A stretch of DNA of 64,000 bases from Gammaproteobacteria bacterium (GTDB lineage Bacteria; Pseudomonadota; Gammaproteobacteria; SZUA-140): the NCBI GenBank assembly GCA_016218365.1, contig JACREF010000009.1:1-64000 (forward strand). Reading direction: 5' to 3'. The number at the start of each line of letters is the position of its first letter. Within the stretch, counting starts at the first letter, position 1. The notes below the pieces were generated by a model. That model saw only the letters and a program-made list of their open reading frames with translations, searched no databases and had not been told where the DNA came from. The translations under genes were made by a program, and so were the position numbers. This document shows, in pieces, positions 1-64,000 of this stretch.

Positions 1-283
1 AGCGCGTACCGAAGGGCCGCTACTCACCACGAACGGCTTGTTGCCGCGCTGGGCACCTGTTCACCACGAAGGTGTGTTGTCCGCTGGGCACCCGCTCACC
101 CCGGACGGTTTCCCCCCGTCCCGTTCGCCCTGAGTAGCGCTGCACAGCAGCGCGTATCGAAGGGTCCGTCCTGAAAGTGACCTTGATCATACAGCGAAGG
201 ACCGCTCTGGTCATCGCCGGCAGAGCTGTTATACTGCGACGCAACGGAAACATTATAACTAAAGAGCCCGCACCGACACCGAC
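1..283. other. Non-coding region upstream of dapF with dispersed repeat fragments
   Basis: No convincing gene is seen here. Segments such as 'cgttcgccctgagtagcg' and 'gcgcgtatcgaagg' recur, often in inverted orientation, in the non-coding stretch at about 17810-17955, so this is dispersed repeat material. A TTATACT hexamer-like box near 230 and an AT-rich stretch near 250-260 could form a promoter for dapF, but no clear -35 box is visible. Confidence 0.5.
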
Positions 284-1114
284 ATGCGCCTCCGCTTCAC
301 CAAGATGCATGGTTTAGGCAACGACTTCGTCGTCATTGATGGCATCCATCAGTCCGTCGCGCTGACGGCGGAACAGATCCGTTTCATCGCCCATCGTCAT
401 TTTGGCATCGGCTGCGACCAGGTGCTGGTCGTTGAACGCCCGCGCGATCCGCGCGCCGATTTCCTGTATCGCATCTACAATTCCGACGGCAGCGAGGTCA
501 GCCAGTGTGGCAATGGCGCGCGTTGTTTTGCCCGTTTTGTCCATGATCAGGGTCTGACCGGCAAGGACGACATCGTCGTCGAGACCCATGCCGGACTGAT
601 CCGGCCGCAGTTGCAGTCCGGCGGGCTGGTGACCGTCGACCTGGGGGTGCCGCAGCTGGAACCGGCGCAGATCCCGATTGACACCCCCCGTCGCCAGCCG
701 ACCTACACCCTGCAGCTCGACGGCGCGACGGTCAGCTTCAGCGCCGTGTCGCTGGGCAATCCGCACGCCGTGCTGCGGGTCGGCGATGTGACGCGGGCGC
801 CAGTCGCGACACTGGGGCCGCAGCTCGAATCGCATCCGTTCTTTCCGCAGCGCGTCAATGTCGGTTTCATGGAGGTCGTCGACCGCCAGCACATCCGGCT
901 GCGGGTGTTTGAGCGCGGCAGTGGTGAGACCATGGCCTGTGGCAGCGGGGCCTGTGCGGCGGTGGTGGCGGGGCGGTTGCAGGGCGTGCTGGATCGGCGC
1001 GTGGCGGTCGAGCTGTCGGGGGGCAGTCTGTTCATTGACTGGCAGGGTGAGGGTGAGCCGGTGCTGATGACCGGTCCGGCGACAACAGTCTACAACGGGG
1101 AGATCGAACTATGA
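284..1114 (+). CDS. dapF: Diaminopimelate epimerase
   Basis: This cytoplasmic enzyme converts LL- to meso-diaminopimelate, used for lysine and for peptidoglycan cross-links. The 276-residue length is normal for the family. The N-terminus carries the hallmark KMHGLGNDF. The two catalytic cysteines of the cofactor-independent racemase mechanism are visible: C75 in QCGNGAR and C219 in ACGSGAC. The two halves form the expected pseudo-symmetric epimerase fold. The ATG at 284 has only a weak ribosome-binding site. The stop codon overlaps the next gene by 4 bp (ATGA), so dapF, the DUF484 gene and xerC are probably one transcript, an order common in gammaproteobacteria. Confidence 0.97.
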   Translation: MRLRFTKMHGLGNDFVVIDGIHQSVALTAEQIRFIAHRHFGIGCDQVLVVERPRDPRADFLYRIYNSDGSEVSQCGNGARCFARFVHDQGLTGKDDIVVETHAGLIRPQLQSGGLVTVDLGVPQLEPAQIPIDTPRRQPTYTLQLDGATVSFSAVSLGNPHAVLRVGDVTRAPVATLGPQLESHPFFPQRVNVGFMEVVDRQHIRLRVFERGSGETMACGSGACAAVVAGRLQGVLDRRVAVELSGGSLFIDWQGEGEPVLMTGPATTVYNGEIEL

Positions 1115-1866
1115 CAATTACAACAGATCACGAAACCGTAGCACCGGGGATCAGCACGGCCCAGGTGGCCGCCTATCTGCGCGCCCACCCCGAGTTTTTT
1201 GTCACCCACCCCTATCTGCTGTCCGAGATCACCATTCCGCACGGCATCAGCAGCGCCGCCTCGCTGCTCGAATATCAGATCAAGGTGTTGCGGGACCAGA
1301 ACGGCCGCAGCAATGATCGATTGCAATCATTGATCGATATTGCCCGTGACAACGACGCGGTGATCCGCCGTTTGCACACACTGACGCTGAGCCTGCTCGA
1401 TACCAGCAGCCTGCAGGAGGCGCTGGTGATGCTGAACACCAGCCTGCGCCATGACTTCAGCGCCGACGCGGTGGCCTTGCATCTGTTCACCGCCGCGCCC
1501 TATGCCAACCCGGAGGAGATGCCGGCCGAGTTCATGAATGTGCACTGTTATGGCGACGATGACCCGATGCGCGGCGAGCTGGAGCGGCAGTTCACCGCCG
1601 GCGAGCCGTTTCTCGGTGTGCTGGACAAGGAGCGCACCCGGATGCTGTTCGCGCAGCGTTCCGCGCTGGCGGGCTCGGTGGCCTTGTTGCCGCTGGGTTT
1701 CACGATGTCATTCTTCCCGGAGCGGCCGCCGCTCGGCGTGCTGGCCATCGGCAACCGGGATCGTAACCATTACACCACCACGATGGGCACCCTGTATCTG
1801 AAATACATGGGTGAGTTCGTGTCGCGGATCCTGCTGGCCAGGCTGCAGCCGGCGTCCCAGGGCTAG
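1111..1866 (+). CDS. DUF484 family protein (GAF-like)
   Basis: This 251-residue protein belongs to DUF484, a GAF-like family usually encoded between dapF and xerC in gammaproteobacteria. An N-terminal segment (about 10-60, with AAYLRAHPEFF) leads into a helical stretch and a GAF-like domain (about 85-250). No catalytic motif is visible and the molecular role is not established. It overlaps dapF by 4 bp and lies 3 bp before xerC, so translation is probably coupled. The diaguanylate cyclase at 26966 has an N-terminal region of similar character (LLPL...G...IG segment), which may be a paralogous sensor domain. Confidence 0.9.
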   Translation: MTITTDHETVAPGISTAQVAAYLRAHPEFFVTHPYLLSEITIPHGISSAASLLEYQIKVLRDQNGRSNDRLQSLIDIARDNDAVIRRLHTLTLSLLDTSSLQEALVMLNTSLRHDFSADAVALHLFTAAPYANPEEMPAEFMNVHCYGDDDPMRGELERQFTAGEPFLGVLDKERTRMLFAQRSALAGSVALLPLGFTMSFFPERPPLGVLAIGNRDRNHYTTTMGTLYLKYMGEFVSRILLARLQPASQG

Positions 1867-1869
1867 ACC

Positions 1870-2772
1870 GTGGCGCTCCACCTCGGGCTGGAGCAGTTCA
1901 TCGCGCATCTGCAACAGGTACGGCGTTATTCACCGCTGACCGTCACCCATTACCGCCGCGATCTGCAGCGTGTCATCGCCTATTGCACTGAGCAGCGCAT
2001 CACCCGCTGGGCGGATCTGGATCAGCCGCAGCTGCGCCAGTTCATCGCTGCGCAGCATCACCGCGGGCTCGGTGGCCGCAGCCTGCAACGGTTGCTGTCG
2101 GCGCTGCGCACACTGTTTCGTTTCCTGCTCGAGCACGGCGCCGTGCAGCACAACCCGGCGCTGGGCCTGCGGCCGCCGAGGTCGCCGCGCCGCTTGCCGG
2201 CGACGCTGGATGTCGATCAGATGTTCAGCTTGCTCGATGTAGCCGGCGATGACCCGCTGACGCTGCGTGATGTCGCGATCATGGAGCTGCTCTATTCATC
2301 CGGGCTCAGGCTGGCCGAGTTGGTGTCACTGGATCTTGCCCACATCGACCTGGCGGATGCGACGGTGCGGGTCACCGGCAAGGGCGGCAAGACCCGGGTC
2401 GTGCCGCTGGGCCGCCAGGCGCGCGACAGCCTGCGGGCCTGGCTGGCGCAGCGTGGTCAGATGACCTTGGCGGATGACAGCCGGGATGCGCTGTTTGTCG
2501 GCCGTCACGGCCGGCGGCTGACCGGGCGCGCGGTGCAGCTGCGGCTGGCCCACTGGGCCCGGCAGCAGGGCATCGCTGGGCGGGTGCACCCGCATATGCT
2601 GCGCCATTCGTTTGCGACCCATGTGCTGGAGTCGAGCGGCGACCTGCGGGCGGTGCAGGAACTGCTGGGTCACAGCGACATCGCTACGACCCAGGTCTAT
2701 ACCCACCTCGATTTCCAGCACCTGGCCGCGGTCTATGACAAGGCCCATCCGCGCGCCAAGCGCCGTTCCTGA
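1870..2772 (+). CDS. xerC: Site-specific tyrosine recombinase XerC
   Basis: XerC acts with XerD at dif to resolve chromosome dimers at division. The protein has 300 residues, typical for XerC. An N-terminal SAM-like core-binding domain (about 5-90) precedes the catalytic domain (about 110-295). All six catalytic residues can be seen: R147 in SGLRLAE, K171 in TGKGGK, H242 and R245 in HMLRHSFATH, H268 in LGHSDIATT, and the nucleophile Y277. The start is GTG at 1870, three bases after the DUF484 stop. XerD would also conserve these residues; the dapF-DUF484-xerC order decides for XerC. It is followed by repeat element A. Confidence 0.96.
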   Translation: MALHLGLEQFIAHLQQVRRYSPLTVTHYRRDLQRVIAYCTEQRITRWADLDQPQLRQFIAAQHHRGLGGRSLQRLLSALRTLFRFLLEHGAVQHNPALGLRPPRSPRRLPATLDVDQMFSLLDVAGDDPLTLRDVAIMELLYSSGLRLAELVSLDLAHIDLADATVRVTGKGGKTRVVPLGRQARDSLRAWLAQRGQMTLADDSRDALFVGRHGRRLTGRAVQLRLAHWARQQGIAGRVHPHMLRHSFATHVLESSGDLRAVQELLGHSDIATTQVYTHLDFQHLAAVYDKAHPRAKRRS

Positions 2773-2785
2773 TCAGTTTGGCAGT

Positions 2786-2937
2786 TTGGGGTCAGAGTAA
2801 AAACTCCTGACTATGCACTGTTGCTGAAGGCGGGTAGCCTGGGTTGAGCGACAGCGAAACCCGGGTTTCACTCCGTTCAACCCAGGCTACCTCCTATCAA
2901 AAACGCTTAAGTAAGTACCATTCTACTCTGACCCCAA
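2786..2937. repeat. Composite palindromic repeat element, copy A
   Basis: An inverted-repeat pair TTGGGGTCAGAGTA (2786-2799) and its reverse complement (2924-2937) bounds the element. Inside is a 59-bp palindrome-like core (2833-2891) whose arms read GGTAGCCTGGGTTGA and TCAACCCAGGCTACC, followed by CTTAAGTAAGTACCATT. The same core occurs at 11656-11714 and 15348-15406; copy A lies in opposite orientation to copy B. The GGGTCAGAGTA-type ends resemble small repeats that are dispersed near REP-associated transposases in proteobacteria, but no transposase is present here. Confidence 0.85.
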
Positions 2938-2944
2938 GCTTAGT

Positions 2945-2969
2945 GACCGCTCCGGCCTTGGTGTACAAT
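2945..2969 (+). promoter_or_regulatory. Weak sigma70-like promoter candidate for hslVU
   Basis: A TACAAT -10 box (2964-2969) lies about 30 bp before the hslV start, with a poor -35 candidate upstream. No convincing sigma32 heat-shock signature was found, although hslVU is heat-shock controlled in many relatives. Low confidence. Confidence 0.3.
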
Positions 2970-2998
2970 CCCCGCTTACATTGATTCAGGAGGCGGCG

Positions 2999-3538
2999 GT
3001 GGAACAGTTCAGGGGCACGACGATACTTTCGGTCAGGCGGCATGGCAGGGTCGTCGTCGGCGGTGACGGCCAGGTGTCGCTGGGCAACACCGTCGTCAAG
3101 GGCAATGCCCGCAAGGTGCGCCGGCTGTATCACGACAAGGTGCTGGCCGGATTTGCCGGCGGCACTGCCGATGCCTTCACGCTGTTCGAGCGTTTCGAGG
3201 GCAAGCTGGAAAAGTTTTCCGGCAACCTGACGCGCTCGGCGGTCGAACTGGCCAAGGACTGGCGCACCGATCGCATGCTGCGCCGCCTCGAGGCGATGCT
3301 GCTGGTCGCCGACCGCGAGGCCTCGCTGATCATCTCCGGCAACGGCGATGTCATCGAGCCGGAGGACGACCTGATGGCGATCGGCTCCGGCGGTGCCTTT
3401 GCCCAGGCGGCGGCGCTGGCGCTGCTGCGCAACACCGAACTCGATGCCCGCGCAATCGTCGAACAGGGCCTGGCGATCGCGGCGCGGATCTGCGTCTACA
3501 CCAATGACAACCTGACCATCGAAGAGCTGGAGGTCTGA
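2999..3538 (+). CDS. hslV: ATP-dependent protease subunit HslV
   Basis: HslV is the peptidase chamber of the HslUV (ClpYQ) protease, an N-terminal threonine hydrolase related to proteasome beta subunits. The GTG at 2999 is chosen because AGGAGG (2988-2993) sits 5 nt upstream; this gives a 179-residue protein. Residues 1-6 (VEQFRG, first residue read as Met) would be removed to expose the catalytic Thr7 of TTILSVRR. The GDGQVSLGN and [15 protein letters not shown] blocks are characteristic. The hslU start follows the stop by 2 bp, so the two subunits are co-translated. Confidence 0.96.
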
Positions 3539-3540
3539 GC

Positions 3541-4860
3541 ATGTCGGAGATGACGCCGCGCGAGATCGTCCAGGAACTCGACAAACACATCGTCGGCCAG
3601 AATGATGCCAAGCGCGCGGTGGCAATCGCCTTGCGCAACCGCTGGCGCCGTTCGCAGGTACCGGAGGCCTTGCGCAACGAGATCTCACCGAAGAATATCC
3701 TGATGATCGGCCCGACCGGTGTCGGCAAGACCGAGATCGCGCGCCGGCTGGCGCGGCTCGCCCATGCCCCGTTCATCAAGGTCGAGGCCACCAAGTTCAC
3801 CGAGGTCGGCTATGTCGGCCGCGACGTTGAATCGATCATCCGCGACCTGATGGACATCGCGATCAAGATGACGCGCGAGCAGGCGATGGCCAAGGTGCGG
3901 CACCGCGCCGAGGAGAATGCCGAGGAACGCATCCTCGATATCCTGCTGCCGCCGGCGCGCGGCATCCAGCCCACCGACAGCCCGAGCGAGACCCGGCAGA
4001 AATTCCGCAAGAAGCTGCGCGAGGGTGAGCTCGACAACAACGAGATCGAGGTCGATGTCAGTGCCGGCGGCATCGGCGTCGAGATCATGGCGCCGCCGGG
4101 CATGGAAGAGATGTCGAGCCAGTTGCAGGGCCTGTTCCAGAACATGGCCGGTCAACGCACCAAACGCCGCACACTGCGGATCCGCGAGGCCTTCCGCTTG
4201 CTGAGCGATGACGAGGCGGGCAAGCTGATCAACGAGGACGAGATCAAGAACCAGGCGGTGCACAACGTCGAGCAGAACGGCATCGTGTTCATCGACGAGA
4301 TCGACAAGATCACCAGCCGTTCCGACAAGGGCGGGCCGGATGTGTCGCGCGAGGGGGTGCAGCGCGACCTGCTGCCGCTGGTCGAGGGCTCGACGGTGAC
4401 GACCAAGTCCGGCATCATCAAGACCGATCACATCCTGTTCATCGCCTCCGGCGCCTTTCACCTGTCGCGACCGACCGACCTGATCCCGGAGTTGCAGGGC
4501 CGGCTGCCGATCCGCGTCGAGTTGCAGCCGCTGTCGGTCGATGACTTCGTCCGCATCCTGACCGAACCCGATGCCTCATTGACCCGGCAATATCAGGCGC
4601 TGTTCGCCACCGAGGGGGTGACGCTGGAGTTCACCAGCGACGGTGTGCGCCGCATCGCCGAGATCGCCTGGCACGTCAACGAGCGCACCGAGAACATCGG
4701 CGCGCGCCGGCTGCACACCGTCATGGAGCGGGTGCTGGAGCAGCATTCGTACGAGGCCTCGGACATGAACGGCCGGCAGATCACCGTCGATGAGGCCATG
4801 GTCGAGCAGCATGTCGGCGCGCTGGCGCAGAACCAGGACCTCAGTCGTTATATCCTGTAA
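3541..4860 (+). CDS. hslU: ATP-dependent protease ATPase subunit HslU
   Basis: This AAA+ unfoldase feeds substrates into HslV. The 439-residue protein has Walker A GPTGVGKT (57-64) and the pore loop region [13 protein letters not shown] (about 86-98). An intermediate I-domain (about 110-240) precedes Walker B IVFIDEID (about 248-255). The arginine-rich sensor segment [15 protein letters not shown] lies near the C-terminus. The terminal residues LSRYIL are the typical tail that inserts into HslV pockets. It forms an operon with hslV, and the DUF971 gene follows 10 bp later. Confidence 0.97.
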
Positions 4861-4870
4861 TGGATCGAAA

Positions 4871-5239
4871 ATGAAAAACACCCCGCGCCCCACCGACCTC
4901 CGCCTGCACCGCAGCTCGCGCGTGCTCGACGTCAGCTTCGACAACGGCGACACGTTTTCACTGCCCTGTGAATACCTGCGCGTCTATTCACCGTCGGCCG
5001 AGGTGCGCGGCCACGGCGTCGGTCAAGAGGTGCTGCAGCTCGGCAAGGAGCAGGTCAATATCGACGCGATCGAGCCGGTCGGTCATTATGCCGTCAAGCT
5101 GTGTTTCGATGACGGTCATGACACCGGCCTGTACACCTGGGAGGTGTTGCATTACCTGGGCAGCCATCACGAGCAGTTGTGGCAGGAATATCTGCAACGC
5201 CTGCAGCAGGCCGGCCACGTGCGGCGCGCTGAGGGTTGA
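4871..5239 (+). CDS. DUF971 (gamma-butyrobetaine hydroxylase-like N-terminal) domain protein
   Basis: This 122-residue protein is a free-standing DUF971 domain. Visible hallmarks are LDVSFDNGDTFSLPCEYLRV near the N-terminus, then a VKLCFDDGHDTGLYTWEVL block. The fold also forms the N-terminal part of gamma-butyrobetaine hydroxylase and occurs in iron-sulfur-related proteins; the role of the single-domain form is uncertain. The ATG at 4871 is chosen because the longer upstream reading frame overlaps hslU and lacks family similarity. It lies 10 bp after hslU, a conserved neighbourhood in gammaproteobacteria. Confidence 0.9.
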   Translation: MKNTPRPTDLRLHRSSRVLDVSFDNGDTFSLPCEYLRVYSPSAEVRGHGVGQEVLQLGKEQVNIDAIEPVGHYAVKLCFDDGHDTGLYTWEVLHYLGSHHEQLWQEYLQRLQQAGHVRRAEG

Positions 5240-5335
5240 TGTAGGGAGGTTATGATGAATTTGTATTCTCGCCATGCCCGCCCCCGATCGGGTAGAGGGC
5301 AGGTTCCAGCGGGCATCCATAAATGCCTGTAACAC

Positions 5336-5467
5336 CTGGATTGCTGCTTTCGCGGGAATGACAAGATCTCCTAAACTGTCGTTCCAGGCGCAGCCACGCT
5401 GCAATCCGGAATCCAGACTTGATAGACCAGGGACTCAATTATGGATTTCCGCTTTCGCGGGAATGGC
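5336..5467. repeat. Dispersed 'gctttcgcgggaatg' repeats
   Basis: Two direct copies of a sequence close to 'tggattnnngctttcgcgggaatg' lie at 5336-5362 and 5441-5467, with 'aatccggaatccag' between them. The same family (ccggaatgac, ccggaatccatg) recurs at about 17600-17800. It is intergenic repeat material between the DUF971 gene and ubiE; no open reading frame with family similarity is present. Confidence 0.6.
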
Positions 5468-5515
5468 GGCCGTGGTAATTTTTGAATTAATCAGAGATTC
5501 ATTAGGAATGCAGCG

Positions 5516-6271
5516 ATGACGGATCAACCCCAGGACACCACCGACTTCGGCTTCCAGCGCGTGCCGGTCGATGACAAGGTGCGGCGCGTCGGCGCGGTGT
5601 TCGACTCGGTCGCCAGCCGCTACGATGTCATGAACGACCTGATGTCGCTGGGCGTGCATCGCTTGTGGAAGCGGGTTGCGGTCGAGCTCAGCGGTGTGCG
5701 CCCCGGCCAGCGCGTGCTCGATCTGGCCGCCGGCACCGGCGACATGAGCGCGCGGCTCGCTGCCGAGACCGGCAGCACTGGCCTGGTCATTGCCAGTGAC
5801 ATCAACCGCGCAATGCTCGGTACCGGCCGTGACCGGCTGCTGGATCGCGGTGTCACCGGCAGCATCGACTATGTGCAGGCCAATGCCGAGGCCTTGCCGT
5901 TCCCGGACAACAGTTTTGATGTCGTCATGATGGCCTTTGGCCTGCGCAACGTCACCTACAAGGATCGCGTGCTGCAGGCGATCGAGCGCGTGCTGCGCCC
6001 CGGCGGCTGCGCCGTGGTGCTGGAGTTCTCGCACCCGCAGTCTCAGGGTTTTGCCAAGGTCTATGACCTGTATTCATTCAATGTGCTACCGGTGATCGGC
6101 AAGCTGGTGGCAGGCGACGCCGACAGCTACCGCTACTTGGCCGAATCGATCCGCAAACATCCCGATCAGCAGACGCTGCAGGCGATGATGGAGCAGGCCG
6201 GCCTGGTGCGCTGCGAACACTTCAACCTGACCAATGGCGTGGTCGCGATCCATCGGGGTTACAAGGCATGA
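5516..6271 (+). CDS. ubiE: Ubiquinone/menaquinone C-methyltransferase UbiE
   Basis: UbiE is the SAM-dependent C-methyltransferase of ubiquinone (and menaquinone where made). The 251-residue protein begins with a polar stretch, then the family-specific [19 protein letters not shown] and LWKR. Motif I is [16 protein letters not shown]; later come [13 protein letters not shown] and [12 protein letters not shown], and the C-terminal block around [11 protein letters not shown] typical of UbiE/COQ5. ubiJ overlaps its stop by 4 bp, and ubiB overlaps ubiJ likewise, giving a compact ubiEJB operon. Confidence 0.97.
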
Positions 6272-6891
6272 TGCTCGCCGCCGCGCTCAGCGCCGCCATC
6301 GAGACCGCGGCCAATCAGCTGCTGCGGCTCGACCCAGCGATGCCGGACAAGCTCGCCGGTCTGTCCGGCAAGACGATGGCGTTGCAGCTGCGCGAGCCCA
6401 AGCTACGCTTGGTGTTTGCCGTCACCGGCAACACGCTGCGGGTGCGCAGCGTCGATGACTCACCAGTGGATGTCGAGCTGCATGCCACCCCGGCGGCCTT
6501 GCTGCGCGCCGTCGCCGAGGGTCGCGAACAGGACAGCCTGCTGCGCGGCGACATCGAGATGCGCGGTGACATCGAGACCGGGCGGCGTTTTCAGCGGCTG
6601 CTGCGCGAGCTCGACATCGACTGGGAAGAACAGTTGTCACGTGTCAGCGGCGACATCATCGCCCATCAGCTCGGCAATCTGGCGCGCGCTCTGGCGGGCT
6701 GGACCCGGCAGAGTGGTGATACCTTGCGCGCCGATATCCGTGAATACCTGCTTGAAGAGCGGCGCATCATCGCCTGGCGCGACGATGTCGAGGAGTTTCT
6801 GCACGCGGTCGACACGCTGCGTGATGATTGCGAGCGTCTGGCCTTACGCATCCAGCGGTTGCAACAACGCATCGCCCAGGGTACGGCATGA
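6268..6891 (+). CDS. ubiJ: Ubiquinone biosynthesis accessory factor UbiJ (SCP2 domain)
   Basis: UbiJ is a lipid-binding SCP2-domain protein that organises the aerobic ubiquinone synthesis complex with UbiK. This 207-residue protein has the SCP2-like N-terminal half (about 1-120) and a helical C-terminal half (about 140-205) with heptad-like spacing. The context between ubiE and ubiB, with ATGA overlaps on both sides, is diagnostic. No enzyme motif is expected or seen. Confidence 0.92.
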
Positions 6892-8558
6892 TCAGAAACC
6901 TGTCACGGCTGCTGCGGCTGCTGCATATCAATGTGGTGCTGGCACGCAATGGTCTCGATGAGGTGATCTTTGCGACCCATCTGTTCCGGCCGTTCCGCTT
7001 TGTATTGTGGTTGCTGCCGTGGCACTGGCTGCCGCGCCGGCTGCCGCCGCGCGCGGTGCGGTTGCGCCGCACGCTCGAAGACCTCGGTCCGATCTTCATC
7101 AAATTCGGCCAGATCCTGTCGACACGCCGCGACCTGCTGCCGGACGACATCGCCGATGAACTGGCCCGCTTGCAGGATAATGTGCGGCCGTTCCCCGGGC
7201 AGCAGGCGCGCGCGATCATCGAACGCGCCTACGGCCGGCCGCTGGCTGGTATGCTCAATAACTTTGATCCGCAGCCGCTGGCCTCGGCCTCGATCGCGCA
7301 GGTGCATACCGCGCTTTTGCCCGATGGCCGCGAGGTCATCGTCAAGGTGGTGCGGCCCGGCATCCGCCGCGAGATCGAGCGCGACATCGATCTATTATAT
7401 GCGCTGGCCGATCTGGCCACGCGCTACTGGCCCGATGGCCGTCGGCTGCGGCCACGTGCTGTCGTGGCCGAGTTCGAGAAGACCTTGCTCGACGAGCTCG
7501 ACCTGCAACGTGAGGCCGCCAATGCCTCGCAGCTGCGGCGCAACTTCGCCGGCTCGCCGCTGCTGTATGTGCCGGAGGTGCACTGGGAGTATACGCGCCG
7601 CAACGTCATGGTCATGGAGCGCATCCACGGCACGCCGATCAGCGACATCGCCACGCTGAAACGCCACAACATTGACCTGAAGCAGCTGGCCGAGCGCGGC
7701 GTCGAGATCTTCTTCACCCAGGTGTTCAGCCACAATTTCTTCCACGCCGACATGCACCCCGGCAACATCTTCGTGTCGCCGCAGGGCCAATACATCGCCG
7801 TCGATTTTGGTATCGTTGGTACGCTGCGCCCCGAGGATCAGCATTACCTGGCCGAAAACTTCCTGGCCTTCTTCAATCGCGACTATCGCCGTGTCGCCGA
7901 GCTGCATGTGCAGTCGGGCTGGGCGCCGAGCGGCACCCGCGTCGATGAGTTCGAGTCGGCGATCCGCAGCGTCTGCGAGCCGATCTTTGAACGGCCGTTG
8001 AAGGACATCTCGTTCGGCCGATTGCTGCTGCACCTGTTTCAGACCGCGCGCCGCTTCAATATGGAGATCCAGCCTCAGCTGGTGCTGTTGCAAAAGACCT
8101 TGCTGAACATCGAGGGTCTGGGCCGTCAGCTGTACCCGGAGCTCGATCTGTGGCAGACCGCCAAGCCATTTCTGGAGCGCTGGACCGCCGATCAGGTCGG
8201 CCCGAAGGCCTTCTTCCGCGCGCTGCGCGACAACGCCAAGCACTGGCTCACCGACCTGCCGCAGCTGCCGGGCCTGGCGCATGAGGCCTTGCGCCGCCTG
8301 CATGACGGCACGCTGCGCATCGAGACGACCTCCAAAGATGTGCAACAGCTGCGTGACGAGATCCGCGCGGCTTCACAGCGCAACTTCCGGCTGATCATCG
8401 CCGCCACCTTGCTGATCTGTGCCACGCTGATCTACAGCCTCGACGGCATCGCCTCCTTCATGATCTTTGGCATGCCATGGCTGAGCTGGCTGCTCGGCAG
8501 CGCCGCGGTCATGCTGCTGGTGGTCAACTGGCCGCAGCGCGGGGATGGGGATGATTAA
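6888..8558 (+). CDS. ubiB: Ubiquinone biosynthesis regulatory kinase-like protein UbiB
   Basis: UbiB belongs to the ABC1/ADCK atypical kinase family and supports ubiquinone synthesis at the inner membrane. The ATG at 6888 overlaps the ubiJ stop (ATGA) and gives 556 residues. The KxGQ-type motif is seen in [16 protein letters not shown]. The alanine-rich nucleotide loop region reads ASIAQVH, and the catalytic-type segments HADMHPGN and AVDFGIVG follow. Two C-terminal membrane segments (about 505-550) anchor the protein. The final gene of the ubi operon is followed by 251 bp without a clear gene. Confidence 0.96.
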
Positions 8559-8809
8559 TCCTCGCCGTTGATGGCGTGTCATTGCAGGGTGTGGACTTAG
8601 AGTTGCGCCGCGTAAAACTGTTCGATACGCTTGGACTATCAGCGACGCCATGTCCGGCGCATTCAGGGAGGGGTCTATATATGAATATTGCCTTGATATG
8701 TGAGATGACCCAGGTAGAAACCGTTGTCTGCCCCCGATAGACCGCCCGATAGACCGATAGATCCGATTGTTTGTCCGATTCCTTCGTTTGGCAGATGTGG
8801 CCCTAATCT

Positions 8810-9166
8810 ATGAATACAAGTACTTCGCGGAAAGATTCTGATAACTCTCGGCTGTGGTCCAGTGCCGTGGTTGCAGCCATTCTTTCTGCTGGGATCGTCG
8901 GAACAGTCAACTGGTATATAAATAAAAACGAGGTATCCGTAAAGTATGTCGAAATCGCCGCTGGCATTCTCTCCACAAAATCCCAAGAGAGTGACAAGGA
9001 TTTAAGGGAGTGGGCTATTAATGTTATAAATGAAAATGCACCTTTCTCGCTTGAAATAACAGGAGATTTGAGATCGCGTTTAATTAACGGGGAAACCAGT
9101 TTTTCTGGCATTGTCTCTTTTACCGAAGATGACGATACGGCATCTGTTTCAGGAACTGTGAAATAA
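8810..9166 (+). CDS. Small membrane-anchored protein of unknown function
   Basis: I do not recognise this 118-residue protein. A polar N-terminus with several Ser/Arg/Asp residues precedes one membrane segment (about 18-36, VVAAILSAGIVGTVNWYI). The remaining soluble part (about 40-118) is acidic and would lie outside the membrane if the N-terminus is cytoplasmic. Codon use and base composition are clearly AT-richer than the flanking ubiB gene. It lies just before the first of two palindromic repeats that flank the next genes, so horizontal acquisition is likely. The ribosome-binding site is weak. Confidence 0.5.
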   Translation: MNTSTSRKDSDNSRLWSSAVVAAILSAGIVGTVNWYINKNEVSVKYVEIAAGILSTKSQESDKDLREWAINVINENAPFSLEITGDLRSRLINGETSFSGIVSFTEDDDTASVSGTVK

Positions 9167-9189
9167 TAACGACGCTTTCTATGTTTTGT

Positions 9190-9258
9190 GCGTTATAGAG
9201 GACGGAGGGATTATATTTTGATCAAGTTCAGTTTTTTCAATTAATAATCCCTCCGTCC
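9190..9258. repeat. AT-rich island palindromic repeat, copy 1
   Basis: A 15-bp perfect inverted repeat GGACGGAGGGATTAT (9200-9214) and ATAATCCCTCCGTCC (9244-9258) encloses a 29-nt AT-rich loop. It recurs almost identically at 10177-10240, with homology extending leftwards through GCGTTATAG. It may fold into a stable hairpin and also end transcription of the gene at 8810. Confidence 0.8.
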
Positions 9259-9318
9259 CCTTTACCTTCTTTACCTTATAGGTAATTCTCAATAATCTAG
9301 TTAAGACGGAGAAAAGAT

Positions 9319-9682
9319 ATGAAAAAATTTGCTATTGTTTTGGCATCTATTGTCACCCCCGCTTTAGTGTATGCTGAACCGGTATACTTGGACTGTTACA
9401 CTGAATCCCAGAGAGAGAAGGAGATATTTTCTGTAAAATTGGATGAAGATTCAGGGAAAATCACTCATACAGCAGAAAATGGTAGCGCCTTTAATGCAGA
9501 AGGTTTTTTTTCTGCAACTACGACTTGTAAAATTGATTATCAAGTACGAAATTGATCGCACGAATTTGAAGGTGAAAAGTATTGCCGAAGTTTCAGCAAG
9601 TTATCCAGGCGCAGCGCCTGACACTCCTTCAGTAAGGAGCGGTTCTTGTGATATTGTAAAAATCAACGATCGGAAAATATAG
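9319..9682 (+). pseudogene. Small secreted protein gene, apparently frameshifted
   Basis: Frame 1 starts at ATG 9319, behind a GGAG motif. It encodes a clear signal peptide (MKKFAIVLASIVTPALVYA) and continues to a stop at 9553-9555. Frame 2 then continues convincingly from about 9530 to 9682 with the sequence EIDRTNLKVKSIAE and a Cys near the end. Joining the two frames by removing one base near 9540-9550 gives a secreted protein of about 120 residues with three or four cysteines. I see either a frameshift mutation, a sequencing error or, less likely, programmed frameshifting. The protein family is not recognised. Confidence 0.55.
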
Positions 9683-9767
9683 ACTTAAAAAATACAACTA
9701 AACTTTTGATATGCGCGATCATTCACATGCCTGTTTCCCTGTATTTGGGCGGGCAAATAGGAGCATC

Positions 9768-10154
9768 ATGAAAAAAATGGATGATAATCTCAGTCTTTAT
9801 GCGGAATATAACAAAACTCTACGGGCGTGGCTTGTAGGTTTTGGGTTTGGCGTCCCTGCGCTCTTTATTATCGATAAAGCTGCTCAGGACAAACTCGTAG
9901 CAAATCAGGACGCGATATTTATAATCTCGCTTTTTATTATTGGTGCAGCAGCTCAGGTTTTCATGGCTCAACTGAATAAGATTGTGTCATGGTGCGCATA
10001 CTATAAACACGAAAAGGGACAGTCTAATGTTAATTGTGCCGTTTTATTTTTTTCTTCGCTAGAAAACTACTTTTTAATCGATGTACTACTTGATCTTTTA
10101 TCTCTGAGCGCTTTTGGATGGTCGATTTTCTTGATTGTTGGCCTATTCCTGTAA
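9768..10154 (+). CDS. Predicted multi-pass membrane protein, unknown
   Basis: The ATG at 9768 is preceded by AGGAG at 9759-9763, so it is preferred over the upstream in-frame ATG; this gives 128 residues. Four hydrophobic stretches are seen (about 20-36, 50-68, 85-100 and 105-126), with basic residues near the cytoplasmic ends. No family was recognised. It sits in the AT-rich cassette between the two palindromic repeats. Composition and isolation suggest a mobile or accessory gene. Confidence 0.55.
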   Translation: MKKMDDNLSLYAEYNKTLRAWLVGFGFGVPALFIIDKAAQDKLVANQDAIFIISLFIIGAAAQVFMAQLNKIVSWCAYYKHEKGQSNVNCAVLFFSSLENYFLIDVLLDLLSLSAFGWSIFLIVGLFL

Positions 10155-10176
10155 GAAAACTAATATGTAGAGCCAG

Positions 10177-10240
10177 CGTTATAGGGACGGAGGGATTATA
10201 TTTTGATCAAGTTCAGTTTTGTTCAATTAATAATCCCTCT
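10177..10240. repeat. AT-rich island palindromic repeat, copy 2
   Basis: This copy repeats GGACGGAGGGATTAT and the AT-rich loop of copy 1 with one inserted G. Its right arm is cut short after ATAATCCCTC. It is in the same orientation as copy 1, so the pair forms direct repeats about 985 bp apart around the pseudogene at 9319 and the membrane protein at 9768. Confidence 0.8.
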
Positions 10241-10256
10241 GAGCTGATCCAGATAT

Positions 10257-11582
10257 TTATTTCACTGCGGTGGTCACCCATCCCGCTACCGGGACAGTAA
10301 ATTCCTTGCGGATCTCCACGGCATCCATGGTTTGCACATCAAAGCCCGCGGACTTCAAGGAAGCGCGCACGTAGTCCGTGTCATGACTGTGGCGACCGTT
10401 GGGGTTGATCTGATAATTGCCATGGGCTGTTATGTCGCTGGCCTGTTCATGGGTGAAGATCAGCAGGCCACCTGGCCGCAGGGCGTTCGCGCTTACGGTA
10501 AAGACCTCGTCCAATGAGCCGAAGTAGATCAGTGTGTCGGCGATGACGATCACATCAAAGGCCGCTGGATGATCCAGCAAGAACCGGGTCAGCTCTGCCT
10601 TGTGCAGCGCGTTGTACACGCCACATTGCCGCGCAATCTCCAGCATTTTGGATGACAGGTCGACGCCGACCAGCTGGCGGGCGTAGGGCGCGATGCGAGG
10701 GCCGCATAAACCGGTGCCACAGCCGCCGTCGAGGATATCCAGTCTTTGTTCCGGTACACGGAACCTGGCGAGCGCCTGTGTGATGATGTCCGGACCTTTA
10801 TATGACAGATCCCCGACCAGTTTATCATCGAAGTTCTTTGCATAGTCATCAAAGGTTTCTTCAATATAGTCATCGGAGGCGCGTGCCGGGACGTTGACGC
10901 CGGAACAGGCGGCATACAGATGCAGCGCCGTGGCGTTCCCCGGCGCCTCGAACAACCATTGGCGGTATATCTCTGCTGCATCGGCAATCCGCCCCAGTTT
11001 GTAGTAGGCGATGCCCAGCATGTTTTTTGCTTTGCCGTCGTGCGGCTCCAGCACAAAGGCGCGGCAATAATATTCGGCCGCTTCGTTATCCTTGCCCTGT
11101 GCCGACAGCAGGGCGGCAAGATTATTCAGTGCGTGGGAAACTTCGGGGTTCAGCGCAATCGATGTCTCAAAGGCGGCGCAGGCCTCATCGAGCCGCTCGC
11201 AGCGTTGTAGCGCCGCGCCGAGGTTGTTCCATACATTGGCATCGGAGGGCTCAAGTGTCAGGGATTGTGAAAAGATCCCGGCGGCAGCGGCGAACTCGCC
11301 GCGTTCCATCAGCACATTGCCCAAGTCGTTGTACCAGGCCGGCTGCGGTGGCGACAGCTCGATCGAACGTATGATCATCGCCAGCGCGGCATCACTGCGA
11401 TCACGCTGATGCAGCAGGATGCCAAGAAAATGTAAAGCCGTGTGTTCATCCGGCGTGATGGAGAGAAGCTGTTGGTACACCGCCTCGGCCTCGTCCAGAC
11501 GACCATGCGTATGCATTTCTATCGCATAATCGAGCAGTTCTGACATGGTGGGTGGATTCTCCGCGGCATTGCTGTGCTCCAT
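10257..11582 (-). CDS. TPR-repeat SAM-dependent methyltransferase
   Basis: The 441-residue protein combines about six tetratricopeptide repeats (about 12-225; for example NVWNNLGAALQRCERLDEA) with a class I methyltransferase domain (about 235-440). Motif I reads LDILDGGCGTGLCGPRIAPY and the acidic loop after strand 2 is VGVDLSS; the later HEQ segment and GYNQ-like stretch complete the fold. The TPR part probably binds a protein or peptide partner. The substrate cannot be read from the sequence. It is a single gene, convergent with the AT-rich island and followed upstream by repeat copy B. Confidence 0.88.
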   Translation of the reverse strand: MEHSNAAENPPTMSELLDYAIEMHTHGRLDEAEAVYQQLLSITPDEHTALHFLGILLHQRDRSDAALAMIIRSIELSPPQPAWYNDLGNVLMERGEFAAAAGIFSQSLTLEPSDANVWNNLGAALQRCERLDEACAAFETSIALNPEVSHALNNLAALLSAQGKDNEAAEYYCRAFVLEPHDGKAKNMLGIAYYKLGRIADAAEIYRQWLFEAPGNATALHLYAACSGVNVPARASDDYIEETFDDYAKNFDDKLVGDLSYKGPDIITQALARFRVPEQRLDILDGGCGTGLCGPRIAPYARQLVGVDLSSKMLEIARQCGVYNALHKAELTRFLLDHPAAFDVIVIADTLIYFGSLDEVFTVSANALRPGGLLIFTHEQASDITAHGNYQINPNGRHSHDTDYVRASLKSAGFDVQTMDAVEIRKEFTVPVAGWVTTAVK

Positions 11583-11612
11583 TCGAGTCCTATTCCAGTC
11601 TCCGGAAAAACA

Positions 11613-11756
11613 GGGTCGGAGAGGAATGGTACTTACTTAAGCGTTTTTGATAGGAGGTAGCCTGGGTTGAACGGAGTGAAACCCGGGTTTCGCTGTCGCT
11701 CAACCCAGGCTACCCGCCGGCTACCTCCTTAAGTAAGTACCATTCGGGTCGGAGAG
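11613..11756. repeat. Composite palindromic repeat element, copy B
   Basis: The 59-bp core (11656-11714) has GGTAGCCTGGGTTGA and TCAACCCAGGCTACC arms. Outer inverted arms AATGGTACTTACTTAAG (from 11625) and CTTAAGTAAGTACCATT (ending about 11744) surround it. GGGTCGGAGAG occurs in direct orientation at both ends (11613 and 11746). About 95 bp are identical to the reverse complement of copy A. Confidence 0.85.
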
Positions 11757-11858
11757 ACATTGTTTTGCTGTTGGCAAGCTGACCTCAACCTGGGGATCAT
11801 TCACCTGGATTGTATAGGGCAGAGAGTCAAGCGACGGGTCATCTTATCACCTGTGATG

Positions 11859-12332
11859 TTAGCGATACATCGCGGGAAAAAACCGCCCAAGCAGCCAGTG
11901 ATCAACCGCAAGTTTGCCTAGTCCGCCGAGCATCAGCACCAGCAACATGATGCCCCAGGCCTGATGGTCATAGGCCGCGGCCGGGTCGAGGTCCGGGTAG
12001 CTGATGACGGCCATGATATTGAAGGCGAACAGCATCAGCGCGCTGAGGCGTCCGGCCAGTCCAATGATCAACAGCACGGGCAACACCAGTTCGATGAAGG
12101 TCGCGAGCCAGGCGGCCAGTTCCGGTGGCAGCAGCGGCACCTGGTATTCGTAGTTAAACAGGTACAGTGTCGAATCCCAGCTGGTGGTCTTCAAGTAACC
12201 AGACTTCAGGAAGGCCCAGCCGACCCATAGTCGCATGATCAGCAGGCCGAGCGGGGACAGCCAGTCCAGAATCCGCGCAGCATGCCGGGTCAGGCCAGCC
12301 AGTTGGTCAATCACAGGATGATGTACTTTCAT
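11859..12332 (-). CDS. DoxX family membrane protein of the bufferin cluster
   Basis: This 157-residue protein has about four membrane segments (about 25-45, 65-90, 90-115, 120-145) and fits the DoxX family. DoxX-like proteins accompany many bufferin clusters, where they are proposed to act in electron transfer or membrane redox steps; that role is not proven. Its ATG overlaps the bufC stop by 4 bp (ATGA). It is the last gene of the bufA-bufB-bufC-doxX operon on the minus strand. Confidence 0.85.
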   Translation of the reverse strand: MKVHHPVIDQLAGLTRHAARILDWLSPLGLLIMRLWVGWAFLKSGYLKTTSWDSTLYLFNYEYQVPLLPPELAAWLATFIELVLPVLLIIGLAGRLSALMLFAFNIMAVISYPDLDPAAAYDHQAWGIMLLVLMLGGLGKLAVDHWLLGRFFPAMYR

Positions 12333-13105
12333 GGTGTGTTCTCAATGATCATCAGCTCACTGAACAGCTGGCGCTGCAGACCGAACTGGATGACGCGGCT
12401 GATGGCGGAGGGGCCGGAGACCGCGTTCAGCAGTGTGCCGACACGGTGGCCGGCCGCCAGCAGCGCCAGCAGTCGATAGTGCGGCTCGTCCAGCCGTGTG
12501 ATCTCGACCTCGTCAAGATGGCGGTAGATGAGCAGTCTATCGCCGCCTGCGTTGAGGTCGATGGTGGGCACTTCATCGCTGTCAGCACGATTGGCCAGCC
12601 AGATGCGCAGCGCTGGATAATCTGAGCGTAGCAACCGCAACGCCGGTTGCATCGTGAACATCAGGTCGGCATAACCGCCGGCGGCAATACGTTGTTGCTG
12701 CACATCAGACAATGGTGCGCCGGCGCCGGCATGAAAGGCCTGGTGATAGGCCAGCTCCAGCCGTGCGACATCGGGCAGGTAGGGCAGTGGACGGGTCGGT
12801 GCAAACCCGCGCAGAAACTCAGGGAGGTGCGCGCCGAAGTGATGGATATTGCCGGAACGCGACGGCGCGTGTCCGGCATAGATCCGGGTCATTGCGGCAA
12901 AGAATTCATCGCCGACCAGCCGCCTGACCACCGGATATATCGCCGCCAGCGCGTCCTCGATGTTGATGCGGAAATTATTGCGGTAGGCCGTCAGCCGGCC
13001 GGGATTGAGCAAGGTGTCGTGCCACAGCGACTCATGCTGAGCCGCTGCGTGAGCGTCTACGATGGCCGACGCGAATTGCCGTTGCAGTTCAGGCAGTGAC
13101 AGCAT
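12329..13105 (-). CDS. BufC-like DUF2063 protein (RiPP modification partner)
   Basis: DUF2063 proteins (HvfC/BufC N-terminal domain) pair with DUF692 enzymes in bufferin and related RiPP systems and probably deliver the precursor to the modifying enzyme. The 258-residue protein starts MLSLPELQRQF, then has the typical YRNNFRINIEDALAAIYPVV block and the HHFGAHLPEFLRGF segment. The start at 13105 is chosen because GGAG lies 7 nt upstream and family members begin this way. It overlaps the DUF692 gene by 17 bp, so the two products are probably made in stoichiometric coupling. Confidence 0.9.
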   Translation of the reverse strand: MLSLPELQRQFASAIVDAHAAAQHESLWHDTLLNPGRLTAYRNNFRINIEDALAAIYPVVRRLVGDEFFAAMTRIYAGHAPSRSGNIHHFGAHLPEFLRGFAPTRPLPYLPDVARLELAYHQAFHAGAGAPLSDVQQQRIAAGGYADLMFTMQPALRLLRSDYPALRIWLANRADSDEVPTIDLNAGGDRLLIYRHLDEVEITRLDEPHYRLLALLAAGHRVGTLLNAVSGPSAISRVIQFGLQRQLFSELMIIENTP

Positions 13106-13994
13106 GGTCAGACTCCATGATCGACTGTGCGTGTTCTGCTTCACTGAGTAATACTTCCAGCGCGGGCAGGGCGGCGTCCCATTCGATCAGCACCGGGACG
13201 GAGGCCAGCCGTGGCATCGCAAAGCGGTACAATGCCCATACCTCATCGGAGACCCTCTGGTCATGGGTGTCGATGAGGAACGGCACGCCATCGATGACGC
13301 GCCGCGTGTGGCCGGCCAGATGGACCTCATCGACCAGCGCGGCCGGGATCGCGGCAAGATACTGCCGGGCATCGAAATGGTGATTGACGGCGCTGACATA
13401 GACATTGTTGATGTCGAGCAACAGCCGGCAGCCGCTGCGCCTTGCCAGTTCGGGCATGAATTCCCATTCCGGCATGGTCGAGTGGGTGTATTGCACATAG
13501 CTGGACAGGTTCTCGATCAAGAGCGGACGACCGAGAAAGTCCTGTGCCTGCTGAATCCGGTTGACCAGATGATTCAGCGCCTCTTCAGTATAGGGCAGTG
13601 GCAGCAGGTCATGCAGGTGCCGGCCATCGACCGAACACCAGGCCGCATGCTCCGACACCAGGGCCGGTTGCACACGTTCGATCAGTTGTTTGAGTTGGCG
13701 CAGATGTTCAAGATCGAGTGGATCGACGGAGCCGAGCGACAGGCCGACGCCATGCAGGCTCAGCGGGTAATGCTCGCGCAGCCGTTCCAGCCACGTCAGC
13801 GGCAGACTGCCCTCGCCAAAATAGTTTTCACTGTGCACCTCGAGCCAGCCGATGGCCGGCCGGGTCTGCAGCAGCGCGTGGTAATGTTCGGCGCGCAGGC
13901 CAATCCCGGCCGCGGCCGGGATGGTCTGGCTGGCCCCGGTAACGGATGTTACCCGGGGTGTCGCGGTCAGCGGGCTGGCCATTGCCCGGTTCAC
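13089..13994 (-). CDS. DUF692 multinuclear iron oxidase (BufB-like)
   Basis: DUF692 enzymes (MNIO family) use a multinuclear non-heme iron centre to modify cysteines in RiPP precursors; for bufferins, formation of thiooxazole-type groups that bind copper is established. This 301-residue protein shows the TIM-barrel pattern with candidate metal ligands in SLHGVGLSLGS, VSEHAAW, LLIENLSSYV, LLLDINNVYV, DEVHLAGH and LIDTHDQ. A GTG at 13994 overlaps the bufA stop (GTGA); an ATG 12 bp downstream is the alternative start. Its own end overlaps bufC by 17 bp. Confidence 0.94.
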   Translation of the reverse strand: MNRAMASPLTATPRVTSVTGASQTIPAAAGIGLRAEHYHALLQTRPAIGWLEVHSENYFGEGSLPLTWLERLREHYPLSLHGVGLSLGSVDPLDLEHLRQLKQLIERVQPALVSEHAAWCSVDGRHLHDLLPLPYTEEALNHLVNRIQQAQDFLGRPLLIENLSSYVQYTHSTMPEWEFMPELARRSGCRLLLDINNVYVSAVNHHFDARQYLAAIPAALVDEVHLAGHTRRVIDGVPFLIDTHDQRVSDEVWALYRFAMPRLASVPVLIEWDAALPALEVLLSEAEHAQSIMESDHAVTA

Positions 13995-14254
13995 ATCGAG
14001 GTCAGGCTGCCGTTGACGATCTTTTCGCAGGTGCCCTTGGGCACCAGCACGAATGCCGTCGCCAGCCCGTCGCGTTCTGCATGACCGGCGCAGGAATTCG
14101 ACGCGGTCTTGCAGTCATTCTTGCCGGCCTTGACGATGCCATAACATTTTTCCATATCGGCCTTGGCGGCCAAGGCCGGGCTGGCGGCGCCGAGCATGCC
14201 GACGGCGATGACCGTGGCCATCAATGCGGGAACGGTAATCTTCTGATGATTCAT
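13991..14254 (-). CDS. Bufferin precursor BufA1-type (DUF2282) protein
   Basis: This 87-residue exported RiPP precursor has a signal peptide of about 29 residues (ending ASPALA) and a mature part with four cysteines. The cysteines lie in EKCYG, NDCKT, NSCAG and GTCEK, which is the DUF2282/bufferin pattern. Modified bufferins sequester copper in the periplasm in studied bacteria. AAAGGAGA lies 6 nt before the ATG. The gene is first in the operon and has a candidate ECF promoter at 14342-14366. Whether this peptide binds copper or another metal cannot be read from the sequence. Confidence 0.93.
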   Translation of the reverse strand: MNHQKITVPALMATVIAVGMLGAASPALAAKADMEKCYGIVKAGKNDCKTASNSCAGHAERDGLATAFVLVPKGTCEKIVNGSLTSM

Positions 14255-14341
14255 GATGTCTCCTTTGTAAGCTGTGATTGAGATAAGCGCCGCGCCGCGG
14301 GTCCGGTGATGACCGTCGGGCGTGTCGCGTTCGGGGATGGA

Positions 14342-14366
14342 GACGCAGCAGCGGCGGGAATGTTAC
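14342..14366 (-). promoter_or_regulatory. Candidate ECF sigma promoter of the bufferin operon
   Basis: On the minus strand GTAAC (14366-14362), 16 bp, and CGTC (14345-14342) form an ECF-type -35/-10 pair. It would start transcription about 80 nt before the bufA ATG. The AAC-type -35 and CGTC-type -10 are common ECF promoter features; use by the sigma factor at 14631 is inferred. The same pair was not found upstream of the sigma gene itself. Confidence 0.5.
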
Positions 14367-14382
14367 AACAGCAGTGAAAAAA

Positions 14383-14634
14383 TTATTGCTTGTGATTCTG
14401 GTCGGCGCGGTGGGCCTTCAGCAGGCGCGCAAGCTGATCGTCAAGCTGTTTGGGATCAGTGGCTTGTTTGACGCGGGCCAGCGCAGCGATGGTCGTTGCC
14501 AGCTGGCGGATGAAGTTGCGGCAGTCGACGCAGATAAACAGGTGCAGCCGGAATTTGATCCGGTCCCAGCGCGACAGCCGGCGCTCCAGATAGTCGCTGG
14601 CGTGTGCATGGATGTCACGGCATTTGAACATCAC
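14383..14634 (-). CDS. Zinc-finger anti-sigma factor (zf-HC2)
   Basis: The 83-residue protein contains a ZAS/zf-HC2 motif: a cysteine near the N-terminus (FKCRDI) and HLFICVDC, which is the H-x3-C-x2-C signature. It lacks a membrane segment, so it is probably a soluble zinc-binding anti-sigma factor that holds the ECF factor encoded immediately upstream. Its start overlaps the sigma stop (GTG at 14634 or ATG at 14631), an arrangement typical of sigma/anti-sigma pairs. It could respond to metal or thiol stress, which would fit control of a metallophore cluster. Confidence 0.85.
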   Translation of the reverse strand: MMFKCRDIHAHASDYLERRLSRWDRIKFRLHLFICVDCRNFIRQLATTIAALARVKQATDPKQLDDQLARLLKAHRADQNHKQ

Positions 14635-15218
14635 TCGGGCTCACCCTTTTCAAAACGGTCGATCGTCTGCCACACCCGCAGCCGGGCCCGATGCAGCAGC
14701 ACTCGACAGTTAGACGCGCTGACATCGAGAATCTTACAGATGTCGTCGATCTCCAGCCCTTCGATGTCGCGCAGCAGCAACACCGCACGCTGGCCATCGG
14801 GCAGCCCCTGAAGGGCACCCTCCAGCGCCTGTTGCAACTGCTCGCTCTCGAGCAGCCGTTCCGGCGTGTCGTGATGCCAGTGGCCGCGCGGCTCGGACCA
14901 GTGGCCATCGGCCTTGAACAGGGTTTCGATGTCGGCGGCATCGCCGACCGCGACCGATCGGATCTCGTGGCGGCGCCGGCTCTTCGCGGTGTTGCTGACG
15001 ATCTGCAATATCCAGGTCTTCAGGCTCGACCGGCCCTCGAACTTCGGCAGGGCGCGCAACACCGCCAGCCAGGCATCCTGCACTACCTCCTCGGCGATGT
15101 CGCGGTCGATGATGCCGCGTGCAACGTACAGCATCAGCCCCTGATAGTCGCTGACCACCTGGCGGAAGGCGGCTTCATCACCGGCGATCAGCCTGTTGAC
15201 CAGTTCCTGTTCATGCAT
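14631..15218 (-). CDS. ECF RNA polymerase sigma factor
   Basis: This 195-residue sigma70-family ECF factor starts MHEQELVNRLIAGDEAAFR. Region 2 contains DIAEEVVQDAWLAVLRALP and LKTWILQIVSNTAKSRRR; region 4 contains LPDGQRAVLLLRDIEGLE and the helix-turn-helix DICKILDVSASNCRVLLHRAR. The ATG at 15218 is preferred because the longer frame runs through repeat copy C. It is co-encoded with the zinc-finger anti-sigma factor, and the next gene downstream is the bufferin operon. This matches sigma-factor-controlled bufferin loci known elsewhere, although the anti-sigma type differs from NrsF. Confidence 0.93.
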   Translation of the reverse strand: MHEQELVNRLIAGDEAAFRQVVSDYQGLMLYVARGIIDRDIAEEVVQDAWLAVLRALPKFEGRSSLKTWILQIVSNTAKSRRRHEIRSVAVGDAADIETLFKADGHWSEPRGHWHHDTPERLLESEQLQQALEGALQGLPDGQRAVLLLRDIEGLEIDDICKILDVSASNCRVLLHRARLRVWQTIDRFEKGEPE

Positions 15219-15305
15219 GATGCGATAGAGTAGGCCAGATCTGGTGGCAGAGACAAGTAGCAGACCTGCCGGCCTGGCATATGCACTGACGTGCCAAATA
15301 TTTAT

Positions 15306-15437
15306 GGTCAGAGTAGAATGGCACTTACTTAAGCGTTTTTGATAGGAGGTAGCCTGGGTTGAGCGACAGCGAAACCCGGGTTTCACTCCGTTCAACCCAG
15401 GCTACCTCCTTAAGTAAGTGCCATTCGGGTCAGAGTA
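15306..15437. repeat. Composite palindromic repeat element, copy C
   Basis: The same 59-bp core lies at 15348-15406. GGTCAGAGTA occurs in direct orientation at both ends (15306-15315 and 15428-15437), and the inner arms GGCACTTACTTAAG and CTTAAGTAAGTGCC are inverted. The core has the gagcgacagcgaaac order of copy A. It sits about 90 bp upstream of the ECF sigma gene start and could affect transcription there. Confidence 0.85.
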
Positions 15438-15693
15438 AAAATTTTTTCTCAATTGGACGCCGCATGGTGTCACTGCACTCTTTGCGTAGCACCACTGAAC
15501 TCAAACATTCTCCATGAGTAGTCGGTTGGCTTCATCCTTGGACAGAACAATCCAGACGTGCTCCCAGCCTCGGGAATATTTGCCGGCGCAGGACATCAAG
15601 ATTACCCGGGCCTGACGATTGCGATCCGGTACCACGAGGCCGCATAATGATCGTGGCGGGAGGACTTTGCTGGCAACTACATGGAGCGGCGTG
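15438..15693. other. Intergenic region without a supported gene
   Basis: Between repeat C and the lipoprotein gene nothing convincing is seen. A minus-strand reading frame (ending at 15501) has a protein-like tail (WEHVWIVLSKDEANRLLMEN), but it runs antisense into the lipoprotein gene and has no good ribosome-binding site, so it could be a decayed gene remnant. Confidence 0.4.
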
Positions 15694-16092
15694 ATGCGGG
15701 TATCTATTAAGCTGATGGTATTGATCGGGATGCTGGCCGTGTTGGCGGGTTGCGCCACGACCACGGCCGAAACCGGCAAGGTCGACCAGCTGACGGTCGG
15801 TACCGTGCAGCGCGAGATCAAGCTTGGCATGGCGAGTGCCGAGGTCGTCGAGGTGCTGGGGTCGCCGAACATCGTCACCACCGACGATGAGCGTAATGAG
15901 GTGTGGGTCTATGACAAGGTGTCGACCAACGTGTCGCGCTCCAGCAGTTCGGTCGGGGTCTGGCTGCTGGTATTCGGCGCCGGATCGTCATCGGCCAGCA
16001 GTTCACGCAGCCAGCAGACGCTGACCATCGTCATCAAGTTCGACGCCAACAAGAAGGTGCGTGACTTCTCCTATCACACCTCGCGCTTCTGA
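15694..16092 (+). CDS. Lipoprotein with SmpA/OmlA-like domain
   Basis: The 132-residue protein has a lipoprotein signal with lipobox LAGC, lipidated at C20. The region VGTVQREIKLGMASAEVVEV followed by LGSPNIVTTDD and VWVYDK resembles the beta-alpha-alpha SmpA/OmlA/BamE fold. Outer-membrane or periplasmic tethering is therefore likely. GGAG lies 7 nt before ATG 15694. It starts a run of four small envelope-protein genes; the function is not known. Confidence 0.82.
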   Translation: MRVSIKLMVLIGMLAVLAGCATTTAETGKVDQLTVGTVQREIKLGMASAEVVEVLGSPNIVTTDDERNEVWVYDKVSTNVSRSSSSVGVWLLVFGAGSSSASSSRSQQTLTIVIKFDANKKVRDFSYHTSRF

Positions 16093-16110
16093 GTGGCGGG
16101 GCGGTAAACG

Positions 16111-16641
16111 ATGCGACTGATCATGGCGGCACTGCTGCTGGCCCTGGCTGGCGGCTGCGCCACCGGGCCGGCGCTGCTGTTTGCCGTGCCGCCGGACAAT
16201 CTCGCGCAACGCCAGATACAGACCCGCGTGTTCGCGACCCAGGACGAGAAGCAGATCCTGGCGGCATCGGCGGCGGTGCTGCAGGACATGGGTTATACGC
16301 TGGAAGAATCCGAGACCCGGCTCGGGGTGCTGACCGCCTCGAAGATGGCCGATGCGACCAGCGGGGTGCAGATCGGCCTGGTGATCCTGTCGGTGATGCT
16401 GGACGGGGATCACCACCATCAGCAGGTCGCAGTCGACAAGGAACAGAAGATCCGCGCGACGCTGGTGGTGTTGCCGCGTCAGGGTGGCGACGGTTACGCG
16501 GTGCGGCTGACGCTGCAGCGCGTGGTGTGGAACACCGCCGGTCAGGTGTCACGCACCGAGACCATCAAGAACAATGAGGTGTACAGCGATTTCTTCGACA
16601 AGCTCGGCAAGTCGGTGTTTCTCGAGGCCCAGAGGCTGTAA
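16111..16641 (+). CDS. Lipoprotein of unknown function, paralog of the next gene
   Basis: The 176-residue protein has a lipoprotein signal with lipobox LAGGC (C16). The mature part begins LAQRQIQTRVFATQDEK, then QILAASAAVLQDMGYTLEES. The downstream protein at 16654 has a parallel segment (LQLRQIQTREYDAITKE, RALRAVLATMQDLDF), so the two are paralogs, probably from tandem duplication. A C-terminal motif FFDKLGKSVFLEAQ is matched by FFTSLDKSIFLLQN in the paralog. No enzyme motif is visible. Its spacing to neighbours (18 bp and 12 bp) suggests one operon. Confidence 0.82.
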   Translation: MRLIMAALLLALAGGCATGPALLFAVPPDNLAQRQIQTRVFATQDEKQILAASAAVLQDMGYTLEESETRLGVLTASKMADATSGVQIGLVILSVMLDGDHHHQQVAVDKEQKIRATLVVLPRQGGDGYAVRLTLQRVVWNTAGQVSRTETIKNNEVYSDFFDKLGKSVFLEAQRL

Positions 16642-16653
16642 CGGGATCAATCC

Positions 16654-17061
16654 ATGCGTTTTATAACGGCACTATCATTTGTTGTACTGTTGTCCGGCTG
16701 CGCGCCGCTCGACAGCCATGTCACGGAAGGGGCGAGCCAGCTGCAGCTGCGCCAGATCCAGACCCGTGAATACGATGCGATCACCAAGGAGCGGGCGCTG
16801 CGCGCGGTGCTCGCAACCATGCAGGATCTGGACTTTGTCATCGACAAGGCCGATCTCGATCTGGGTTCGGTCACCGGTACCCGGTTGTCGCATGTTGTCA
16901 TCAAGATGACGGTGATCGTCCGCGAGCGCGGCGCGGACGGCGTGGCGGTGCGCGCCAATGCCAACCTCAACGACCGGCCGGTCGAGAGCCCGGAGAGCTA
17001 CCAGAGTTTCTTCACCAGCCTCGACAAGTCGATCTTCCTGCTGCAGAACAAGGTCGACTGA
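16654..17061 (+). CDS. Lipoprotein of unknown function, paralog of the preceding gene
   Basis: This 135-residue protein is a shorter version of the lipoprotein at 16111. The lipobox is LLSGC with lipidation at C16. The RQIQTRE, MQDLDFVIDKADLDLGSVTG and FFTSLDKSIFLLQN segments align with the neighbour. It lacks the internal insertion around the histidine-rich DGDHHHQQ of the 176-residue paralog. The two may form a heteromeric outer-membrane complex; this is inference from tandem arrangement only. Confidence 0.8.
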   Translation: MRFITALSFVVLLSGCAPLDSHVTEGASQLQLRQIQTREYDAITKERALRAVLATMQDLDFVIDKADLDLGSVTGTRLSHVVIKMTVIVRERGADGVAVRANANLNDRPVESPESYQSFFTSLDKSIFLLQNKVD

Positions 17062-17157
17062 TCCGGGGTGGCGTGGCCGCGGTGGAACATTTGCCACTGT
17101 CCCAGCGTGTCAGGCTGCAGCATGCACAATTACAATAATCAATTGCGAGGAGGGATC

Positions 17158-17532
17158 ATGCGCAAGCTAATCATCGGCGGGATACTGGTGGCCATGCCGC
17201 TGCTGGCCGGGGCCGACACCGACATCCGGCTCAAGGTCGAGGGCATCGACATCTCGATGCCCGGGGTGTCGATCCATATCGGCGACCGCGACCGCGACGG
17301 GCGTTACTGGGACGGTTATGACTGGCGCGACCATGCGTGGTGGGCGTCGCACCGCGGTCATCACATCGGTGAACGCAGCCAGCGCGGCCATTACTGGGAC
17401 GGGCATCAGTGGCGTGATCACGCGTGGTGGAAGGAGCATCATCGTGAACATCATGACGACGATGATGAACATGAAGGGCGTGATGAAGGCCGGTTCTGTC
17501 CGCCGGGGCAGGCCAAGAAGGGACGCTGCTGA
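17158..17532 (+). CDS. DUF2502 periplasmic protein with repeated W/H-rich motif
   Basis: The ATG at 17158 is preceded by AGGAGG and opens a 124-residue protein with a signal peptide (about 1-19). The mature part has IGDRDRDGRYWDGYDW and the repeated unit YWDGYDWRDHAWW / YWDGHQWRDHAWW, followed by a stretch rich in His, Asp and Glu. It ends with CPPGQAKKGRC. The pattern fits DUF2502 proteins (YpeC-like), periplasmic and of unknown role. The His/Asp-rich tail could bind metal, but this is only a suggestion. It follows the lipoprotein run at 97 bp distance. Confidence 0.85.
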   Translation: MRKLIIGGILVAMPLLAGADTDIRLKVEGIDISMPGVSIHIGDRDRDGRYWDGYDWRDHAWWASHRGHHIGERSQRGHYWDGHQWRDHAWWKEHHREHHDDDDEHEGRDEGRFCPPGQAKKGRC

Positions 17533-17957
17533 GTCGATTATCGCTGTCTGCCAGGCAGATAGCGGGCAGATAGCGGTGATTTCAAACGGAAGGTCTCTTG
17601 CGATGGATTCCGGGTCGCGCTGCGCGCGCCCGGAATGACAGTTTATAAAATGCTGCGTCCTGCCCGGGATGACAGTTTTGCAGCGCTGCGCTCATCCGGA
17701 ATGGCAGTTATGAAGCACGGCGTTTGCTTGGCATGACATCCCGGATTGCCGTCATTCCGGACGCCGCATGGCGGCGATCCGGAATCCATGCTCTGGCTTT
17801 AGGCGTCCTTCGATACGCCATGCTCCGCATGGCTACGCAGGATGAACGGGGGGCAGAGCCGTTCGTGGTGAGTAGCGGCGCTAGCCGCGTATCGAACCAT
17901 GAACCGGTCCTTCGATACGCCATGCTTTCGCATGGCTACTCAGGATGAACGGTGGTT
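17533..17957. repeat. Repeat-rich intergenic region
   Basis: No gene is supported in this 425-bp stretch. It holds several 'ccggaatgac / ccggaatccatg' units (about 17605-17790) and two copies of a 'ccttcgatacgccatgc...catggctac.caggatgaacgg' unit (about 17810-17845 and 17910-17951). Between them lies 'ccgttcgtggtgagtagcg', which matches the reverse complement of bases 16-40. These are dispersed intergenic repeats. Read from the other strand the region is the 3' flank of the DJ-1 gene. Confidence 0.65.
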
Positions 17958-18515
17958 TTAGCCGCGCACCAGTCCCTGTTCGACCTGCAAGCGGCGCTCG
18001 TGACCGGCCAGCAGCTCGACCAGCGTCAATGCAAAATCCATCGCCGTGCCCGGTCCGCGTGACGTGATGATGTGGCCATCGCGGACCACGGCCTGTTGCT
18101 GATAATCGACGCCGGCGAGTTGCGCCGCGTTCAGCGAGCCGGGATAGCTGGTGGCGCGCCGGTTCGACAGCAGGCCGGCGTCGGCCAGCACCTTCGGCGC
18201 GGCGCAGATCGCGGCGATATATTTGCCATGTTGATGCATCTGTTGCAGCAGGGTATGGATACGCCGGTCGGCGTTCAGATGATCGGCGCCGGGCAGGCCG
18301 CCGGGCAACACGATCATGTCAAAGTCACGCCGCAGCGCCTGGTCCAGCGTCATGTCGGGCAGCAACACCGTGCCGCGGCTGGCGCGCACCGGCTCCAGCG
18401 CCGATGACAGGCCGGCGCTGACGACGTCGATGGCGGCGCGCCGCAGCAGATCGATGACGGTGACCGCCTCCAGCTCCTCGCACCCTGTGGCCAGCGGTAT
18501 CAGTACAGATGGCAT
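17958..18515 (-). CDS. yajL: DJ-1/YajL family chaperone-like protein
   Basis: DJ-1/YajL proteins protect against oxidative and carbonyl damage. The 185-residue protein has the key pair: E16 in GCEELEAV and the reactive Cys104 in AAICAAPKVL, the nucleophile elbow. PGGLPGADHL and TSRGPGTAMDFAL are further family signatures. The fold is cytoplasmic. Enzymatic activity (deglycase, protease or chaperone) in this family is debated, so the name gives the subfamily only. It lies between a repeat-rich region and a polysaccharide deacetylase gene on the same strand. Confidence 0.9.
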   Translation of the reverse strand: MPSVLIPLATGCEELEAVTVIDLLRRAAIDVVSAGLSSALEPVRASRGTVLLPDMTLDQALRRDFDMIVLPGGLPGADHLNADRRIHTLLQQMHQHGKYIAAICAAPKVLADAGLLSNRRATSYPGSLNAAQLAGVDYQQQAVVRDGHIITSRGPGTAMDFALTLVELLAGHERRLQVEQGLVRG

Positions 18516-18530
18516 GGGGTGTCCTCGCAG

Positions 18531-19385
18531 TCAGTCCAGTGACAGATCGGCCGGCGTCGTGCGCGGCGGCGCCGGATGGGCGGTCAGCAGCAGCGGTGTT
18601 TGCTGAGGCGGCGTCTGTTGCTGGCGTCGCTGCAGCATCTCCGATACCGGCACCAGTTCATAACCGCGCTCCTGCAGCAACGGCAGCGCCAGCGTCAGAT
18701 AGGCCAGTGTCTCCGGATACGGATGGCCGATCGCCACGGCACTGCCATGGCGGCGCGCGATCAGCAACAGACGTTCAAACTCTTTGGCGATGGCGGGCAG
18801 GCTGCGCTGGTCATCGAGGAACACATCACGCGCCAGGTGCGGTACGCCGAACTGCCGGGCGGTGGCGTCGGCGATGCTGTAGGCCGTGGTGCGGCTGTCG
18901 ACAAAAAAGATGCGGCCGTCGTGCTGCTGCAGCGTGTTCATCAGCGGGTTCATGATCTCGGGCATCGTCGTCAGCAGGCTGCCCATATGGTTGTTGATGC
19001 CGCGGACATGCGGGATCAGCGTCAGACCCTGTTGTACGACCTGCCGGATCTCGTCGGCGGTCATGTCACGGGTCAGCGCCCGTTCACCGAGGCGGCGCCG
19101 TTTGCGCGCCTCCATCGGCAGATGCAGCATCACTTCCTTGTTGCGGGCATGGGCCAGACTGGCCAGTTCGACGACCTGTTCGCCAAACGGCAGGAAGGCG
19201 CAATTGAAGCGGCCGGGCAGCGCGAGGGCGCTTTGGGTCGCCGCAGTCTGTTCGCCGAGGTCATCGATGATCAGGCTGATCAGCGGGCGGACGTGGTAGG
19301 TCACGGCAGCAGCCTCGGCGGCACCCGCTGGCGCGCCACCCCACAGCACCATCACGATGATCAATGCGATGTGCCAGCCGCGCAC
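18531..19385 (-). CDS. Divergent polysaccharide deacetylase family protein
   Basis: The 284-residue protein has an N-terminal signal segment (about 1-22) and a periplasmic NodB-like barrel from about 30 to 250. The metal-binding-type motif reads LISLIIDDLGEQ, and HLPMEARKRRR and INNHMGSLLTT follow, as in the divergent polysaccharide deacetylase family. The family usually lies beside envC, ctpA and gpmI, as here, so a role in septal peptidoglycan or glycan processing is likely, although substrates are unproven. The C-terminus after about 250 is proline/glutamine rich. Confidence 0.9.
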   Translation of the reverse strand: MRGWHIALIIVMVLWGGAPAGAAEAAAVTYHVRPLISLIIDDLGEQTAATQSALALPGRFNCAFLPFGEQVVELASLAHARNKEVMLHLPMEARKRRRLGERALTRDMTADEIRQVVQQGLTLIPHVRGINNHMGSLLTTMPEIMNPLMNTLQQHDGRIFFVDSRTTAYSIADATARQFGVPHLARDVFLDDQRSLPAIAKEFERLLLIARRHGSAVAIGHPYPETLAYLTLALPLLQERGYELVPVSEMLQRRQQQTPPQQTPLLLTAHPAPPRTTPADLSLD

Positions 19386-19430
19386 CCTACCTCGCTTCCT
19401 GTTGTCGGCCCGGACGGCGGCCGCAGGTCT

Positions 19431-20768
19431 TTATTGGGTCTTGATCAGGACCAGTCCCTTCAGCAGGTTCAGCGCCTCGTACAGCTGATAATCACTGTTG
19501 GCCAGTTCGGCCTGGGTGTTGCTGTCCTTCTGATCCTTGCCATTTTGCTTGTCGCTTGCCTTGCCGGCCTTGTCATTGTCGCCCTTGGTCAGGTGGCCGG
19601 TCAGATCGGCCTCGCTGAGCGGATCGATGGCGGGCTCCTCGGCCGCGGCGACCTTGACGTTTTCCAGCTTGATATCCGGTTCGATACCCTCGGCCTGGAT
19701 CGAGCGTCCCGATGGCGTGTAGTAGCGGGCGGTGGTCAGTTTCAGGGCGCTGCCATCCTTCAGCTGCAACACGGTCTGCACCGAACCCTTGCCGAACGAG
19801 CGGTTGCCCATGATCACCGCGCGGTGCTGGTCCTGCAACGCGCCGGCGACGATCTCGGAGGCCGAGGCCGAACCGTTGTTGATCAACACCACGATCGGCG
19901 CACCGTTCAATACATCCTTCGGCGTCGCCGTGTAGACGATGCGCGAATCGGCGGTACGACCCTCGGTGTAGACGATCTTGCCGTTGGTCAGGAAGGCGTC
20001 AGAGACCTCGACGGCGGTGTTCAACACCCCGCCCGGATTGTTGCGCAGGTCGAGGACGATACCGGCCAGCTCCTTGCCGCCCTCCTTGTTCAGTGTGGCA
20101 ATCGCCTCCAGCAGGTTTTCACCGGTCTTTTCCTGGAACTGGGTGATGCGGATGTAGCCCAGGCGCCGTTCCTTGTCGAGCAGCCGGTTTTTGACGCTCT
20201 TGACGTGGATGACGTCACGGGTGATGGTGAACTTCAATGGCTTGTCCTGGCCTTCGCGGACCACCGTCAGCACGATCTTGGTGCCCGGTTTGCCGCGCAT
20301 CAGGTCCACCGCCTCGCGCAGGCTCAGGCCCTTGACCGGCGTATCGTCGAGACGGATGATCAGGTCGCCGGCCAGTACGCCGGCGCGCTGCGCCGGGGTG
20401 TCGTCGATCGGCGAGATGACCTTGACGAAGCCGTCTTCCATGCCGACCTCGATGCCGAGGCCGCCGAATTCACCGGAGGTGCCGATGCGCAGGTCGGTGT
20501 ACTCTTCTTTGTCGAGGAACGAGGAATGCGGGTCCAGACCGGTCAGCATGCCGCGGATCGCGTTGTCGATCAGCACCTTGTCGGTGACCTCCTCGACATA
20601 ATTGCCCTTGATGGTGGCAAACACCTCGGTGAAGGTGCGCAGGTCGTCGAGCGGCAGCAGGTTGGTGGCGGGCTTGCGCTCTGCCATGACGGCGTGACCC
20701 AGCGTCAGCGAGACGCCGATGACCACCCCGGCGCCGAGTACCAGTGCATGACGAGACATCTTTTTCAT
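19431..20768 (-). CDS. ctpA: S41 family C-terminal processing peptidase
   Basis: This periplasmic serine protease trims peptidoglycan hydrolases or other envelope proteins at the C-terminus. The 445-residue form starts at ATG 20768, which has AGAGG 6 nt upstream; a longer frame would begin at 20792. A signal or anchor helix (about 5-28) precedes an S41 N-terminal region. A PDZ domain (about 105-175, GGLGIEVGM) follows. The catalytic Ser is in NNGSASASEIVAGAL and the Lys in RSFGKGSVQT. A Lys/Asp-rich tail (from about 385) precedes the C-terminal helix. The envC gene lies 104 bp upstream on the same strand. Confidence 0.94.
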   Translation of the reverse strand: MKKMSRHALVLGAGVVIGVSLTLGHAVMAERKPATNLLPLDDLRTFTEVFATIKGNYVEEVTDKVLIDNAIRGMLTGLDPHSSFLDKEEYTDLRIGTSGEFGGLGIEVGMEDGFVKVISPIDDTPAQRAGVLAGDLIIRLDDTPVKGLSLREAVDLMRGKPGTKIVLTVVREGQDKPLKFTITRDVIHVKSVKNRLLDKERRLGYIRITQFQEKTGENLLEAIATLNKEGGKELAGIVLDLRNNPGGVLNTAVEVSDAFLTNGKIVYTEGRTADSRIVYTATPKDVLNGAPIVVLINNGSASASEIVAGALQDQHRAVIMGNRSFGKGSVQTVLQLKDGSALKLTTARYYTPSGRSIQAEGIEPDIKLENVKVAAAEEPAIDPLSEADLTGHLTKGDNDKAGKASDKQNGKDQKDSNTQAELANSDYQLYEALNLLKGLVLIKTQ

Positions 20769-20872
20769 CGCGGACCTCTTGGCTGAATGCACCTGATTAT
20801 CGGTCGAATCAGGCGTTCCATTAGTTGTAAATCAGCACATTAGCATAAATCCTGCCAATGCTGTATCCGTGC

Positions 20873-22075
20873 TCAGCGTCGGGGCGCAGCGCCCGCAAAC
20901 CACTGCATCGGGTCGACCGGTGTGCCATTGTGGCGGATCTCCAGGTACAGCGCCGGGTCTTGCTGGCCGCCGCTGCTGCCGACCGCCGCGATCAGATCGC
21001 CCGGGATCACGGCATCGCCGGCCTTTTTATACAGCGACTCGTTGTGGCCATACAGACTCATATAGCCACTGCCGTGATCGATGATCAGCAGCAGACCGAA
21101 ATTCCTCAGCCAGTCGGCGAATACCACCTTGCCGCCCGATATCGCGCGGACCTCGCTGCCCTGTGGCGCAGACAGCTCGATGCCCTGCCAGCGCAGGTTG
21201 CCGAGTTTGCGCGGGGCACCGAAGCGGGCGGTGATCTGGCCGCGGGCCGGCAGTGTCAGCTTGCCGCGCAGCGCGGCAAAGGCCGAGCGCCGCGCTGCCT
21301 CGGACAATGCCTGGGCCCGCGCCTCTGCTTCGGCCTGGCGTTGCAGTGTTCTGATCAGTGTGACCAGCCCGGCCTCGTCATCCACCAGCTGCTGCAGCTG
21401 GGACTTGTCGCCGCGAATCCGTGATGACAGCTGCAGCACCAGCTGGGAGCGCTGCTGATATTCCGCGACCCGTTTGCGATGGGTCTCGTAACGGTTGCTG
21501 AGCAGGTCATTGATGTGTGCGGCCTGGCGGGTGATCTCGGCCTCGGTCCTGGCCAGTTGCGCGAGCTCCTGCTGGATGATGCCGATCTGCCGGCCGCGGG
21601 CGCGGTTCAGATAGTCATAATAGGTCATCACCCGGCCGATGTCGGTCGGGTTCTGCTGATTCAGCAGCAGTTTCAGATAGCCCTGGCGGCTGATCAGATA
21701 ATGGGCCTGCAGCTGTTTCTCCAGCAACTGTTGCTGCCGATCCAGCGAGCTGCGCTGCTGTTGCTGGCGGCTGTTCAGGTCATCGAGGCGCTGCTGTTGC
21801 GACTGCAGCTCGGTGTTGAGATCGTGCAGTGACTGGCTGAGTCGCGAGATGTTTTCCTCGGCCTGCCGCAGCTGGCCTTCCAGCGCGCTTTTTTCCTTGC
21901 GCGCCGATTCGAGCGAGCGCTTTTTTTCCTTGATCGCACCGCGCAGGCTGTCGAGCTTGCCGGTCTTTTCCTGCAGCAGTTGCTGGGTCTGGGCGGCGTC
22001 TGCGGCAGGGGGCAGCAGCAGGGCGGTAAGCAGCAGACCCTGCAGCAGCATGACAGCCGCGTGGTGCTTGATCAT
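20873..22075 (-). CDS. envC: Murein hydrolase activator EnvC
   Basis: EnvC is a periplasmic activator of septal amidases such as AmiA/AmiB. The 400-residue protein has a signal peptide (about 1-27), a long coiled coil (about 30-255) and a LytM/M23 domain (about 280-395). The M23 domain appears degenerate. The usual H-x-G-x-D element is replaced by WQGIELSAP, and the usual HFEIR is LYLEIRHNG, so it lacks metal ligands. That is as expected for an activator rather than a hydrolase. Its start overlaps the gpmI stop by 4 bp. Confidence 0.93.
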
Positions 22076-23634
22076 CCGGTGAGCTTGAGCAGCGGTTTGC
22101 CGGTCATCTCGCCGGGGATCGGCAGCCCCATCAGATACAGCATCGTCGGCGCGACATCGGACAGCGCGCCGTCTTCGGCGGCGATGGCCGGGCGGCCGAC
22201 GAAGATCAGCGGCACGCTGTTCATGGTGTGCGCGGTATGGACCTGGCCCGCCGCGACATCCATCATCTGTTCGGCATTGCCGTGATCGGCGGTGATGATC
22301 AGTTCGCTGCCGGTCTGCTGCGCGGCCGCGACGACGCGGCCCAGGCAGCTGTCGATGGTCTCGATCGCCTTGACCACGGCATTGAAGTTGCCGGTGTGGC
22401 CGACCATGTCGGGATTGGCGTAATTGCAGATGATCATGTCATAACGGCCGGAGCTGATGGCCTCGACCAGTTTGTCGGTCAGCTCCGGTGCGTGCATCTC
22501 CGGTTTCAGGTCATAGGTGGCCACCTTCGGTGATTCGACCATGATGCGGTCCTCGCCGGGGAACGGCTCTTCGCGGCCGCCGTTCAGGAAGAAGGTGACA
22601 TGGGCATATTTCTCGGTCTCGGCGATGCGCAACTGGGTCTTGCCCAATGACGAGATATAGGCGCCCATGACGTTGTTCAGCGGTTCCGGCGGGAAGGCCA
22701 CCGAGGCCGCAAAGCCCTTTTTGTATTCGGTCAGGCAGACAAAGTCGGCCAGCTTCGGCCAGGCGCCGCGCCGGAAGCCGTCAAAGGCCGGATCGACAAA
22801 TGGCTGGGTGATCTGGCGCGCGCGGTCGGCGCGGAAGTTCATCATGATGACGACATCCTTGTCGAGGATACGGACCGGTTCGGTGCCCTCGGGTACGATC
22901 GAGATCGCCTGGACGAATTCATCGGTCTCGCCGCGCTGGTAGGCGGCCTCGAGTCCGGCCAGCGCGTTGGGCGCGGTGAAATCACCGGTGGCGCGGGTCA
23001 TCAGGTCATAGGCCTTCTGCGTCCGTTTCCAGCGGTTGTCGCGGTCCATCGCGTAATAACGGCCGATGATCGACACGATGCGGCCGCGACCGGTCTTTTT
23101 CAGCGTCTCCTCGAGTTGGCGCAGCGAGGCGGCCGCCGATTTGGGCGCGGTATCGCGGCCGTCGAGGAACATATGCAGGAAGACATGGCGCACACCGTGC
23201 ACGGCGGCCATCCGCACCATGGCATGGATATGTTTTTCGTGACTGTGGACCCCGCCGGGGGACAGCAGGCCGATGATGTGGACCGCCGTGTCGTTGAGCA
23301 TCGCCTGGTCCAGCGCGGTGGTCAGCACCGGGTTGTGGGCAAACTCGCCGGTCTCGATGGTGTTGGCGATGCGGGTGAATTCCTGGAATACGACACGGCC
23401 AGCCCCGAGGTTCAAGTGCCCGACCTCGGAATTGCCCATCTGGTCATGCGGCAGCCCGACACGCGAACCCGAGCCCTGGATCAGCGTATGCGGGCAGGTC
23501 GCCCACAGCCGGTCCCAGGTCGGTTTGCGTGCACTGTAGATGCCGTTATGTTGGGTCTTTTCACTGTAGCCCCAGCCATCCAGCACGATCAGGACCATGG
23601 ACTTCTTGTTGTTATGTCCGGTAATGTTACTCAT
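22072..23634 (-). CDS. gpmI: 2,3-bisphosphoglycerate-independent phosphoglycerate mutase
   Basis: GpmI interconverts 3- and 2-phosphoglycerate in glycolysis with two metal ions. The 520-residue length is typical. The N-terminal metal motif is [12 protein letters not shown], the phosphoserine loop reads [15 protein letters not shown], and the second metal site is [13 protein letters not shown]. It is the first gene of a minus-strand operon with envC, and it is divergent from the ArsR gene at 23810, separated by 175 bp. Confidence 0.97.
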
Positions 23635-23809
23635 AGGACCGTGTCTTGTTTGTGCTCCACTGTTTCGCCGACCCCGATGTTGCCGACAGCAATTTTGCTG
23701 ACCTTAGCCCAGATGTATTAGACTAGCCGCAGCAAGGCCGGCGCTGCCGGCACGGGGTCCTGCCGCTGGCCGCGGGCGGGTATTATAGCTTCTAAGAATC
23801 GGCGTCGCT

Positions 23810-24121
23810 ATGGCTGATCGGCTGGGCAAGCCCCTGGCGGTGGATGACGGAGATATCGACCAGGCCGCACGGTCGCTGAAGGCGCTGTCGCACCCGATCC
23901 GGCTCAAGATCCTGTGCCTGCTCGGGGAGGATGCGTTGAGTGTTCAGCAGCTTGTCGACAGCATCGGCACCTCGCAGAGCAATATCTCCCAACACCTGGC
24001 GATCCTGCGCGGCAAGGGCCTGCTGACCACGCGCAAGCAGGCCAATCGGGTCATGTACCAGATCGGCGACAAGCGGATGGTGCAGCTGGTGCTGATGATG
24101 CGTGATGTTTTTTGTACCTAA
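23810..24121 (+). CDS. ArsR-family regulator, YgaV/SqrR/BigR type
   Basis: This 103-residue winged-helix regulator has the helix-turn-helix TSQSNISQHLAILRGKGL. Two cysteines stand at the positions used for persulfide sensing in YgaV, SqrR and BigR: one in RLKILCLL and one in the last residues (RDVFCT). No metal-binding CxC of ArsR-type metal sensors is seen. The neighbour 15 bp downstream is a membrane rhodanese, the classic partner of this sensor class. A TTCTAAGAA palindrome (23790-23798) beside a TATTAT box could be its operator. Confidence 0.85.
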   Translation: MADRLGKPLAVDDGDIDQAARSLKALSHPIRLKILCLLGEDALSVQQLVDSIGTSQSNISQHLAILRGKGLLTTRKQANRVMYQIGDKRMVQLVLMMRDVFCT

Positions 24122-24136
24122 GACCAAAGGCGGGAT

Positions 24137-24562
24137 ATGAAGGAGCTGGGCATCTTTTTGCTGAATCACTGGTTGCTGTTCCTGGCGCTGGTTATTGTAT
24201 TGACGCTGATCGTGATGAATACCGCGCGTTTCAGCCTGCTGGGATTCAAGGAGCTGCAGCCCGCCGATGCCGTCCGGCTGATGAATGACCGCGACGTGCT
24301 GGTGCTCGATGTCCGCGAGCAGGACGAGTTCAGCAGCGGTCATATCATCCACGCCCGCCATGTGCCGGTGGCGCAGCTCACGGAGCGGGTCAGCGAACTG
24401 GATGCGTTCCGTCAGCAACCGGTGGTGGTGTACTGTCGCACCGGGCAGCGGGCGGCGCGGGCGGCAGCGCTGCTGAAAAAACAGGGATTTTCCGAGATCT
24501 ACAAGCTCAATGGCGGCATCATGTCCTGGCAGGGCGCCGGCCTGCCGCTGGAGAAGGGCTGA
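24137..24562 (+). CDS. Membrane-anchored rhodanese-like protein
   Basis: The 141-residue protein has one N-terminal membrane segment (about 10-30) and a rhodanese domain (about 40-138). The domain shows VLVLDVREQDEFSSGHI and the active-site loop VVVYCRTGQRA with the catalytic Cys. Such proteins handle sulfane sulfur. It follows the persulfide-sensor-like ArsR by 15 bp. In many gammaproteobacteria grxC lies between this rhodanese and secB; it is absent here, and secB follows after 58 bp. Confidence 0.9.
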   Translation: MKELGIFLLNHWLLFLALVIVLTLIVMNTARFSLLGFKELQPADAVRLMNDRDVLVLDVREQDEFSSGHIIHARHVPVAQLTERVSELDAFRQQPVVVYCRTGQRAARAAALLKKQGFSEIYKLNGGIMSWQGAGLPLEKG

Positions 24563-24620
24563 AGCGGTGACGCCGCAGGCCCGTCAACTGCATAACCATT
24601 ATGAATAAAAGGTGAAGATC

Positions 24621-25121
24621 ATGTCTGAAGCTCAGGGTACACAGGCCGGCGATGGCCAGTCGGCAGCAACGGCCGACAGCAAGGTTTTTGACCTGCAGAA
24701 GATCTATATCAAGGACATGTCGTTCGAAAACCCGAACGCGCCGCAGATCTTTACCATACCGTGGCAGCCGCGCGTCGGGCAGCACCTGTCGAGCCGCCGC
24801 GAGCAGCTCGGCGACGGGGTATATGAGGTGATCCTCAGCGTGACGCTGACGGTCAGCCTGGGCGAGCGCACCGCCTATCTGGTCGAGGTGCATCAGGCGG
24901 GGATCTTCCGGATCAGTGGTTATCCGGCCGCGCAGCTGGACGCATTGCTCGGTTCCTACTGCCTGAAGATCCTGCATCCCTATATCCGCGAGGCGATCTC
25001 CGATCTGATTGCCAAGGGCGGGTATCCGCAATTCCTGCTGCCACCTATTGATTTTGACGGGCTGTATGCCGATTATCAGCGCCAGCGCGCCGCCAGTCAG
25101 CCGGCCGCCGCGAGCGCCTGA
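24621..25121 (+). CDS. secB: Protein-export chaperone SecB
   Basis: SecB keeps precursors export-competent and hands them to SecA. The ATG at 24621 gives 166 residues; a GTG 9 bp upstream is an alternative. The segments FDLQKIYIKDMSFENPNAPQ, VTLTVSL and ILHPYIREAISDLIAKGGYP are characteristic. Two unstructured ends rich in Ala/Gln/Ser are normal for SecB. It lies directly before gpsA, with 5 bp between stop and start. Confidence 0.97.
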   Translation: MSEAQGTQAGDGQSAATADSKVFDLQKIYIKDMSFENPNAPQIFTIPWQPRVGQHLSSRREQLGDGVYEVILSVTLTVSLGERTAYLVEVHQAGIFRISGYPAAQLDALLGSYCLKILHPYIREAISDLIAKGGYPQFLLPPIDFDGLYADYQRQRAASQPAAASA

Positions 25122-25126
25122 GCCGC

Positions 25127-26185
25127 ATGGTTGACGCGCCCGGCGGGGATGATAGCGGCAGCATCGCGCTCGAGCGGCCCATCGCGACGGTAGCGGTGCT
25201 GGGCGCCGGCTCCTGGGGCACGGCGCTGGCGATGTTGCTGGCCCGCAATGGCCTGACGACGCTGTTGTGGGGCCGCAACCCGGCCGAGCTGCAACAGATG
25301 GCGCAGCAGCGTTGCAATCACCGTTTCCTGCCAGGTCTGTCGTTCCCCGAAGGTCTGCAGATTGCTCCTGCCCTGGATGCGGCATTGCAGCAGGCCGACC
25401 TGGTGCTGCTGGCCGTGCCCAGTCACGGTTTTCGTGAACTGGCTGAACAGGTGGTGCCCGGTCTGCGTCCGGGACAGCGCTTGTTATGGGCCACCAAGGG
25501 GCTGGATCTGCGCAGCGGACAACCGTTGCACACCATCATCACGGCGCTGTGTCCTAAAGCGGTGCCGTATGCAGTGATCTCCGGGCCGACGTTTGCCGCC
25601 GAGGTGGCGCGTGGTCTGCCGACCGCGGTGACCGTGGCGGCGACCGATGCCGGGTATGCCCGGATGCTGGCGGCGGCCTTCAGCAATGACCGCTTCCGCG
25701 TCTACACCTCATCGGACATCGTCGGGGTTGAGCTCGGCGGGTCGGTCAAGAATGTGCTGGCGATCGCCGCCGGTATCGCCGATGGCCAGGGTTTTGGCGC
25801 CAACACCCGTGCGGCGCTGGTGACCCGTGGTTTGTACGAGATGATGAGCCTGGGCCTGGCCTGTGGCGGTTTGCGCGAGACCTTCATGGGGCTGACCGGT
25901 CTCGGCGATCTGGTGCTGACCTGTACCGATGACCAGTCGCGCAATCGCCGCTTTGGACTGGCCTTGGGCCGGGGGGTGGCGGTGGCCGAGGCGCGGCGCC
26001 AGATCGATCAGGTCATCGAGGGCATCGAGACCACCGAGGCGATCCATCGTCTGGCCCGGCACCATCATGTCGAGATGCCGATCGTCGAGCAGGTCTATCA
26101 TGTGCTGTTCGAGGGACGTGAGCTGAAGACCGCGGTCAGCAGCCTGTTCGGTCGCGGGCTGAAGGCGGAAGATGCGCCACTGTAG
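25127..26185 (+). CDS. gpsA: NAD(P)-dependent glycerol-3-phosphate dehydrogenase
   Basis: GpsA makes sn-glycerol 3-phosphate for phospholipid synthesis. The 352-residue protein starts with about 20 residues before VAVLGAGSWGTALAMLLARN, the nucleotide-binding glycine motif. The catalytic lysine region is VELGGSVKNVLAIAAG, and the substrate site lies near DLVLTCTDDQSRNRRFG. The extended N-terminus with Asp/Gly residues is unusual, and the true start could lie a little downstream. The gene follows secB closely and precedes murU. Confidence 0.96.
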   Translation: MVDAPGGDDSGSIALERPIATVAVLGAGSWGTALAMLLARNGLTTLLWGRNPAELQQMAQQRCNHRFLPGLSFPEGLQIAPALDAALQQADLVLLAVPSHGFRELAEQVVPGLRPGQRLLWATKGLDLRSGQPLHTIITALCPKAVPYAVISGPTFAAEVARGLPTAVTVAATDAGYARMLAAAFSNDRFRVYTSSDIVGVELGGSVKNVLAIAAGIADGQGFGANTRAALVTRGLYEMMSLGLACGGLRETFMGLTGLGDLVLTCTDDQSRNRRFGLALGRGVAVAEARRQIDQVIEGIETTEAIHRLARHHHVEMPIVEQVYHVLFEGRELKTAVSSLFGRGLKAEDAPL

Positions 26186-26866
<681 letters not shown>

Positions 26867-26965
26867 CAGGCGACTGGCGGGTGTTTGCGCATCACCGCTA
26901 AAACAGTCATCATGACCGTGCAGGGTCAGGGATGGGTGACGCGACGATGATGAGGTGGACTTCCG

Positions 26966-28093
26966 ATGCCTGACAGATATGGCGGGAGCGGGGCGGAGCC
27001 GCGCACACAGCTCGAAGCCCTGATACTGCAGGCGCGACAGAACGAACGCAAACTGCGCCGCTTCCAGGCGCTCGAGCTGAAGATGATCGGCGTCGAGTCG
27101 CTGTTTGAGCTGCTGCAGACCATGCTGTATCCCGATCCCAGCCGTTTCAAATGGGACAGTGTGTCGCTGCTGCTGCTCGACCACGAATACGAGATCCAGC
27201 GCATCCTGGAAGAGGACGGTGTGGATTTTGCGCGTCACCCCAATCTGCTGTTTGTCACCGAGCGTGACGATATCGAGGCCCTGTATCCACCGTCGATCTT
27301 TCCGTTGCTCGGTCCCTATGTGGCGCGGCGTCATCACCGGCTGTTTCCGAAACGGGTGCGTGCACCGGCCAGTGTGATGTTGCTGCCGCTGGTGCGCCAT
27401 GGCCGGCTGATCGGCAGTTTCAATATCGGCAGCCTGGATGCCGAGCGTTTTGCCGAGGGTGTGCGCACCGATTTTTTCGAGCATCTGGCGGCCACCGCAG
27501 CGATCTGTCTGGAGAATGCGGTCAATATGGAGCGCTTGAAGCGCCAGGGCCTGACCGACACACTGACCGGCATCAACAACCGGCGCTTCTTCGACCAGCG
27601 TCTGGCCGAAGAGGTGGAGGCGGCCAAGCGCAGCAAGGCGCCACTCAGCTGCCTGTTGCTGGACGTCGATCATTTCAAACGCGTCAATGACCAGTATGGT
27701 CATCTGATCGGCGACCGGGTGCTGAAGGACGTGGCGCTGCTGGTGCGCGGGCAATTGCGCGGCAGCGATGTATTGGCCCGCTATGGTGGCGAAGAGTTCG
27801 TCGCGCTGTTGCCGGCAACGGCGGAAGGCGCAGCGATTGAGGTCGCCGAGCGGGTCCGGGAGGCGATCGAGGGCGGTGTCTTTCGTGATGCGCAGGGGCA
27901 GCCGTTTTGTGTCACGATGTCGATCGGCGTGACGACCTTTGATCCGGCCACCACGGCCGATGCCGCGCAGACGCGCGGCGAGTCACTGGTCAGGCAGGCT
28001 GACATCTGTCTGTACCGCTGCAAGCAGCAGGGGCGCAATCGCGTCATCAGCTCCGGCAGTCTCAATCTGGGTGTCGCAGTCTCAGCTGGCTGA
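26966..28093 (+). CDS. Diguanylate cyclase with DUF484-like N-terminal sensor
   Basis: The 375-residue protein ends in a GGDEF domain (about 205-365) with the intact active-site motif YGGEEF, so cyclic-di-GMP synthesis is expected. An I-site RxxD (RGSD) lies exactly 5 residues before GGEEF, which suggests product inhibition. The first half (about 15-190) is a GAF/DUF484-like region with LLPLVRHGRLIGSFNIGS. No membrane segment is seen, so it is cytoplasmic. The signal it senses is unknown. Confidence 0.93.
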   Translation: MPDRYGGSGAEPRTQLEALILQARQNERKLRRFQALELKMIGVESLFELLQTMLYPDPSRFKWDSVSLLLLDHEYEIQRILEEDGVDFARHPNLLFVTERDDIEALYPPSIFPLLGPYVARRHHRLFPKRVRAPASVMLLPLVRHGRLIGSFNIGSLDAERFAEGVRTDFFEHLAATAAICLENAVNMERLKRQGLTDTLTGINNRRFFDQRLAEEVEAAKRSKAPLSCLLLDVDHFKRVNDQYGHLIGDRVLKDVALLVRGQLRGSDVLARYGGEEFVALLPATAEGAAIEVAERVREAIEGGVFRDAQGQPFCVTMSIGVTTFDPATTADAAQTRGESLVRQADICLYRCKQQGRNRVISSGSLNLGVAVSAG

Positions 28094-28136
28094 TACCGGT
28101 CTGTAGCAGTCGCGGTTGGCCCGGCGCCAGCCCGGA

Positions 28137-28838
28137 TCAGGCCGCCGGCTTTTTCACATGCAGGCCGCATTCCTTGTTGGCCGGGTCCTCCCACCACCAG
28201 CGCCCGGCGCGGATGTCCTCGCCGACTGCGATCGCCCGGGTGCAGGGAGCGCAACCGATGCTGGGATAGAATTGATCATGCAGCGCGTTGTACGGCACCG
28301 AGAAATGACGGATGTAGTTCCATACATCGTCATGGGTCCACGCGGTTAGCGGATTAAATTTCTGCAGGCCATTGCCGGCATCCCATTCCGACACCGGCAG
28401 TTCGGTGCGGGTCGGGGCCTGTTCGCGGCGCAGCCCGGTGATCCAGGCCTTCTTGCCGTGCAAGGCGCGCTGCAATGGCAGTACCTTGCGCAAGCGGCAG
28501 CACTCCTTGCGCAAGGACACGCTGCGGTAAAAGCAGTTGGCACCCTCCTGGGTCAGAAACGGTTCCAGGTCGCGCGGGTCCGGGAAGTAGACGTCGAAGC
28601 GGGTGTTATAGTGTTCCAGCACCTGATCCATCAGGTTGTAGGTCTCCGGCGGCAGCCGGCCGGTGTCGAGGCTGAAGATCTGGATCTGGTGTACATGCTT
28701 GCACAGCAGATCGGTCAGCACCATGTCCTCGGCGCCGAAACTGTTGGCGAAGGCCGCCGGGGCATGGTCAACAGCGATCTCTTTCAGCAGCGTGATCGCC
28801 TGATCGATCTTGGTGGAAAGTTGTTTATCAATACTCAT
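28137..28838 (-). CDS. cysH: Phosphoadenylyl/adenylyl-sulfate reductase ([4Fe-4S] type)
   Basis: CysH reduces APS (or PAPS) to sulfite in assimilatory sulfate reduction. The 233-residue protein has the SFGAEDMVLTD phosphate-binding region and ITGLRREQAPTR. The cysteine pairs KECCRLRK and GCAPCTRA, plus ECGLH near the C-terminus, are the set of APS-type enzymes that carry a [4Fe-4S] cluster. PAPS-only enzymes lack the extra pairs. The ATG at 28838 has GGAG about 10 nt upstream. It is on the same strand as the sulfite reductase gene upstream. Confidence 0.94.
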   Translation of the reverse strand: MSIDKQLSTKIDQAITLLKEIAVDHAPAAFANSFGAEDMVLTDLLCKHVHQIQIFSLDTGRLPPETYNLMDQVLEHYNTRFDVYFPDPRDLEPFLTQEGANCFYRSVSLRKECCRLRKVLPLQRALHGKKAWITGLRREQAPTRTELPVSEWDAGNGLQKFNPLTAWTHDDVWNYIRHFSVPYNALHDQFYPSIGCAPCTRAIAVGEDIRAGRWWWEDPANKECGLHVKKPAA

Positions 28839-28872
28839 GTTGCAATAGCTCCACAATTAAATACTACAGACG

Positions 28873-31170
28873 TTAACCGGCCTTGCGGACACTGACGCGG
28901 GTCGTGGCGTCACCGTTGTCCTCGACACGGAGGATCTGGTGGCCATCGCTCTTCAGGCTGGATGAGGCCTGGCTGGCCGGGTCGCCGGAGGCGAACAGAA
29001 AGTCGATGACATCACCGGCCTGGAATTCGCGCAGCGTATTGCGGGCCTTGATGTAATGCATCGGGCAGCCATAGGTCGACAGATCGATGACGGTGCTGCT
29101 GGCAACTGCCGCTGCCTTGCGGGCGGTGATCGAGGCCACCGATGCGCTGAGGTCGAGCTGACGGTCGATGGTCTGACAGGCACTGGCGGCACGCACGGTC
29201 CAGTCATCGATCTGCGCGGTCAGTTGGGTATAGGCATCCAGATCAAACTCATCCTTCAGCGTGGCAAGCCGATCAGCAAAGGCGGTGAGTTCGGCGGCCT
29301 CGCTGCTGCGGCCCGGCACCACGGCAGCGATCTGCTGCGCCAGTTGTGGCAGGTCCTGGACATCGGGCTGGCCGGCCAGGAACAGCAAGGAGTTACCGAT
29401 CAGCCGCAACGACATCTCGGCGCATTCGATCGACTCGGTGTATTTGCGCTGCAGCATGAAGGCGTTGCGGTAATTGCGTTCATTGGCGGCCTCGGCGAAG
29501 TTGGCGGCGACATTCTCCTGGGCGGCACCAGAGCATTCGCCGCCACCCAGCTGCAGGACCTTGAAGGCAGCGCTGTCGCCGTGGTCCATCGTTACACTGG
29601 CCAGTTGCTCGGCGGACACGGCCTTGACCGCTTCGAGCAGTCCATCAAAGTATTCTTTGCCCTGACGCCGGCTCCAGGCAAAAAAGGTTTCGTTGTCAGT
29701 GTGGCGTTGCGCGTAATCGTCCTGCAGCAGGCCAATGGCCCGCTCGATGCGTGCCGCCGGTACACTGACACTCTTGAAGGCCAGGCCGCCCGAGCCGCGG
29801 CCGTCGCCGCCGATGTACATCTGGTAATGCGGGATCAGCTTGCCGTGCAGCCGCTTGCCTTCACCGTAGATACCGATGTCGCCGGTCTCCGGCTGGGCGC
29901 AACCGTTGTGACAGCCGCTGACACGGATCCGCAGGTCGTGTTTGCCGCCATCGAGCTTGGCCCCCAGCACCTTCGACGAGGTGATGCCCAGCCGGCAGGT
30001 CGAGGTGCCAGGGCAGGCCACGACACTGTCGCCACAGCTTGGCAGGCCAAGGCCCAGTTTTTTGATGCCGGTCTCCAGCGCGGTGACGCGGCCGGCCGGG
30101 ACATGGGTCAGGATCAGCTTCTGGTCCTGGGTGGTGCGCAGTTCTGACAGGCCTTCGGCCTTCAGCAACAGGGCGATGCCACGCATCTGATCGGCGCTGA
30201 TGTCACCGATTGGTACATGAACCGGAACGATAAACAGCCCGGGTTGTTTCTGGGCCAAGGGCTGGCGCGGCGCCCCCGGTTGCTGCTGCAGTGGCGTGCT
30301 GCTGGTGATCCATTCACCCTTGATATAAGGCTTGCCGGCCAGTGCGGCGCGGGTGCGCGGCAGTTCTTCACGATATTTTTCCACGAAACCTTCTGGAGTA
30401 AAGCGTTCGACCAGGAACTTGATGCGTGACTTGGCGCGCTTCTTGCGGTCGGAATAGCGGTTGTGAACGGCGATCACCGCCTCCATGCTGGCCAGCAGGT
30501 CCTGTTCCTCGATGAATTCCTCGACGACAATGGCTTGGCGTGGCTTGTGGCCCAGCCCGCCGCCGGCCAGGATCTTGAAGCCGAACCTGCCATCACGGCG
30601 CACGGCGACGACCGCCATGTCATGCAGCATGCCCTGGGCGCAGTCGGTTTCGCAGCCTGAGAAACTGATCTTGAATTTGCGCGGCAGATGCTGGGCCAGC
30701 GGGTGACGCAGGAAGTGACTGACCGCACCCTCGAGAAACGGCTGGATGTCGGTGTGTTCGCTGGCGCACAGCCCGGCCAGCGGGCAGGCGCTGATGTTGC
30801 GGACGGTGTTGTTGCAGGCCTCGCGCGAGGTCAGGCCGCTGGCGGCCAGGTGGCGCAGCGCCAGCGGGGTCTTGGCCAGCGGCACATGATGGATCTGGAT
30901 CGCCTGGCGGGTGGTGATGTGCATCACATCATGATTGGAGAACTTTTCCAGCACCTCGGCGACGGCGATCGCCTGGTCGGGGCTCAGCCGGCCGCCCGGC
31001 AGCTTGACGCGCACCATGTTGACGCCTTCCTGGCGCTGCCCATAGACACCCTGCTGCAGACGCATCGACTGGAAGCGGTCGCCATCGATCTGCTGTTTCA
31101 GGAACGCTTGCACCCCTTCTTCATAGCGTGTCAGCTCTTCTTCATTAACCAGAATCTTGGCATCAAGCAT
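28873..31170 (-). CDS. Sulfite/nitrite reductase hemoprotein fused to a TusA-like domain
   Basis: This 765-residue fusion has three parts. The siroheme/[4Fe-4S] reductase core (about 1-555) carries ACPGTSTC (C-x5-C) and GCHNGC (C-x3-C) in its second half, the set that binds the coupled cluster. The first half also has ACPLAGLC and GCETDC. A helical linker (about 570-690) follows. The C-terminal TusA-like domain (about 693-765) has YGCPMHYIKA. It is expected to reduce sulfite to sulfide, and the TusA part may relay sulfur. It sits beside cysH, and a TauE-type permease follows 27 bp upstream. Nitrite as substrate is not excluded. Confidence 0.92.
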   Translation of the reverse strand: MLDAKILVNEEELTRYEEGVQAFLKQQIDGDRFQSMRLQQGVYGQRQEGVNMVRVKLPGGRLSPDQAIAVAEVLEKFSNHDVMHITTRQAIQIHHVPLAKTPLALRHLAASGLTSREACNNTVRNISACPLAGLCASEHTDIQPFLEGAVSHFLRHPLAQHLPRKFKISFSGCETDCAQGMLHDMAVVAVRRDGRFGFKILAGGGLGHKPRQAIVVEEFIEEQDLLASMEAVIAVHNRYSDRKKRAKSRIKFLVERFTPEGFVEKYREELPRTRAALAGKPYIKGEWITSSTPLQQQPGAPRQPLAQKQPGLFIVPVHVPIGDISADQMRGIALLLKAEGLSELRTTQDQKLILTHVPAGRVTALETGIKKLGLGLPSCGDSVVACPGTSTCRLGITSSKVLGAKLDGGKHDLRIRVSGCHNGCAQPETGDIGIYGEGKRLHGKLIPHYQMYIGGDGRGSGGLAFKSVSVPAARIERAIGLLQDDYAQRHTDNETFFAWSRRQGKEYFDGLLEAVKAVSAEQLASVTMDHGDSAAFKVLQLGGGECSGAAQENVAANFAEAANERNYRNAFMLQRKYTESIECAEMSLRLIGNSLLFLAGQPDVQDLPQLAQQIAAVVPGRSSEAAELTAFADRLATLKDEFDLDAYTQLTAQIDDWTVRAASACQTIDRQLDLSASVASITARKAAAVASSTVIDLSTYGCPMHYIKARNTLREFQAGDVIDFLFASGDPASQASSSLKSDGHQILRVEDNGDATTRVSVRKAG

Positions 31171-31197
31171 GATTGGTCTCTCCAGCAGGCGGGTATT

Positions 31198-31980
31198 TTA
31201 ATTGGTCAGGATGAATTTGACGCCGATCAGCATCAGCATGCTGGCCAGCAGTGTGCGCAGGACCTTTTCCGGGACCTTGCTGCTCATGTGGCTGCCGAGA
31301 TAGATCCCGGGCAGCGAACCCAGCAGCAATGCAAGCAGCAGCGTGGTATTGACGTTTCCCATGAACAGATGACCGACGCCGGCGATCAGCGTCAGCGGCA
31401 CGGCATGGGCCAGATCAGTGCCGACGATATTGCGCGTCGGCTGCGACGGGTACAGGAAGATCAGCATCGCTGCACCGAGGGCGCCGGCACCGATCGACGA
31501 GATCGGCACCAGCACGCCGAGTATCATACCGCCAAAGACCGTAGCAGGGGCGCGCAAAGACTTGAATTGCGGCGCCAGCACCGTCAGTCGGCGGCCGGTA
31601 CGGTGCAGGCTATTCTTGAACAACAGCACCAGCGCGGTCAGCACCAGCGCGATGCCGAGGGTAACATTGATCAATGGGTCGGTCTTGACGCCGTGCGCAT
31701 GCAGCTGGCGCAGGATCTGGACCGTGATCAGCGCGGTCGGTACACTGCCGAGCATCATCAGGCCGACGATGCGCCATTGCACGGTCTGGCGCCGGGTATG
31801 GGCCCAGATGCCGCCGATCTTGGTGATCGCGGCGAACAGCAGGTCGGTGCCGACGGCGGTGGCCGGGGCCACGCCAAACAGGAAGATCAGCAGTGGCGTC
31901 ATCAATGAGCCACCGCCGACGCCAGTCATGCCGACCAGCGTGCCCACCAGAAACCCCGACAGTGGTTGATACCATTCCAT
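31198..31980 (-). CDS. TauE/SafE family sulfite/organosulfonate exporter-type permease
   Basis: This protein of about 260 residues has seven or eight membrane segments and the N-terminal family signature GFLVGTLVGMTGVGGGSLMT. A second conserved stretch near the middle reads SIGAGALGAAML. A longer frame begins at 32019 but adds a hydrophilic 13-residue extension without family similarity, so the ATG at 31980 is preferred, with only weak ribosome-binding support. The location between sulfite reductase and a CysB-type regulator suggests sulfite or sulfate handling. The transported compound is not proven. Confidence 0.88.
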   Translation of the reverse strand: MEWYQPLSGFLVGTLVGMTGVGGGSLMTPLLIFLFGVAPATAVGTDLLFAAITKIGGIWAHTRRQTVQWRIVGLMMLGSVPTALITVQILRQLHAHGVKTDPLINVTLGIALVLTALVLLFKNSLHRTGRRLTVLAPQFKSLRAPATVFGGMILGVLVPISSIGAGALGAAMLIFLYPSQPTRNIVGTDLAHAVPLTLIAGVGHLFMGNVNTTLLLALLLGSLPGIYLGSHMSSKVPEKVLRTLLASMLMLIGVKFILTN

Positions 31981-32047
31981 ATCGTTGACGACCGTCCCTT
32001 TATCCCTGTAGGCCAGCATCGGCCGGCACCATGAATTATAGAGGCTA

Positions 32048-32090
32048 CTATATCAGACCACCTATATCACAAAAAATAATAATATATTAT
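32048..32090. promoter_or_regulatory. Candidate operator/promoter region between the TauE and CysB-type genes
   Basis: Two direct copies of CTATATCA lie 14 bp apart (32048-32055 and 32062-32069). A perfect palindrome ATAATATATTAT follows (32079-32090). The stretch is strongly AT-rich in a GC-rich genome and lies between divergent genes, as expected for LysR binding sites. Which elements bind the regulator is not known. Confidence 0.4.
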
Positions 32091-32124
32091 ATTTGTGTCG
32101 GTTTGTCGTATAAGCGAGGGCGCC

Positions 32125-33045
32125 ATGAATATCCAGCAGTTACGCTATATAAGAGAGGTGGTGCGCTGTGGCATGAATATTTCCACTGCGGCCAATATGT
32201 TACATACCGCCCAGCCCGGTATCAGCCATCAGATCCGGTTGCTGGAAGAGGAGCTGAACGTCCAGATCTTCGAGCGCAACGGCAAACGGCTGGTGGGTCT
32301 GACCCAGTCCGGCCGGACGGTGCTGGCGACCGCCGAGCGCATCCTGCGCGAGATCGATAACCTCAAGCAGGTCGGTTATGAGTTCTCCGGCGATGCCCAT
32401 GGCACGCTGTCGATCGCGACCACCCATACCCAGGCCCGTTATGCATTGCCGAAGGTGATCCGGACCTTCACCGAGGCCTATCCGAACATCCGCTTGCATA
32501 TGCACCAGGGCAACCCCAGCCAGCTGGCGCAGCTGGTGACCTCGGGCGTGGCCGACATCGCGATCGCGACCGAGGGCATGACGCTGTACGAGGATCTGGT
32601 GACGCTGTCCTGTTATGAATGGACGCATTGTGTCGTGGCGCCGCCGGGCCTGCCGATCCTACGCGAAACCCCGCTGACGCTGGCGGCGATCGCCCAGTAC
32701 CCGATCGTCACCTATGATGTGTCGTTTGCCGGCCGCACCCGGATCAACGAGGCCTTCGAGCGCGCCGGGCTCAGGCCCAATGTGGTATTCTCGGCGATAG
32801 ATTCGGACGTCATCAAGACCTATGTCGAGATCGGACTCGGCATCGGCCTGATGGCGCGGATGGCGTTTGATGCAGAGCGTGATACCAATCTGCGGATGAT
32901 GGATGCCTCCCACCTGTTTGAATCCAGTACCACGCGTATCGGCCTGCGGCGCGGCGCCCATCTGCGTGGTTATATGTATGCCTTCATTGAAATGTTCGCC
33001 CCGCAGCTCGATCGCAAGACTGTGGATGCGGCAATGCATGAGTGA
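32125..33045 (+). CDS. cysB: CysB-type LysR regulator of sulfur metabolism
   Basis: The 306-residue protein begins MNIQQLRYIREVVRCGMNI. The helix-turn-helix reads STAANMLHTAQPGISHQIR and an effector domain occupies about 90-300. The sequence is closest in pattern to CysB/Cbl, including the TTHTQARYALP segment used for sulfate or thiosulfate/acetylserine recognition in that group. The ATG at 32125 has AGGG about 6 nt upstream. It is divergent from the TauE gene and near cysH and the sulfite reductase, supporting a role in sulfate assimilation. Confidence 0.9.
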   Translation: MNIQQLRYIREVVRCGMNISTAANMLHTAQPGISHQIRLLEEELNVQIFERNGKRLVGLTQSGRTVLATAERILREIDNLKQVGYEFSGDAHGTLSIATTHTQARYALPKVIRTFTEAYPNIRLHMHQGNPSQLAQLVTSGVADIAIATEGMTLYEDLVTLSCYEWTHCVVAPPGLPILRETPLTLAAIAQYPIVTYDVSFAGRTRINEAFERAGLRPNVVFSAIDSDVIKTYVEIGLGIGLMARMAFDAERDTNLRMMDASHLFESSTTRIGLRRGAHLRGYMYAFIEMFAPQLDRKTVDAAMHE

Positions 33046-33051
33046 GAGCCG

Positions 33052-33456
33052 ATGACCAGCAAGACCATACCGATCCATGCCGAGGTGATGACAGCGGCCA
33101 ACAAATGCAGCTTCTGTACCGGTTCAACGTGCTGCACCTATGCCACGCAACTGATACCTACACCGCGTTCCAAGCATGATTTCGATCATCTGTTGTGGCA
33201 GGTGGCCCATGCCGGTGTCGAGGTGTACAAGGACGACGACGGCTGGTTCCTGCTGCTCAACGCCCGCTGCACCCAGTTGCTGCCGGATGGCGGCTGCGCG
33301 ATCTATGACACCCGGCCGCAGGTGTGCCGCGATTATTCCAACGATTATTGTGAATATGACGAGCCGGCCGAGAAGAATTTCGAGCTGTATTTCAAGAGTT
33401 ATGACAGCTTGCTGGCCTATTGTCGCCGCCGTTTCAAGTCCTGGGGCCAGGGGTGA
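33052..33456 (+). CDS. YkgJ family cysteine cluster protein
   Basis: The 134-residue protein is rich in cysteines in the family arrangement: KCSFCTGSTCCTY near the N-terminus, then NARCTQLLPDGGCAIYDTRP with RPQVCRDY. These probably bind a metal or an iron-sulfur centre (zinc/iron-chelating domain family). The function is unknown. The 3' end overlaps by 23 bp with the convergent YrfG-type gene. Confidence 0.85.
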   Translation: MTSKTIPIHAEVMTAANKCSFCTGSTCCTYATQLIPTPRSKHDFDHLLWQVAHAGVEVYKDDDGWFLLLNARCTQLLPDGGCAIYDTRPQVCRDYSNDYCEYDEPAEKNFELYFKSYDSLLAYCRRRFKSWGQG

Positions 33457-34120
33457 TGCCTGGCAGGATGTCAGCGAAGTCGTGCAGCGGGGCAAACTCG
33501 GCAGTATGCTGTCGTGCCTGGCGGCGGTCCGGTGTCGACGCCGCCAGCAGATGGGCGATGCCGTAATGACGGGCCGAGCGTAACACCGGCAGGCTGTCGT
33601 CGATCAGCAGCGTCCGTTGCGGGTTGAAATGTGTGGTCTGTTGCAGTTGCTGCCAGAAGCGCGGCTGCTCCTTCGGGATCCGGAACTGGTGGGAGCTGAT
33701 GATGGCATCAAGGTGCTGACCGAGCGCGGTGTGCTGCAGTTTCAGCTCCAGGCTGCCCTGATGGGCGTTGGTCACCAGCACGCGCCGTTTGCCCTGATGG
33801 TGCAGTGCCACGAGGAACTCGATGGCGCGGGGCTGCAGGGCGATCAGATGGGCGACACTGCGTTTCAGCGCCAGGATGTCGAGATCGAGCGCCTGCGACC
33901 AGTAATCGAGGCAGTACCAGTCGATGGTCCCGGCCACGGCGTCGTACCGGCCCAGCAGCTGTGCACGCGCATCGCCCAGTGACAGGCCGTGCTGCGCCGC
34001 GTAATGGCGTGGCAGGTGTTCGCGCCAGAAATGGCTGTCATAATGCAGATCGAGCAGGGTGCCGTCCATGTCGAGCAGGACGGTGTCGATGGACTGCCAG
34101 TCAACGGTGGTATCCATCAT
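33434..34120 (-). CDS. yrfG: HAD-superfamily GMP/IMP nucleotidase YrfG
   Basis: The protein has the HAD catalytic motif VLLDMDGTLLDLHYD near the N-terminus, motif II RVLVTNAHQ, the lysine of motif III in RIPKEQPRFW and the final DDSLPVL. The helical cap and the FW/WYCLDYW segments fit YrfG (GMP/IMP nucleotidase). The ATG at 34120 is preferred, giving 228 residues; longer frames extend into the divergent nudE start. Only about 19 bp separate the two divergent start codons, so promoters must overlap coding regions. Confidence 0.9.
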   Translation of the reverse strand: MMDTTVDWQSIDTVLLDMDGTLLDLHYDSHFWREHLPRHYAAQHGLSLGDARAQLLGRYDAVAGTIDWYCLDYWSQALDLDILALKRSVAHLIALQPRAIEFLVALHHQGKRRVLVTNAHQGSLELKLQHTALGQHLDAIISSHQFRIPKEQPRFWQQLQQTTHFNPQRTLLIDDSLPVLRSARHYGIAHLLAASTPDRRQARQHTAEFAPLHDFADILPGITPGPRT

Positions 34121-34139
34121 GAGCGCCGGTGAGGATGAG

Positions 34140-34715
34140 ATGGGTGATAATAGTGGCATGGCGGGTCAGCCACCGCAAATCCTGCTGCGCCGTGACGTGG
34201 CACACAGCCGCTTGTTCCGGATCGAGGAGCTGGAGCTGCGTTTTTCCAATGGCGAGGTCCGGCATTTCGAACGGTTGGCCAGCAGCTCGCGCGGTGCCGT
34301 GCTGATCGTGGCGCTGGCCGATCGCGATACCGTGTTGCTGATCAGGGAATATGCCGCAGCGGTTGAGCGTTATGAGCTGGGTCTGCCGAAGGGGCGCATC
34401 GACGGGGACGAGACGCTGGAGCAGGCGGCCTGCCGCGAGCTGATGGAAGAGACCGGCTACGGGGCGCACACCGTGCGTCATCTGCATACATTAACGCTGG
34501 CGCCGGCCTATTTCAGCCACCTGACCCATGTGATGCTGGCCGAGGATCTGTATCCGCAGCGACTGGCCGGCGATGAGCCTGAGCCGATCGAGGTGGTGCC
34601 ATGGTCGCTGGCCGAACTGGATGCCCTGGTGCGGTCCGGCGCCTGCAGTGAGGCGCGCAGCCTTGCCGCCTTGTATATGGTCAGGGATCTGGTGCAAACG
34701 AAGGAGACGGAGTGA
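34140..34715 (+). CDS. nudE: ADP-sugar/ADP-compound hydrolase NudE
   Basis: NudE is a Nudix hydrolase for ADP-ribose, NADH and related compounds. The Nudix box is complete: GRIDGDETLEQAACRELMEE fits G-x5-E-x7-REUxEExGU. The ATG at 34140 has GAGG 5 nt upstream and is preferred over upstream starts that run into YrfG. This gives 191 residues. In many gammaproteobacteria nudE lies with yrfG and cysQ exactly as here. Confidence 0.94.
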   Translation: MGDNSGMAGQPPQILLRRDVAHSRLFRIEELELRFSNGEVRHFERLASSSRGAVLIVALADRDTVLLIREYAAAVERYELGLPKGRIDGDETLEQAACRELMEETGYGAHTVRHLHTLTLAPAYFSHLTHVMLAEDLYPQRLAGDEPEPIEVVPWSLAELDALVRSGACSEARSLAALYMVRDLVQTKETE

Positions 34716-35522
34716 ATGGCGATCGTGGCAGATGAGGCATTGCTGCAGCAGGTGGTGGCGATCGCACGGCGTGCAGCGCAGCGGATCATGGAGGTTTATG
34801 CTCGGGATTTTGATGTCAATCACAAGGCAGACCGCTCGCCATTGACCGAGGCCGATCTGGCGGCGCATCAGGAGATTGTTGACGGCCTGCAGTCCTTGAC
34901 GCCGCAGACACCGGTGCTGTCCGAGGAGTCATCGCATGTCGATTATCAGCAGCGTCGGCACTGGCAGCAATACTGGCTGGTCGATCCGCTGGATGGCACT
35001 CGTGAATTCATCAAGCGCAACGGCGAGTTCACCGTCAACATCGCGCTGATTGACTGCCAGCAGCCGGTGCTGGGCGTTGTGGTCGTCCCGGTGACCGGGC
35101 AGTGTTATTCCGCACTGCGTGGTCACGGGGCGTTTTGCGACGGACCGGACGGTGTGCGCCGCTTGCAGGTCCGCGCCTTCAACCCGGCCGATGTGGTCAT
35201 CGCCGGCAGCCGTTCACATGGCGGTGCGCGACTGTCACACTTTCTCGACCGCATCGGTCCGCATCGGCTGGTCAGCATCGGCTCATCGCTGAAGAGCTGT
35301 CTGGTTGCCGAGGGGGTTGCCGACATCTATCCACGGCTCGGACCAACCTCGGAATGGGATACCGCCGCGGCACAATGTGTCGTGGAAGCGGCGGGTGGCA
35401 TCCTGACCGACATCCACCTGCAGCCGTTGCGCTACAACACCAAGGAGTCGTTGCTGAATCCGGAGTTTCTGGTGATCGGTGATCCGCGACACGACTGGCG
35501 GCGCTATCTGCCGCAGGAGTGA
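34716..35522 (+). CDS. cysQ: 3'(2'),5'-bisphosphate nucleotidase CysQ
   Basis: CysQ removes the 3' phosphate of PAP, the by-product of sulfate activation, and belongs to the inositol monophosphatase fold. The 268-residue protein has the metal motif DPLDGTREFIKRNGEFTVNI and a downstream TSEWDTAAAQCVVEAAGG motif with the second aspartate site. It starts with the ATG directly after the nudE stop. It extends the sulfur metabolism theme of the region. Confidence 0.95.
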   Translation: MAIVADEALLQQVVAIARRAAQRIMEVYARDFDVNHKADRSPLTEADLAAHQEIVDGLQSLTPQTPVLSEESSHVDYQQRRHWQQYWLVDPLDGTREFIKRNGEFTVNIALIDCQQPVLGVVVVPVTGQCYSALRGHGAFCDGPDGVRRLQVRAFNPADVVIAGSRSHGGARLSHFLDRIGPHRLVSIGSSLKSCLVAEGVADIYPRLGPTSEWDTAAAQCVVEAAGGILTDIHLQPLRYNTKESLLNPEFLVIGDPRHDWRRYLPQE

Positions 35523-35564
35523 CAGCGTATCCCCGGGTGCCCGATCAGGGCTGGACCCGTTGTA

Positions 35565-35786
35565 TCAGCAGCAAGAATCACTGCGCCTGATGCCAATCCT
35601 GACCAGTAGCGATTCCATCAGGCACCAGCGGGTGAAACCGGATTGCAGCAGGTTGGCGCCGACAAAGGCGGTGAACCACAGCCAGCCGGGTTGACTGAAA
35701 TCGACATTGCTGTAGCGGGCGGACAGATACAACGACAGCAGGATGAAGCTGCCGGCGATGATGCGGATCATGCGTTCAGTGGTCAT
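35565..35786 (-). CDS. DUF2892 inner-membrane protein (YgaP C-terminal-like)
   Basis: This 73-residue protein has two hydrophobic segments (about 8-24 and 34-52). The family DUF2892 forms the C-terminal membrane part of YgaP, where it follows a rhodanese domain; here it is free-standing. AAGGAGA stands 5 nt before the ATG. It is the last gene of the RND operon, 28 bp after the pump gene, under an ArsR-type sensor. The role could be in sulfane sulfur or thiocyanate handling; that is inference. Confidence 0.85.
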   Translation of the reverse strand: MTTERMIRIIAGSFILLSLYLSARYSNVDFSQPGWLWFTAFVGANLLQSGFTRWCLMESLLVRIGIRRSDSCC

Positions 35787-35814
35787 GGGATCTCCTTGGG
35801 TTGATGGGATAAGG

Positions 35815-38800
35815 TCAGGTCTGGTTACGCTGCCACAGATAGTAGAGCAGCGGGATGACGAACAGTGTCAGCAAGGTGGACGCCAGGGTGCCAAAGGCCA
35901 TCGCAACACCGAGGCCGCCGAACACCGGATCGGAGATCAGGATGGCAGTGCCGGCGATGATCGCCAGCGCCGTCAGCAGGATCGGCCGGGCGCGGATCGC
36001 GCCGGCCTCGATGACGGCATGCTCAAGGGCCACACCCGCGGCACGACGTTCGAGGATGAAGTCGATCAGCAGCAGCGAATTGCGCACCACGATGCCGGCC
36101 AGCGCGATCATGCCGATCATCGATGTGGCGGTGAACGGCTGTCCGGTGATCATATGGCCGGGAAAGATGCCGATCATCGTTAACGGGATCGCACCCATGA
36201 CAATCAGCGGCAGCATGAAGTTGCCGTAATAACCGACCAGCAGTACATAGATCAATACAATGCCGACGATGAACGCAGCGCCGAGGTCGCGGAATACATC
36301 AAGCGTCAATCGCATCTCGCCATCCCACAGGATCTGGTAGCGCGTGCCGGGATCCGGCGTGGTATGGGTAAAGCGCATGCCGCCGGTGGTGACCTCGGTG
36401 CCAGCGATCAGCGTGCTGTGATCCAGTCGCTGGTCCAGGTCCAGCAGTGGATAGACCTGCGGGCTGGTGCGGGGTTCTGCCGACACATAGGCGACCGGAA
36501 AACCATCCTTGGTGTAGACCGGCTTGTCGGCAGTGATCTCGGTGACGCGGGCGATCGATGACAGCGGGATCAACCTGCCTTGCTGGTTGGTGACATACAG
36601 CCGGTCCATGTCGCGTGGCGCAATGCGCAGATGTCTGGGGATCTGGATGTGGATCATTACCGGGTGTCGTTCGTGGCTGTCATGGATCTGGCCAATGTCA
36701 AAGCCGGCGACCAGGTCGCGCAGCATGCGGCCAATCTGGGCGGTGTTGACCCCGACCGCGGCCGCCTTCTCCTTGTCAACGACAAGCAGGTACTCCTGCT
36801 GGTCGGCGCTGATCGAATCATCTATGTCGGTCAGGTCCCAGGTCCGGGCGAATTCCTTGCGCACCTGTCTGGCCAGTGCCCGAACATGTTCGTAGTCAGG
36901 TCCATAGATCTCCGCCAGCACTGTCGAGCGTACCGGTGGTCCCGGTGGATCCTCAACCAGCCTGACGGTCGCCAGCGGAAAATCCTGATAGACCTGGTTC
37001 AGGGCGCTGCGCAGTTGCAGCACGATCTGCTCGGACTTGATGGTGCGCAGCTCACTGGCCAGCAGGTTGACACGGATCTCGGCAAGATGCGGTCCGCGTT
37101 TGGCGGCCGCACCGCGCAGCATGCCATTGAAATCGACCGGCCCTGCGTTGCCGACGTAGGTTTCATAGTCGGTGACCATGGGTTGCAGGCGCAATACATC
37201 ACCGATGCGGCGTGCGACCTGATCGGTAACCTCCATTGAGGTTCCTTCCGGCATATCAATGGTGATATTGAAGGTGTTCTTGTTGCCCTTGGGCAGCATC
37301 TTCAGGGCCACGGTGCCCGGGGTTGCCGGGCCGTTGATGCCGGCGGGGCGTACGAACTGCCAGATGGGTTGCCACATTGCAACGATGAACAGCAGGGCCA
37401 GCACGAGCCAGAAATTACGGCGGTAGGCCTGTTCACCAAGCAGGCGCCGTGCATAACGGGAATAGTAGCGGTGCATCCAGTCGCGGGTCTGCTGCGCATG
37501 AGCAACCGGTTCGGAGTCGTGTGTGGTGGCCTGGCCAGGGTTGTGTGCCGGCAGCCAGCGCGCGGCAATCCACGGTGTGAACATGTAGGCGATGATCAAC
37601 GAGGCAAACATCGCGATCGAGGTGTTGAACGGGATCGGCGCCATGTACGGGCCCATCATGCCGGTGACAAACAGCATCGGGAGAAAGGCCAGGATCACCG
37701 CAAAGGTCGCGATGATCGTAGGTCGGCCGGTCTCGTTGGTGGCCTGGATGATCAGGGCCGCCTTGTCGCGCAGCTGGTGACCGGCCTGCTGCATGTGGCG
37801 ATGGATGTTTTCGATGACGACGATGGCGTCGTCCACCAGCATGCCCAGCGCCAGGATCAAGGCAAAAAGTGTGATCCGGTTGATGGTCTGACCGAAGATC
37901 ATGTCGACAGCCAGGACGATGAACAGGGTCAGCGGGATGTTGATGGTGACGATGGCTGCCTCGCGCCAGCCCAGAAACAGCAGCAGGATGATGATCACCG
38001 AGATGACGGCGATGCCGAGATGTTCGATCAGCATGTTGACGGCGGCATCGGCGTTGTCACCGGCATTGCGCGTTGTTGTGACCGTTATGTCATCCGGGAT
38101 CAGAACCTTTTTCAGTTGCTCGACCTGGTCCAGGATCCGTGTGGAGACGATGACGGCATTGGCGCCGCGTTTTTTCGCCAGCGCCAGCGTCACCGCAGTG
38201 TGTTCGGGTTCACCGGGCAGGGCATGGCCCCGTGCCGGGCCGTAGGCAATGCGGTGGGTGAATTCGATATCGCCCGGGCCATCAGTGATGGTTGCGATAT
38301 CGCGCAGGTAGACCGGGCGCTGATTGCGTACCGCGACGACGATATTGCCGACATCCTCCAGCGAGCTCAGCGCCCCCTGCAGGCGTATCGTCTTGACCTG
38401 TTGGTCGTTGACGGTATAACCGACCGGCAGGTCGAGATTGGCGGCGTTCAGGGTCTGATAGATCTCGGTCAGCGAGATGCCACGGCCCGCCAGCCGGTCG
38501 GGATCGAGATTGACCTGGATGCTGCGGTCGCGGCCGCCAATGATATCCGCCACCGCCACACCTGGCAGCGGCGTCAGCTGTTCACGTACCCGTTCTGCAA
38601 CCTGTTTAAGTTCAGTATCGCTGTGGCCGGGGCTGGAGAAGGTCAGCGTGACGATGGGAACATCATCGACATCTATCGGTTTGACCAGTGGTTGCGAGGC
38701 GCCCGGCGGGATGTGATCAAGATTGTGCATCAACCGGTCGTACAGCCGTACCAGGCTCTGTTCCTTGTTGCTGCCGATCTCAAACTGCACGGTGATCACG

Positions 38801-39087
38801 CCCAGCGAATCACTCGCGGTACCGTAGGTATGTTCGACACCTTGCATTTCCCGGAGTATCCGCTCCACTGGCTTGACTACCAGGTTCAGCGTCTCTTGTG
38901 GCGAGGCCCCCGGCAGTTGCACCAGGACATTGGCTGCCGGGACGTCGATCTGCGGATTCTCCTCGCGCGGCGTGATGAACAGCGCCAGGCTGCCGGCCAG
39001 CAGGATCAGCAACCCGGCGATCGGCGTGACATAGCTGCGCATCGCTGCCTGTCCCAGTCGCCCTGCAATGTTTAATCGCGTCGACAT
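35815..39087 (-). CDS. RND efflux pump inner-membrane permease
   Basis: The 1090-residue protein fits the AcrB/MexF-like RND superfamily: about 12 membrane segments with two large periplasmic loops. Signatures include the N-terminal REENPQIDVP, the first-loop QLPGASPQETLNLVV, the proton-relay-type segment ALGMLVDDAIVVIEN and, near the end, GIVVRNSLLLIDFI. Although heavy-metal CzcA pumps show related motifs, the loop sequence is closer to the multidrug branch. The substrate is unknown. It is transcribed after the adaptor gene with a 5-bp gap. Confidence 0.95.
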   Translation of the reverse strand: MSTRLNIAGRLGQAAMRSYVTPIAGLLILLAGSLALFITPREENPQIDVPAANVLVQLPGASPQETLNLVVKPVERILREMQGVEHTYGTASDSLGVITVQFEIGSNKEQSLVRLYDRLMHNLDHIPPGASQPLVKPIDVDDVPIVTLTFSSPGHSDTELKQVAERVREQLTPLPGVAVADIIGGRDRSIQVNLDPDRLAGRGISLTEIYQTLNAANLDLPVGYTVNDQQVKTIRLQGALSSLEDVGNIVVAVRNQRPVYLRDIATITDGPGDIEFTHRIAYGPARGHALPGEPEHTAVTLALAKKRGANAVIVSTRILDQVEQLKKVLIPDDITVTTTRNAGDNADAAVNMLIEHLGIAVISVIIILLLFLGWREAAIVTINIPLTLFIVLAVDMIFGQTINRITLFALILALGMLVDDAIVVIENIHRHMQQAGHQLRDKAALIIQATNETGRPTIIATFAVILAFLPMLFVTGMMGPYMAPIPFNTSIAMFASLIIAYMFTPWIAARWLPAHNPGQATTHDSEPVAHAQQTRDWMHRYYSRYARRLLGEQAYRRNFWLVLALLFIVAMWQPIWQFVRPAGINGPATPGTVALKMLPKGNKNTFNITIDMPEGTSMEVTDQVARRIGDVLRLQPMVTDYETYVGNAGPVDFNGMLRGAAAKRGPHLAEIRVNLLASELRTIKSEQIVLQLRSALNQVYQDFPLATVRLVEDPPGPPVRSTVLAEIYGPDYEHVRALARQVRKEFARTWDLTDIDDSISADQQEYLLVVDKEKAAAVGVNTAQIGRMLRDLVAGFDIGQIHDSHERHPVMIHIQIPRHLRIAPRDMDRLYVTNQQGRLIPLSSIARVTEITADKPVYTKDGFPVAYVSAEPRTSPQVYPLLDLDQRLDHSTLIAGTEVTTGGMRFTHTTPDPGTRYQILWDGEMRLTLDVFRDLGAAFIVGIVLIYVLLVGYYGNFMLPLIVMGAIPLTMIGIFPGHMITGQPFTATSMIGMIALAGIVVRNSLLLIDFILERRAAGVALEHAVIEAGAIRARPILLTALAIIAGTAILISDPVFGGLGVAMAFGTLASTLLTLFVIPLLYYLWQRNQT

Positions 39088-39092
39088 GGTGA

Positions 39093-40199
39093 TTATCGTC
39101 CGGCAGCGGCGGGCATGGATTTGCTGGCCGGGGGCTGCGCCTCGATCCGGTCGCCGCTGTGGATCGGCAGGGTGCTGTGAACGATGATGCGATCACCGGC
39201 CGTGATGCCGGACAGCACCTCAATGCGGTCATCAATACTGCGCCCGGTGCGTACCATCCGGTAATGGGCGATGTTGTCGCGGTCGATGCTGTACACCCCG
39301 GTCAGGTCGGCGCGGTGGACCAGCGCTGTTTGCGGGATCGTCAGCGCTGCACTGCTGCCGGTCGTGAAGATCACCCGGGCGAACATGCCGGGGCTGAGGC
39401 CGGTGGTTGATTCGGGTGTGATCTTGACCAGATAGCTGAAGGTGACCGGGTCACCAGAGGGAACGACCTGGGTTACTGTGCCGTGGCCATGCAGGCGTGC
39501 AGCTTCAACCTCCAGCTCGACATTGTCGCCAAGGGTGATGTCGCGGATACGGTCCTCCTTGACGTAGGTGCGCACCATGATCTGGCGGGTATTTTCCACC
39601 GTCAGCAGCGGCGTGCCTGGGGTGGCCATGTCGCCGGCCTCCTTGTATTTGCCGACCACGATGCCGCTGACCGGTGCGCGGATGCTGGTGTAATCGAGTT
39701 GTACCTGGCTGCGATCGGCCAGCGATTGAGCCGCGTGTAATTCCTGGCCGGCCAGCCGGTAGGCCAGCTCGATCTTGCGGAAGTGGTCGATGGCAACCAG
39801 TTGCTGCTCAAACAGGGCCTTGAAACGCTGATAGTCCGCCTCGGCCTCGGCGTAACGGGCCTGGGCCTGTGACTGCCGTGCCTGCGCCTCGCTGACCTGG
39901 GTCTGGGTCTCGGTCGGGTCGATGGTCAGCAACAGCTGGCCCTTGGTGACGCGCTGCCCTTCCTTGACATGAATCGTGTGGATGAAGCCCATGACCCGCG
40001 CAGCGATGTCGACACGCTCATCGGCAATCAGCGTACCGGTGGTGGTGTAATGTTCGCTGATGGGCTCCGGTTGTACCGTCTGTACCACCGCGGTTATCGG
40101 CGGCTGACCGGGTGGGGTGGCGGGTGTCGAGATCTCGCTGCCGCAGGCGGCCAAGGCCGCGATCGCGGGCAGCAGCATGATGAACAGAGACCGCTTCAT
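39093..40199 (-). CDS. RND efflux periplasmic adaptor (membrane fusion) protein
   Basis: The 368-residue protein is a lipoprotein-type adaptor: the lipobox region reads IAALAAC near residue 19. The lipoyl half-domains have RVMGFIHTIHVKEGQRVTKG and DYTSIRAPVSGIVVGKYKEAGD. An alpha-helical hairpin lies between them, and a beta-barrel domain follows. It links the pump to an outer-membrane channel, for example the TolC homolog at 47786. The ATG overlaps the arsR stop by 4 bp (ATGA). Confidence 0.94.
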   Translation of the reverse strand: MKRSLFIMLLPAIAALAACGSEISTPATPPGQPPITAVVQTVQPEPISEHYTTTGTLIADERVDIAARVMGFIHTIHVKEGQRVTKGQLLLTIDPTETQTQVSEAQARQSQAQARYAEAEADYQRFKALFEQQLVAIDHFRKIELAYRLAGQELHAAQSLADRSQVQLDYTSIRAPVSGIVVGKYKEAGDMATPGTPLLTVENTRQIMVRTYVKEDRIRDITLGDNVELEVEAARLHGHGTVTQVVPSGDPVTFSYLVKITPESTTGLSPGMFARVIFTTGSSAALTIPQTALVHRADLTGVYSIDRDNIAHYRMVRTGRSIDDRIEVLSGITAGDRIIVHSTLPIHSGDRIEAQPPASKSMPAAAGR

Positions 40200-40510
40200 G
40201 GCAATCGCTCCTTTACGTCGGCGTCATCACAATACAGCGTATAAAGCAGGTCGATCAGCTGGCCGATCTCGGCTTGCTGAATGTGATAATAGACATGCTG
40301 TTGACGCCGCACGCAACCGATGATGCTGGACAGTCGCAGCTTGGCCAGATGTTGTGACAGATTGGACTGGTTCGCGCCGGTTAGTGAGATGAGTTCTCCG
40401 ACATTCCTGGGTTGTTGTTGCAAATGGCACAGGATCGCCAGCCGTAACGGGTGGGCGATGGTCCGCAATAGCTGTGCGGCCACGGCATGGGGTGAAGGTG
40501 TGTTTGTCAT
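40196..40510 (-). CDS. ArsR-family regulator, YgaV/SqrR/BigR type, of the RND operon
   Basis: This 104-residue winged-helix regulator has the helix-turn-helix ANQSNLSQHLAKLRLSSIIG. A cysteine in LAILCHLQQ and one near the C-terminus (LYTLYCDD) match the two cysteines of YgaV, SqrR and BigR, sensors of reactive sulfur or peroxide. A third cysteine lies at IIGCVRR. The start codon has no ribosome-binding site; a near-consensus promoter places the transcript start at or beside it. A 9-bp inverted repeat overlaps that promoter, so autorepression is expected. Confidence 0.9.
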   Translation of the reverse strand: MTNTPSPHAVAAQLLRTIAHPLRLAILCHLQQQPRNVGELISLTGANQSNLSQHLAKLRLSSIIGCVRRQQHVYYHIQQAEIGQLIDLLYTLYCDDADVKERLP

Positions 40511-40516
40511 TGGGTT

Positions 40517-40545
40517 ACAATATTAGAATATACTAATATTGTCAA
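40517..40545 (-). promoter_or_regulatory. Strong promoter overlapped by a palindromic operator, RND operon
   Basis: On the minus strand TTGACA (40545-40540), 17 bp and TATTGT (40522-40517) form a near-consensus sigma70 promoter. The palindrome CAATATTAG-6-CTAATATTG (40518-40541) covers the spacer and -10 box. Transcription would start at about 40510, the first base of the arsR ATG, which predicts a leaderless mRNA. The regulator would repress by covering the promoter. Confidence 0.75.
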
Positions 40546-40588
40546 TAATAGGCGGTCATACGAAATAATATATATAAGTTACAGCGTG

Positions 40589-43500
40589 TTATTGTTTGAC
40601 AGGCTTGTGTTGTGCTAAGCGGTTCAGGGTCAGCAGCGCGACCAGCGCCAGCAGCAGGCTGAGGGTAGTCCCCGGGTATTCGATGATGAAGATCAGCGGG
40701 GTCAACGCCCAGCGGGTCAGGGTGCGCAGGGTTTCATGGCTGGCAATGTAATCAGCAACCGGCGGTGACAGCCGGTAATAGCTGTCGACAAACCATCGCC
40801 CGGCACTGCTGGTCAGCAGCTGCTGGTCACGGAAATGTCGCAGGACAGTGACATGTGGCTCCAGATAGCTGCCAAATGCGGCGGTGGCAATGAAGCAGCC
40901 CCCGCCACCCGTTGCGGCTGCATCCGCCGCAGTAGCCTGAATCGGAACCGACAGGTGATGGCTGTTATTGCCGCTGACGGTATCAGTGGCCATGCTGTTA
41001 CTGATGGAGGCGGTGAATACGGCATTCACGGCGACTCGAGGGACAACGATGATATCAAATGTGGTAGTGGTGCCTACCGCAATGATCCCTGGTTTGCAGG
41101 TTATGACGCCATTTACAGGGCTTGCACAGCCGAAGCCTGCAGAACCAAAATCAACATTGGTCGGCAGTATAACAGTCAAGGTAATGGCATCGCGATTGTT
41201 GGCAAAAGTAGGGCCGTAATTAGTAACTGAGACCGTGTATTTGAGGTTCTCGCCTAATACTCCAGTAGCGGGAGCGGCAATGGCGGTGACACCAAGGTCT
41301 TCAGCAATAATGGGTATGGCGAGAAATGCAGTGGTGACCTGGGAGGTGTTGTTTGCAGAATTATTTTCCAGGACTAGCGCTGACGAAATATAGGCAAATG
41401 TACTGGTAGCTGTGGCTGGGGCACCACTACTAACCTTGAAGATAGAGGTGGAGGTATTACCATTGGTGATTGAGCTGACAGTGCAATTAAGGATATTGGA
41501 TGTCTGCGTGCAGGACCAGCCCTGGCCAAGGATGGAGGATTTGACAATAATGCCAGTGCCCAAGGTAACCCTGACCGCAATATTTCGTGCAGTTGATGGG
41601 CCATGATTCTGGATGGCGAGGGTATAATCGATGTCAGCATTGACATAGGCGCTGTCAGTAGAGGCATTCAGTGAGAGCGCGAGGTCGGCCATCTCGCCGA
41701 TTAATATGCTCTTGGTCGCAATATTGCTTGGCAGATTTCCGGAGCTTTCAAAGCCGGCACTGTTCAGGTAGGCGACGGCATTCAGATTGCCCGAGGCGCT
41801 GTCCTGCACCAGTGTGGTTACTGTCATCGTGGCCGTAGCACCCGCCGCGAGGGAAGAGATAGTGCAGCTGGCAGCAAGCTGATCGATGGTGCAGCTGCCA
41901 CCTGAAAGGGTTGCAGCTAATGGTGTTATGCCAAACGGAAGTGCGAGGGTTGCCGAAGCATTGCGCGCTGCGCCGCCACCGGCGGCATTAGAAAAGGGAA
42001 TAACATAGATCAGGGCATCCCCAGGCAGAGCATTGGCGACAATGGTGGTGTTGACCTTGGTATCGATTGTGCCAAGGATAAGATTCGACATGGCATCAAA
42101 TATAGTGGTGACAGTTGCTGTGTCATTGGATGTGTTGCCATCGCCTGCCGGATGGGCGATTGAGTAAACGGCTGAATAGGTGCCCGCAGTAGCCGCGGTC
42201 AGGTCAATTAGCACTTGGATGCGGCTGCCGGCGTTGATTACGAGTCCGCTGCAGGTGGTTCGGCATGACCAGGCCAGTCCTGCGTCAGTCGAGACATTGA
42301 GCGTCAAACCTGTTTGATTAGTACTGCCGGTGTTGATGATATCAACGATATGGCTCGTAGTTTGTCCGGCCGGCACGGGGTTCGCCGTTGCATAGGCGTG
42401 AACTGCGATGTCAGTTGAGGCGGCAACGTCTTCATAGGCGCCAGTATCGCACTGAGCATCACGCGCAAAGCCGCGCTGGTCGCTGGTAATGCCGCTGCAG
42501 CCGGTTTGGTGATTGATGGCCGGATCGGCCGCAGGGAGCTTGCGGGTCAGCGTTGGGCCGCCATAGGCGCCTAGCGTCGCGGGCTGGCTGGCAAGGGTAT
42601 TATGATTATTGGTTCCGCCATTGCTGGCCAATTTGCAGGAGCCGGCGTTGCCGGTGTCACTATCAATGTTATGGCTGGAGGGCAATAAGGTATACGTGGC
42701 GTTGAACGAGCAGTTCCTTCGGGCCGAGTTTTCGCAATTGTTCTGGCCCGCGGCAGGGGACGTTGTGTCACTGTAACCGACCAGATTATTGGCAAGTAGT
42801 GCCGCGGTCAGCGTGATGCTCGGTGAATTGACATATATTCCACCGCCGCAGATGTTGGCGCGGTTGCCGGCGAGGGTGACATTCTTTAGTGTTGCGGGGC
42901 TGGTCAGATACATCCCCCCGCCATAGCCGCTGGTAGATGGTTGTCCACCCCAGGTATCAGGTGTGCTGTTGTCGGAGATGGTGCTGTTGGTGATGGTTAA
43001 CAGGCTGCCATTGCCGGATCCAGTGATGCCCCCGCCCAGATAGGCCTGGTTGCCTGAGACAGTGCTCTGATCAATGGTGGTCGTCGCAGCATTGAATACC
43101 CCGCCGCCGACCTGGAAGGCGGAGTTATTTTTGATGGTGCTGCGGATGATGGCGGCGCTGCCGTTTGAAATGTACACACCGCCGGCATTGAAGGAGGACG
43201 AATTGCCATCAATGGTTGTAGTGTCGATGATGCTGCTGCCTGCCGACTGGCTGATGGCGCCGCCGTTGGTGGCCGTATTCGAGCTGATGGTGCTGTGTGA
43301 TATTGCCAGCGTGCCCCAGTTGGCAATGGCCCCGCCCCCTTCCTGGGCTAGCGTGGACAGATTATCTTTCAGTACACAATCCTGGATGGACAGTGTCGCG
43401 CCACGATTATAGACAGCGCCACCGCCGCCATCTACGTTGACCTTGCCGTTTTGCAGCGTGACGCCACTGAGCGTGACGGTAGTGCCGGTGAAGATGTCGA

Positions 43501-43903
43501 AGATCCGGCTGGCGCCGGCTGGATCATTGACGGCATTGCCGTCGATGATGGTCGAGCTGGCGCCGGCGCCATGGATCTCGACGCTCTCGATGATGTCCAG
43601 ATCACCTGCTGCCGCGACATTATCATTGCCGCTGATGGTCAGTGTGTAGCTGCCGGCAGGGATGGTGATGGTGTCGGCGCCAGGCCAGGTGTTGGCCTCC
43701 TGGATTGCGGCCCGCAAGCTGCAGGTGTTGGTGCCGGTGTTGCAAAGCCCGTCGCCAGGGCTGGTATCAACGGCATCGGCAGTATCATTAACCGTGTAGG
43801 TGAAGGCCCGGGCGGTAGACAGCGGCAACAGGATTGCCAGCGCCATAGCTGCCGCCAGCCGGACTGCTGTGGTGCAAAGGCGCTGTCTGCTAGATGGGTG
43901 CAT
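40589..43903 (-). CDS. Large surface protein with beta-helix, DUF11-type repeats and CFI-box C-terminus
   Basis: The 1104-residue protein has a signal peptide (about 1-35), then the CSLREA-like [21 protein letters not shown] right-handed beta-helix region with Ser/Thr/Gly/Asn repeats (about 90-470) ends at a choice-of-anchor-Q-type segment ([20 protein letters not shown], about 475-500). CARDB/DUF11-like beta-sandwich repeats follow (about 500-985). The C-terminus has [20 protein letters not shown], the CFI-box, a membrane segment (about 1065-1090) and a basic tail. This makes a surface-anchored protein of unknown binding partner. It stands alone, with 78 bp to the arsR start. Confidence 0.88.
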
Positions 43904-43966
43904 ATGCCAGTGAATCGCAGGATGATCCCTTGCTGAAGACCTTATAGTAGTAATGGTTTGAAGTAT

Positions 43967-43987
43967 AACCCGCCCACCAGCGGGTTT
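43967..43987. terminator. Small hairpin upstream of the surface protein gene
   Basis: AACCCGC (43967-43973) and GCGGGTT (43980-43986) can form a 7-bp stem with a 6-nt loop, followed by TT. It lies in the 208-bp gap between the divergent surface protein and the methyltransferase at 44112. It could be a weak terminator for plus-strand transcription or part of a leader. Low confidence. Confidence 0.3.
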
Positions 43988-44111
43988 TCCTGAGTATAAA
44001 CTTAAGGTTGGAGTAATGAAAGAAAGCCCGGGATGCGCTGGAGGTTGTTTAACGGGACTGCCCGGCGCACAATAACGGGCCGATTGATTGGGGCATGCCG
44101 GGGAAGAGGTT

Positions 44112-44969
44112 ATGGATAGCAGGGAGTTGGGGCTGGTTCTGGGGCAGCAGCTGACAGGTCTTGAGGATCTGCATTACGGGTTCTGGGAGGCTGGCCAGGC
44201 CCCGACATTCACTGACTTCCATGGTGCCCAGCAGCGTTATACCGATCTGATCCTGTCTGCGGTGACGGCGGCCGGCGGTGGTCCCGGGGCGCGGGTGCTG
44301 GATGTCGGGTGTGGCACCGGTGAGATCATCAGGCAATTGCTGGAGCGGGGTTGCCGGGCCGATGGTGTGATCCCGGCCCGCTATCTGGAGCAGCAGGTGC
44401 GGCGCAAGGTGGCGGCGGTAACGGGTTATATGCCGGTGATCCATGGCTACCGGTTCGAGGATTTCCCGTTTGATGAGCTGCGCGGACACTATGATGTGGT
44501 GCTGTTCAGTGAAAGCTTCCAGTACATCGCGCTGCGCGACTGCCTGCGTGGGGCCATGACGTTGCTCAGACCTGGAGGCCGGATCGTCATCTGTGACTTT
44601 TTCAAGACCGGGCATGAGGGAGACGGCGGCTTTGGCGACAAGAGCTTCCGTGGCGGCCATGACCTGGCCGAGTTTTACCAGGTGGTGGCGGGGCACGGTC
44701 TGAGCATCGATCTGGACCGCGACATCACCTCGAACATGAGTCCGAATATCACGCTGGTCGATGAGCTGCTGATGAAGCGTGGCCTGCCGGCGCTGCGGAC
44801 GCTGGATCAATATCTGACCGGACGTCACCCGCTGTTCATGCGGCTGTTCAGGTTTCTGTTCCGCCACAAGCTGGCGAAGATGTCGTTTAAATACTTCTCC
44901 GGCCACCGCACCCAGGCGGTGTTTGAGCGTTACAAGTCATACCGGTTGCTGACGCTGGTCAAGCCATAG
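44112..44969 (+). CDS. SAM-dependent methyltransferase
   Basis: The 285-residue protein has the class I motif I segment [21 protein letters not shown] and a later [14 protein letters not shown]. The acidic residue after strand 2 is hidden in the insertion ([10 protein letters not shown]), so the binding pattern is somewhat divergent. The substrate is unknown; the C-terminal region rich in Phe and Arg could bind a lipid. The ATG at 44112 is preferred because GAAGAGG lies just upstream; an upstream TTG is less likely. It faces thiC in convergent orientation. Confidence 0.85.
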
Positions 44970-44989
44970 CGGGCTCCCCCCGGCTGTAC

Positions 44990-46957
<1,968 letters not shown>

Positions 46958-47114
46958 TCAGGGAAAACTTATTATGAAACATAAGGTTTATTGTCGCGTT
47001 GGATGATGGCTAATGATGCGGCAAGAGATCTGACCTTGCCTGATATGTATAAAACGACTACATTCTAATCCTTTGCCGGGCCGTGCTCGGTTCGTGGCAG
47101 ACTGCGGGGGAACG

Positions 47115-47768
47115 ATGGAATTTGAACTGGCACGTTTCAATATGATTGAGCAGCAGATCCGGCCGTGGGAGGTCCTGAACCAGGATGTGCTGAGCCTGAT
47201 GCAGTCGATCCCGCGGGAGGCTTTTGTGCCGGAGTCGTACCGCTCATTGGCCTACGCCGATATCGCCGTGCCATTGGCGCATGATCAGGTGATGATCAAG
47301 CCCACGGTGGTTGCACGGATGCTGCAGTCATTGCGTCCGGATGCCACCGATATCGCACTGGAGATTGGTACCGGCAGCGGCTATGTGACGGCGTTGCTGG
47401 CCCGGCGGGTTCATCATGTTGACAGTGTAGACATCTTCGCTGATTTCACGCCGCTGGCGCAGCGAAACCTCGCGGCTCAGGGTATCCATAATGTGACCTG
47501 CAGCAGTGGTGATGCTGCCCATGGCTGGGGTGAGCGCGGACGTTATGATGTCATCGCACTGACCGGCTCGGTGCCGGTGATCCCGGACGCCTTTTTGCAG
47601 GGCCTGAATCGGGGCGGACGGTTGTTTGCGATCGTCGGTCAGGCGCCAGTCATGGAGGCGCAGCTGATCACCAGGGTCGGCCCGGAGGAATGGAGTTGTG
47701 AGGCATTATTCGAGACCGAACTGCCGATGTTGCTGAATGCTGCGCAGCCCGGCCAATTCATTTTCTAG
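47115..47768 (+). CDS. pcm: Protein-L-isoaspartate O-methyltransferase family protein
   Basis: The 217-residue protein shows MIEQQIRPWEVLNQDVL and IALEIGTGSGYVTALLARRVH, the motif I of PCMT-type enzymes. The usual PCMT motif TPAYVARM-like region is MIKPTVVARMLQ. Assignment to isoaspartate repair is by family; many such 217-residue members lie before tolC and may act on another substrate. The ATG at 47115 lies about 18 bp before the tolC gene end region of this two-gene operon (tolC starts at 47786). Confidence 0.87.
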   Translation: MEFELARFNMIEQQIRPWEVLNQDVLSLMQSIPREAFVPESYRSLAYADIAVPLAHDQVMIKPTVVARMLQSLRPDATDIALEIGTGSGYVTALLARRVHHVDSVDIFADFTPLAQRNLAAQGIHNVTCSSGDAAHGWGERGRYDVIALTGSVPVIPDAFLQGLNRGGRLFAIVGQAPVMEAQLITRVGPEEWSCEALFETELPMLLNAAQPGQFIF

Positions 47769-47785
47769 CAACGGACCAAACAATC

Positions 47786-49138
47786 ATGATATCCGATGGC
47801 GGCGTGCCGGCTTTGCTGGCGGTGATGCTGGCGTTACATTGCGGTCAGGCCGGTGCCGAGAATCTGCTGGATGTCTACCGGCTGGCGGCTCAGCATGATC
47901 CGCAGTATCTGGCCGCGGATGCGGCCCATCTGGCGGCCAGCGAGGCACGGACGCAGGGGCGGGCGCTGTTGCTGCCGACCTTGAACCTGAATGCCAGTGT
48001 CTCGACCGGAACCCAGGAGATACTTTCGGCCTCTGCCGGCAGCGCCTACAGCACCAGTGTCGGCAAGCGTTACGACAACGATACCACCGTGTATGGCCTG
48101 AGGCTGGTGCAGCCGATCTTCCGTTTTGACAGCTTGGTCCAGCAGGGTTTGGCCGGGGCCAGGGTGGCGCGTGCCGAGGCCGAGTTCGGTGACGAGCAGC
48201 AGGCGATGATGGTGCGGGTCGCCGAGGGCTATTTCAATGTGCTGGCGGCCCGTGATTCGGTTGATTTTGCCGAGGCCGAGCGCAAGTCGATTGAGCGGCA
48301 GCTGGAGCAGACCCGGCAGCGTTTCAAGGTCGGCTTGGTGGCGATCACCGATGTCCACGAGGCCCAGGCGGCATTTGATCTGGCCACCGCTCAGGAGATC
48401 GATGCTCGCGATCAGCTGGCCAGTGCCATCGAGGCCTTGCGCCAGTTGACCGGCATGCAGCACGACGCGCTCGACCGGGTGGCCGAAGAGATCCCGCTGG
48501 CAGGACCCGACCCCGCTGATATCGAGTTATGGACGCAGCGGGCGCTGGACGGGAATCTGAAGATGCAGGCCGCCCGTTTTGCCGAGCGTGAGGCCTATCA
48601 TGGCAAGTTGGTCACCCGGGCCGGTCATCTGCCCAATATCGATGCGGTTGCCGATTACTCCCGCAGCGACATCAAGAGTGGTACCTTCATGGGGGATCGT
48701 GAGGTCGAGGACACCTCGGTGGCGGTACAGATGACGATGTCACTGTTTGCTGGTGGTGCCACCCAGTCACGGGTCAGGGAATCTGCCCAGCGTCATGAGC
48801 AGGCCGTCCAGATCCTTGAGCAGCAACGGCGTCTGACCGTGCGTCAGGTACGCGATGCCTATCGCAGTGTGCTGGCAGATATCCAGCGCGTGATGGCGTT
48901 GAAGCAGGCCGTGGTGTCGGCGCAGAGTGCACTCAAGGCCAATGAGGCAGGATACTCGGTCGGTACCCGGACCTCGGTCGATGTGCTGGGGGCCAGGCGG
49001 GAGCTGTTCAAGGCGCAGCGCGATTATTCACAGGCCCGCTACCGTTATCTGCTTGATACCTTGCGGCTGAAGCAGGCCACCGGTCAGTTGACCGCGCAGG
49101 ATATCGAACTGGTCAACGGCTGGACCGTTCACGGCTGA
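47786..49138 (+). CDS. tolC: Outer-membrane channel protein TolC
   Basis: TolC is the outer-membrane duct for type I secretion and multidrug efflux. The 450-residue protein has a signal peptide (about 1-25) and the TolC repeat domain: ENLLDVYRLAAQHDPQYLAA, the ARFAEREAYHGKLVT type helix, and two structural repeats separated by QMTMSLFAGGATQSRV. It is downstream of the pcm gene (17 bp). It could serve the RND adaptor at 39093. The gene end overlaps the convergent waaA by 10 bp. Confidence 0.93.
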   Translation: MISDGGVPALLAVMLALHCGQAGAENLLDVYRLAAQHDPQYLAADAAHLAASEARTQGRALLLPTLNLNASVSTGTQEILSASAGSAYSTSVGKRYDNDTTVYGLRLVQPIFRFDSLVQQGLAGARVARAEAEFGDEQQAMMVRVAEGYFNVLAARDSVDFAEAERKSIERQLEQTRQRFKVGLVAITDVHEAQAAFDLATAQEIDARDQLASAIEALRQLTGMQHDALDRVAEEIPLAGPDPADIELWTQRALDGNLKMQAARFAEREAYHGKLVTRAGHLPNIDAVADYSRSDIKSGTFMGDREVEDTSVAVQMTMSLFAGGATQSRVRESAQRHEQAVQILEQQRRLTVRQVRDAYRSVLADIQRVMALKQAVVSAQSALKANEAGYSVGTRTSVDVLGARRELFKAQRDYSQARYRYLLDTLRLKQATGQLTAQDIELVNGWTVHG

Positions 49139-50409
49139 TCCTTGTCAAGGAAGGGGATCAGCAGCTGCACGGTACGCTCCAGCGCCCCGCGGTTCTCCGC
49201 CACCACCCGGGCGCCCGCTTCACCCATCCGGGTGCGCAAGGTGCTGTCGGCCAGCAATTCTGTGACGGCGCTGGCCACGGCGCGGGCGGTGCTCGGCAGT
49301 TGCCGGGCGGCACCTGCGGCGAGCAGCAGCTGACTCGCCGCGCTGAAGTTATACATATGGGGACCAAACAGCACCGGCCGTGACAGCGCGGCAGGTTCAA
49401 GGATGTTGTGTCCGCCGGTTGCCACCAGGCTGCCGCCGACAAACGCGACATCACTGGCGGCATAGAACTGTTTCAGTTCCCCCATGGTATCTCCAACAAA
49501 GATGTCATGCTGCCGGGTACACGGGGTCTGCATGCTGCGGCGGTTGATGCAAAACCCCTGGGCGATACACATCTCGGCGACCTTATCAAAACGCTCGGGG
49601 TGGCGCGGAACCAGGATCAGCAAGGCATCCGGCAGGTGGTTGCGGATCAGCTGGTGGGCCTGCAACAGCAGCGCATCTTCTCCTTCGTGGGTGCTGGCGG
49701 CGATCCATACCGGACGCTGTTCACCCACTTGCTGACGTAGCGCCTGGGCCTCTTCATACAGGCTGGGTGGCAGGTCGAGATCAAACTTGATATTGCCTGT
49801 GACCCGGATCGTCTCGGTGCTGGCGCCAAGGGCGCGCAGTCGTTGCGCCTCGGCCGCGGTCTGCACGGCCAGCAGACTGACACAGCGCAGGGTATCGCGT
49901 GTAAGTTGCCCGGCACGACGATAGCGGTGGGCAGAATGCTCTGACAGACGGGTATTGGCCATCAGTACCGGTATATGATGGCGCTGGCACAGTCGGAACA
50001 GGTTGGGCCAGATCTCCGTTTCCATGACGATCAATGCGCGCGGATGGACCTGCCGGATCAAGCGCCCGGTCATTGAGGGCAGATCATAGGGCATGAAGCA
50101 ATGGTAGACGGTTTCTCCCAGCTGTTTGCGGATCAGCTCTGACCCTGTGATGGTGGTGGTGGTGACCAGGAACGGTGCGGACGGGAAATGTCTTTTCAGT
50201 GCGGCGAGCAGTGGCAGCGCGGCCTGCGCCTCGCCAAAGGATACGGCGTGAATCCAGATTGCTCCGGCAGGGATGTTGTGCGGGATAAAACCAAAACGTT
50301 CAGACCAGCGTGTGCGATATGCACGGTTGTACAGGCTGCGCCACAGCAGGCGCAGCAGGGCGACGGGCAGCAATAACACCAGCAGCATATTGTAGAGTGA
50401 GCGTGTCAC
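49129..50409 (-). CDS. waaA: 3-deoxy-D-manno-octulosonic acid transferase WaaA
   Basis: WaaA (KdtA) attaches Kdo to lipid IVA in lipopolysaccharide synthesis. The GTG at 50409 gives 426 residues, the family length; the longer ORF starts are unlikely. The N-terminal membrane anchor YNMLLVLLLPVALLRLLW is followed by the GT30 domain. IWIHAVSFGEAQAALPLL, VMETEIWPNLFRLC and GEDALLLQAHQLIRN are conserved. Its 3' end overlaps the tolC end, so the two convergent genes have no intergenic space. Confidence 0.95.
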   Translation of the reverse strand: MTRSLYNMLLVLLLPVALLRLLWRSLYNRAYRTRWSERFGFIPHNIPAGAIWIHAVSFGEAQAALPLLAALKRHFPSAPFLVTTTTITGSELIRKQLGETVYHCFMPYDLPSMTGRLIRQVHPRALIVMETEIWPNLFRLCQRHHIPVLMANTRLSEHSAHRYRRAGQLTRDTLRCVSLLAVQTAAEAQRLRALGASTETIRVTGNIKFDLDLPPSLYEEAQALRQQVGEQRPVWIAASTHEGEDALLLQAHQLIRNHLPDALLILVPRHPERFDKVAEMCIAQGFCINRRSMQTPCTRQHDIFVGDTMGELKQFYAASDVAFVGGSLVATGGHNILEPAALSRPVLFGPHMYNFSAASQLLLAAGAARQLPSTARAVASAVTELLADSTLRTRMGEAGARVVAENRGALERTVQLLIPFLDKDQP

Positions 50410-50515
50410 AATGAAAGATCCCGTTAGATCGTGCCGATTGTAGCACAGCCCCCGGCGCAACTTGTGACGGCCGCTGTGGCTGCAGTAGAATCGCAGGTAG
50501 TGGCGGTGGCTGACA

Positions 50516-51445
50516 GTGTCTGATATCAATACCAGGGAAATATACGCATATTGGCAGCCACGTTACTGGATGACGTGGCTGCTGTTTGCATTGATGTGGT
50601 GTCTGGCGCGACTGCCATTTCACTTGCAGATGCGTATCGGGCGGATGGCGGGGTACGGGCTGGCGGTGATCCCATCCCGCCGCCGCCATGTCGCCGCTGT
50701 CAATCTTGCGCTCTGCTTTCCCGGGTTGAGTCACGCCGAACGGCAGCTCCTGCTGCATCGCCATATGATCTCGTTGGGCCAGTCGCTGGTGGAGACCGCG
50801 ATCAGCTGGTGGACGCCCACGCGCCGGCTGCTACCCCTGATCAAACTGGAGGGACTGGAGCACTATCAGCTGGCCAGGGCGCAAGGTCGCGGGGTTATCC
50901 TGCTGATCGGGCATTTCGTTCATATGGAGTTGATTGGACGGTTGCTGGCCTTGCATGCCCCGTTGCACATCAGCTATCGGCGTAACAAGAACCTGCTGTA
51001 TGACGCGATGTTGCGGCGGGTGCACGGCCGCCATTGTTCCGGCTTGATCGCACATACCGATTTACGTGGTATGTATCAGGTGCTGGCTGACAACGAAGCC
51101 TTGTGGTACGCGCCGGACCAGAACTACGCGGGCAAGCTGAGTGCCTTTGTGCCATTTTTTGGTGTCCCGGCGTCGACGATTACTGCGACATCGCGCATTG
51201 CCAGGCGCAGCGGCGCAGCGCTGATCCTGGTGTCTCCCGAGCGGCTGTCCTCAAGCCAGGGCTACCGGATTGTTCTGTCGGCACCGTTGCAGGGTTTTCC
51301 AGGTGAAGATGAGGTGGCCGATGCGGCACGCATCCTTGGCTGCCTTGAGCAGCATGTGCGCAAGATCCCTGATCAGTACCTGTGGGTACACCGCCGTTTC
51401 AAGACCCGGCCGCCCGGGATGCCGGATGTATATCGACGCGGGTGA
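50516..51445 (+). CDS. lpxL: Lipid A biosynthesis acyltransferase LpxL/HtrB-type
   Basis: This late acyltransferase adds a secondary acyl chain to Kdo2-lipid A at the inner membrane. The 309-residue protein starts at GTG 50516 and has an N-terminal membrane segment. The catalytic H-x4-E box reads GHFVHMELIG. The motif SYRRNKNLLYD and DQNYAGKLSAFVPFFG are further acyltransferase signatures. It is divergent from waaA, and its 3' end overlaps the following EptA-like gene on the opposite strand by 47 bp. LpxM is a less likely assignment. Confidence 0.92.
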   Translation: MSDINTREIYAYWQPRYWMTWLLFALMWCLARLPFHLQMRIGRMAGYGLAVIPSRRRHVAAVNLALCFPGLSHAERQLLLHRHMISLGQSLVETAISWWTPTRRLLPLIKLEGLEHYQLARAQGRGVILLIGHFVHMELIGRLLALHAPLHISYRRNKNLLYDAMLRRVHGRHCSGLIAHTDLRGMYQVLADNEALWYAPDQNYAGKLSAFVPFFGVPASTITATSRIARRSGAALILVSPERLSSSQGYRIVLSAPLQGFPGEDEVADAARILGCLEQHVRKIPDQYLWVHRRFKTRPPGMPDVYRRG

Positions 51446-53111
51446 CGGAGCGGGGGCAGATGGCTTCAGCATTATACGCCGCGGTGGAGGTTGATATCCG
51501 GGGTGATAGGGGCCGCTTGTCGAGCGTCATATAGCCCGAGTTGCCACCGATATCCTGGCCAGTGACATAATATCGCCCGGGCAGTTCATTTGGATTAGTG
51601 ATGCTATAGCCAAGCAGCAGCGCGATTTTTTTGCCAATCTCGTAGTGGGTGGGTTGTGACAGGTCTGTTATTCGGCGCAGCGTTTCAGCTTGCAGGTGCT
51701 GACCGTAGATGACCAACGGGACCCGGGTCGTCTCAACCTGCAGATGGATGTGGCCAAATTTTCCGGTTTCACCGAGCAATTCGGCATGATCGGCTGTGAA
51801 GAGCAGCAAGGTTCGTCCTGTGCTGTGGGCCTTCAAATGCTGGATGATCTCGTTGACCAGGGAATCGGTGAACAGTATGGAGTTGTCGTAGCTGTTCGTC
51901 ATATAGTTGGCAAAATCGAGATTTGCGGTAGGATAGCGGGCAAATGCAGGCGGATACTGGCTATCATAGGGGCTGTGAGAATTTCGTTGATGCAAGATAA
52001 TGAAGTTGCGCTTTGATAGATCGATCTGTTGTAGCTGGTCTAGCAATGCGCGGTCCTTGTGAATGGCGAAGTCATCTTCCAGGTCATCCCGGGTCTTGAA
52101 GTTATCGATGAAGCGTTCGCCTACATATGTCGCAAGGTTGGCGGTTTGGGCGGAGATGTAATGAGTAGTGAACCCTTGCTGCTTGGCAAGTTTGAAAAGA
52201 TTGGAATCCATCCTGATCAGATGTTCGAAATTTCCTGGCTCGCGCTGGATATTGTAGAACATCGGCAGAGACACCTTGGTGGTCACCCCGGCGGAGTAGG
52301 CGACGGTGGCGAATATCTCGGAGGATGTGGCCAGGCGCTGCAGGTTTGGCGTGGTGTCGCGTGAATATCCGAACAGGCTCATATGAGACGCGCTGAGGCT
52401 CTCGCCCATTATGATGACAATATTGTCGGCTTGTGGTTCAGTGATCCTGTTGCTCTGGTACGCTTGGCAGGAATTGCCAGTGGTCTCTCCGGACAGCCGG
52501 TGGGGCAGGTCGCGACCAAGAAAATATGAAACAGCGTACAACGAGTTGGTGACGGCATACTCGCGTGGATTCGGATAGAATGTCTGTGCGATCGCCCCGG
52601 GGCTGTGTGCCCGGACCGGAAGGATCGAGAAGAGCACGACCAGAGGTAGCCAGACCAGCGGCAGCCGTAGCCGCCAACGTTGCGTGGATCGAAACAACAG
52701 CGTCAGCAGGATGAGTTCCGCTACAATCAGCGAGATGGGTAGCGCCAGATGTCCAAGCAGTTTTCCGAGCGTCTCCATGATCTCGTCGCTTTCGGAAAAC
52801 AGCAGTGTGACGGCCTGCGGCGAGATAAGCGAGCCGAAATAAGAGAAGTGCATGAGCTCGGCGAGCTGGAGCAGGGCCAGTACCAACGACAGGATAAAGA
52901 ACAGCAGCATCGAACCGGACAAGCCCAGCGAAAAGACCGTCATCAGGACGATGAAGGACGACCCGCTGAAGCGGGCCTGGTACCCGCTTTGATAAATCTG
53001 GAAGATATGGTCTGGGGTCAGGACGATCAATGCGCAGGCCGCTGCCAGCAGCAGGTGGCGCAGCATACGCAGGCCAGTGGTAGCAAGGAACATCTTGAGG
53101 GCAGGGTTCAT
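51399..53111 (-). CDS. Sulfatase-fold phosphoethanolamine transferase (EptA-like)
   Basis: The 570-residue protein has five N-terminal membrane segments (about 18-190) and a periplasmic sulfatase-type domain (about 220-520). The metal/nucleophile region shows IVIIMGESLSASHMSLFGYS and the putative catalytic threonine in SAGVTTKVSLPM. FTADHAELLGETGKFGH carries the second metal site. Such enzymes add phosphoethanolamine to lipid A or core sugars. The C-terminal stretch from about 525 lacks family character and is antisense to the lpxL end. Confidence 0.9.
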   Translation of the reverse strand: MNPALKMFLATTGLRMLRHLLLAAACALIVLTPDHIFQIYQSGYQARFSGSSFIVLMTVFSLGLSGSMLLFFILSLVLALLQLAELMHFSYFGSLISPQAVTLLFSESDEIMETLGKLLGHLALPISLIVAELILLTLLFRSTQRWRLRLPLVWLPLVVLFSILPVRAHSPGAIAQTFYPNPREYAVTNSLYAVSYFLGRDLPHRLSGETTGNSCQAYQSNRITEPQADNIVIIMGESLSASHMSLFGYSRDTTPNLQRLATSSEIFATVAYSAGVTTKVSLPMFYNIQREPGNFEHLIRMDSNLFKLAKQQGFTTHYISAQTANLATYVGERFIDNFKTRDDLEDDFAIHKDRALLDQLQQIDLSKRNFIILHQRNSHSPYDSQYPPAFARYPTANLDFANYMTNSYDNSILFTDSLVNEIIQHLKAHSTGRTLLLFTADHAELLGETGKFGHIHLQVETTRVPLVIYGQHLQAETLRRITDLSQPTHYEIGKKIALLLGYSITNPNELPGRYYVTGQDIGGNSGYMTLDKRPLSPRISTSTAAYNAEAICPRSVTRVDIHPASRAAGS

Positions 53112-53219
53112 GGATGTCGGATTCGATCGGGTTGCTCAGCGCGCGCATGACGTCATGGAGTACAATATCATCGTACATTATACAGTAATTATCGGCGGGC
53201 AAGACTTTTAGGTGGGTTA

Positions 53220-54239
53220 ATGAATATTTGCCAGGTAATATGCAGTGCTGGGCATGGCGGCCTGGAGCGACATTTTGCCGATCTGTGCAACGGGCTGAGT
53301 CAGCGTCATAAAGTCGTCGCGCTGGCGCCATCCGGTTATCAGGGCCGCTTGGTCCCGGCGGTTGATTACCGGGCCCTCCCTTTGGACAGCTGGCGGTATA
53401 ATCCTGTAGCCCTGCTTAGATTATTGGCAGAGATACGGCGGTGTGAGCCGGACATTGTCCATGCCCAGGCCAATAAGGCGACGAGCATGGTGGGCAGTCT
53501 GGCGAGGTGGATCAGCGCAAAGCGGGTGGCGACAATTCATAACCAGCGGCGCAATGTCATGATGTTTGCCGGCTACGATCATGTCATTGCGGTCGGCCAG
53601 CAGGCGGCCGCGCAAATCACTGGATCCCCGGTCAGTGTGGTATTTAATGGCATTGCGGCATCGCGGGAAATGGTCACGCGAAACCCGGCCGTTCTGCGGA
53701 AACGATTTTCCATCGATGACCCGCGTCCATTGGTGATTGCGCTGGGGCGGATGGTGCCCGCCAAGGGATTTGATGTGCTGCTTGAGGCCTGGCGCGGCAT
53801 TGATGCCTGCCTGTTGCTTATTGGTGATGGCCCGCAACGATCGTTGCTTGAAAAGCAGGCCAATGATCTGGGGTTGCGCGGCAATGTGAGGTTTGTCGGG
53901 TATTGTGCTGATGCAGCGCAGTTGCTGTGGCATGCCGATCTGCTGGTGATCTCGTCCCGCAATGAAGGTTTCCCGTATGTCCTGGTCGAGGCGTTGCATG
54001 CGCGCCAGGTGGTCATATCAACCAGTGTTTCAGGTGCGCTGGATGTATTGCCGGCGGAGTATCGCGTAAGCTGCGGGAGTGCTGCGGCCTTGCATGACAA
54101 GGTGCAGTGGGCGCTGGACAATATTGAGCTGCTCAGGAAGATGTATGAGCCGGTGTGGTTGATGGCGCATCAGGAGTTGACCATCGAGAGCATGGTTGGC
54201 AGGACCGGGGCGATCTATCAAGGCTTGTTAGAAGGATAA
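53220..54239 (+). CDS. Glycosyltransferase, GT4-type
   Basis: The 339-residue protein is a GT-B glycosyltransferase: CSAGHGGLERHFADLCNGL in the N-domain, and VIALGRMVPAKGFDVLLEAW with SSRNEGFPYVLVEALHARQVV (the EX7E-type motif) in the C-domain. It probably adds a core or O-antigen sugar; the sugar is unknown. GC content of this gene is lower than that of housekeeping genes here. AGGTGG lies 4 nt before the ATG. It opens a plus-strand unit with the methyltransferase at 54246. Confidence 0.9.
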   Translation: MNICQVICSAGHGGLERHFADLCNGLSQRHKVVALAPSGYQGRLVPAVDYRALPLDSWRYNPVALLRLLAEIRRCEPDIVHAQANKATSMVGSLARWISAKRVATIHNQRRNVMMFAGYDHVIAVGQQAAAQITGSPVSVVFNGIAASREMVTRNPAVLRKRFSIDDPRPLVIALGRMVPAKGFDVLLEAWRGIDACLLLIGDGPQRSLLEKQANDLGLRGNVRFVGYCADAAQLLWHADLLVISSRNEGFPYVLVEALHARQVVISTSVSGALDVLPAEYRVSCGSAAALHDKVQWALDNIELLRKMYEPVWLMAHQELTIESMVGRTGAIYQGLLEG

Positions 54240-54245
54240 CATGAC

Positions 54246-54971
54246 GTGCGCTTGACGGCAGAGTTGCTTGCATATCTTGGCGACGAGAAGTATTCAAACG
54301 CACTGCCGGTGCGTTTTGAACGCGAAGCCGTTGACTGTGAATACCGCTCACGCTTTGATGTGTTGCGCGAGCTGTGTCGCGGCAAGCGAGTGATTCATGT
54401 GGGCTGTGTTGATCATGACGTGATGTCCATTGAAAAAAAGATCCAGCGCGGCAAATGGCTGCACAAGGAGTTGTGTACTGTCACGGCAGCATGTTTTGGC
54501 GTGGATATTCGCCAGGACGGGATCGAGTATATCCGGGATGTGTTGGGGTATGATCAGGCGGCGGTGCTGGATATCTTGCACGATGCAGATGACAGGCTGG
54601 ATCAGGAGACGTGGGATTACATCTTATTGCCCGAAGTGCTTGAGCATATCCCCGATCCGCGGGCCTTTCTTGCGGCGCTGGGGGACCGGTTTCGTGGCAA
54701 GGTCGGCGAGTTGGTCATTACGGTTCCCAACGCCTTTTCCAGAGAGAATGCCCGGCATGCAGCAATGGAGGTCGAGATCATTAATAGCGATCACTGCTTC
54801 TGGTTTACCCCCTATACACTGTCGCGGATTGTGACCAAGGCAGGCATGTCAGTCGAGCAGATCGTCATGTGTCGTCACGGCATTGTCAAGAAGCGGGCAT
54901 TGTTTAGAAACGCATACTATCGGCGACATCCAATGCTGCGCAATAATATCGTGGCCCGCATACGGCTTTAG
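54246..54971 (+). CDS. SAM-dependent methyltransferase in the LPS cluster
   Basis: The 241-residue protein shows KRVIHVGCVDHDVMSIEKK in motif I and EVLEHIPDPRAFLAALGD in the later helix. Start is GTG at 54246, with AAGG about 8 nt upstream; it follows the glycosyltransferase by 6 bp. An overlap of 4 bp with the convergent methyltransferase at 54968 ends the unit. It may methylate a sugar of the O-antigen; this is inference from context. Confidence 0.85.
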   Translation: MRLTAELLAYLGDEKYSNALPVRFEREAVDCEYRSRFDVLRELCRGKRVIHVGCVDHDVMSIEKKIQRGKWLHKELCTVTAACFGVDIRQDGIEYIRDVLGYDQAAVLDILHDADDRLDQETWDYILLPEVLEHIPDPRAFLAALGDRFRGKVGELVITVPNAFSRENARHAAMEVEIINSDHCFWFTPYTLSRIVTKAGMSVEQIVMCRHGIVKKRALFRNAYYRRHPMLRNNIVARIRL

Positions 54972-55570
54972 TGCTTTTTGAAAATGGCGCAACATTGGCG
55001 CCAGCGCAACGATGGTATCAGGAAACGCAGCAGGCGTAGCCGGCGGTAATAGCGTCGGTCATCCACCCGGACTGACGCTGAGGTGATCAGCCTCAGGTCC
55101 GGCAGGGTGGTGGTAACTCGCTGCACCAGTGTCGCCGGATCGGGACGGTACATGGTGTCAATGGGGTCGCCATGATGCCGGTACCTTTCCGGCACGGTCA
55201 GGACAAGATACCCGCCTTTTTTCAGCAATAGCGAAATGTTATTTAGTGTGCGATCGATGTCGCGTACATGTTCCAGCATGCTGGAACAGATGGCGAGGTC
55301 AAAGGTTCTGCCAGTGCAGGCCTGGATAAAGGCGGTCTCTGGTTGCGTGATATCGCAGCATATATCAATGCCATCACCTGATTTGGCGTCCAGATAACAA
55401 ATATTCATGCCACGTTTAAGCAGTGGCGCAAACAGGTTGCCGTGGATGTGCGGCTGGATGACTTCTCGCAGTTGGCGTGTCGATGAGCCAATATCGATTA
55501 CATCTGCCCCGTGGGGCAGGGCAAGCTTCGCGATTTCGTCCCTGATCCAGGCCGATTCATCGGTAAACAT
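54968..55570 (-). CDS. SAM-dependent methyltransferase in the LPS cluster
   Basis: The 200-residue protein has VIDIGSSTRQLREVIQPHI in motif I and SMLEHVRDIDRTLNNISLLLK as the EH-box helix, typical of class I methyltransferases from LPS loci. The ATG at 55570 is preferred over a TTG 36 bp upstream. The C-terminus is rich in Arg and could bind a membrane or glycan. It is convergent with the methyltransferase at 54246 and overlaps it by 4 bp. Specific substrate unknown. Confidence 0.84.
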   Translation of the reverse strand: MFTDESAWIRDEIAKLALPHGADVIDIGSSTRQLREVIQPHIHGNLFAPLLKRGMNICYLDAKSGDGIDICCDITQPETAFIQACTGRTFDLAICSSMLEHVRDIDRTLNNISLLLKKGGYLVLTVPERYRHHGDPIDTMYRPDPATLVQRVTTTLPDLRLITSASVRVDDRRYYRRLRLLRFLIPSLRWRQCCAIFKKH

Positions 55571-55753
55571 GTGAAGTTTCTCGTCGGTTAAATGAAATAT
55601 GGCCAATGGGTAATGTCAGCGTTGCTCAGCCTGTTGCCGCCGATATCAAACGGTGTCTGTCAGTCCAGTATATGAGATTTTTATCACTATGTAATTTTTA
55701 GAAAGTCGTGCAGTGGAAACGGCAAATATGCGAGAGGCGAAAGGAAGGTCCGA

Positions 55754-57124
55754 TTGTTCTGGCGGGTCCGCCAATGTTTACAGTGCGGCTCCCGGTATCA
55801 TATCATACAATTTATACGTATTTTGAGCGAACCGATTGTGAATGCTGAGTCTGGCGGATCATCAGTGACGGCTGCTGTTCAGGCCGAATCCAGGGGTGGG
55901 GCGGCGTGCAGCAGGTTGCTGGCAGCGTCGCGTCTGCTAGTGCTGATACTGCCGCAGCTGCTGGTGGTGAGTGCGACGGCCGCCGACTCGGCGATCACAC
56001 TGGTTGCGCTGATGTTTCTGATGTATAGCTGGTTGGCCGATGACTGGTCATGGATGGTGCGTCCCGCTGTCTGGATGCGTTGGGCGCTGGCGCTATGGCT
56101 GTGGATGTTGATTATCAGTCTCTTTGCCTATGATATTGACCATTCCTATCTTATGTCGCTGGCATGGATACGTTTCGTAATATTTTGCGCAGCACTCGAA
56201 CACTTGCTGCTTGATCAGGTCTGGTTGCGAAGATTATGGTGTAGCGCTGCCATGACGGCGGTCTTTGTGGCACTTGATGGGCTTTGGCAATATAAATTCG
56301 GCGCTGATTTTTTTGGCTATGAGAGGCACAGCGCCGATCGGTTGTCCGGGATGTTTCAGCGGCCGAAGATCGGCTCGTATCTGATGATGATGTTTATGCC
56401 TGTTGTCGTCGGTATGTACATTTATTTCGCACCAGAGAGATCCCGGCATTCCAGGTTGATCAGGATTGTGATTGGCGTGGTGATCATGGTCTTGATGGGC
56501 ACGATCTTCGTCAGTGGCGAGCGAATGCCATTTCTCCTTGCCTTGGCCGGTTGTCTGCTTTTATTGGTGCTGAGTTCTGGGCTGCGACGCAGGGATGTGC
56601 TGATTGCAGGAGTTTGTATGCTGGTGTCCGGGTCATTCTTTGTCAATCCGGTGAGCCTGAACAGGCAGCTTTCAACTGTGACCGATATCAAGCAGGTTGC
56701 TGAAACGGCATATGCCAAGGCCTGGAGCAGGGCATTTGATCTGGGGATGGATGCCCCGTGGCTGGGGCAGGGCGTGGACGCGTTTAGGTTTGCATGTAAT
56801 GACCCGGCCGTGGGCCACGCTGATAAAATAACTACCTGTTTTAAGCATCCGCATCATGTGTATCTGGAATGGTTTGAGTCCACGGGTATCATCGGTCTGA
56901 TCGGATTCATTGGGTTTGCTGTGGCCATATTGAGAATATTTTTGCGAGCTCATGGTTCCGGACAGCTTTCCATGATGAATTATGGTCCCTTGGCCTCTGT
57001 CTTGCTTGTTCTGTGGCCAATAGCGACGGCAGGGTCATTTTATGGAAGCTGGCGCGCCTGCCTGTTCTGGCTGATGCTGGGGTGGGGGTTGGCCGCTGTT
57101 CGTGGTGTGCAGGGTCGAATTTGA
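55754..57124 (+). CDS. O-antigen ligase/polymerase family membrane protein
   Basis: This protein has about 10-11 membrane segments after a polar N-terminus and the O-antigen ligase (Wzy-C) region RAFDLGMDAPWLGQGVDAF and HPHHVYLEWFESTGIIGLIG, which contains the conserved His. The TTG start at 55754 has AGGAAGG 5 nt upstream, giving 456 residues; a GTG at 55838 is the alternative with weaker ribosome binding. The product either ligates O-antigen to lipid A core (WaaL) or polymerises it; the sequence alone does not decide. Confidence 0.87.
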   Translation: MFWRVRQCLQCGSRYHIIQFIRILSEPIVNAESGGSSVTAAVQAESRGGAACSRLLAASRLLVLILPQLLVVSATAADSAITLVALMFLMYSWLADDWSWMVRPAVWMRWALALWLWMLIISLFAYDIDHSYLMSLAWIRFVIFCAALEHLLLDQVWLRRLWCSAAMTAVFVALDGLWQYKFGADFFGYERHSADRLSGMFQRPKIGSYLMMMFMPVVVGMYIYFAPERSRHSRLIRIVIGVVIMVLMGTIFVSGERMPFLLALAGCLLLLVLSSGLRRRDVLIAGVCMLVSGSFFVNPVSLNRQLSTVTDIKQVAETAYAKAWSRAFDLGMDAPWLGQGVDAFRFACNDPAVGHADKITTCFKHPHHVYLEWFESTGIIGLIGFIGFAVAILRIFLRAHGSGQLSMMNYGPLASVLLVLWPIATAGSFYGSWRACLFWLMLGWGLAAVRGVQGRI

Positions 57125-57161
57125 TAAAAGACTGTGAGCCGACGCAATTCGACCTGTTGTG

Positions 57162-58295
57162 TCAGGGCTGCCTTTGGCCTGCTGCGATGTTTTGATACAG
57201 GGTTAGCGTTTCCATAGTCATCTTTTGCAGTGGGTAGCTATTGGGCCTGACGACCTGGCGGGGGTGCTGGATGAAGTCTGTGACACGTTGGGTCAGTTGG
57301 TCCACGTCTCCGCGCGGCGTCCTTCCCTCGGGGAACATGGTCTCCAGGGTCTCGTGAACGCCGCCGTGGTCATAGCCGATGACGGGTGTGCCCAGGCTTA
57401 AGGCCTCAACGACCGTGCGGCCGAAGGACTCTGATCTTCCTTGCGTCAAGGATAGCACCAGATCGCAGACGCTGTAGATCTCCCGCATGTCAGAGCGATG
57501 GCCGGTAAAGACGATGTTATCCAGTCTTCGCTGTTTAATAGTCTCGCGGAGCTGTTGTGCATACTGTTTCCGTGACGGGTCCTCGCCTCCCACGATTACG
57601 CCATAGGCGTTAATGTTGCCGGCCTTCAGGTGAGACATCAGCTCGATGAAATCGTGGTGGCCCTTCAGCCAGGTCAATCTGCCGGGCAGGGCGATAGTGA
57701 AGCGTCCCTTTAGCATTGGAAACTGCCGGTACCAGCTGTCGATCCATTCTGCCGGCGGGCGGTAGCCACGGGGGAATTCTGCGTCATCGATGCCGCGGTG
57801 GATGACGGTGATCCGCTGCGGATCGACCTTGGGGTAGTGGTCGAGGATGTACCGGCGGCAGGTCTCGGAGACGGCGATGATCCGTTCGCCGCGCATCATG
57901 ATGGCGCTGTAGCGATTGACCGAGTTCATGCCGTGGACGGTGGTGACAAAACGCGGGCGCTGGCCGGCGGGCATGCCGCGCCACGCCAGGTAGCTGATCC
58001 AGGCTGGCAGCCGCGAGCGGCTGTGCAGGATGTCGACCTGCTGTTCGCGCAGCAGGCGGCGCAGCCGCGGGATCAGGCGCAAGGTCAGCAGGGATTTTTC
58101 ACCTATCGGCCAGCAGATGTGCTCACTGCCCTCGGCGATCAACTGCTCAACCATGCGCCCGCCGCCCGAGATGACGATCGAGCGATGGCCGTGTGCGACC
58201 AGGGCGCGGGCAATCTCCAGCGTGCCGCGTTCCACGCCGCCGGCCTGCAATGCCGGCAGGGTCTGGACCACGGTCAATGGGCGGACATTATTCAT
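57162..58295 (-). CDS. Glycosyltransferase, GT4-type
   Basis: The 377-residue GT-B protein has VVQTLPALQAGGVERGTLEI in the N-domain (donor loop) and RFTIALPGRLTWLKGHHDF, then LTQGRSESFGRTVVEALSLG as the EX7E motif. It is likely a core or O-antigen glycosyltransferase. The start overlaps the ELM1-like gene end by 8 bp, so the two genes are probably one transcript. Sugar and acceptor unknown. Confidence 0.92.
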   Translation of the reverse strand: MNNVRPLTVVQTLPALQAGGVERGTLEIARALVAHGHRSIVISGGGRMVEQLIAEGSEHICWPIGEKSLLTLRLIPRLRRLLREQQVDILHSRSRLPAWISYLAWRGMPAGQRPRFVTTVHGMNSVNRYSAIMMRGERIIAVSETCRRYILDHYPKVDPQRITVIHRGIDDAEFPRGYRPPAEWIDSWYRQFPMLKGRFTIALPGRLTWLKGHHDFIELMSHLKAGNINAYGVIVGGEDPSRKQYAQQLRETIKQRRLDNIVFTGHRSDMREIYSVCDLVLSLTQGRSESFGRTVVEALSLGTPVIGYDHGGVHETLETMFPEGRTPRGDVDQLTQRVTDFIQHPRQVVRPNSYPLQKMTMETLTLYQNIAAGQRQP

Positions 58296-59229
58296 CGTGA
58301 CTCAACCAGCGGCGATAAATCAGCTGTGCGCAACGTGCGGCCTCATTGAACGGTGGGTCAGGCGGGCGCAGTTGTTGACCGCCACGGACCTGGCTCAGCG
58401 TTGAGACGATGTCGCGCTGCTGCAGTGTCGACAGGCCGCGGGTCACGCGGTTGTCGGTCCGGTGATCCAGCTCGATGATGCCACAGGCGCAACCGGCCGT
58501 CAGGGCTTCATAGATCATCGAGACGCTGTCGGCCGTGATCCAGGCCATCGCGGCGGATCCCAGCATGGTGCGCATCCAGTCCGGTCCACAGTCCTGATAG
58601 GGCGTGACCAGCAGGTTGGCGAGTTGGTGGCTGCCCAGTATGGGCAGCAGGGTGGTCGGCGTGCGTCGTGATGTGGTCAGTTGCCAGCGCATTGCAGGAT
58701 AGAGCCGACAGATGACCGCGATCTGCTCGACGACCTGTGCGTCCGACCATCGAACATGCGGCGAGGGCCCGCCAATCAGCAGTACCCCCAGATCAGATTG
58801 TTTATCAGTACCACGCCGCATGGCATTCAATGCGCCCTGGGTCACGATGATGTGGGGGCTGGCGCGAGGCCGGTCGTGTTCAGGGATCAGGCACAGATCA
58901 AACCAGGAGCAGGGCAGACTGGGGCGCATCAGCACGATGATCCGGCCACCGCGGCAACGGCGTGCCGCCAGCAGTGATAGGTGAGTGGCGTGACCGGCAC
59001 CGATCAGCAGCTGCGGTGTCGGCAGTGTCGAGGTATCTGGATAGTGTTTGTCCAGCAGTGTGTATAGCGCCGGTACGGTGCCGAGCAGGGATATTTGGTG
59101 GGTGGTCACCGGTGTCAGGGCCGACAAGGCCTGGATCAGGCCCCGGGCCTGCTGGTCATGGCCAGCCTTGCCATCGCTGACGTGCCAGATTACCAGCGGT
59201 GGCGGTGCGGCCTTGGTCGGGTTGGGCAT
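58288..59229 (-). CDS. ELM1/GtrOC1-like (DUF1022) family protein
   Basis: The 313-residue protein matches the family of plant mitochondrial fission ELM1 proteins: IWHVSDGKAGHDQQARGLIQAL at the N-terminus, then AGHATHLSLLAARR and LLIGGPSPHVRWSD. The bacterial members sit in LPS or sugar loci and have a GT-B-like fold, so a glycosyltransferase role is likely but unproven. It overlaps the GT4 gene by 8 bp, and is divergent from the LOG gene at 59337 with a 107-bp gap. Confidence 0.87.
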   Translation of the reverse strand: MPNPTKAAPPPLVIWHVSDGKAGHDQQARGLIQALSALTPVTTHQISLLGTVPALYTLLDKHYPDTSTLPTPQLLIGAGHATHLSLLAARRCRGGRIIVLMRPSLPCSWFDLCLIPEHDRPRASPHIIVTQGALNAMRRGTDKQSDLGVLLIGGPSPHVRWSDAQVVEQIAVICRLYPAMRWQLTTSRRTPTTLLPILGSHQLANLLVTPYQDCGPDWMRTMLGSAAMAWITADSVSMIYEALTAGCACGIIELDHRTDNRVTRGLSTLQQRDIVSTLSQVRGGQQLRPPDPPFNEAARCAQLIYRRWLSHDE

Positions 59230-59311
59230 TATGGGCGCGCGATCAGTATTTACAATCGGATTGGTGATCAGTGATGTCGATGGAGTATTATAGAGGCAAT
59301 TTTGCCAAAAG

Positions 59312-59341
59312 GTTGCATTAAATGGAGTTGCATTAAATGGA
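59312..59341 (+). repeat. 15-bp tandem duplication at the LOG gene start
   Basis: GTTGCATTAAATGGA occurs twice in tandem (59312-59326 and 59327-59341). The first copy creates an ATG at 59322 in frame with the LOG start, followed by GAG TTG CAT TAA: a 4-residue minileader that stops directly before the second ATG (59337). AAAAGG lies upstream of the first ATG. Confidence 0.85.
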
Positions 59342-60062
59342 CGATCAGCTGAAATCCGCGCACCCCAGTTTTGCTCCGGTCAACGATACCATGCTGACCC
59401 GGGAGTCATGGAAGATATTCCAGATCATGGCCGAATTCGTCGAGGGGTTTGAGCGGCTGGCCAAGATCAAACCGTCTGTCAGCATCTTTGGTTCGGCGCG
59501 CACCAAGCCGCACCAGAAGTATTACCGGCTGGCCGAGGAGATTGCCCGCAGTCTGTCTGATGCCGGCTTCAGTGTCGTCAGCGGTGGCGGGCCGGGCATC
59601 ATGGAGGCGGCCAACAAGGGTGCCTTCGCCGGCAAGTCACCGAGTGTCGGCCTGAACATCATGCTGCCGAATGAACAAAGCGAGAATGACTATCAGGATA
59701 TCTCGCTGCGCTTTCGTCATTTCTTTTCCCGCAAGGTGATGTTTGTCAAATATGCCTCGGCCTATGTGGTATTGCCGGGCGGGTTTGGCACGCTGGACGA
59801 GCTGGCGGAGATCCTGACCTTGGTGCAGACGGCGCGCACCCGGCGCATCCCTATCATCCTGGTGGGCGCAGAATTCTGGACCGGTCTGATTGAATGGTTC
59901 AAGGGCAGCCTGATCTCGGAGGGCATGATCAGCCCTGAAGACCTCGAACTGTTTGAGGTCATCGATGCCCCCAGGGATGTCGTGGAGGCGATCTTCCGCC
60001 ACTATGAGCAGCGGGGTTTCGAGCCTTCGGCCGAGGAGCAGGAACGGTTGATGGATCTGTGA
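59337..60062 (+). CDS. LOG family protein (TIGR00730-type Rossmann fold)
   Basis: The 241-residue protein has the LOG motifs SGGGPGIMEAANKGAF and PGGFGTLDELAEILT. LOG proteins release bases from nucleotide monophosphates (for example cytokinin activation or nucleotide recycling); the function here is unknown. A TATTAT box at 59286-59291 may be part of its promoter. Its ATG lies right after the minileader stop (see the 15-bp repeat), so translation may need reinitiation. A DUF2782 gene follows directly. Confidence 0.92.
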   Translation: MDDQLKSAHPSFAPVNDTMLTRESWKIFQIMAEFVEGFERLAKIKPSVSIFGSARTKPHQKYYRLAEEIARSLSDAGFSVVSGGGPGIMEAANKGAFAGKSPSVGLNIMLPNEQSENDYQDISLRFRHFFSRKVMFVKYASAYVVLPGGFGTLDELAEILTLVQTARTRRIPIILVGAEFWTGLIEWFKGSLISEGMISPEDLELFEVIDAPRDVVEAIFRHYEQRGFEPSAEEQERLMDL

Positions 60063-60076
60063 CGATGGGGTGTGTC

Positions 60077-60400
60077 ATGCGTGGGACTCGGCAAGTGGTA
60101 TCGGCGATAGTAGTGCTGCTGGCGGCCCTTTCACTGGCCCAGGCCTCAGAGACCGCACCGGACGCCGGGGTTGAGGCATTTCCGTTGCCGGGCGCCGACA
60201 TCACCATCTCGCCCACCTACGACGGGATGATTGAGGAGTACCGTTTCAAGGGCCGGGTTTACATGATCAAGGTCACGCCGCGCAAGGGATTCAGTTACTA
60301 CCTTGTGGACACGGACGGTGATGGCCACCTTGACGCACGGCATAGTGGCCTCGAGTCTGCGGGGTATATTACCCGCTGGTCACTGTTTCGCTGGAAATGA
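60077..60400 (+). CDS. DUF2782 periplasmic protein
   Basis: This 107-residue protein has a signal peptide from ATG 60077 (MRGTRQVVSAIVVLLAAL) and a short mature domain with DGMIEEYRFKGRVYMIKVTP and ending in WSLFRWK. It fits DUF2782, a family of small periplasmic proteins without known role. An earlier in-frame start (GTG at 60059) would overlap the LOG stop by 4 bp (GTGA); the family length favours the later start. It shares the LOG operon. Confidence 0.85.
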   Translation: MRGTRQVVSAIVVLLAALSLAQASETAPDAGVEAFPLPGADITISPTYDGMIEEYRFKGRVYMIKVTPRKGFSYYLVDTDGDGHLDARHSGLESAGYITRWSLFRWK

Positions 60401-60609
60401 CCCGATAATGTTGCCGCGCACGCTGGCAGGGCATCAATGGGTTGCCATGCCAGCGAAGTGTCTTTATGTTGTCCGATCAGCGACCACGATGGTCAGTTTG
60501 AACATCGTCATCGCCAGCGCCGGACCCACAGGACGCTGGCCGGTACAGCGCCCTCTTTGGTCCTGTGGATGACAAAACTCTGATGGGCGGCAAGCCAGGA
60601 CAGCGCACC

Positions 60610-61317
60610 ATGAACGCGTCACGCTGGGCGGCCGTGGACATGGCGCGTGGCGTGGCATTGCTGATGATGATTGGTTACCACTTCTGCTATGACCTGAAGG
60701 CCTTTGGCAGGATACAGGCCGATTTTGATAATGACCCGCTGTGGCTGGGGCTGCGTACCGTCATCGTCAGCCTGTTTCTGGGGCTGGTCGGGGTGAGCCT
60801 GCAGTTGGCCAGTCGTCAGCGTCTGCACTGGGGACGGTATTTCCGGCGCCTGGCGGCCCTTGCGGCCTGTGCGGCGGGTATCAGTGTCGTCAGCTTTGTC
60901 ATGTATCGCCAGCAAATGATATTTTTTGGCATCCTGCATTTCATCCTGGTTGCCAGCCTGCTGGCGCTACCCTTCAGAAGCCTGGGGTGGATGAATGCCG
61001 GGTTGGGTGTCGGACTGGTGATGCTGGGCAGCCTTTACTCGCATCCGTTGTTCGACCAGCCTGCCTTGCAATGGGCCGGACTGATGACACACAAGCCATA
61101 TACCGTGGATTATGTACCAGTACTGCCATGGTTTGGTGTGGTGTTGCTGGGTTTGTCTCTTGGCAGATGGCTGCTCGATGATGGCCGGCTTGCACACTGG
61201 CGGCCGGGCAGTTGGGGAAGGGTGCTGGCGGCCGGCGGGCGGCACAGCCTGTTAATCTATATGCTGCATCAGCCGATTCTATTGGGGTCGTTGTATCTGA
61301 TATTCGAGGTCTTATGA
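60610..61317 (+). CDS. Heparan-alpha-glucosaminide N-acetyltransferase-like membrane protein (DUF1624)
   Basis: The 235-residue protein begins with AAVDMARGVALLMMIGYHFC, the DUF1624 pattern with the conserved Asp, Arg and His. About six or seven membrane segments follow. The family moves acyl groups across membranes and is related to HGSNAT. The ATG at 60610 has AGGA about 9 nt upstream; upstream starts are possible. The stretch before it (60401-60609) holds a small inverted repeat CGCTGGCA/TGCCAGCG (about 60421-60456), perhaps a weak terminator. Confidence 0.86.
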   Translation: MNASRWAAVDMARGVALLMMIGYHFCYDLKAFGRIQADFDNDPLWLGLRTVIVSLFLGLVGVSLQLASRQRLHWGRYFRRLAALAACAAGISVVSFVMYRQQMIFFGILHFILVASLLALPFRSLGWMNAGLGVGLVMLGSLYSHPLFDQPALQWAGLMTHKPYTVDYVPVLPWFGVVLLGLSLGRWLLDDGRLAHWRPGSWGRVLAAGGRHSLLIYMLHQPILLGSLYLIFEVL

Positions 61318-61363
61318 CTGGGGTTGTTAAACACCAGACAGTTTTCCGGCGAGCTCGGGGCGG

Positions 61364-62305
61364 GTGTTGAGCGCGGTGGCCAGACTGTTGCCGCATGTCA
61401 GCCTGCGCGGACGCGAGATCCAGTGGACGGTGCTGGTGACGTTGCTGCTGCTGGTGGCCATCGCCTATCAGCTGGCCGATCTGAGTTGGCGTCTGGTGCC
61501 GGGCTCACCGTCTAGGCAGCAGGGCATGCCGGCCCCGATGCCGGAGCAGGTGACGTCGCCGGTGATGGCGCGGGCGCAGCAGGCCATCTCGCAATGGCAT
61601 GTGTTTGGTCAGGCGACACCGCCTGCCATGCCGCCAGGAGGCGCCGTTGGTTCAGTGGATACACACCAGCTTCCCGATACCTCCTTGCAATGGGTGTTAC
61701 GCGGCATCATCTCGGGCAAGGATCCACGCACCGGCGGGGCCATCATCGCCGTGGCGACGGCTGATGAGAAATTCCATGCCACGGGCAGTATCGTGGCCGG
61801 CGTTGCGACCCTCAAAGAGGTCTATGCGGATCATGTGGTGCTGGAGCGCGGCAGCCGCCTCGAGGTGTTGCGTTTGCAAAAGGCCTTGCTGACCCAGGGC
61901 AGCGGGCCGGGCGGTGCGTCGGCGATGCCGGGCGCCGGGACCAGCGTCACGGCTGCGCCGCGCTCAGCCTCGGTCGGGCGTCCGGGCAGGACCTTGCGCG
62001 AGTACCGCGATGACGTGCTGAATAATCCGCAAGGGCTGAACAACCTGTTGCAGCCCGAGCCGGTGATGCAGGAGGGCCGGCTCAAGGGGTATCGGCTGCA
62101 GCCTGGCCCCGATTCCACGCTGTTTGAGCGCTATGGCCTGCAGCCGGGGGACATCGTGACCAGCATCAACGGCATTGCCCTGGACAGCCCGGCCAAGGGG
62201 GTTGCGATCCTGCGTTCGGTGTCAGATGGCGGGGGTGACCGGGTTGAGGTCCAGATGATACGGCAGGGGGTGCCGCAGACGCTGTCTTTCAGCCTGAACG
62301 ACTGA
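61364..62305 (+). CDS. gspC: Type II secretion system protein GspC-like
   Basis: The 313-residue protein has an N-terminal membrane anchor (TVLVTLLLLVAIAYQLADL), a periplasmic homology region (about 95-180, LQWVLRGIISGKDPRTGGAI) and a C-terminal PDZ domain (about 235-310, GYRLQPGPDSTLFERYGLQ). This matches GspC, which links the inner-membrane platform to the GspD secretin. The start is GTG at 61364. No other secretion gene follows; rpmE is next, so it stands alone, as in genomes with dispersed T2SS genes. Confidence 0.9.
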   Translation: MLSAVARLLPHVSLRGREIQWTVLVTLLLLVAIAYQLADLSWRLVPGSPSRQQGMPAPMPEQVTSPVMARAQQAISQWHVFGQATPPAMPPGGAVGSVDTHQLPDTSLQWVLRGIISGKDPRTGGAIIAVATADEKFHATGSIVAGVATLKEVYADHVVLERGSRLEVLRLQKALLTQGSGPGGASAMPGAGTSVTAAPRSASVGRPGRTLREYRDDVLNNPQGLNNLLQPEPVMQEGRLKGYRLQPGPDSTLFERYGLQPGDIVTSINGIALDSPAKGVAILRSVSDGGGDRVEVQMIRQGVPQTLSFSLND

Positions 62306-62411
62306 TCTCTTGCCGGCAGCGGGGGTTTCACGTAAAATCCGCACTCCATTTATGCCGTACCGGGACCTGCCGGCTGGCGGCATATAGCCTACTTCAAGAG
62401 GGTGACGACAG

Positions 62412-62618
62412 ATGAAACCGGAAATCCATCCTGCCTATAAAGAAATCAGCGTGGTATGCAGCTGTGGCAATAACTTCAAGACCCGCTCGACCAGCGGGCG
62501 GGGACTGCATATTGACGTCTGCTCGCAGTGTCACCCGTTCTACACCGGCAAACACAAGCTGGTGGATACCGCTGGCCGCGTTGACAAGTTCAAGCAGAAG
62601 TATGGCCTGAAAAAATAA
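62412..62618 (+). CDS. rpmE: 50S ribosomal protein L31
   Basis: The 68-residue protein is the zinc-binding (C+) form of L31: VVCSCGNNF provides C-x-C, and DVCSQCHPF provides C-x2-C. Family signatures NFKTRSTSG and the C-terminal FKQKYGLKK are intact. It stands between gspC and a nuclease gene. A strong hairpin terminator lies 24 bp after its stop codon, within the start of the nuclease gene. Confidence 0.97.
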
Positions 62619-62626
62619 AGCGGCCC

Positions 62627-63418
62627 GTGCGAGCTTGCAGTAACAAAAAGGCGCCATTGATTGGCGCCTTTTTGTTGGGGCTGCTGGCTGTCGCCGCGGC
62701 GGCTGCCGCAGATGACTGTCGTTTGCAGCAGGCGCCGGATCAGACGGTGGCCGTGATCCGGGTGACCGACGGCGATACGGTCCGCCTCGGTGACGGCCGG
62801 GTCGTCAGGCTGATCGGCATCAATGCCCCTGAGCTGTCACATGACGGCTCCACCGCGCAACCCCATGCCGAGCAGGCCGCGGCCAGACTGGCGGAGCTGC
62901 TGCAGGGCAGAGGGGGGGTCGGTGTGGTATGGGAGGGTGAGCACCGTGATCGGTATCAGCGGGCGTTGGCACATCTGTATCTCCCCGATGGTCAGAATGT
63001 GCAGGAGCTGATGGTGCGCGAAGGTCAGGCCATTGCCATCGCGGTGCCGCCCAATATCGCACAGTTTGCGTGTTATGCCCGGGCCGAACAGCAGGCGCGG
63101 CGCCACAGGCTAGGCTTATGGCGGCTGGCGTATTACCAACCGCTTTCAGGGGCGCAGCGGGATCCTGGCGTGGCGGGATTTCGACTGATCCGCGGACGGG
63201 TGCGCAGCATTGGTGACAGCGCAAAATCAGTATGGCTGAACCTGGAAGGTGATCTGGCGTTGCGGGTGGCCCGCAACGATCTGCAATATTTCTCCAGCCT
63301 TGATCTGCATCGGTTACTAGGTAAGGAGGTGGAGGCCAAGGGCTGGCTGCGCCCCTACCGAGGTCAGCTGGTCATGCAGCTGCGTCACCCGGGGATGCTT
63401 GAGGTGATAGCGCCGTAG
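62627..63418 (+). CDS. Secreted thermonuclease-like protein (SNase plus OB-fold)
   Basis: The 263-residue protein has a signal peptide (about 1-28, KKAPLIGAFLLGLLAVAA), a staphylococcal nuclease domain (about 40-170) and an OB-type C-terminal domain (about 185-260). The catalytic Arg/Glu residues can be placed in RVVRLIGINAPELSHDG and the second Arg in DRYQRALAHLYL. It should degrade DNA or RNA outside the cytoplasm. The GTG at 62627 is the only reasonable start and lies 9 bp after the rpmE stop. A rho-independent terminator overlaps its codons 6-17, which would limit read-through. Confidence 0.88.
   Translation: MRACSNKKAPLIGAFLLGLLAVAAAAAADDCRLQQAPDQTVAVIRVTDGDTVRLGDGRVVRLIGINAPELSHDGSTAQPHAEQAAARLAELLQGRGGVGVVWEGEHRDRYQRALAHLYLPDGQNVQELMVREGQAIAIAVPPNIAQFACYARAEQQARRHRLGLWRLAYYQPLSGAQRDPGVAGFRLIRGRVRSIGDSAKSVWLNLEGDLALRVARNDLQYFSSLDLHRLLGKEVEAKGWLRPYRGQLVMQLRHPGMLEVIAP
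62642..62676 (+). terminator. Intrinsic terminator downstream of rpmE, inside the nuclease ORF
   Basis: AACAAAAAGGCGCCA (62642-62656) and TGGCGCCTTTTTGTT (62662-62676) form a perfect 15-bp stem with loop TTGAT, and the T-run 62669-62673 completes the terminator on either strand. It lies 24 bp after the rpmE stop and covers codons 6-17 of the nuclease gene. Confidence 0.85.
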
Positions 63419-63420
63419 CG

Positions 63421-64000
63421 TCAAGGACGTTTGCGCGCCACGAAATGGAGGACGGCACCGCTGCCCAGGTGGCGACCGTCGACGACGACATCGGTCAGCG
63501 CATCTTCAGACAGCATGATGTCACAGTGATCGGCGAGCTGGCGTAATTCAGTGTGATTATAGAGCAGGCTTGCATCCTGTGGCCCGCCGCTGTTGCAGCC
63601 GAGCTGTTCGCTGCGATAGCCTTCGACGAACAGCAGTCCGCCTGGTTTCAATGAGTCTTGCATGTGGCGGAACAGCCGCCGGCGTTGTCCGGGGGGCAGA
63701 TGCAGGAAGATGCAGACTGTCGCATCAAACGACTCGGTGGGCCAGTGCCAGTCAAACAGGTCCTGGCACTGGATGTCGATTGAAAGATCTAGTGTGTTGG
63801 CGCGGTCACGCGCCCGTTGCGTTGCATCGATAGACTTGTCGATGGACGTCACCTGCAAGCCGAGGCCGGCCAGCCACAATCCGTTGCGTCCCTCGCCGTC
63901 AGCGACGGACAGCACCCGCATGCCTGGCGTAAGCAGGTCGGTATGTGAGGTCAGCAGCGCGCTGGGGCGCTCGCCAAACAGGCTGTCGGCGCCCTGGTAG
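63421..64000 (-). CDS. SAM-dependent methyltransferase, truncated by the window edge
   Basis: The frame stays open from its stop at 63421 through position 64000, so the 5' end is beyond the window. Reading from the edge, residues YQGADSLFGERPSALLTSH precede the glycine-rich motif VLSVADGEGRNGLWLAGLG. Motif II/acidic residue VTSIDKS and FDATVCIFLHLPPGQRR follow. This fits a class I methyltransferase of the TehB-like group that often starts with an ERY...F/YG..P motif. An internal ATG at 63921 would leave out the N-terminal motif and is not the true start. Substrate unknown. Confidence 0.85.
   Translation of the reverse strand, partial: YQGADSLFGERPSALLTSHTDLLTPGMRVLSVADGEGRNGLWLAGLGLQVTSIDKSIDATQRARDRANTLDLSIDIQCQDLFDWHWPTESFDATVCIFLHLPPGQRRRLFRHMQDSLKPGGLLFVEGYRSEQLGCNSGGPQDASLLYNHTELRQLADHCDIMLSEDALTDVVVDGRHLGSGAVLHFVARKRP

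Follow-up and report, generated by a model that had tools for sequence, protein, structure and literature searches.

A Buf1-type bufferin operon probably governed by an adjacent ECF sigma factor and a soluble ZAS-type anti-sigma, with msrPQ as a likely second target

Judged by family matches and gene order, the 64,000-nucleotide stretch of DNA analysed here (the window) holds a Buf1-type bufferin cluster, bufABC-doxX, in the order bufA-bufB-bufC. We think it probable that this operon is under a dedicated switch made of an ECF sigma factor and a soluble ZAS anti-sigma, that BufA and BufBC serve copper buffering, and that msrPQ is controlled along with them. Bufferins, modified peptides that bind copper, form a large family named only recently, and for the control of one of them the analysis yields a testable prediction: a regulon of two targets, bufABC-doxX and msrPQ, read from a defined promoter and controlled through a soluble switch based on cysteines.

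Six genes follow one another on the minus strand, from 15218 down to 11859: those for the ECF sigma factor (14631..15218) and the ZAS anti-sigma (14383..14631), then bufA (13991..14254), bufB (13089..13994), bufC (12329..13105), and doxX (11859..12332). The original prediction, which had the cluster and its adjacent regulator right, described a contiguous overlapping operon, and most of the junctions do overlap. Sigma factor and anti-sigma genes share TGATG (GTGA if an upstream GTG start is taken), bufA and bufB share GTGA, bufB and bufC share 17 bp when counted from the bufC ATG, and bufC and doxX share ATGA. The anti-sigma gene and bufA, however, are separated by a 128-bp intergenic gap (14255-14382) that holds a predicted ECF-dependent promoter, which makes two transcription units likelier than one. 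This promoter, TGTAACATTCCCGCCGCTGCTGCGTCT (14341..14367, minus strand), combines a -35 element TGTAAC, a 17-nt spacer, and a -10 element GTCT about 87 bp before bufA; it had been overlooked, as had the second predicted target, msrPQ. No notable sigma-70 promoter was seen before these genes, nor any terminator or Rfam family in the region. Since an identical gene order recurs at two other loci (L012 and L107) and the core is kept in most of 80 related loci, the arrangement is not due to chance.

Pfam and NCBIfam matches place the cluster as Buf1-type, in agreement with the original call of a bufferin-type cluster beside an ECF factor and a soluble anti-sigma. The 87-aa bufA product, the bufferin precursor, scores 84 bits against DUF2282 (PF10048; cut-off, 22.4), and family search found no other DUF2282 gene in the genome. 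Buf2 is a poor fit, the NF050166 BufA2 score being 35 bits against 60, with four cysteines here, not six. The four cysteines and the signal peptide noted earlier are indeed present: Cys37, Cys48, Cys55, and Cys76 are conserved at 0.99 to 1.0 in an alignment of 72 relatives, and a Sec-type signal peptide, called from hydropathy only, is suggested by a hydrophobic segment at residues 5 to 30 followed by ALA-A. BufB (up to 301 aa), the only MNIO (DUF692) protein encoded in the genome, reaches 367.6 bits with the Pfam family MbnB_TglH_ChrH (cut-off, 25) and exceeds the cut-off of the NCBIfam equivalog "MNIO family bufferin maturase" (NF050167; 396 versus 310). Its residues H37, H54, H81, H116, E161, D194, H225, D242, and H244, among others, are invariant in 81 sequences and correspond to conserved stretches of the solved MNIOs 3BWW, TglH, and MbnB. 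BufC, a DUF2063 + RRE partner protein (PME type 1) of 258 aa from its ATG, with an alternative GTG at 13144, scores 84.3 bits with DUF2063 (PF09836; cut-off, 27.2). While phmmer comparison of BufC and of the anti-sigma with PDB sequences returned nothing useful, fold comparison was informative for BufC, its AlphaFold2 model (pLDDT, 84) best matching TglI (8hi7) and NGO1945 (3dee) at an E value of 1e-5. DoxX, a 157-aa membrane protein, scores 64.6 bits with its Pfam family (cut-off, 23.6).

The sigma factor (195 aa) exceeds the Pfam cut-offs for Sigma70_r2 and Sigma70_r4_2 and lies under every NCBIfam ECF equivalog cut-off, the best being PRK11922 (126/204) and TIGR02943 (114.4 versus 162.2); other ZAS-associated bufferin loci (L024, L029, L036, and L055) pass the TIGR02943 cut-off. 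Relatives of the sigma factor (E ≤ 1e-30) occur in 16 other genomes of the 369 in our class sample, in every case with an adjacent ZAS protein. The 82-aa anti-sigma matches zf-HC2 in Pfam (34.1 versus 22.2 bits) and NF052368 in NCBIfam (61.6 versus 50). It had been described as a soluble zf-HC2 protein with an H-x3-C-x2-C motif, and this holds, although the full motif is longer by C4-x25: C4-x25-H30-x3-C34-x2-C37 is invariant in 13 aligned sequences. We took as ZAS any protein with C/H-x23-26-H-x3-C-x2-C encoded directly downstream of an ECF gene, and the protein has both features. It carries no transmembrane segment (maximum 19-residue hydropathy, 0.98), and its model weakly resembles RslA and ChrR, the best PDB matches being RslA chains, with ChrR lower, all at E values of at least 0.29. 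A family search of the present genome found no match to NrsF (PF06532), which places the pair outside the SigF/NrsF group.

How far the sigma factor's reach might extend was gauged by genome-wide pattern and family searches. TGTAAC-N17-GTCT has exactly two matches in the genome, one before bufA and the other directly upstream of msrPQ, 66 bp before the ATG of msrP, which msrQ follows. As a reversed-pattern control gave six matches in the same genome, the count of two is not above control, and the case for a promoter rests on position, not number. The motif precedes the MNIO-peptide gene at six of the seven loci with an adjacent relative of this ECF factor (the window, L107, L012, L113, L114, and L115), the exception being L120. 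Across these loci it occurs at N17 spacing only, and in the relatives it stands before bufA, hvfA, or buf2A. The fixed-spacing test also covered L034 and L111; these were kept after the motif had been seen, so that only the loci picked by ECF adjacency count as evidence. In the genome whose sigma factor is closest to this one, the motif likewise precedes bufA and msrPQ; genome G338 has it before bufA, msrP, and the extra gene in the operon, and genomes G160 and G002 have it before an HvfA-HvfX-MsrPQ operon. Taken together, these patterns suggest that the adjacent sigma factor very probably controls the bufferin operon and that the regulon likely comprises bufferin plus MsrPQ, as for Caulobacter sigmaF, via a different sigma/anti-sigma pair. 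Because TGTAAC-N17-GTCT is missing upstream of the ecf gene, the factor is not predicted to regulate itself, as sigma factors in systems of this kind commonly do. Matches that fall within ECF genes (G160, G002, and G233) sit in the conserved C-N-I-L-D stretch and were set aside as coding coincidence. Most ArsS-linked ECF loci lack the exact motif, which was seen at one of eight; these loci were left out of the evidence.

We envisage that in unstressed cells the zinc-bound anti-sigma would keep the sigma factor sequestered in the cytoplasm, and that oxidation or metallation of the Cys4/Cys34/Cys37 zinc-thiol site, by Cu(I) or another soft metal or by an electrophilic oxidant, would free it. The freed factor is predicted, with support from the sequence, to read TGTAAC-N17-GTCT at bufA and msrPQ. 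By analogy with characterised bufferins (PMC12452194), BufBC would turn the central Cys48 and Cys55 of BufA into thiooxazoles before Sec export, a Cys37-Cys76 disulfide would form, and the mature peptide would buffer periplasmic copper, while MsrPQ would repair oxidised methionines in the periplasm and DoxX would help in the membrane.

The same genes and regulon could instead serve mainly an envelope response to oxidants (HOCl, N-chloramines, or singlet oxygen) with copper secondary, the modified peptide protecting through redox chemistry or by retaining copper set free during oxidation. MsrPQ as the second predicted target speaks for this, as do the union of HvfA, HvfX, and MsrPQ in one operon at L113 and L114 and the soluble-ZAS system RpoE2/HrsE of Haemophilus, which is induced by HOCl and H2O2 and controls msrAB together with a DoxX/MNIO cluster (PMC7907618). 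Yet copper sequestration is what has been reported for those DUF2282 peptides that are characterised (PMC12452194), and MsrPQ is itself copper-induced in E. coli (PMC9302797) and so cannot separate the two readings; we regard a primarily oxidant role as unlikely, though worth keeping in mind. As the Neisseria counterpart MseR showed no response to the oxidants tried on it (PMC2893595), the signal proposed above is weakly assigned. The original suggestion that the inducing signal may differ from that of the NrsF type is a reasonable idea.

Copper buffering under the adjacent switch also has to be weighed against the idea that the ECF/anti-sigma pair lies beside the operon by accident, with another factor driving bufferin expression. 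ECF-ZAS pairs of this clade often adjoin other cargo, notably arsenosugar genes, most related bufferin loci lack an adjacent ECF gene, and in Cupriavidus metallidurans gig induction persisted after deletion of the adjacent rpoQ (PMC10304878). Against this, the motif stands at the same spacing before bufA in genomes of different families that share the sigma factor and is largely missing from bufferin loci without it, and L012 and L107 share the gene order, making mere adjacency improbable. Even less credible, in our estimate, is that the cluster was acquired recently or is decaying and yields nothing functional. BufB relatives are absent from all 19 other genomes examined in the family, and a palindromic repeat present in many copies flanks the operon on both sides; all six reading frames are nevertheless intact, all diagnostic residues are conserved, and composition resembles that of the surrounding genome. 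Transfer of the operon via the flanking repeat was considered and found unsupported, the repeat having about 36 copies across the genome and composition being uniform.

Overall, the bufferin operon is an ordinary one whose regulation represents a variant that has received little description; the useful outcome is the predicted regulon. Among 96 DUF2282 genomes in the class sample, ZAS pairs lie beside Buf1 loci in nine and NrsF in four, which suggests that NrsF-only surveys missed the commoner anti-sigma partner in this class; the data also suggest, against a published statement, that sigma/ZAS pairs accompany Buf2-type loci too. We see about an even chance that a regulon joining bufferin to the repair of methionine sulfoxide in the periplasm recurs and was independently taken over by unrelated switches, namely, membrane NrsF-type pairs, TIGR02943-type ECF factors with ZAS, and the window's ECF clade with ZAS. 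If so, a cytoplasmic zinc-thiol sensor, not a periplasmic or membrane signal, would induce the metallophore in the ZAS versions, and a peptide acting outside the cytoplasm would be governed from within it.

The pieces are individually known. The Caulobacter crescentus sigmaF/NrsF regulon (CC3252-CC3257, CC2905-2907, and CC2748) likewise has an ECF gene beside DUF2282-DUF692-DUF2063-DoxX, a YedY/MsrP-type gene, and a -35 GTAAC, but its NrsF is a six-helix membrane anti-sigma, its promoter is GTAACC-N16-CGAA, and sigF is itself preceded by a promoter of this kind (PMC3511200). A Caulobacter-like TGTAAC-N15-18-CGAA was not found in the msrP regions or at the other ZAS-bufferin loci, the -10 here being GTCT. 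The C. metallidurans gigPABT/rpoQ-rsqA locus, a copper- and gold-induced DUF2282 operon beside an ECF/anti-sigma pair, differs in being divergent and in the predicted membrane-bound RsqA (PMC10304878). In the Sinorhizobium meliloti system of RpoE7/EcfR7 with SMb20530-20527, overexpression of the ECF factor induces genes for a small membrane-type protein, DUF692, and DUF2063; the promoter region shares TGTAAC, with GCGAA in the -10 region (PMC6180224).

The contrast first drawn between this anti-sigma and known ones is not supported as it was put and is novel only in part, since soluble ZAS proteins of the MseR type are already at work on MNIO-peptide operons of Neisseria and Haemophilus; relative to those, the new element is the DUF2282 precursor. 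This pairing appears to be undescribed: our search of the open literature, with subscription literature largely outside it, found no paper joining bufferins with a ZAS anti-sigma. The Neisseria SigE/MseR operon (NMB2140-NMB2145) co-transcribes DoxX with three genes of unknown function (PMC2893595), which we read as precursor, DUF692, and DUF2063 genes, NGO1945 having been described as an MNIO partner (PMC12452194); Haemophilus RpoE2/HrsE controls a DoxX/COG3220/DUF2063 cluster (PMC7907618). Like the protein studied here, MseR is a soluble ZAS with an identical Cys4/His30/Cys34/Cys37 register (PMC2893595), and HrsE is also a soluble ZAS (PMC7907618). These switches, too, act on a DoxX/DUF2063/DUF692/peptide operon plus a periplasmic methionine sulfoxide reductase, but their precursors are of the EGKCG/oxazolin kind, not DUF2282, their repair enzyme is MsrAB instead of MsrPQ, and the sigma factor here is set apart from SigE/RpoE2 by its sub-cut-off TIGR02943 score, not by direct comparison.

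The six genes lie together in the place originally predicted, on the minus strand, from the ECF sigma gene (15218-14631) through the anti-sigma gene (14631-14383 from its ATG, with an alternative GTG at 14634), bufA for the DUF2282 precursor (14254-13991), bufB for the MNIO maturase (13994-13089) and bufC for the DUF2063 partner (13105-12329 from its ATG) to doxX (12332-11859). The assignments by Pfam and NCBIfam match for all six genes; in NCBIfam, bufC and doxX fall under the equivalog cut-offs for HvfC and HvfX. This 2.26-Mb genome (97% complete) has a single MNIO and a single DUF2282 gene, both in this operon. Judging from its relatives, the host is presumably a gammaproteobacterium. The cluster had been described as contiguous; all six genes are in place, but the anti-sigma gene and bufA are not joined, 128 bp lying between them. 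Because this gap carries TGTAAC-N17-GTCT (14367-14341), a predicted ECF promoter, the genes more probably form two transcription units than one: ecf-asf, and bufABC-doxX under the sigma factor that ecf-asf encodes.

A BufB relative was found in none of 19 further genomes from the host's family; on this sample, the operon is therefore sporadic, through gain here or loss elsewhere. Its composition is unremarkable against its surroundings. A palindromic MITE-like repeat of roughly 122 bp (~36 genome copies) brackets it, with window copies at 11614-11755, 15306-15435 and 2829-2933; copies are flanked by direct repeats, GGTCGGAGAG or GGTCAGAGTA, and one starts 88 bp upstream of the sigma gene. Positions 9000-10200, close to the neighbour downstream of the operon, are low in GC (0.39 versus ~0.6) and contain small hypothetical genes.

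The BufA N-terminus is Sec-like, and the protein's four predicted cysteines (Cys37, 48, 55 and 76) are indeed conserved at 0.99-1.0 in 72 relatives. In BufB, a His, Asp, Glu and Asn residue set is invariant (81 sequences), and the solved MNIOs 3BWW, TglH and MbnB can be aligned with it. By fold comparison, the BufC model (pLDDT 84) best matches TglI and NGO1945, the latter presumably belonging to the SigE/MseR operon of Neisseria. NGO1945 is a partner protein that combines a DUF2063 with an RRE-type domain, and in Buf1 peptides the central Cys are modified and a disulfide joins the outer two (PMC12452194). By analogy, we infer that the chemistry and metal of the BufA product are those of its relatives.

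The anti-sigma factor comprises 82 residues without a membrane segment, and its Cys4-x25-His30-x3-Cys34-x2-Cys37 is invariant in 13 aligned sequences. Its Cys/His positions are identical to those of Neisseria MseR, where Cys4, Cys34 and Cys37 are important for anti-sigma activity and correspond to RsrA's (PMC2893595). Of the same motif class is Haemophilus HrsE, a cytoplasmic 67-residue protein whose sigma factor controls a DoxX/COG3220/DUF2063 cluster (PMC7907618). Given these precedents, a soluble zinc-finger anti-sigma (ZAS) controlling an MNIO-peptide operon is already known, and the originally noted departure from the known type holds only for DUF2282 operons: a survey naming NrsF, the membrane type, as the anti-sigma of Buf1 clusters leaves ZAS over them unmentioned (PMC12452194). 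The bufferin genes themselves are ordinary; the regulatory variant is under-described, not unknown.

DUF2282 is present in 96 of the 369 genomes of our class sample, with a ZAS match within 6 kb in 9 genomes and an NrsF match in 4. In the seven ZAS-linked genomes besides our own and G338, from another family, the ECF is nearer a TIGR02943-type query, the cut-off of this family model being passed by four ZAS-associated bufferin loci (L024, L029, L036, L055); the ECF of the window, locus L012 and G338 is distinct. Thus, as judged from sequence, pairing with ZAS and bufferins extends to two ECF lineages.

Relatives of the window ECF (16 genomes) have a ZAS neighbour in every case, beside varying cargo: bufferin, HvfA with HvfX and MsrPQ, Buf2 or, most commonly, arsenosugar genes. 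The last (ArsS, TIGR04283, TIGR04282) adjoin the pair in ~9 genomes (L108-L112, L116, L117, L119, L121), family names being checked on L110 alone and other loci assigned by sequence clustering; this suggests arsenic or thiol stress as a possible related signal. At L113 (6150-8755) and L114 (8740-11574), an HvfA-type precursor, HvfX and MsrPQ are consecutive and divergent from ECF-ZAS, and no adjacent MNIO or DUF2063 gene was found. Buf2-type precursor genes diverge from ECF-ZAS pairs at L115 (5138-6900), whose anti-sigma has an extra hydrophobic segment and a C-terminal domain, and at L120 (5950-7531; BufA2 score 88 bits versus a cut-off of 60). These predicted pairs contradict the published absence of sigma genes from Buf2 clusters.

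Among loci picked by ECF adjacency, the motif lies upstream, correctly oriented and with N17, in 6/7 MNIO-peptide targets, against a chance of ~0.001 per 300-bp region by our own arithmetic (nine fixed bases). The exact pattern occurs twice in our genome, before bufA and before msrP, the first of the periplasmic methionine-sulfoxide repair genes; this second match ends 66 bp upstream of the msrP ATG, and msrQ follows. Two matches versus six for the reversed control is no enrichment, and the regulon argument is therefore positional: the probability that a given random match would land, correctly oriented, within 150 bp upstream of msrP is ~3e-5 (own arithmetic). In G338, the motif independently precedes both msrPQ and bufA. 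The exact motif is absent before the full msrP in five genomes whose ECF adjoins arsenosugar genes (G197, G296, G101, G318, G010), and before msrP in G262 and G213 too. The G338 locus (L107) also has, between anti-sigma and bufA, a probably secreted, 6-phosphogluconolactonase-like beta-propeller gene (4106-5302) preceded by its own TGTAAC-N17-GTCT.

Gene identities, conserved diagnostic residues and a promoter-like motif common to bufA and msrPQ can be read from the sequence. Oxidation or metallation of the zinc-thiol site would release sigma, thiooxazoles would form on the peptide, the peptide would buffer periplasmic copper, and bufferin and MsrPQ may act jointly. The two readings, copper and oxidant, are compatible, since E. 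coli MsrPQ is copper-induced and protects a copper chaperone (PMC9302797). The two-target regulon, bufferin operon plus msrPQ, is the part worth testing. The Caulobacter sigmaF regulon comprises bufferin operons and CC2748, of the YedY type (PMC3511200), the same two functions as predicted here but controlled through NrsF; by this analogy, the bufferin and MsrP-type regulon looks convergent.
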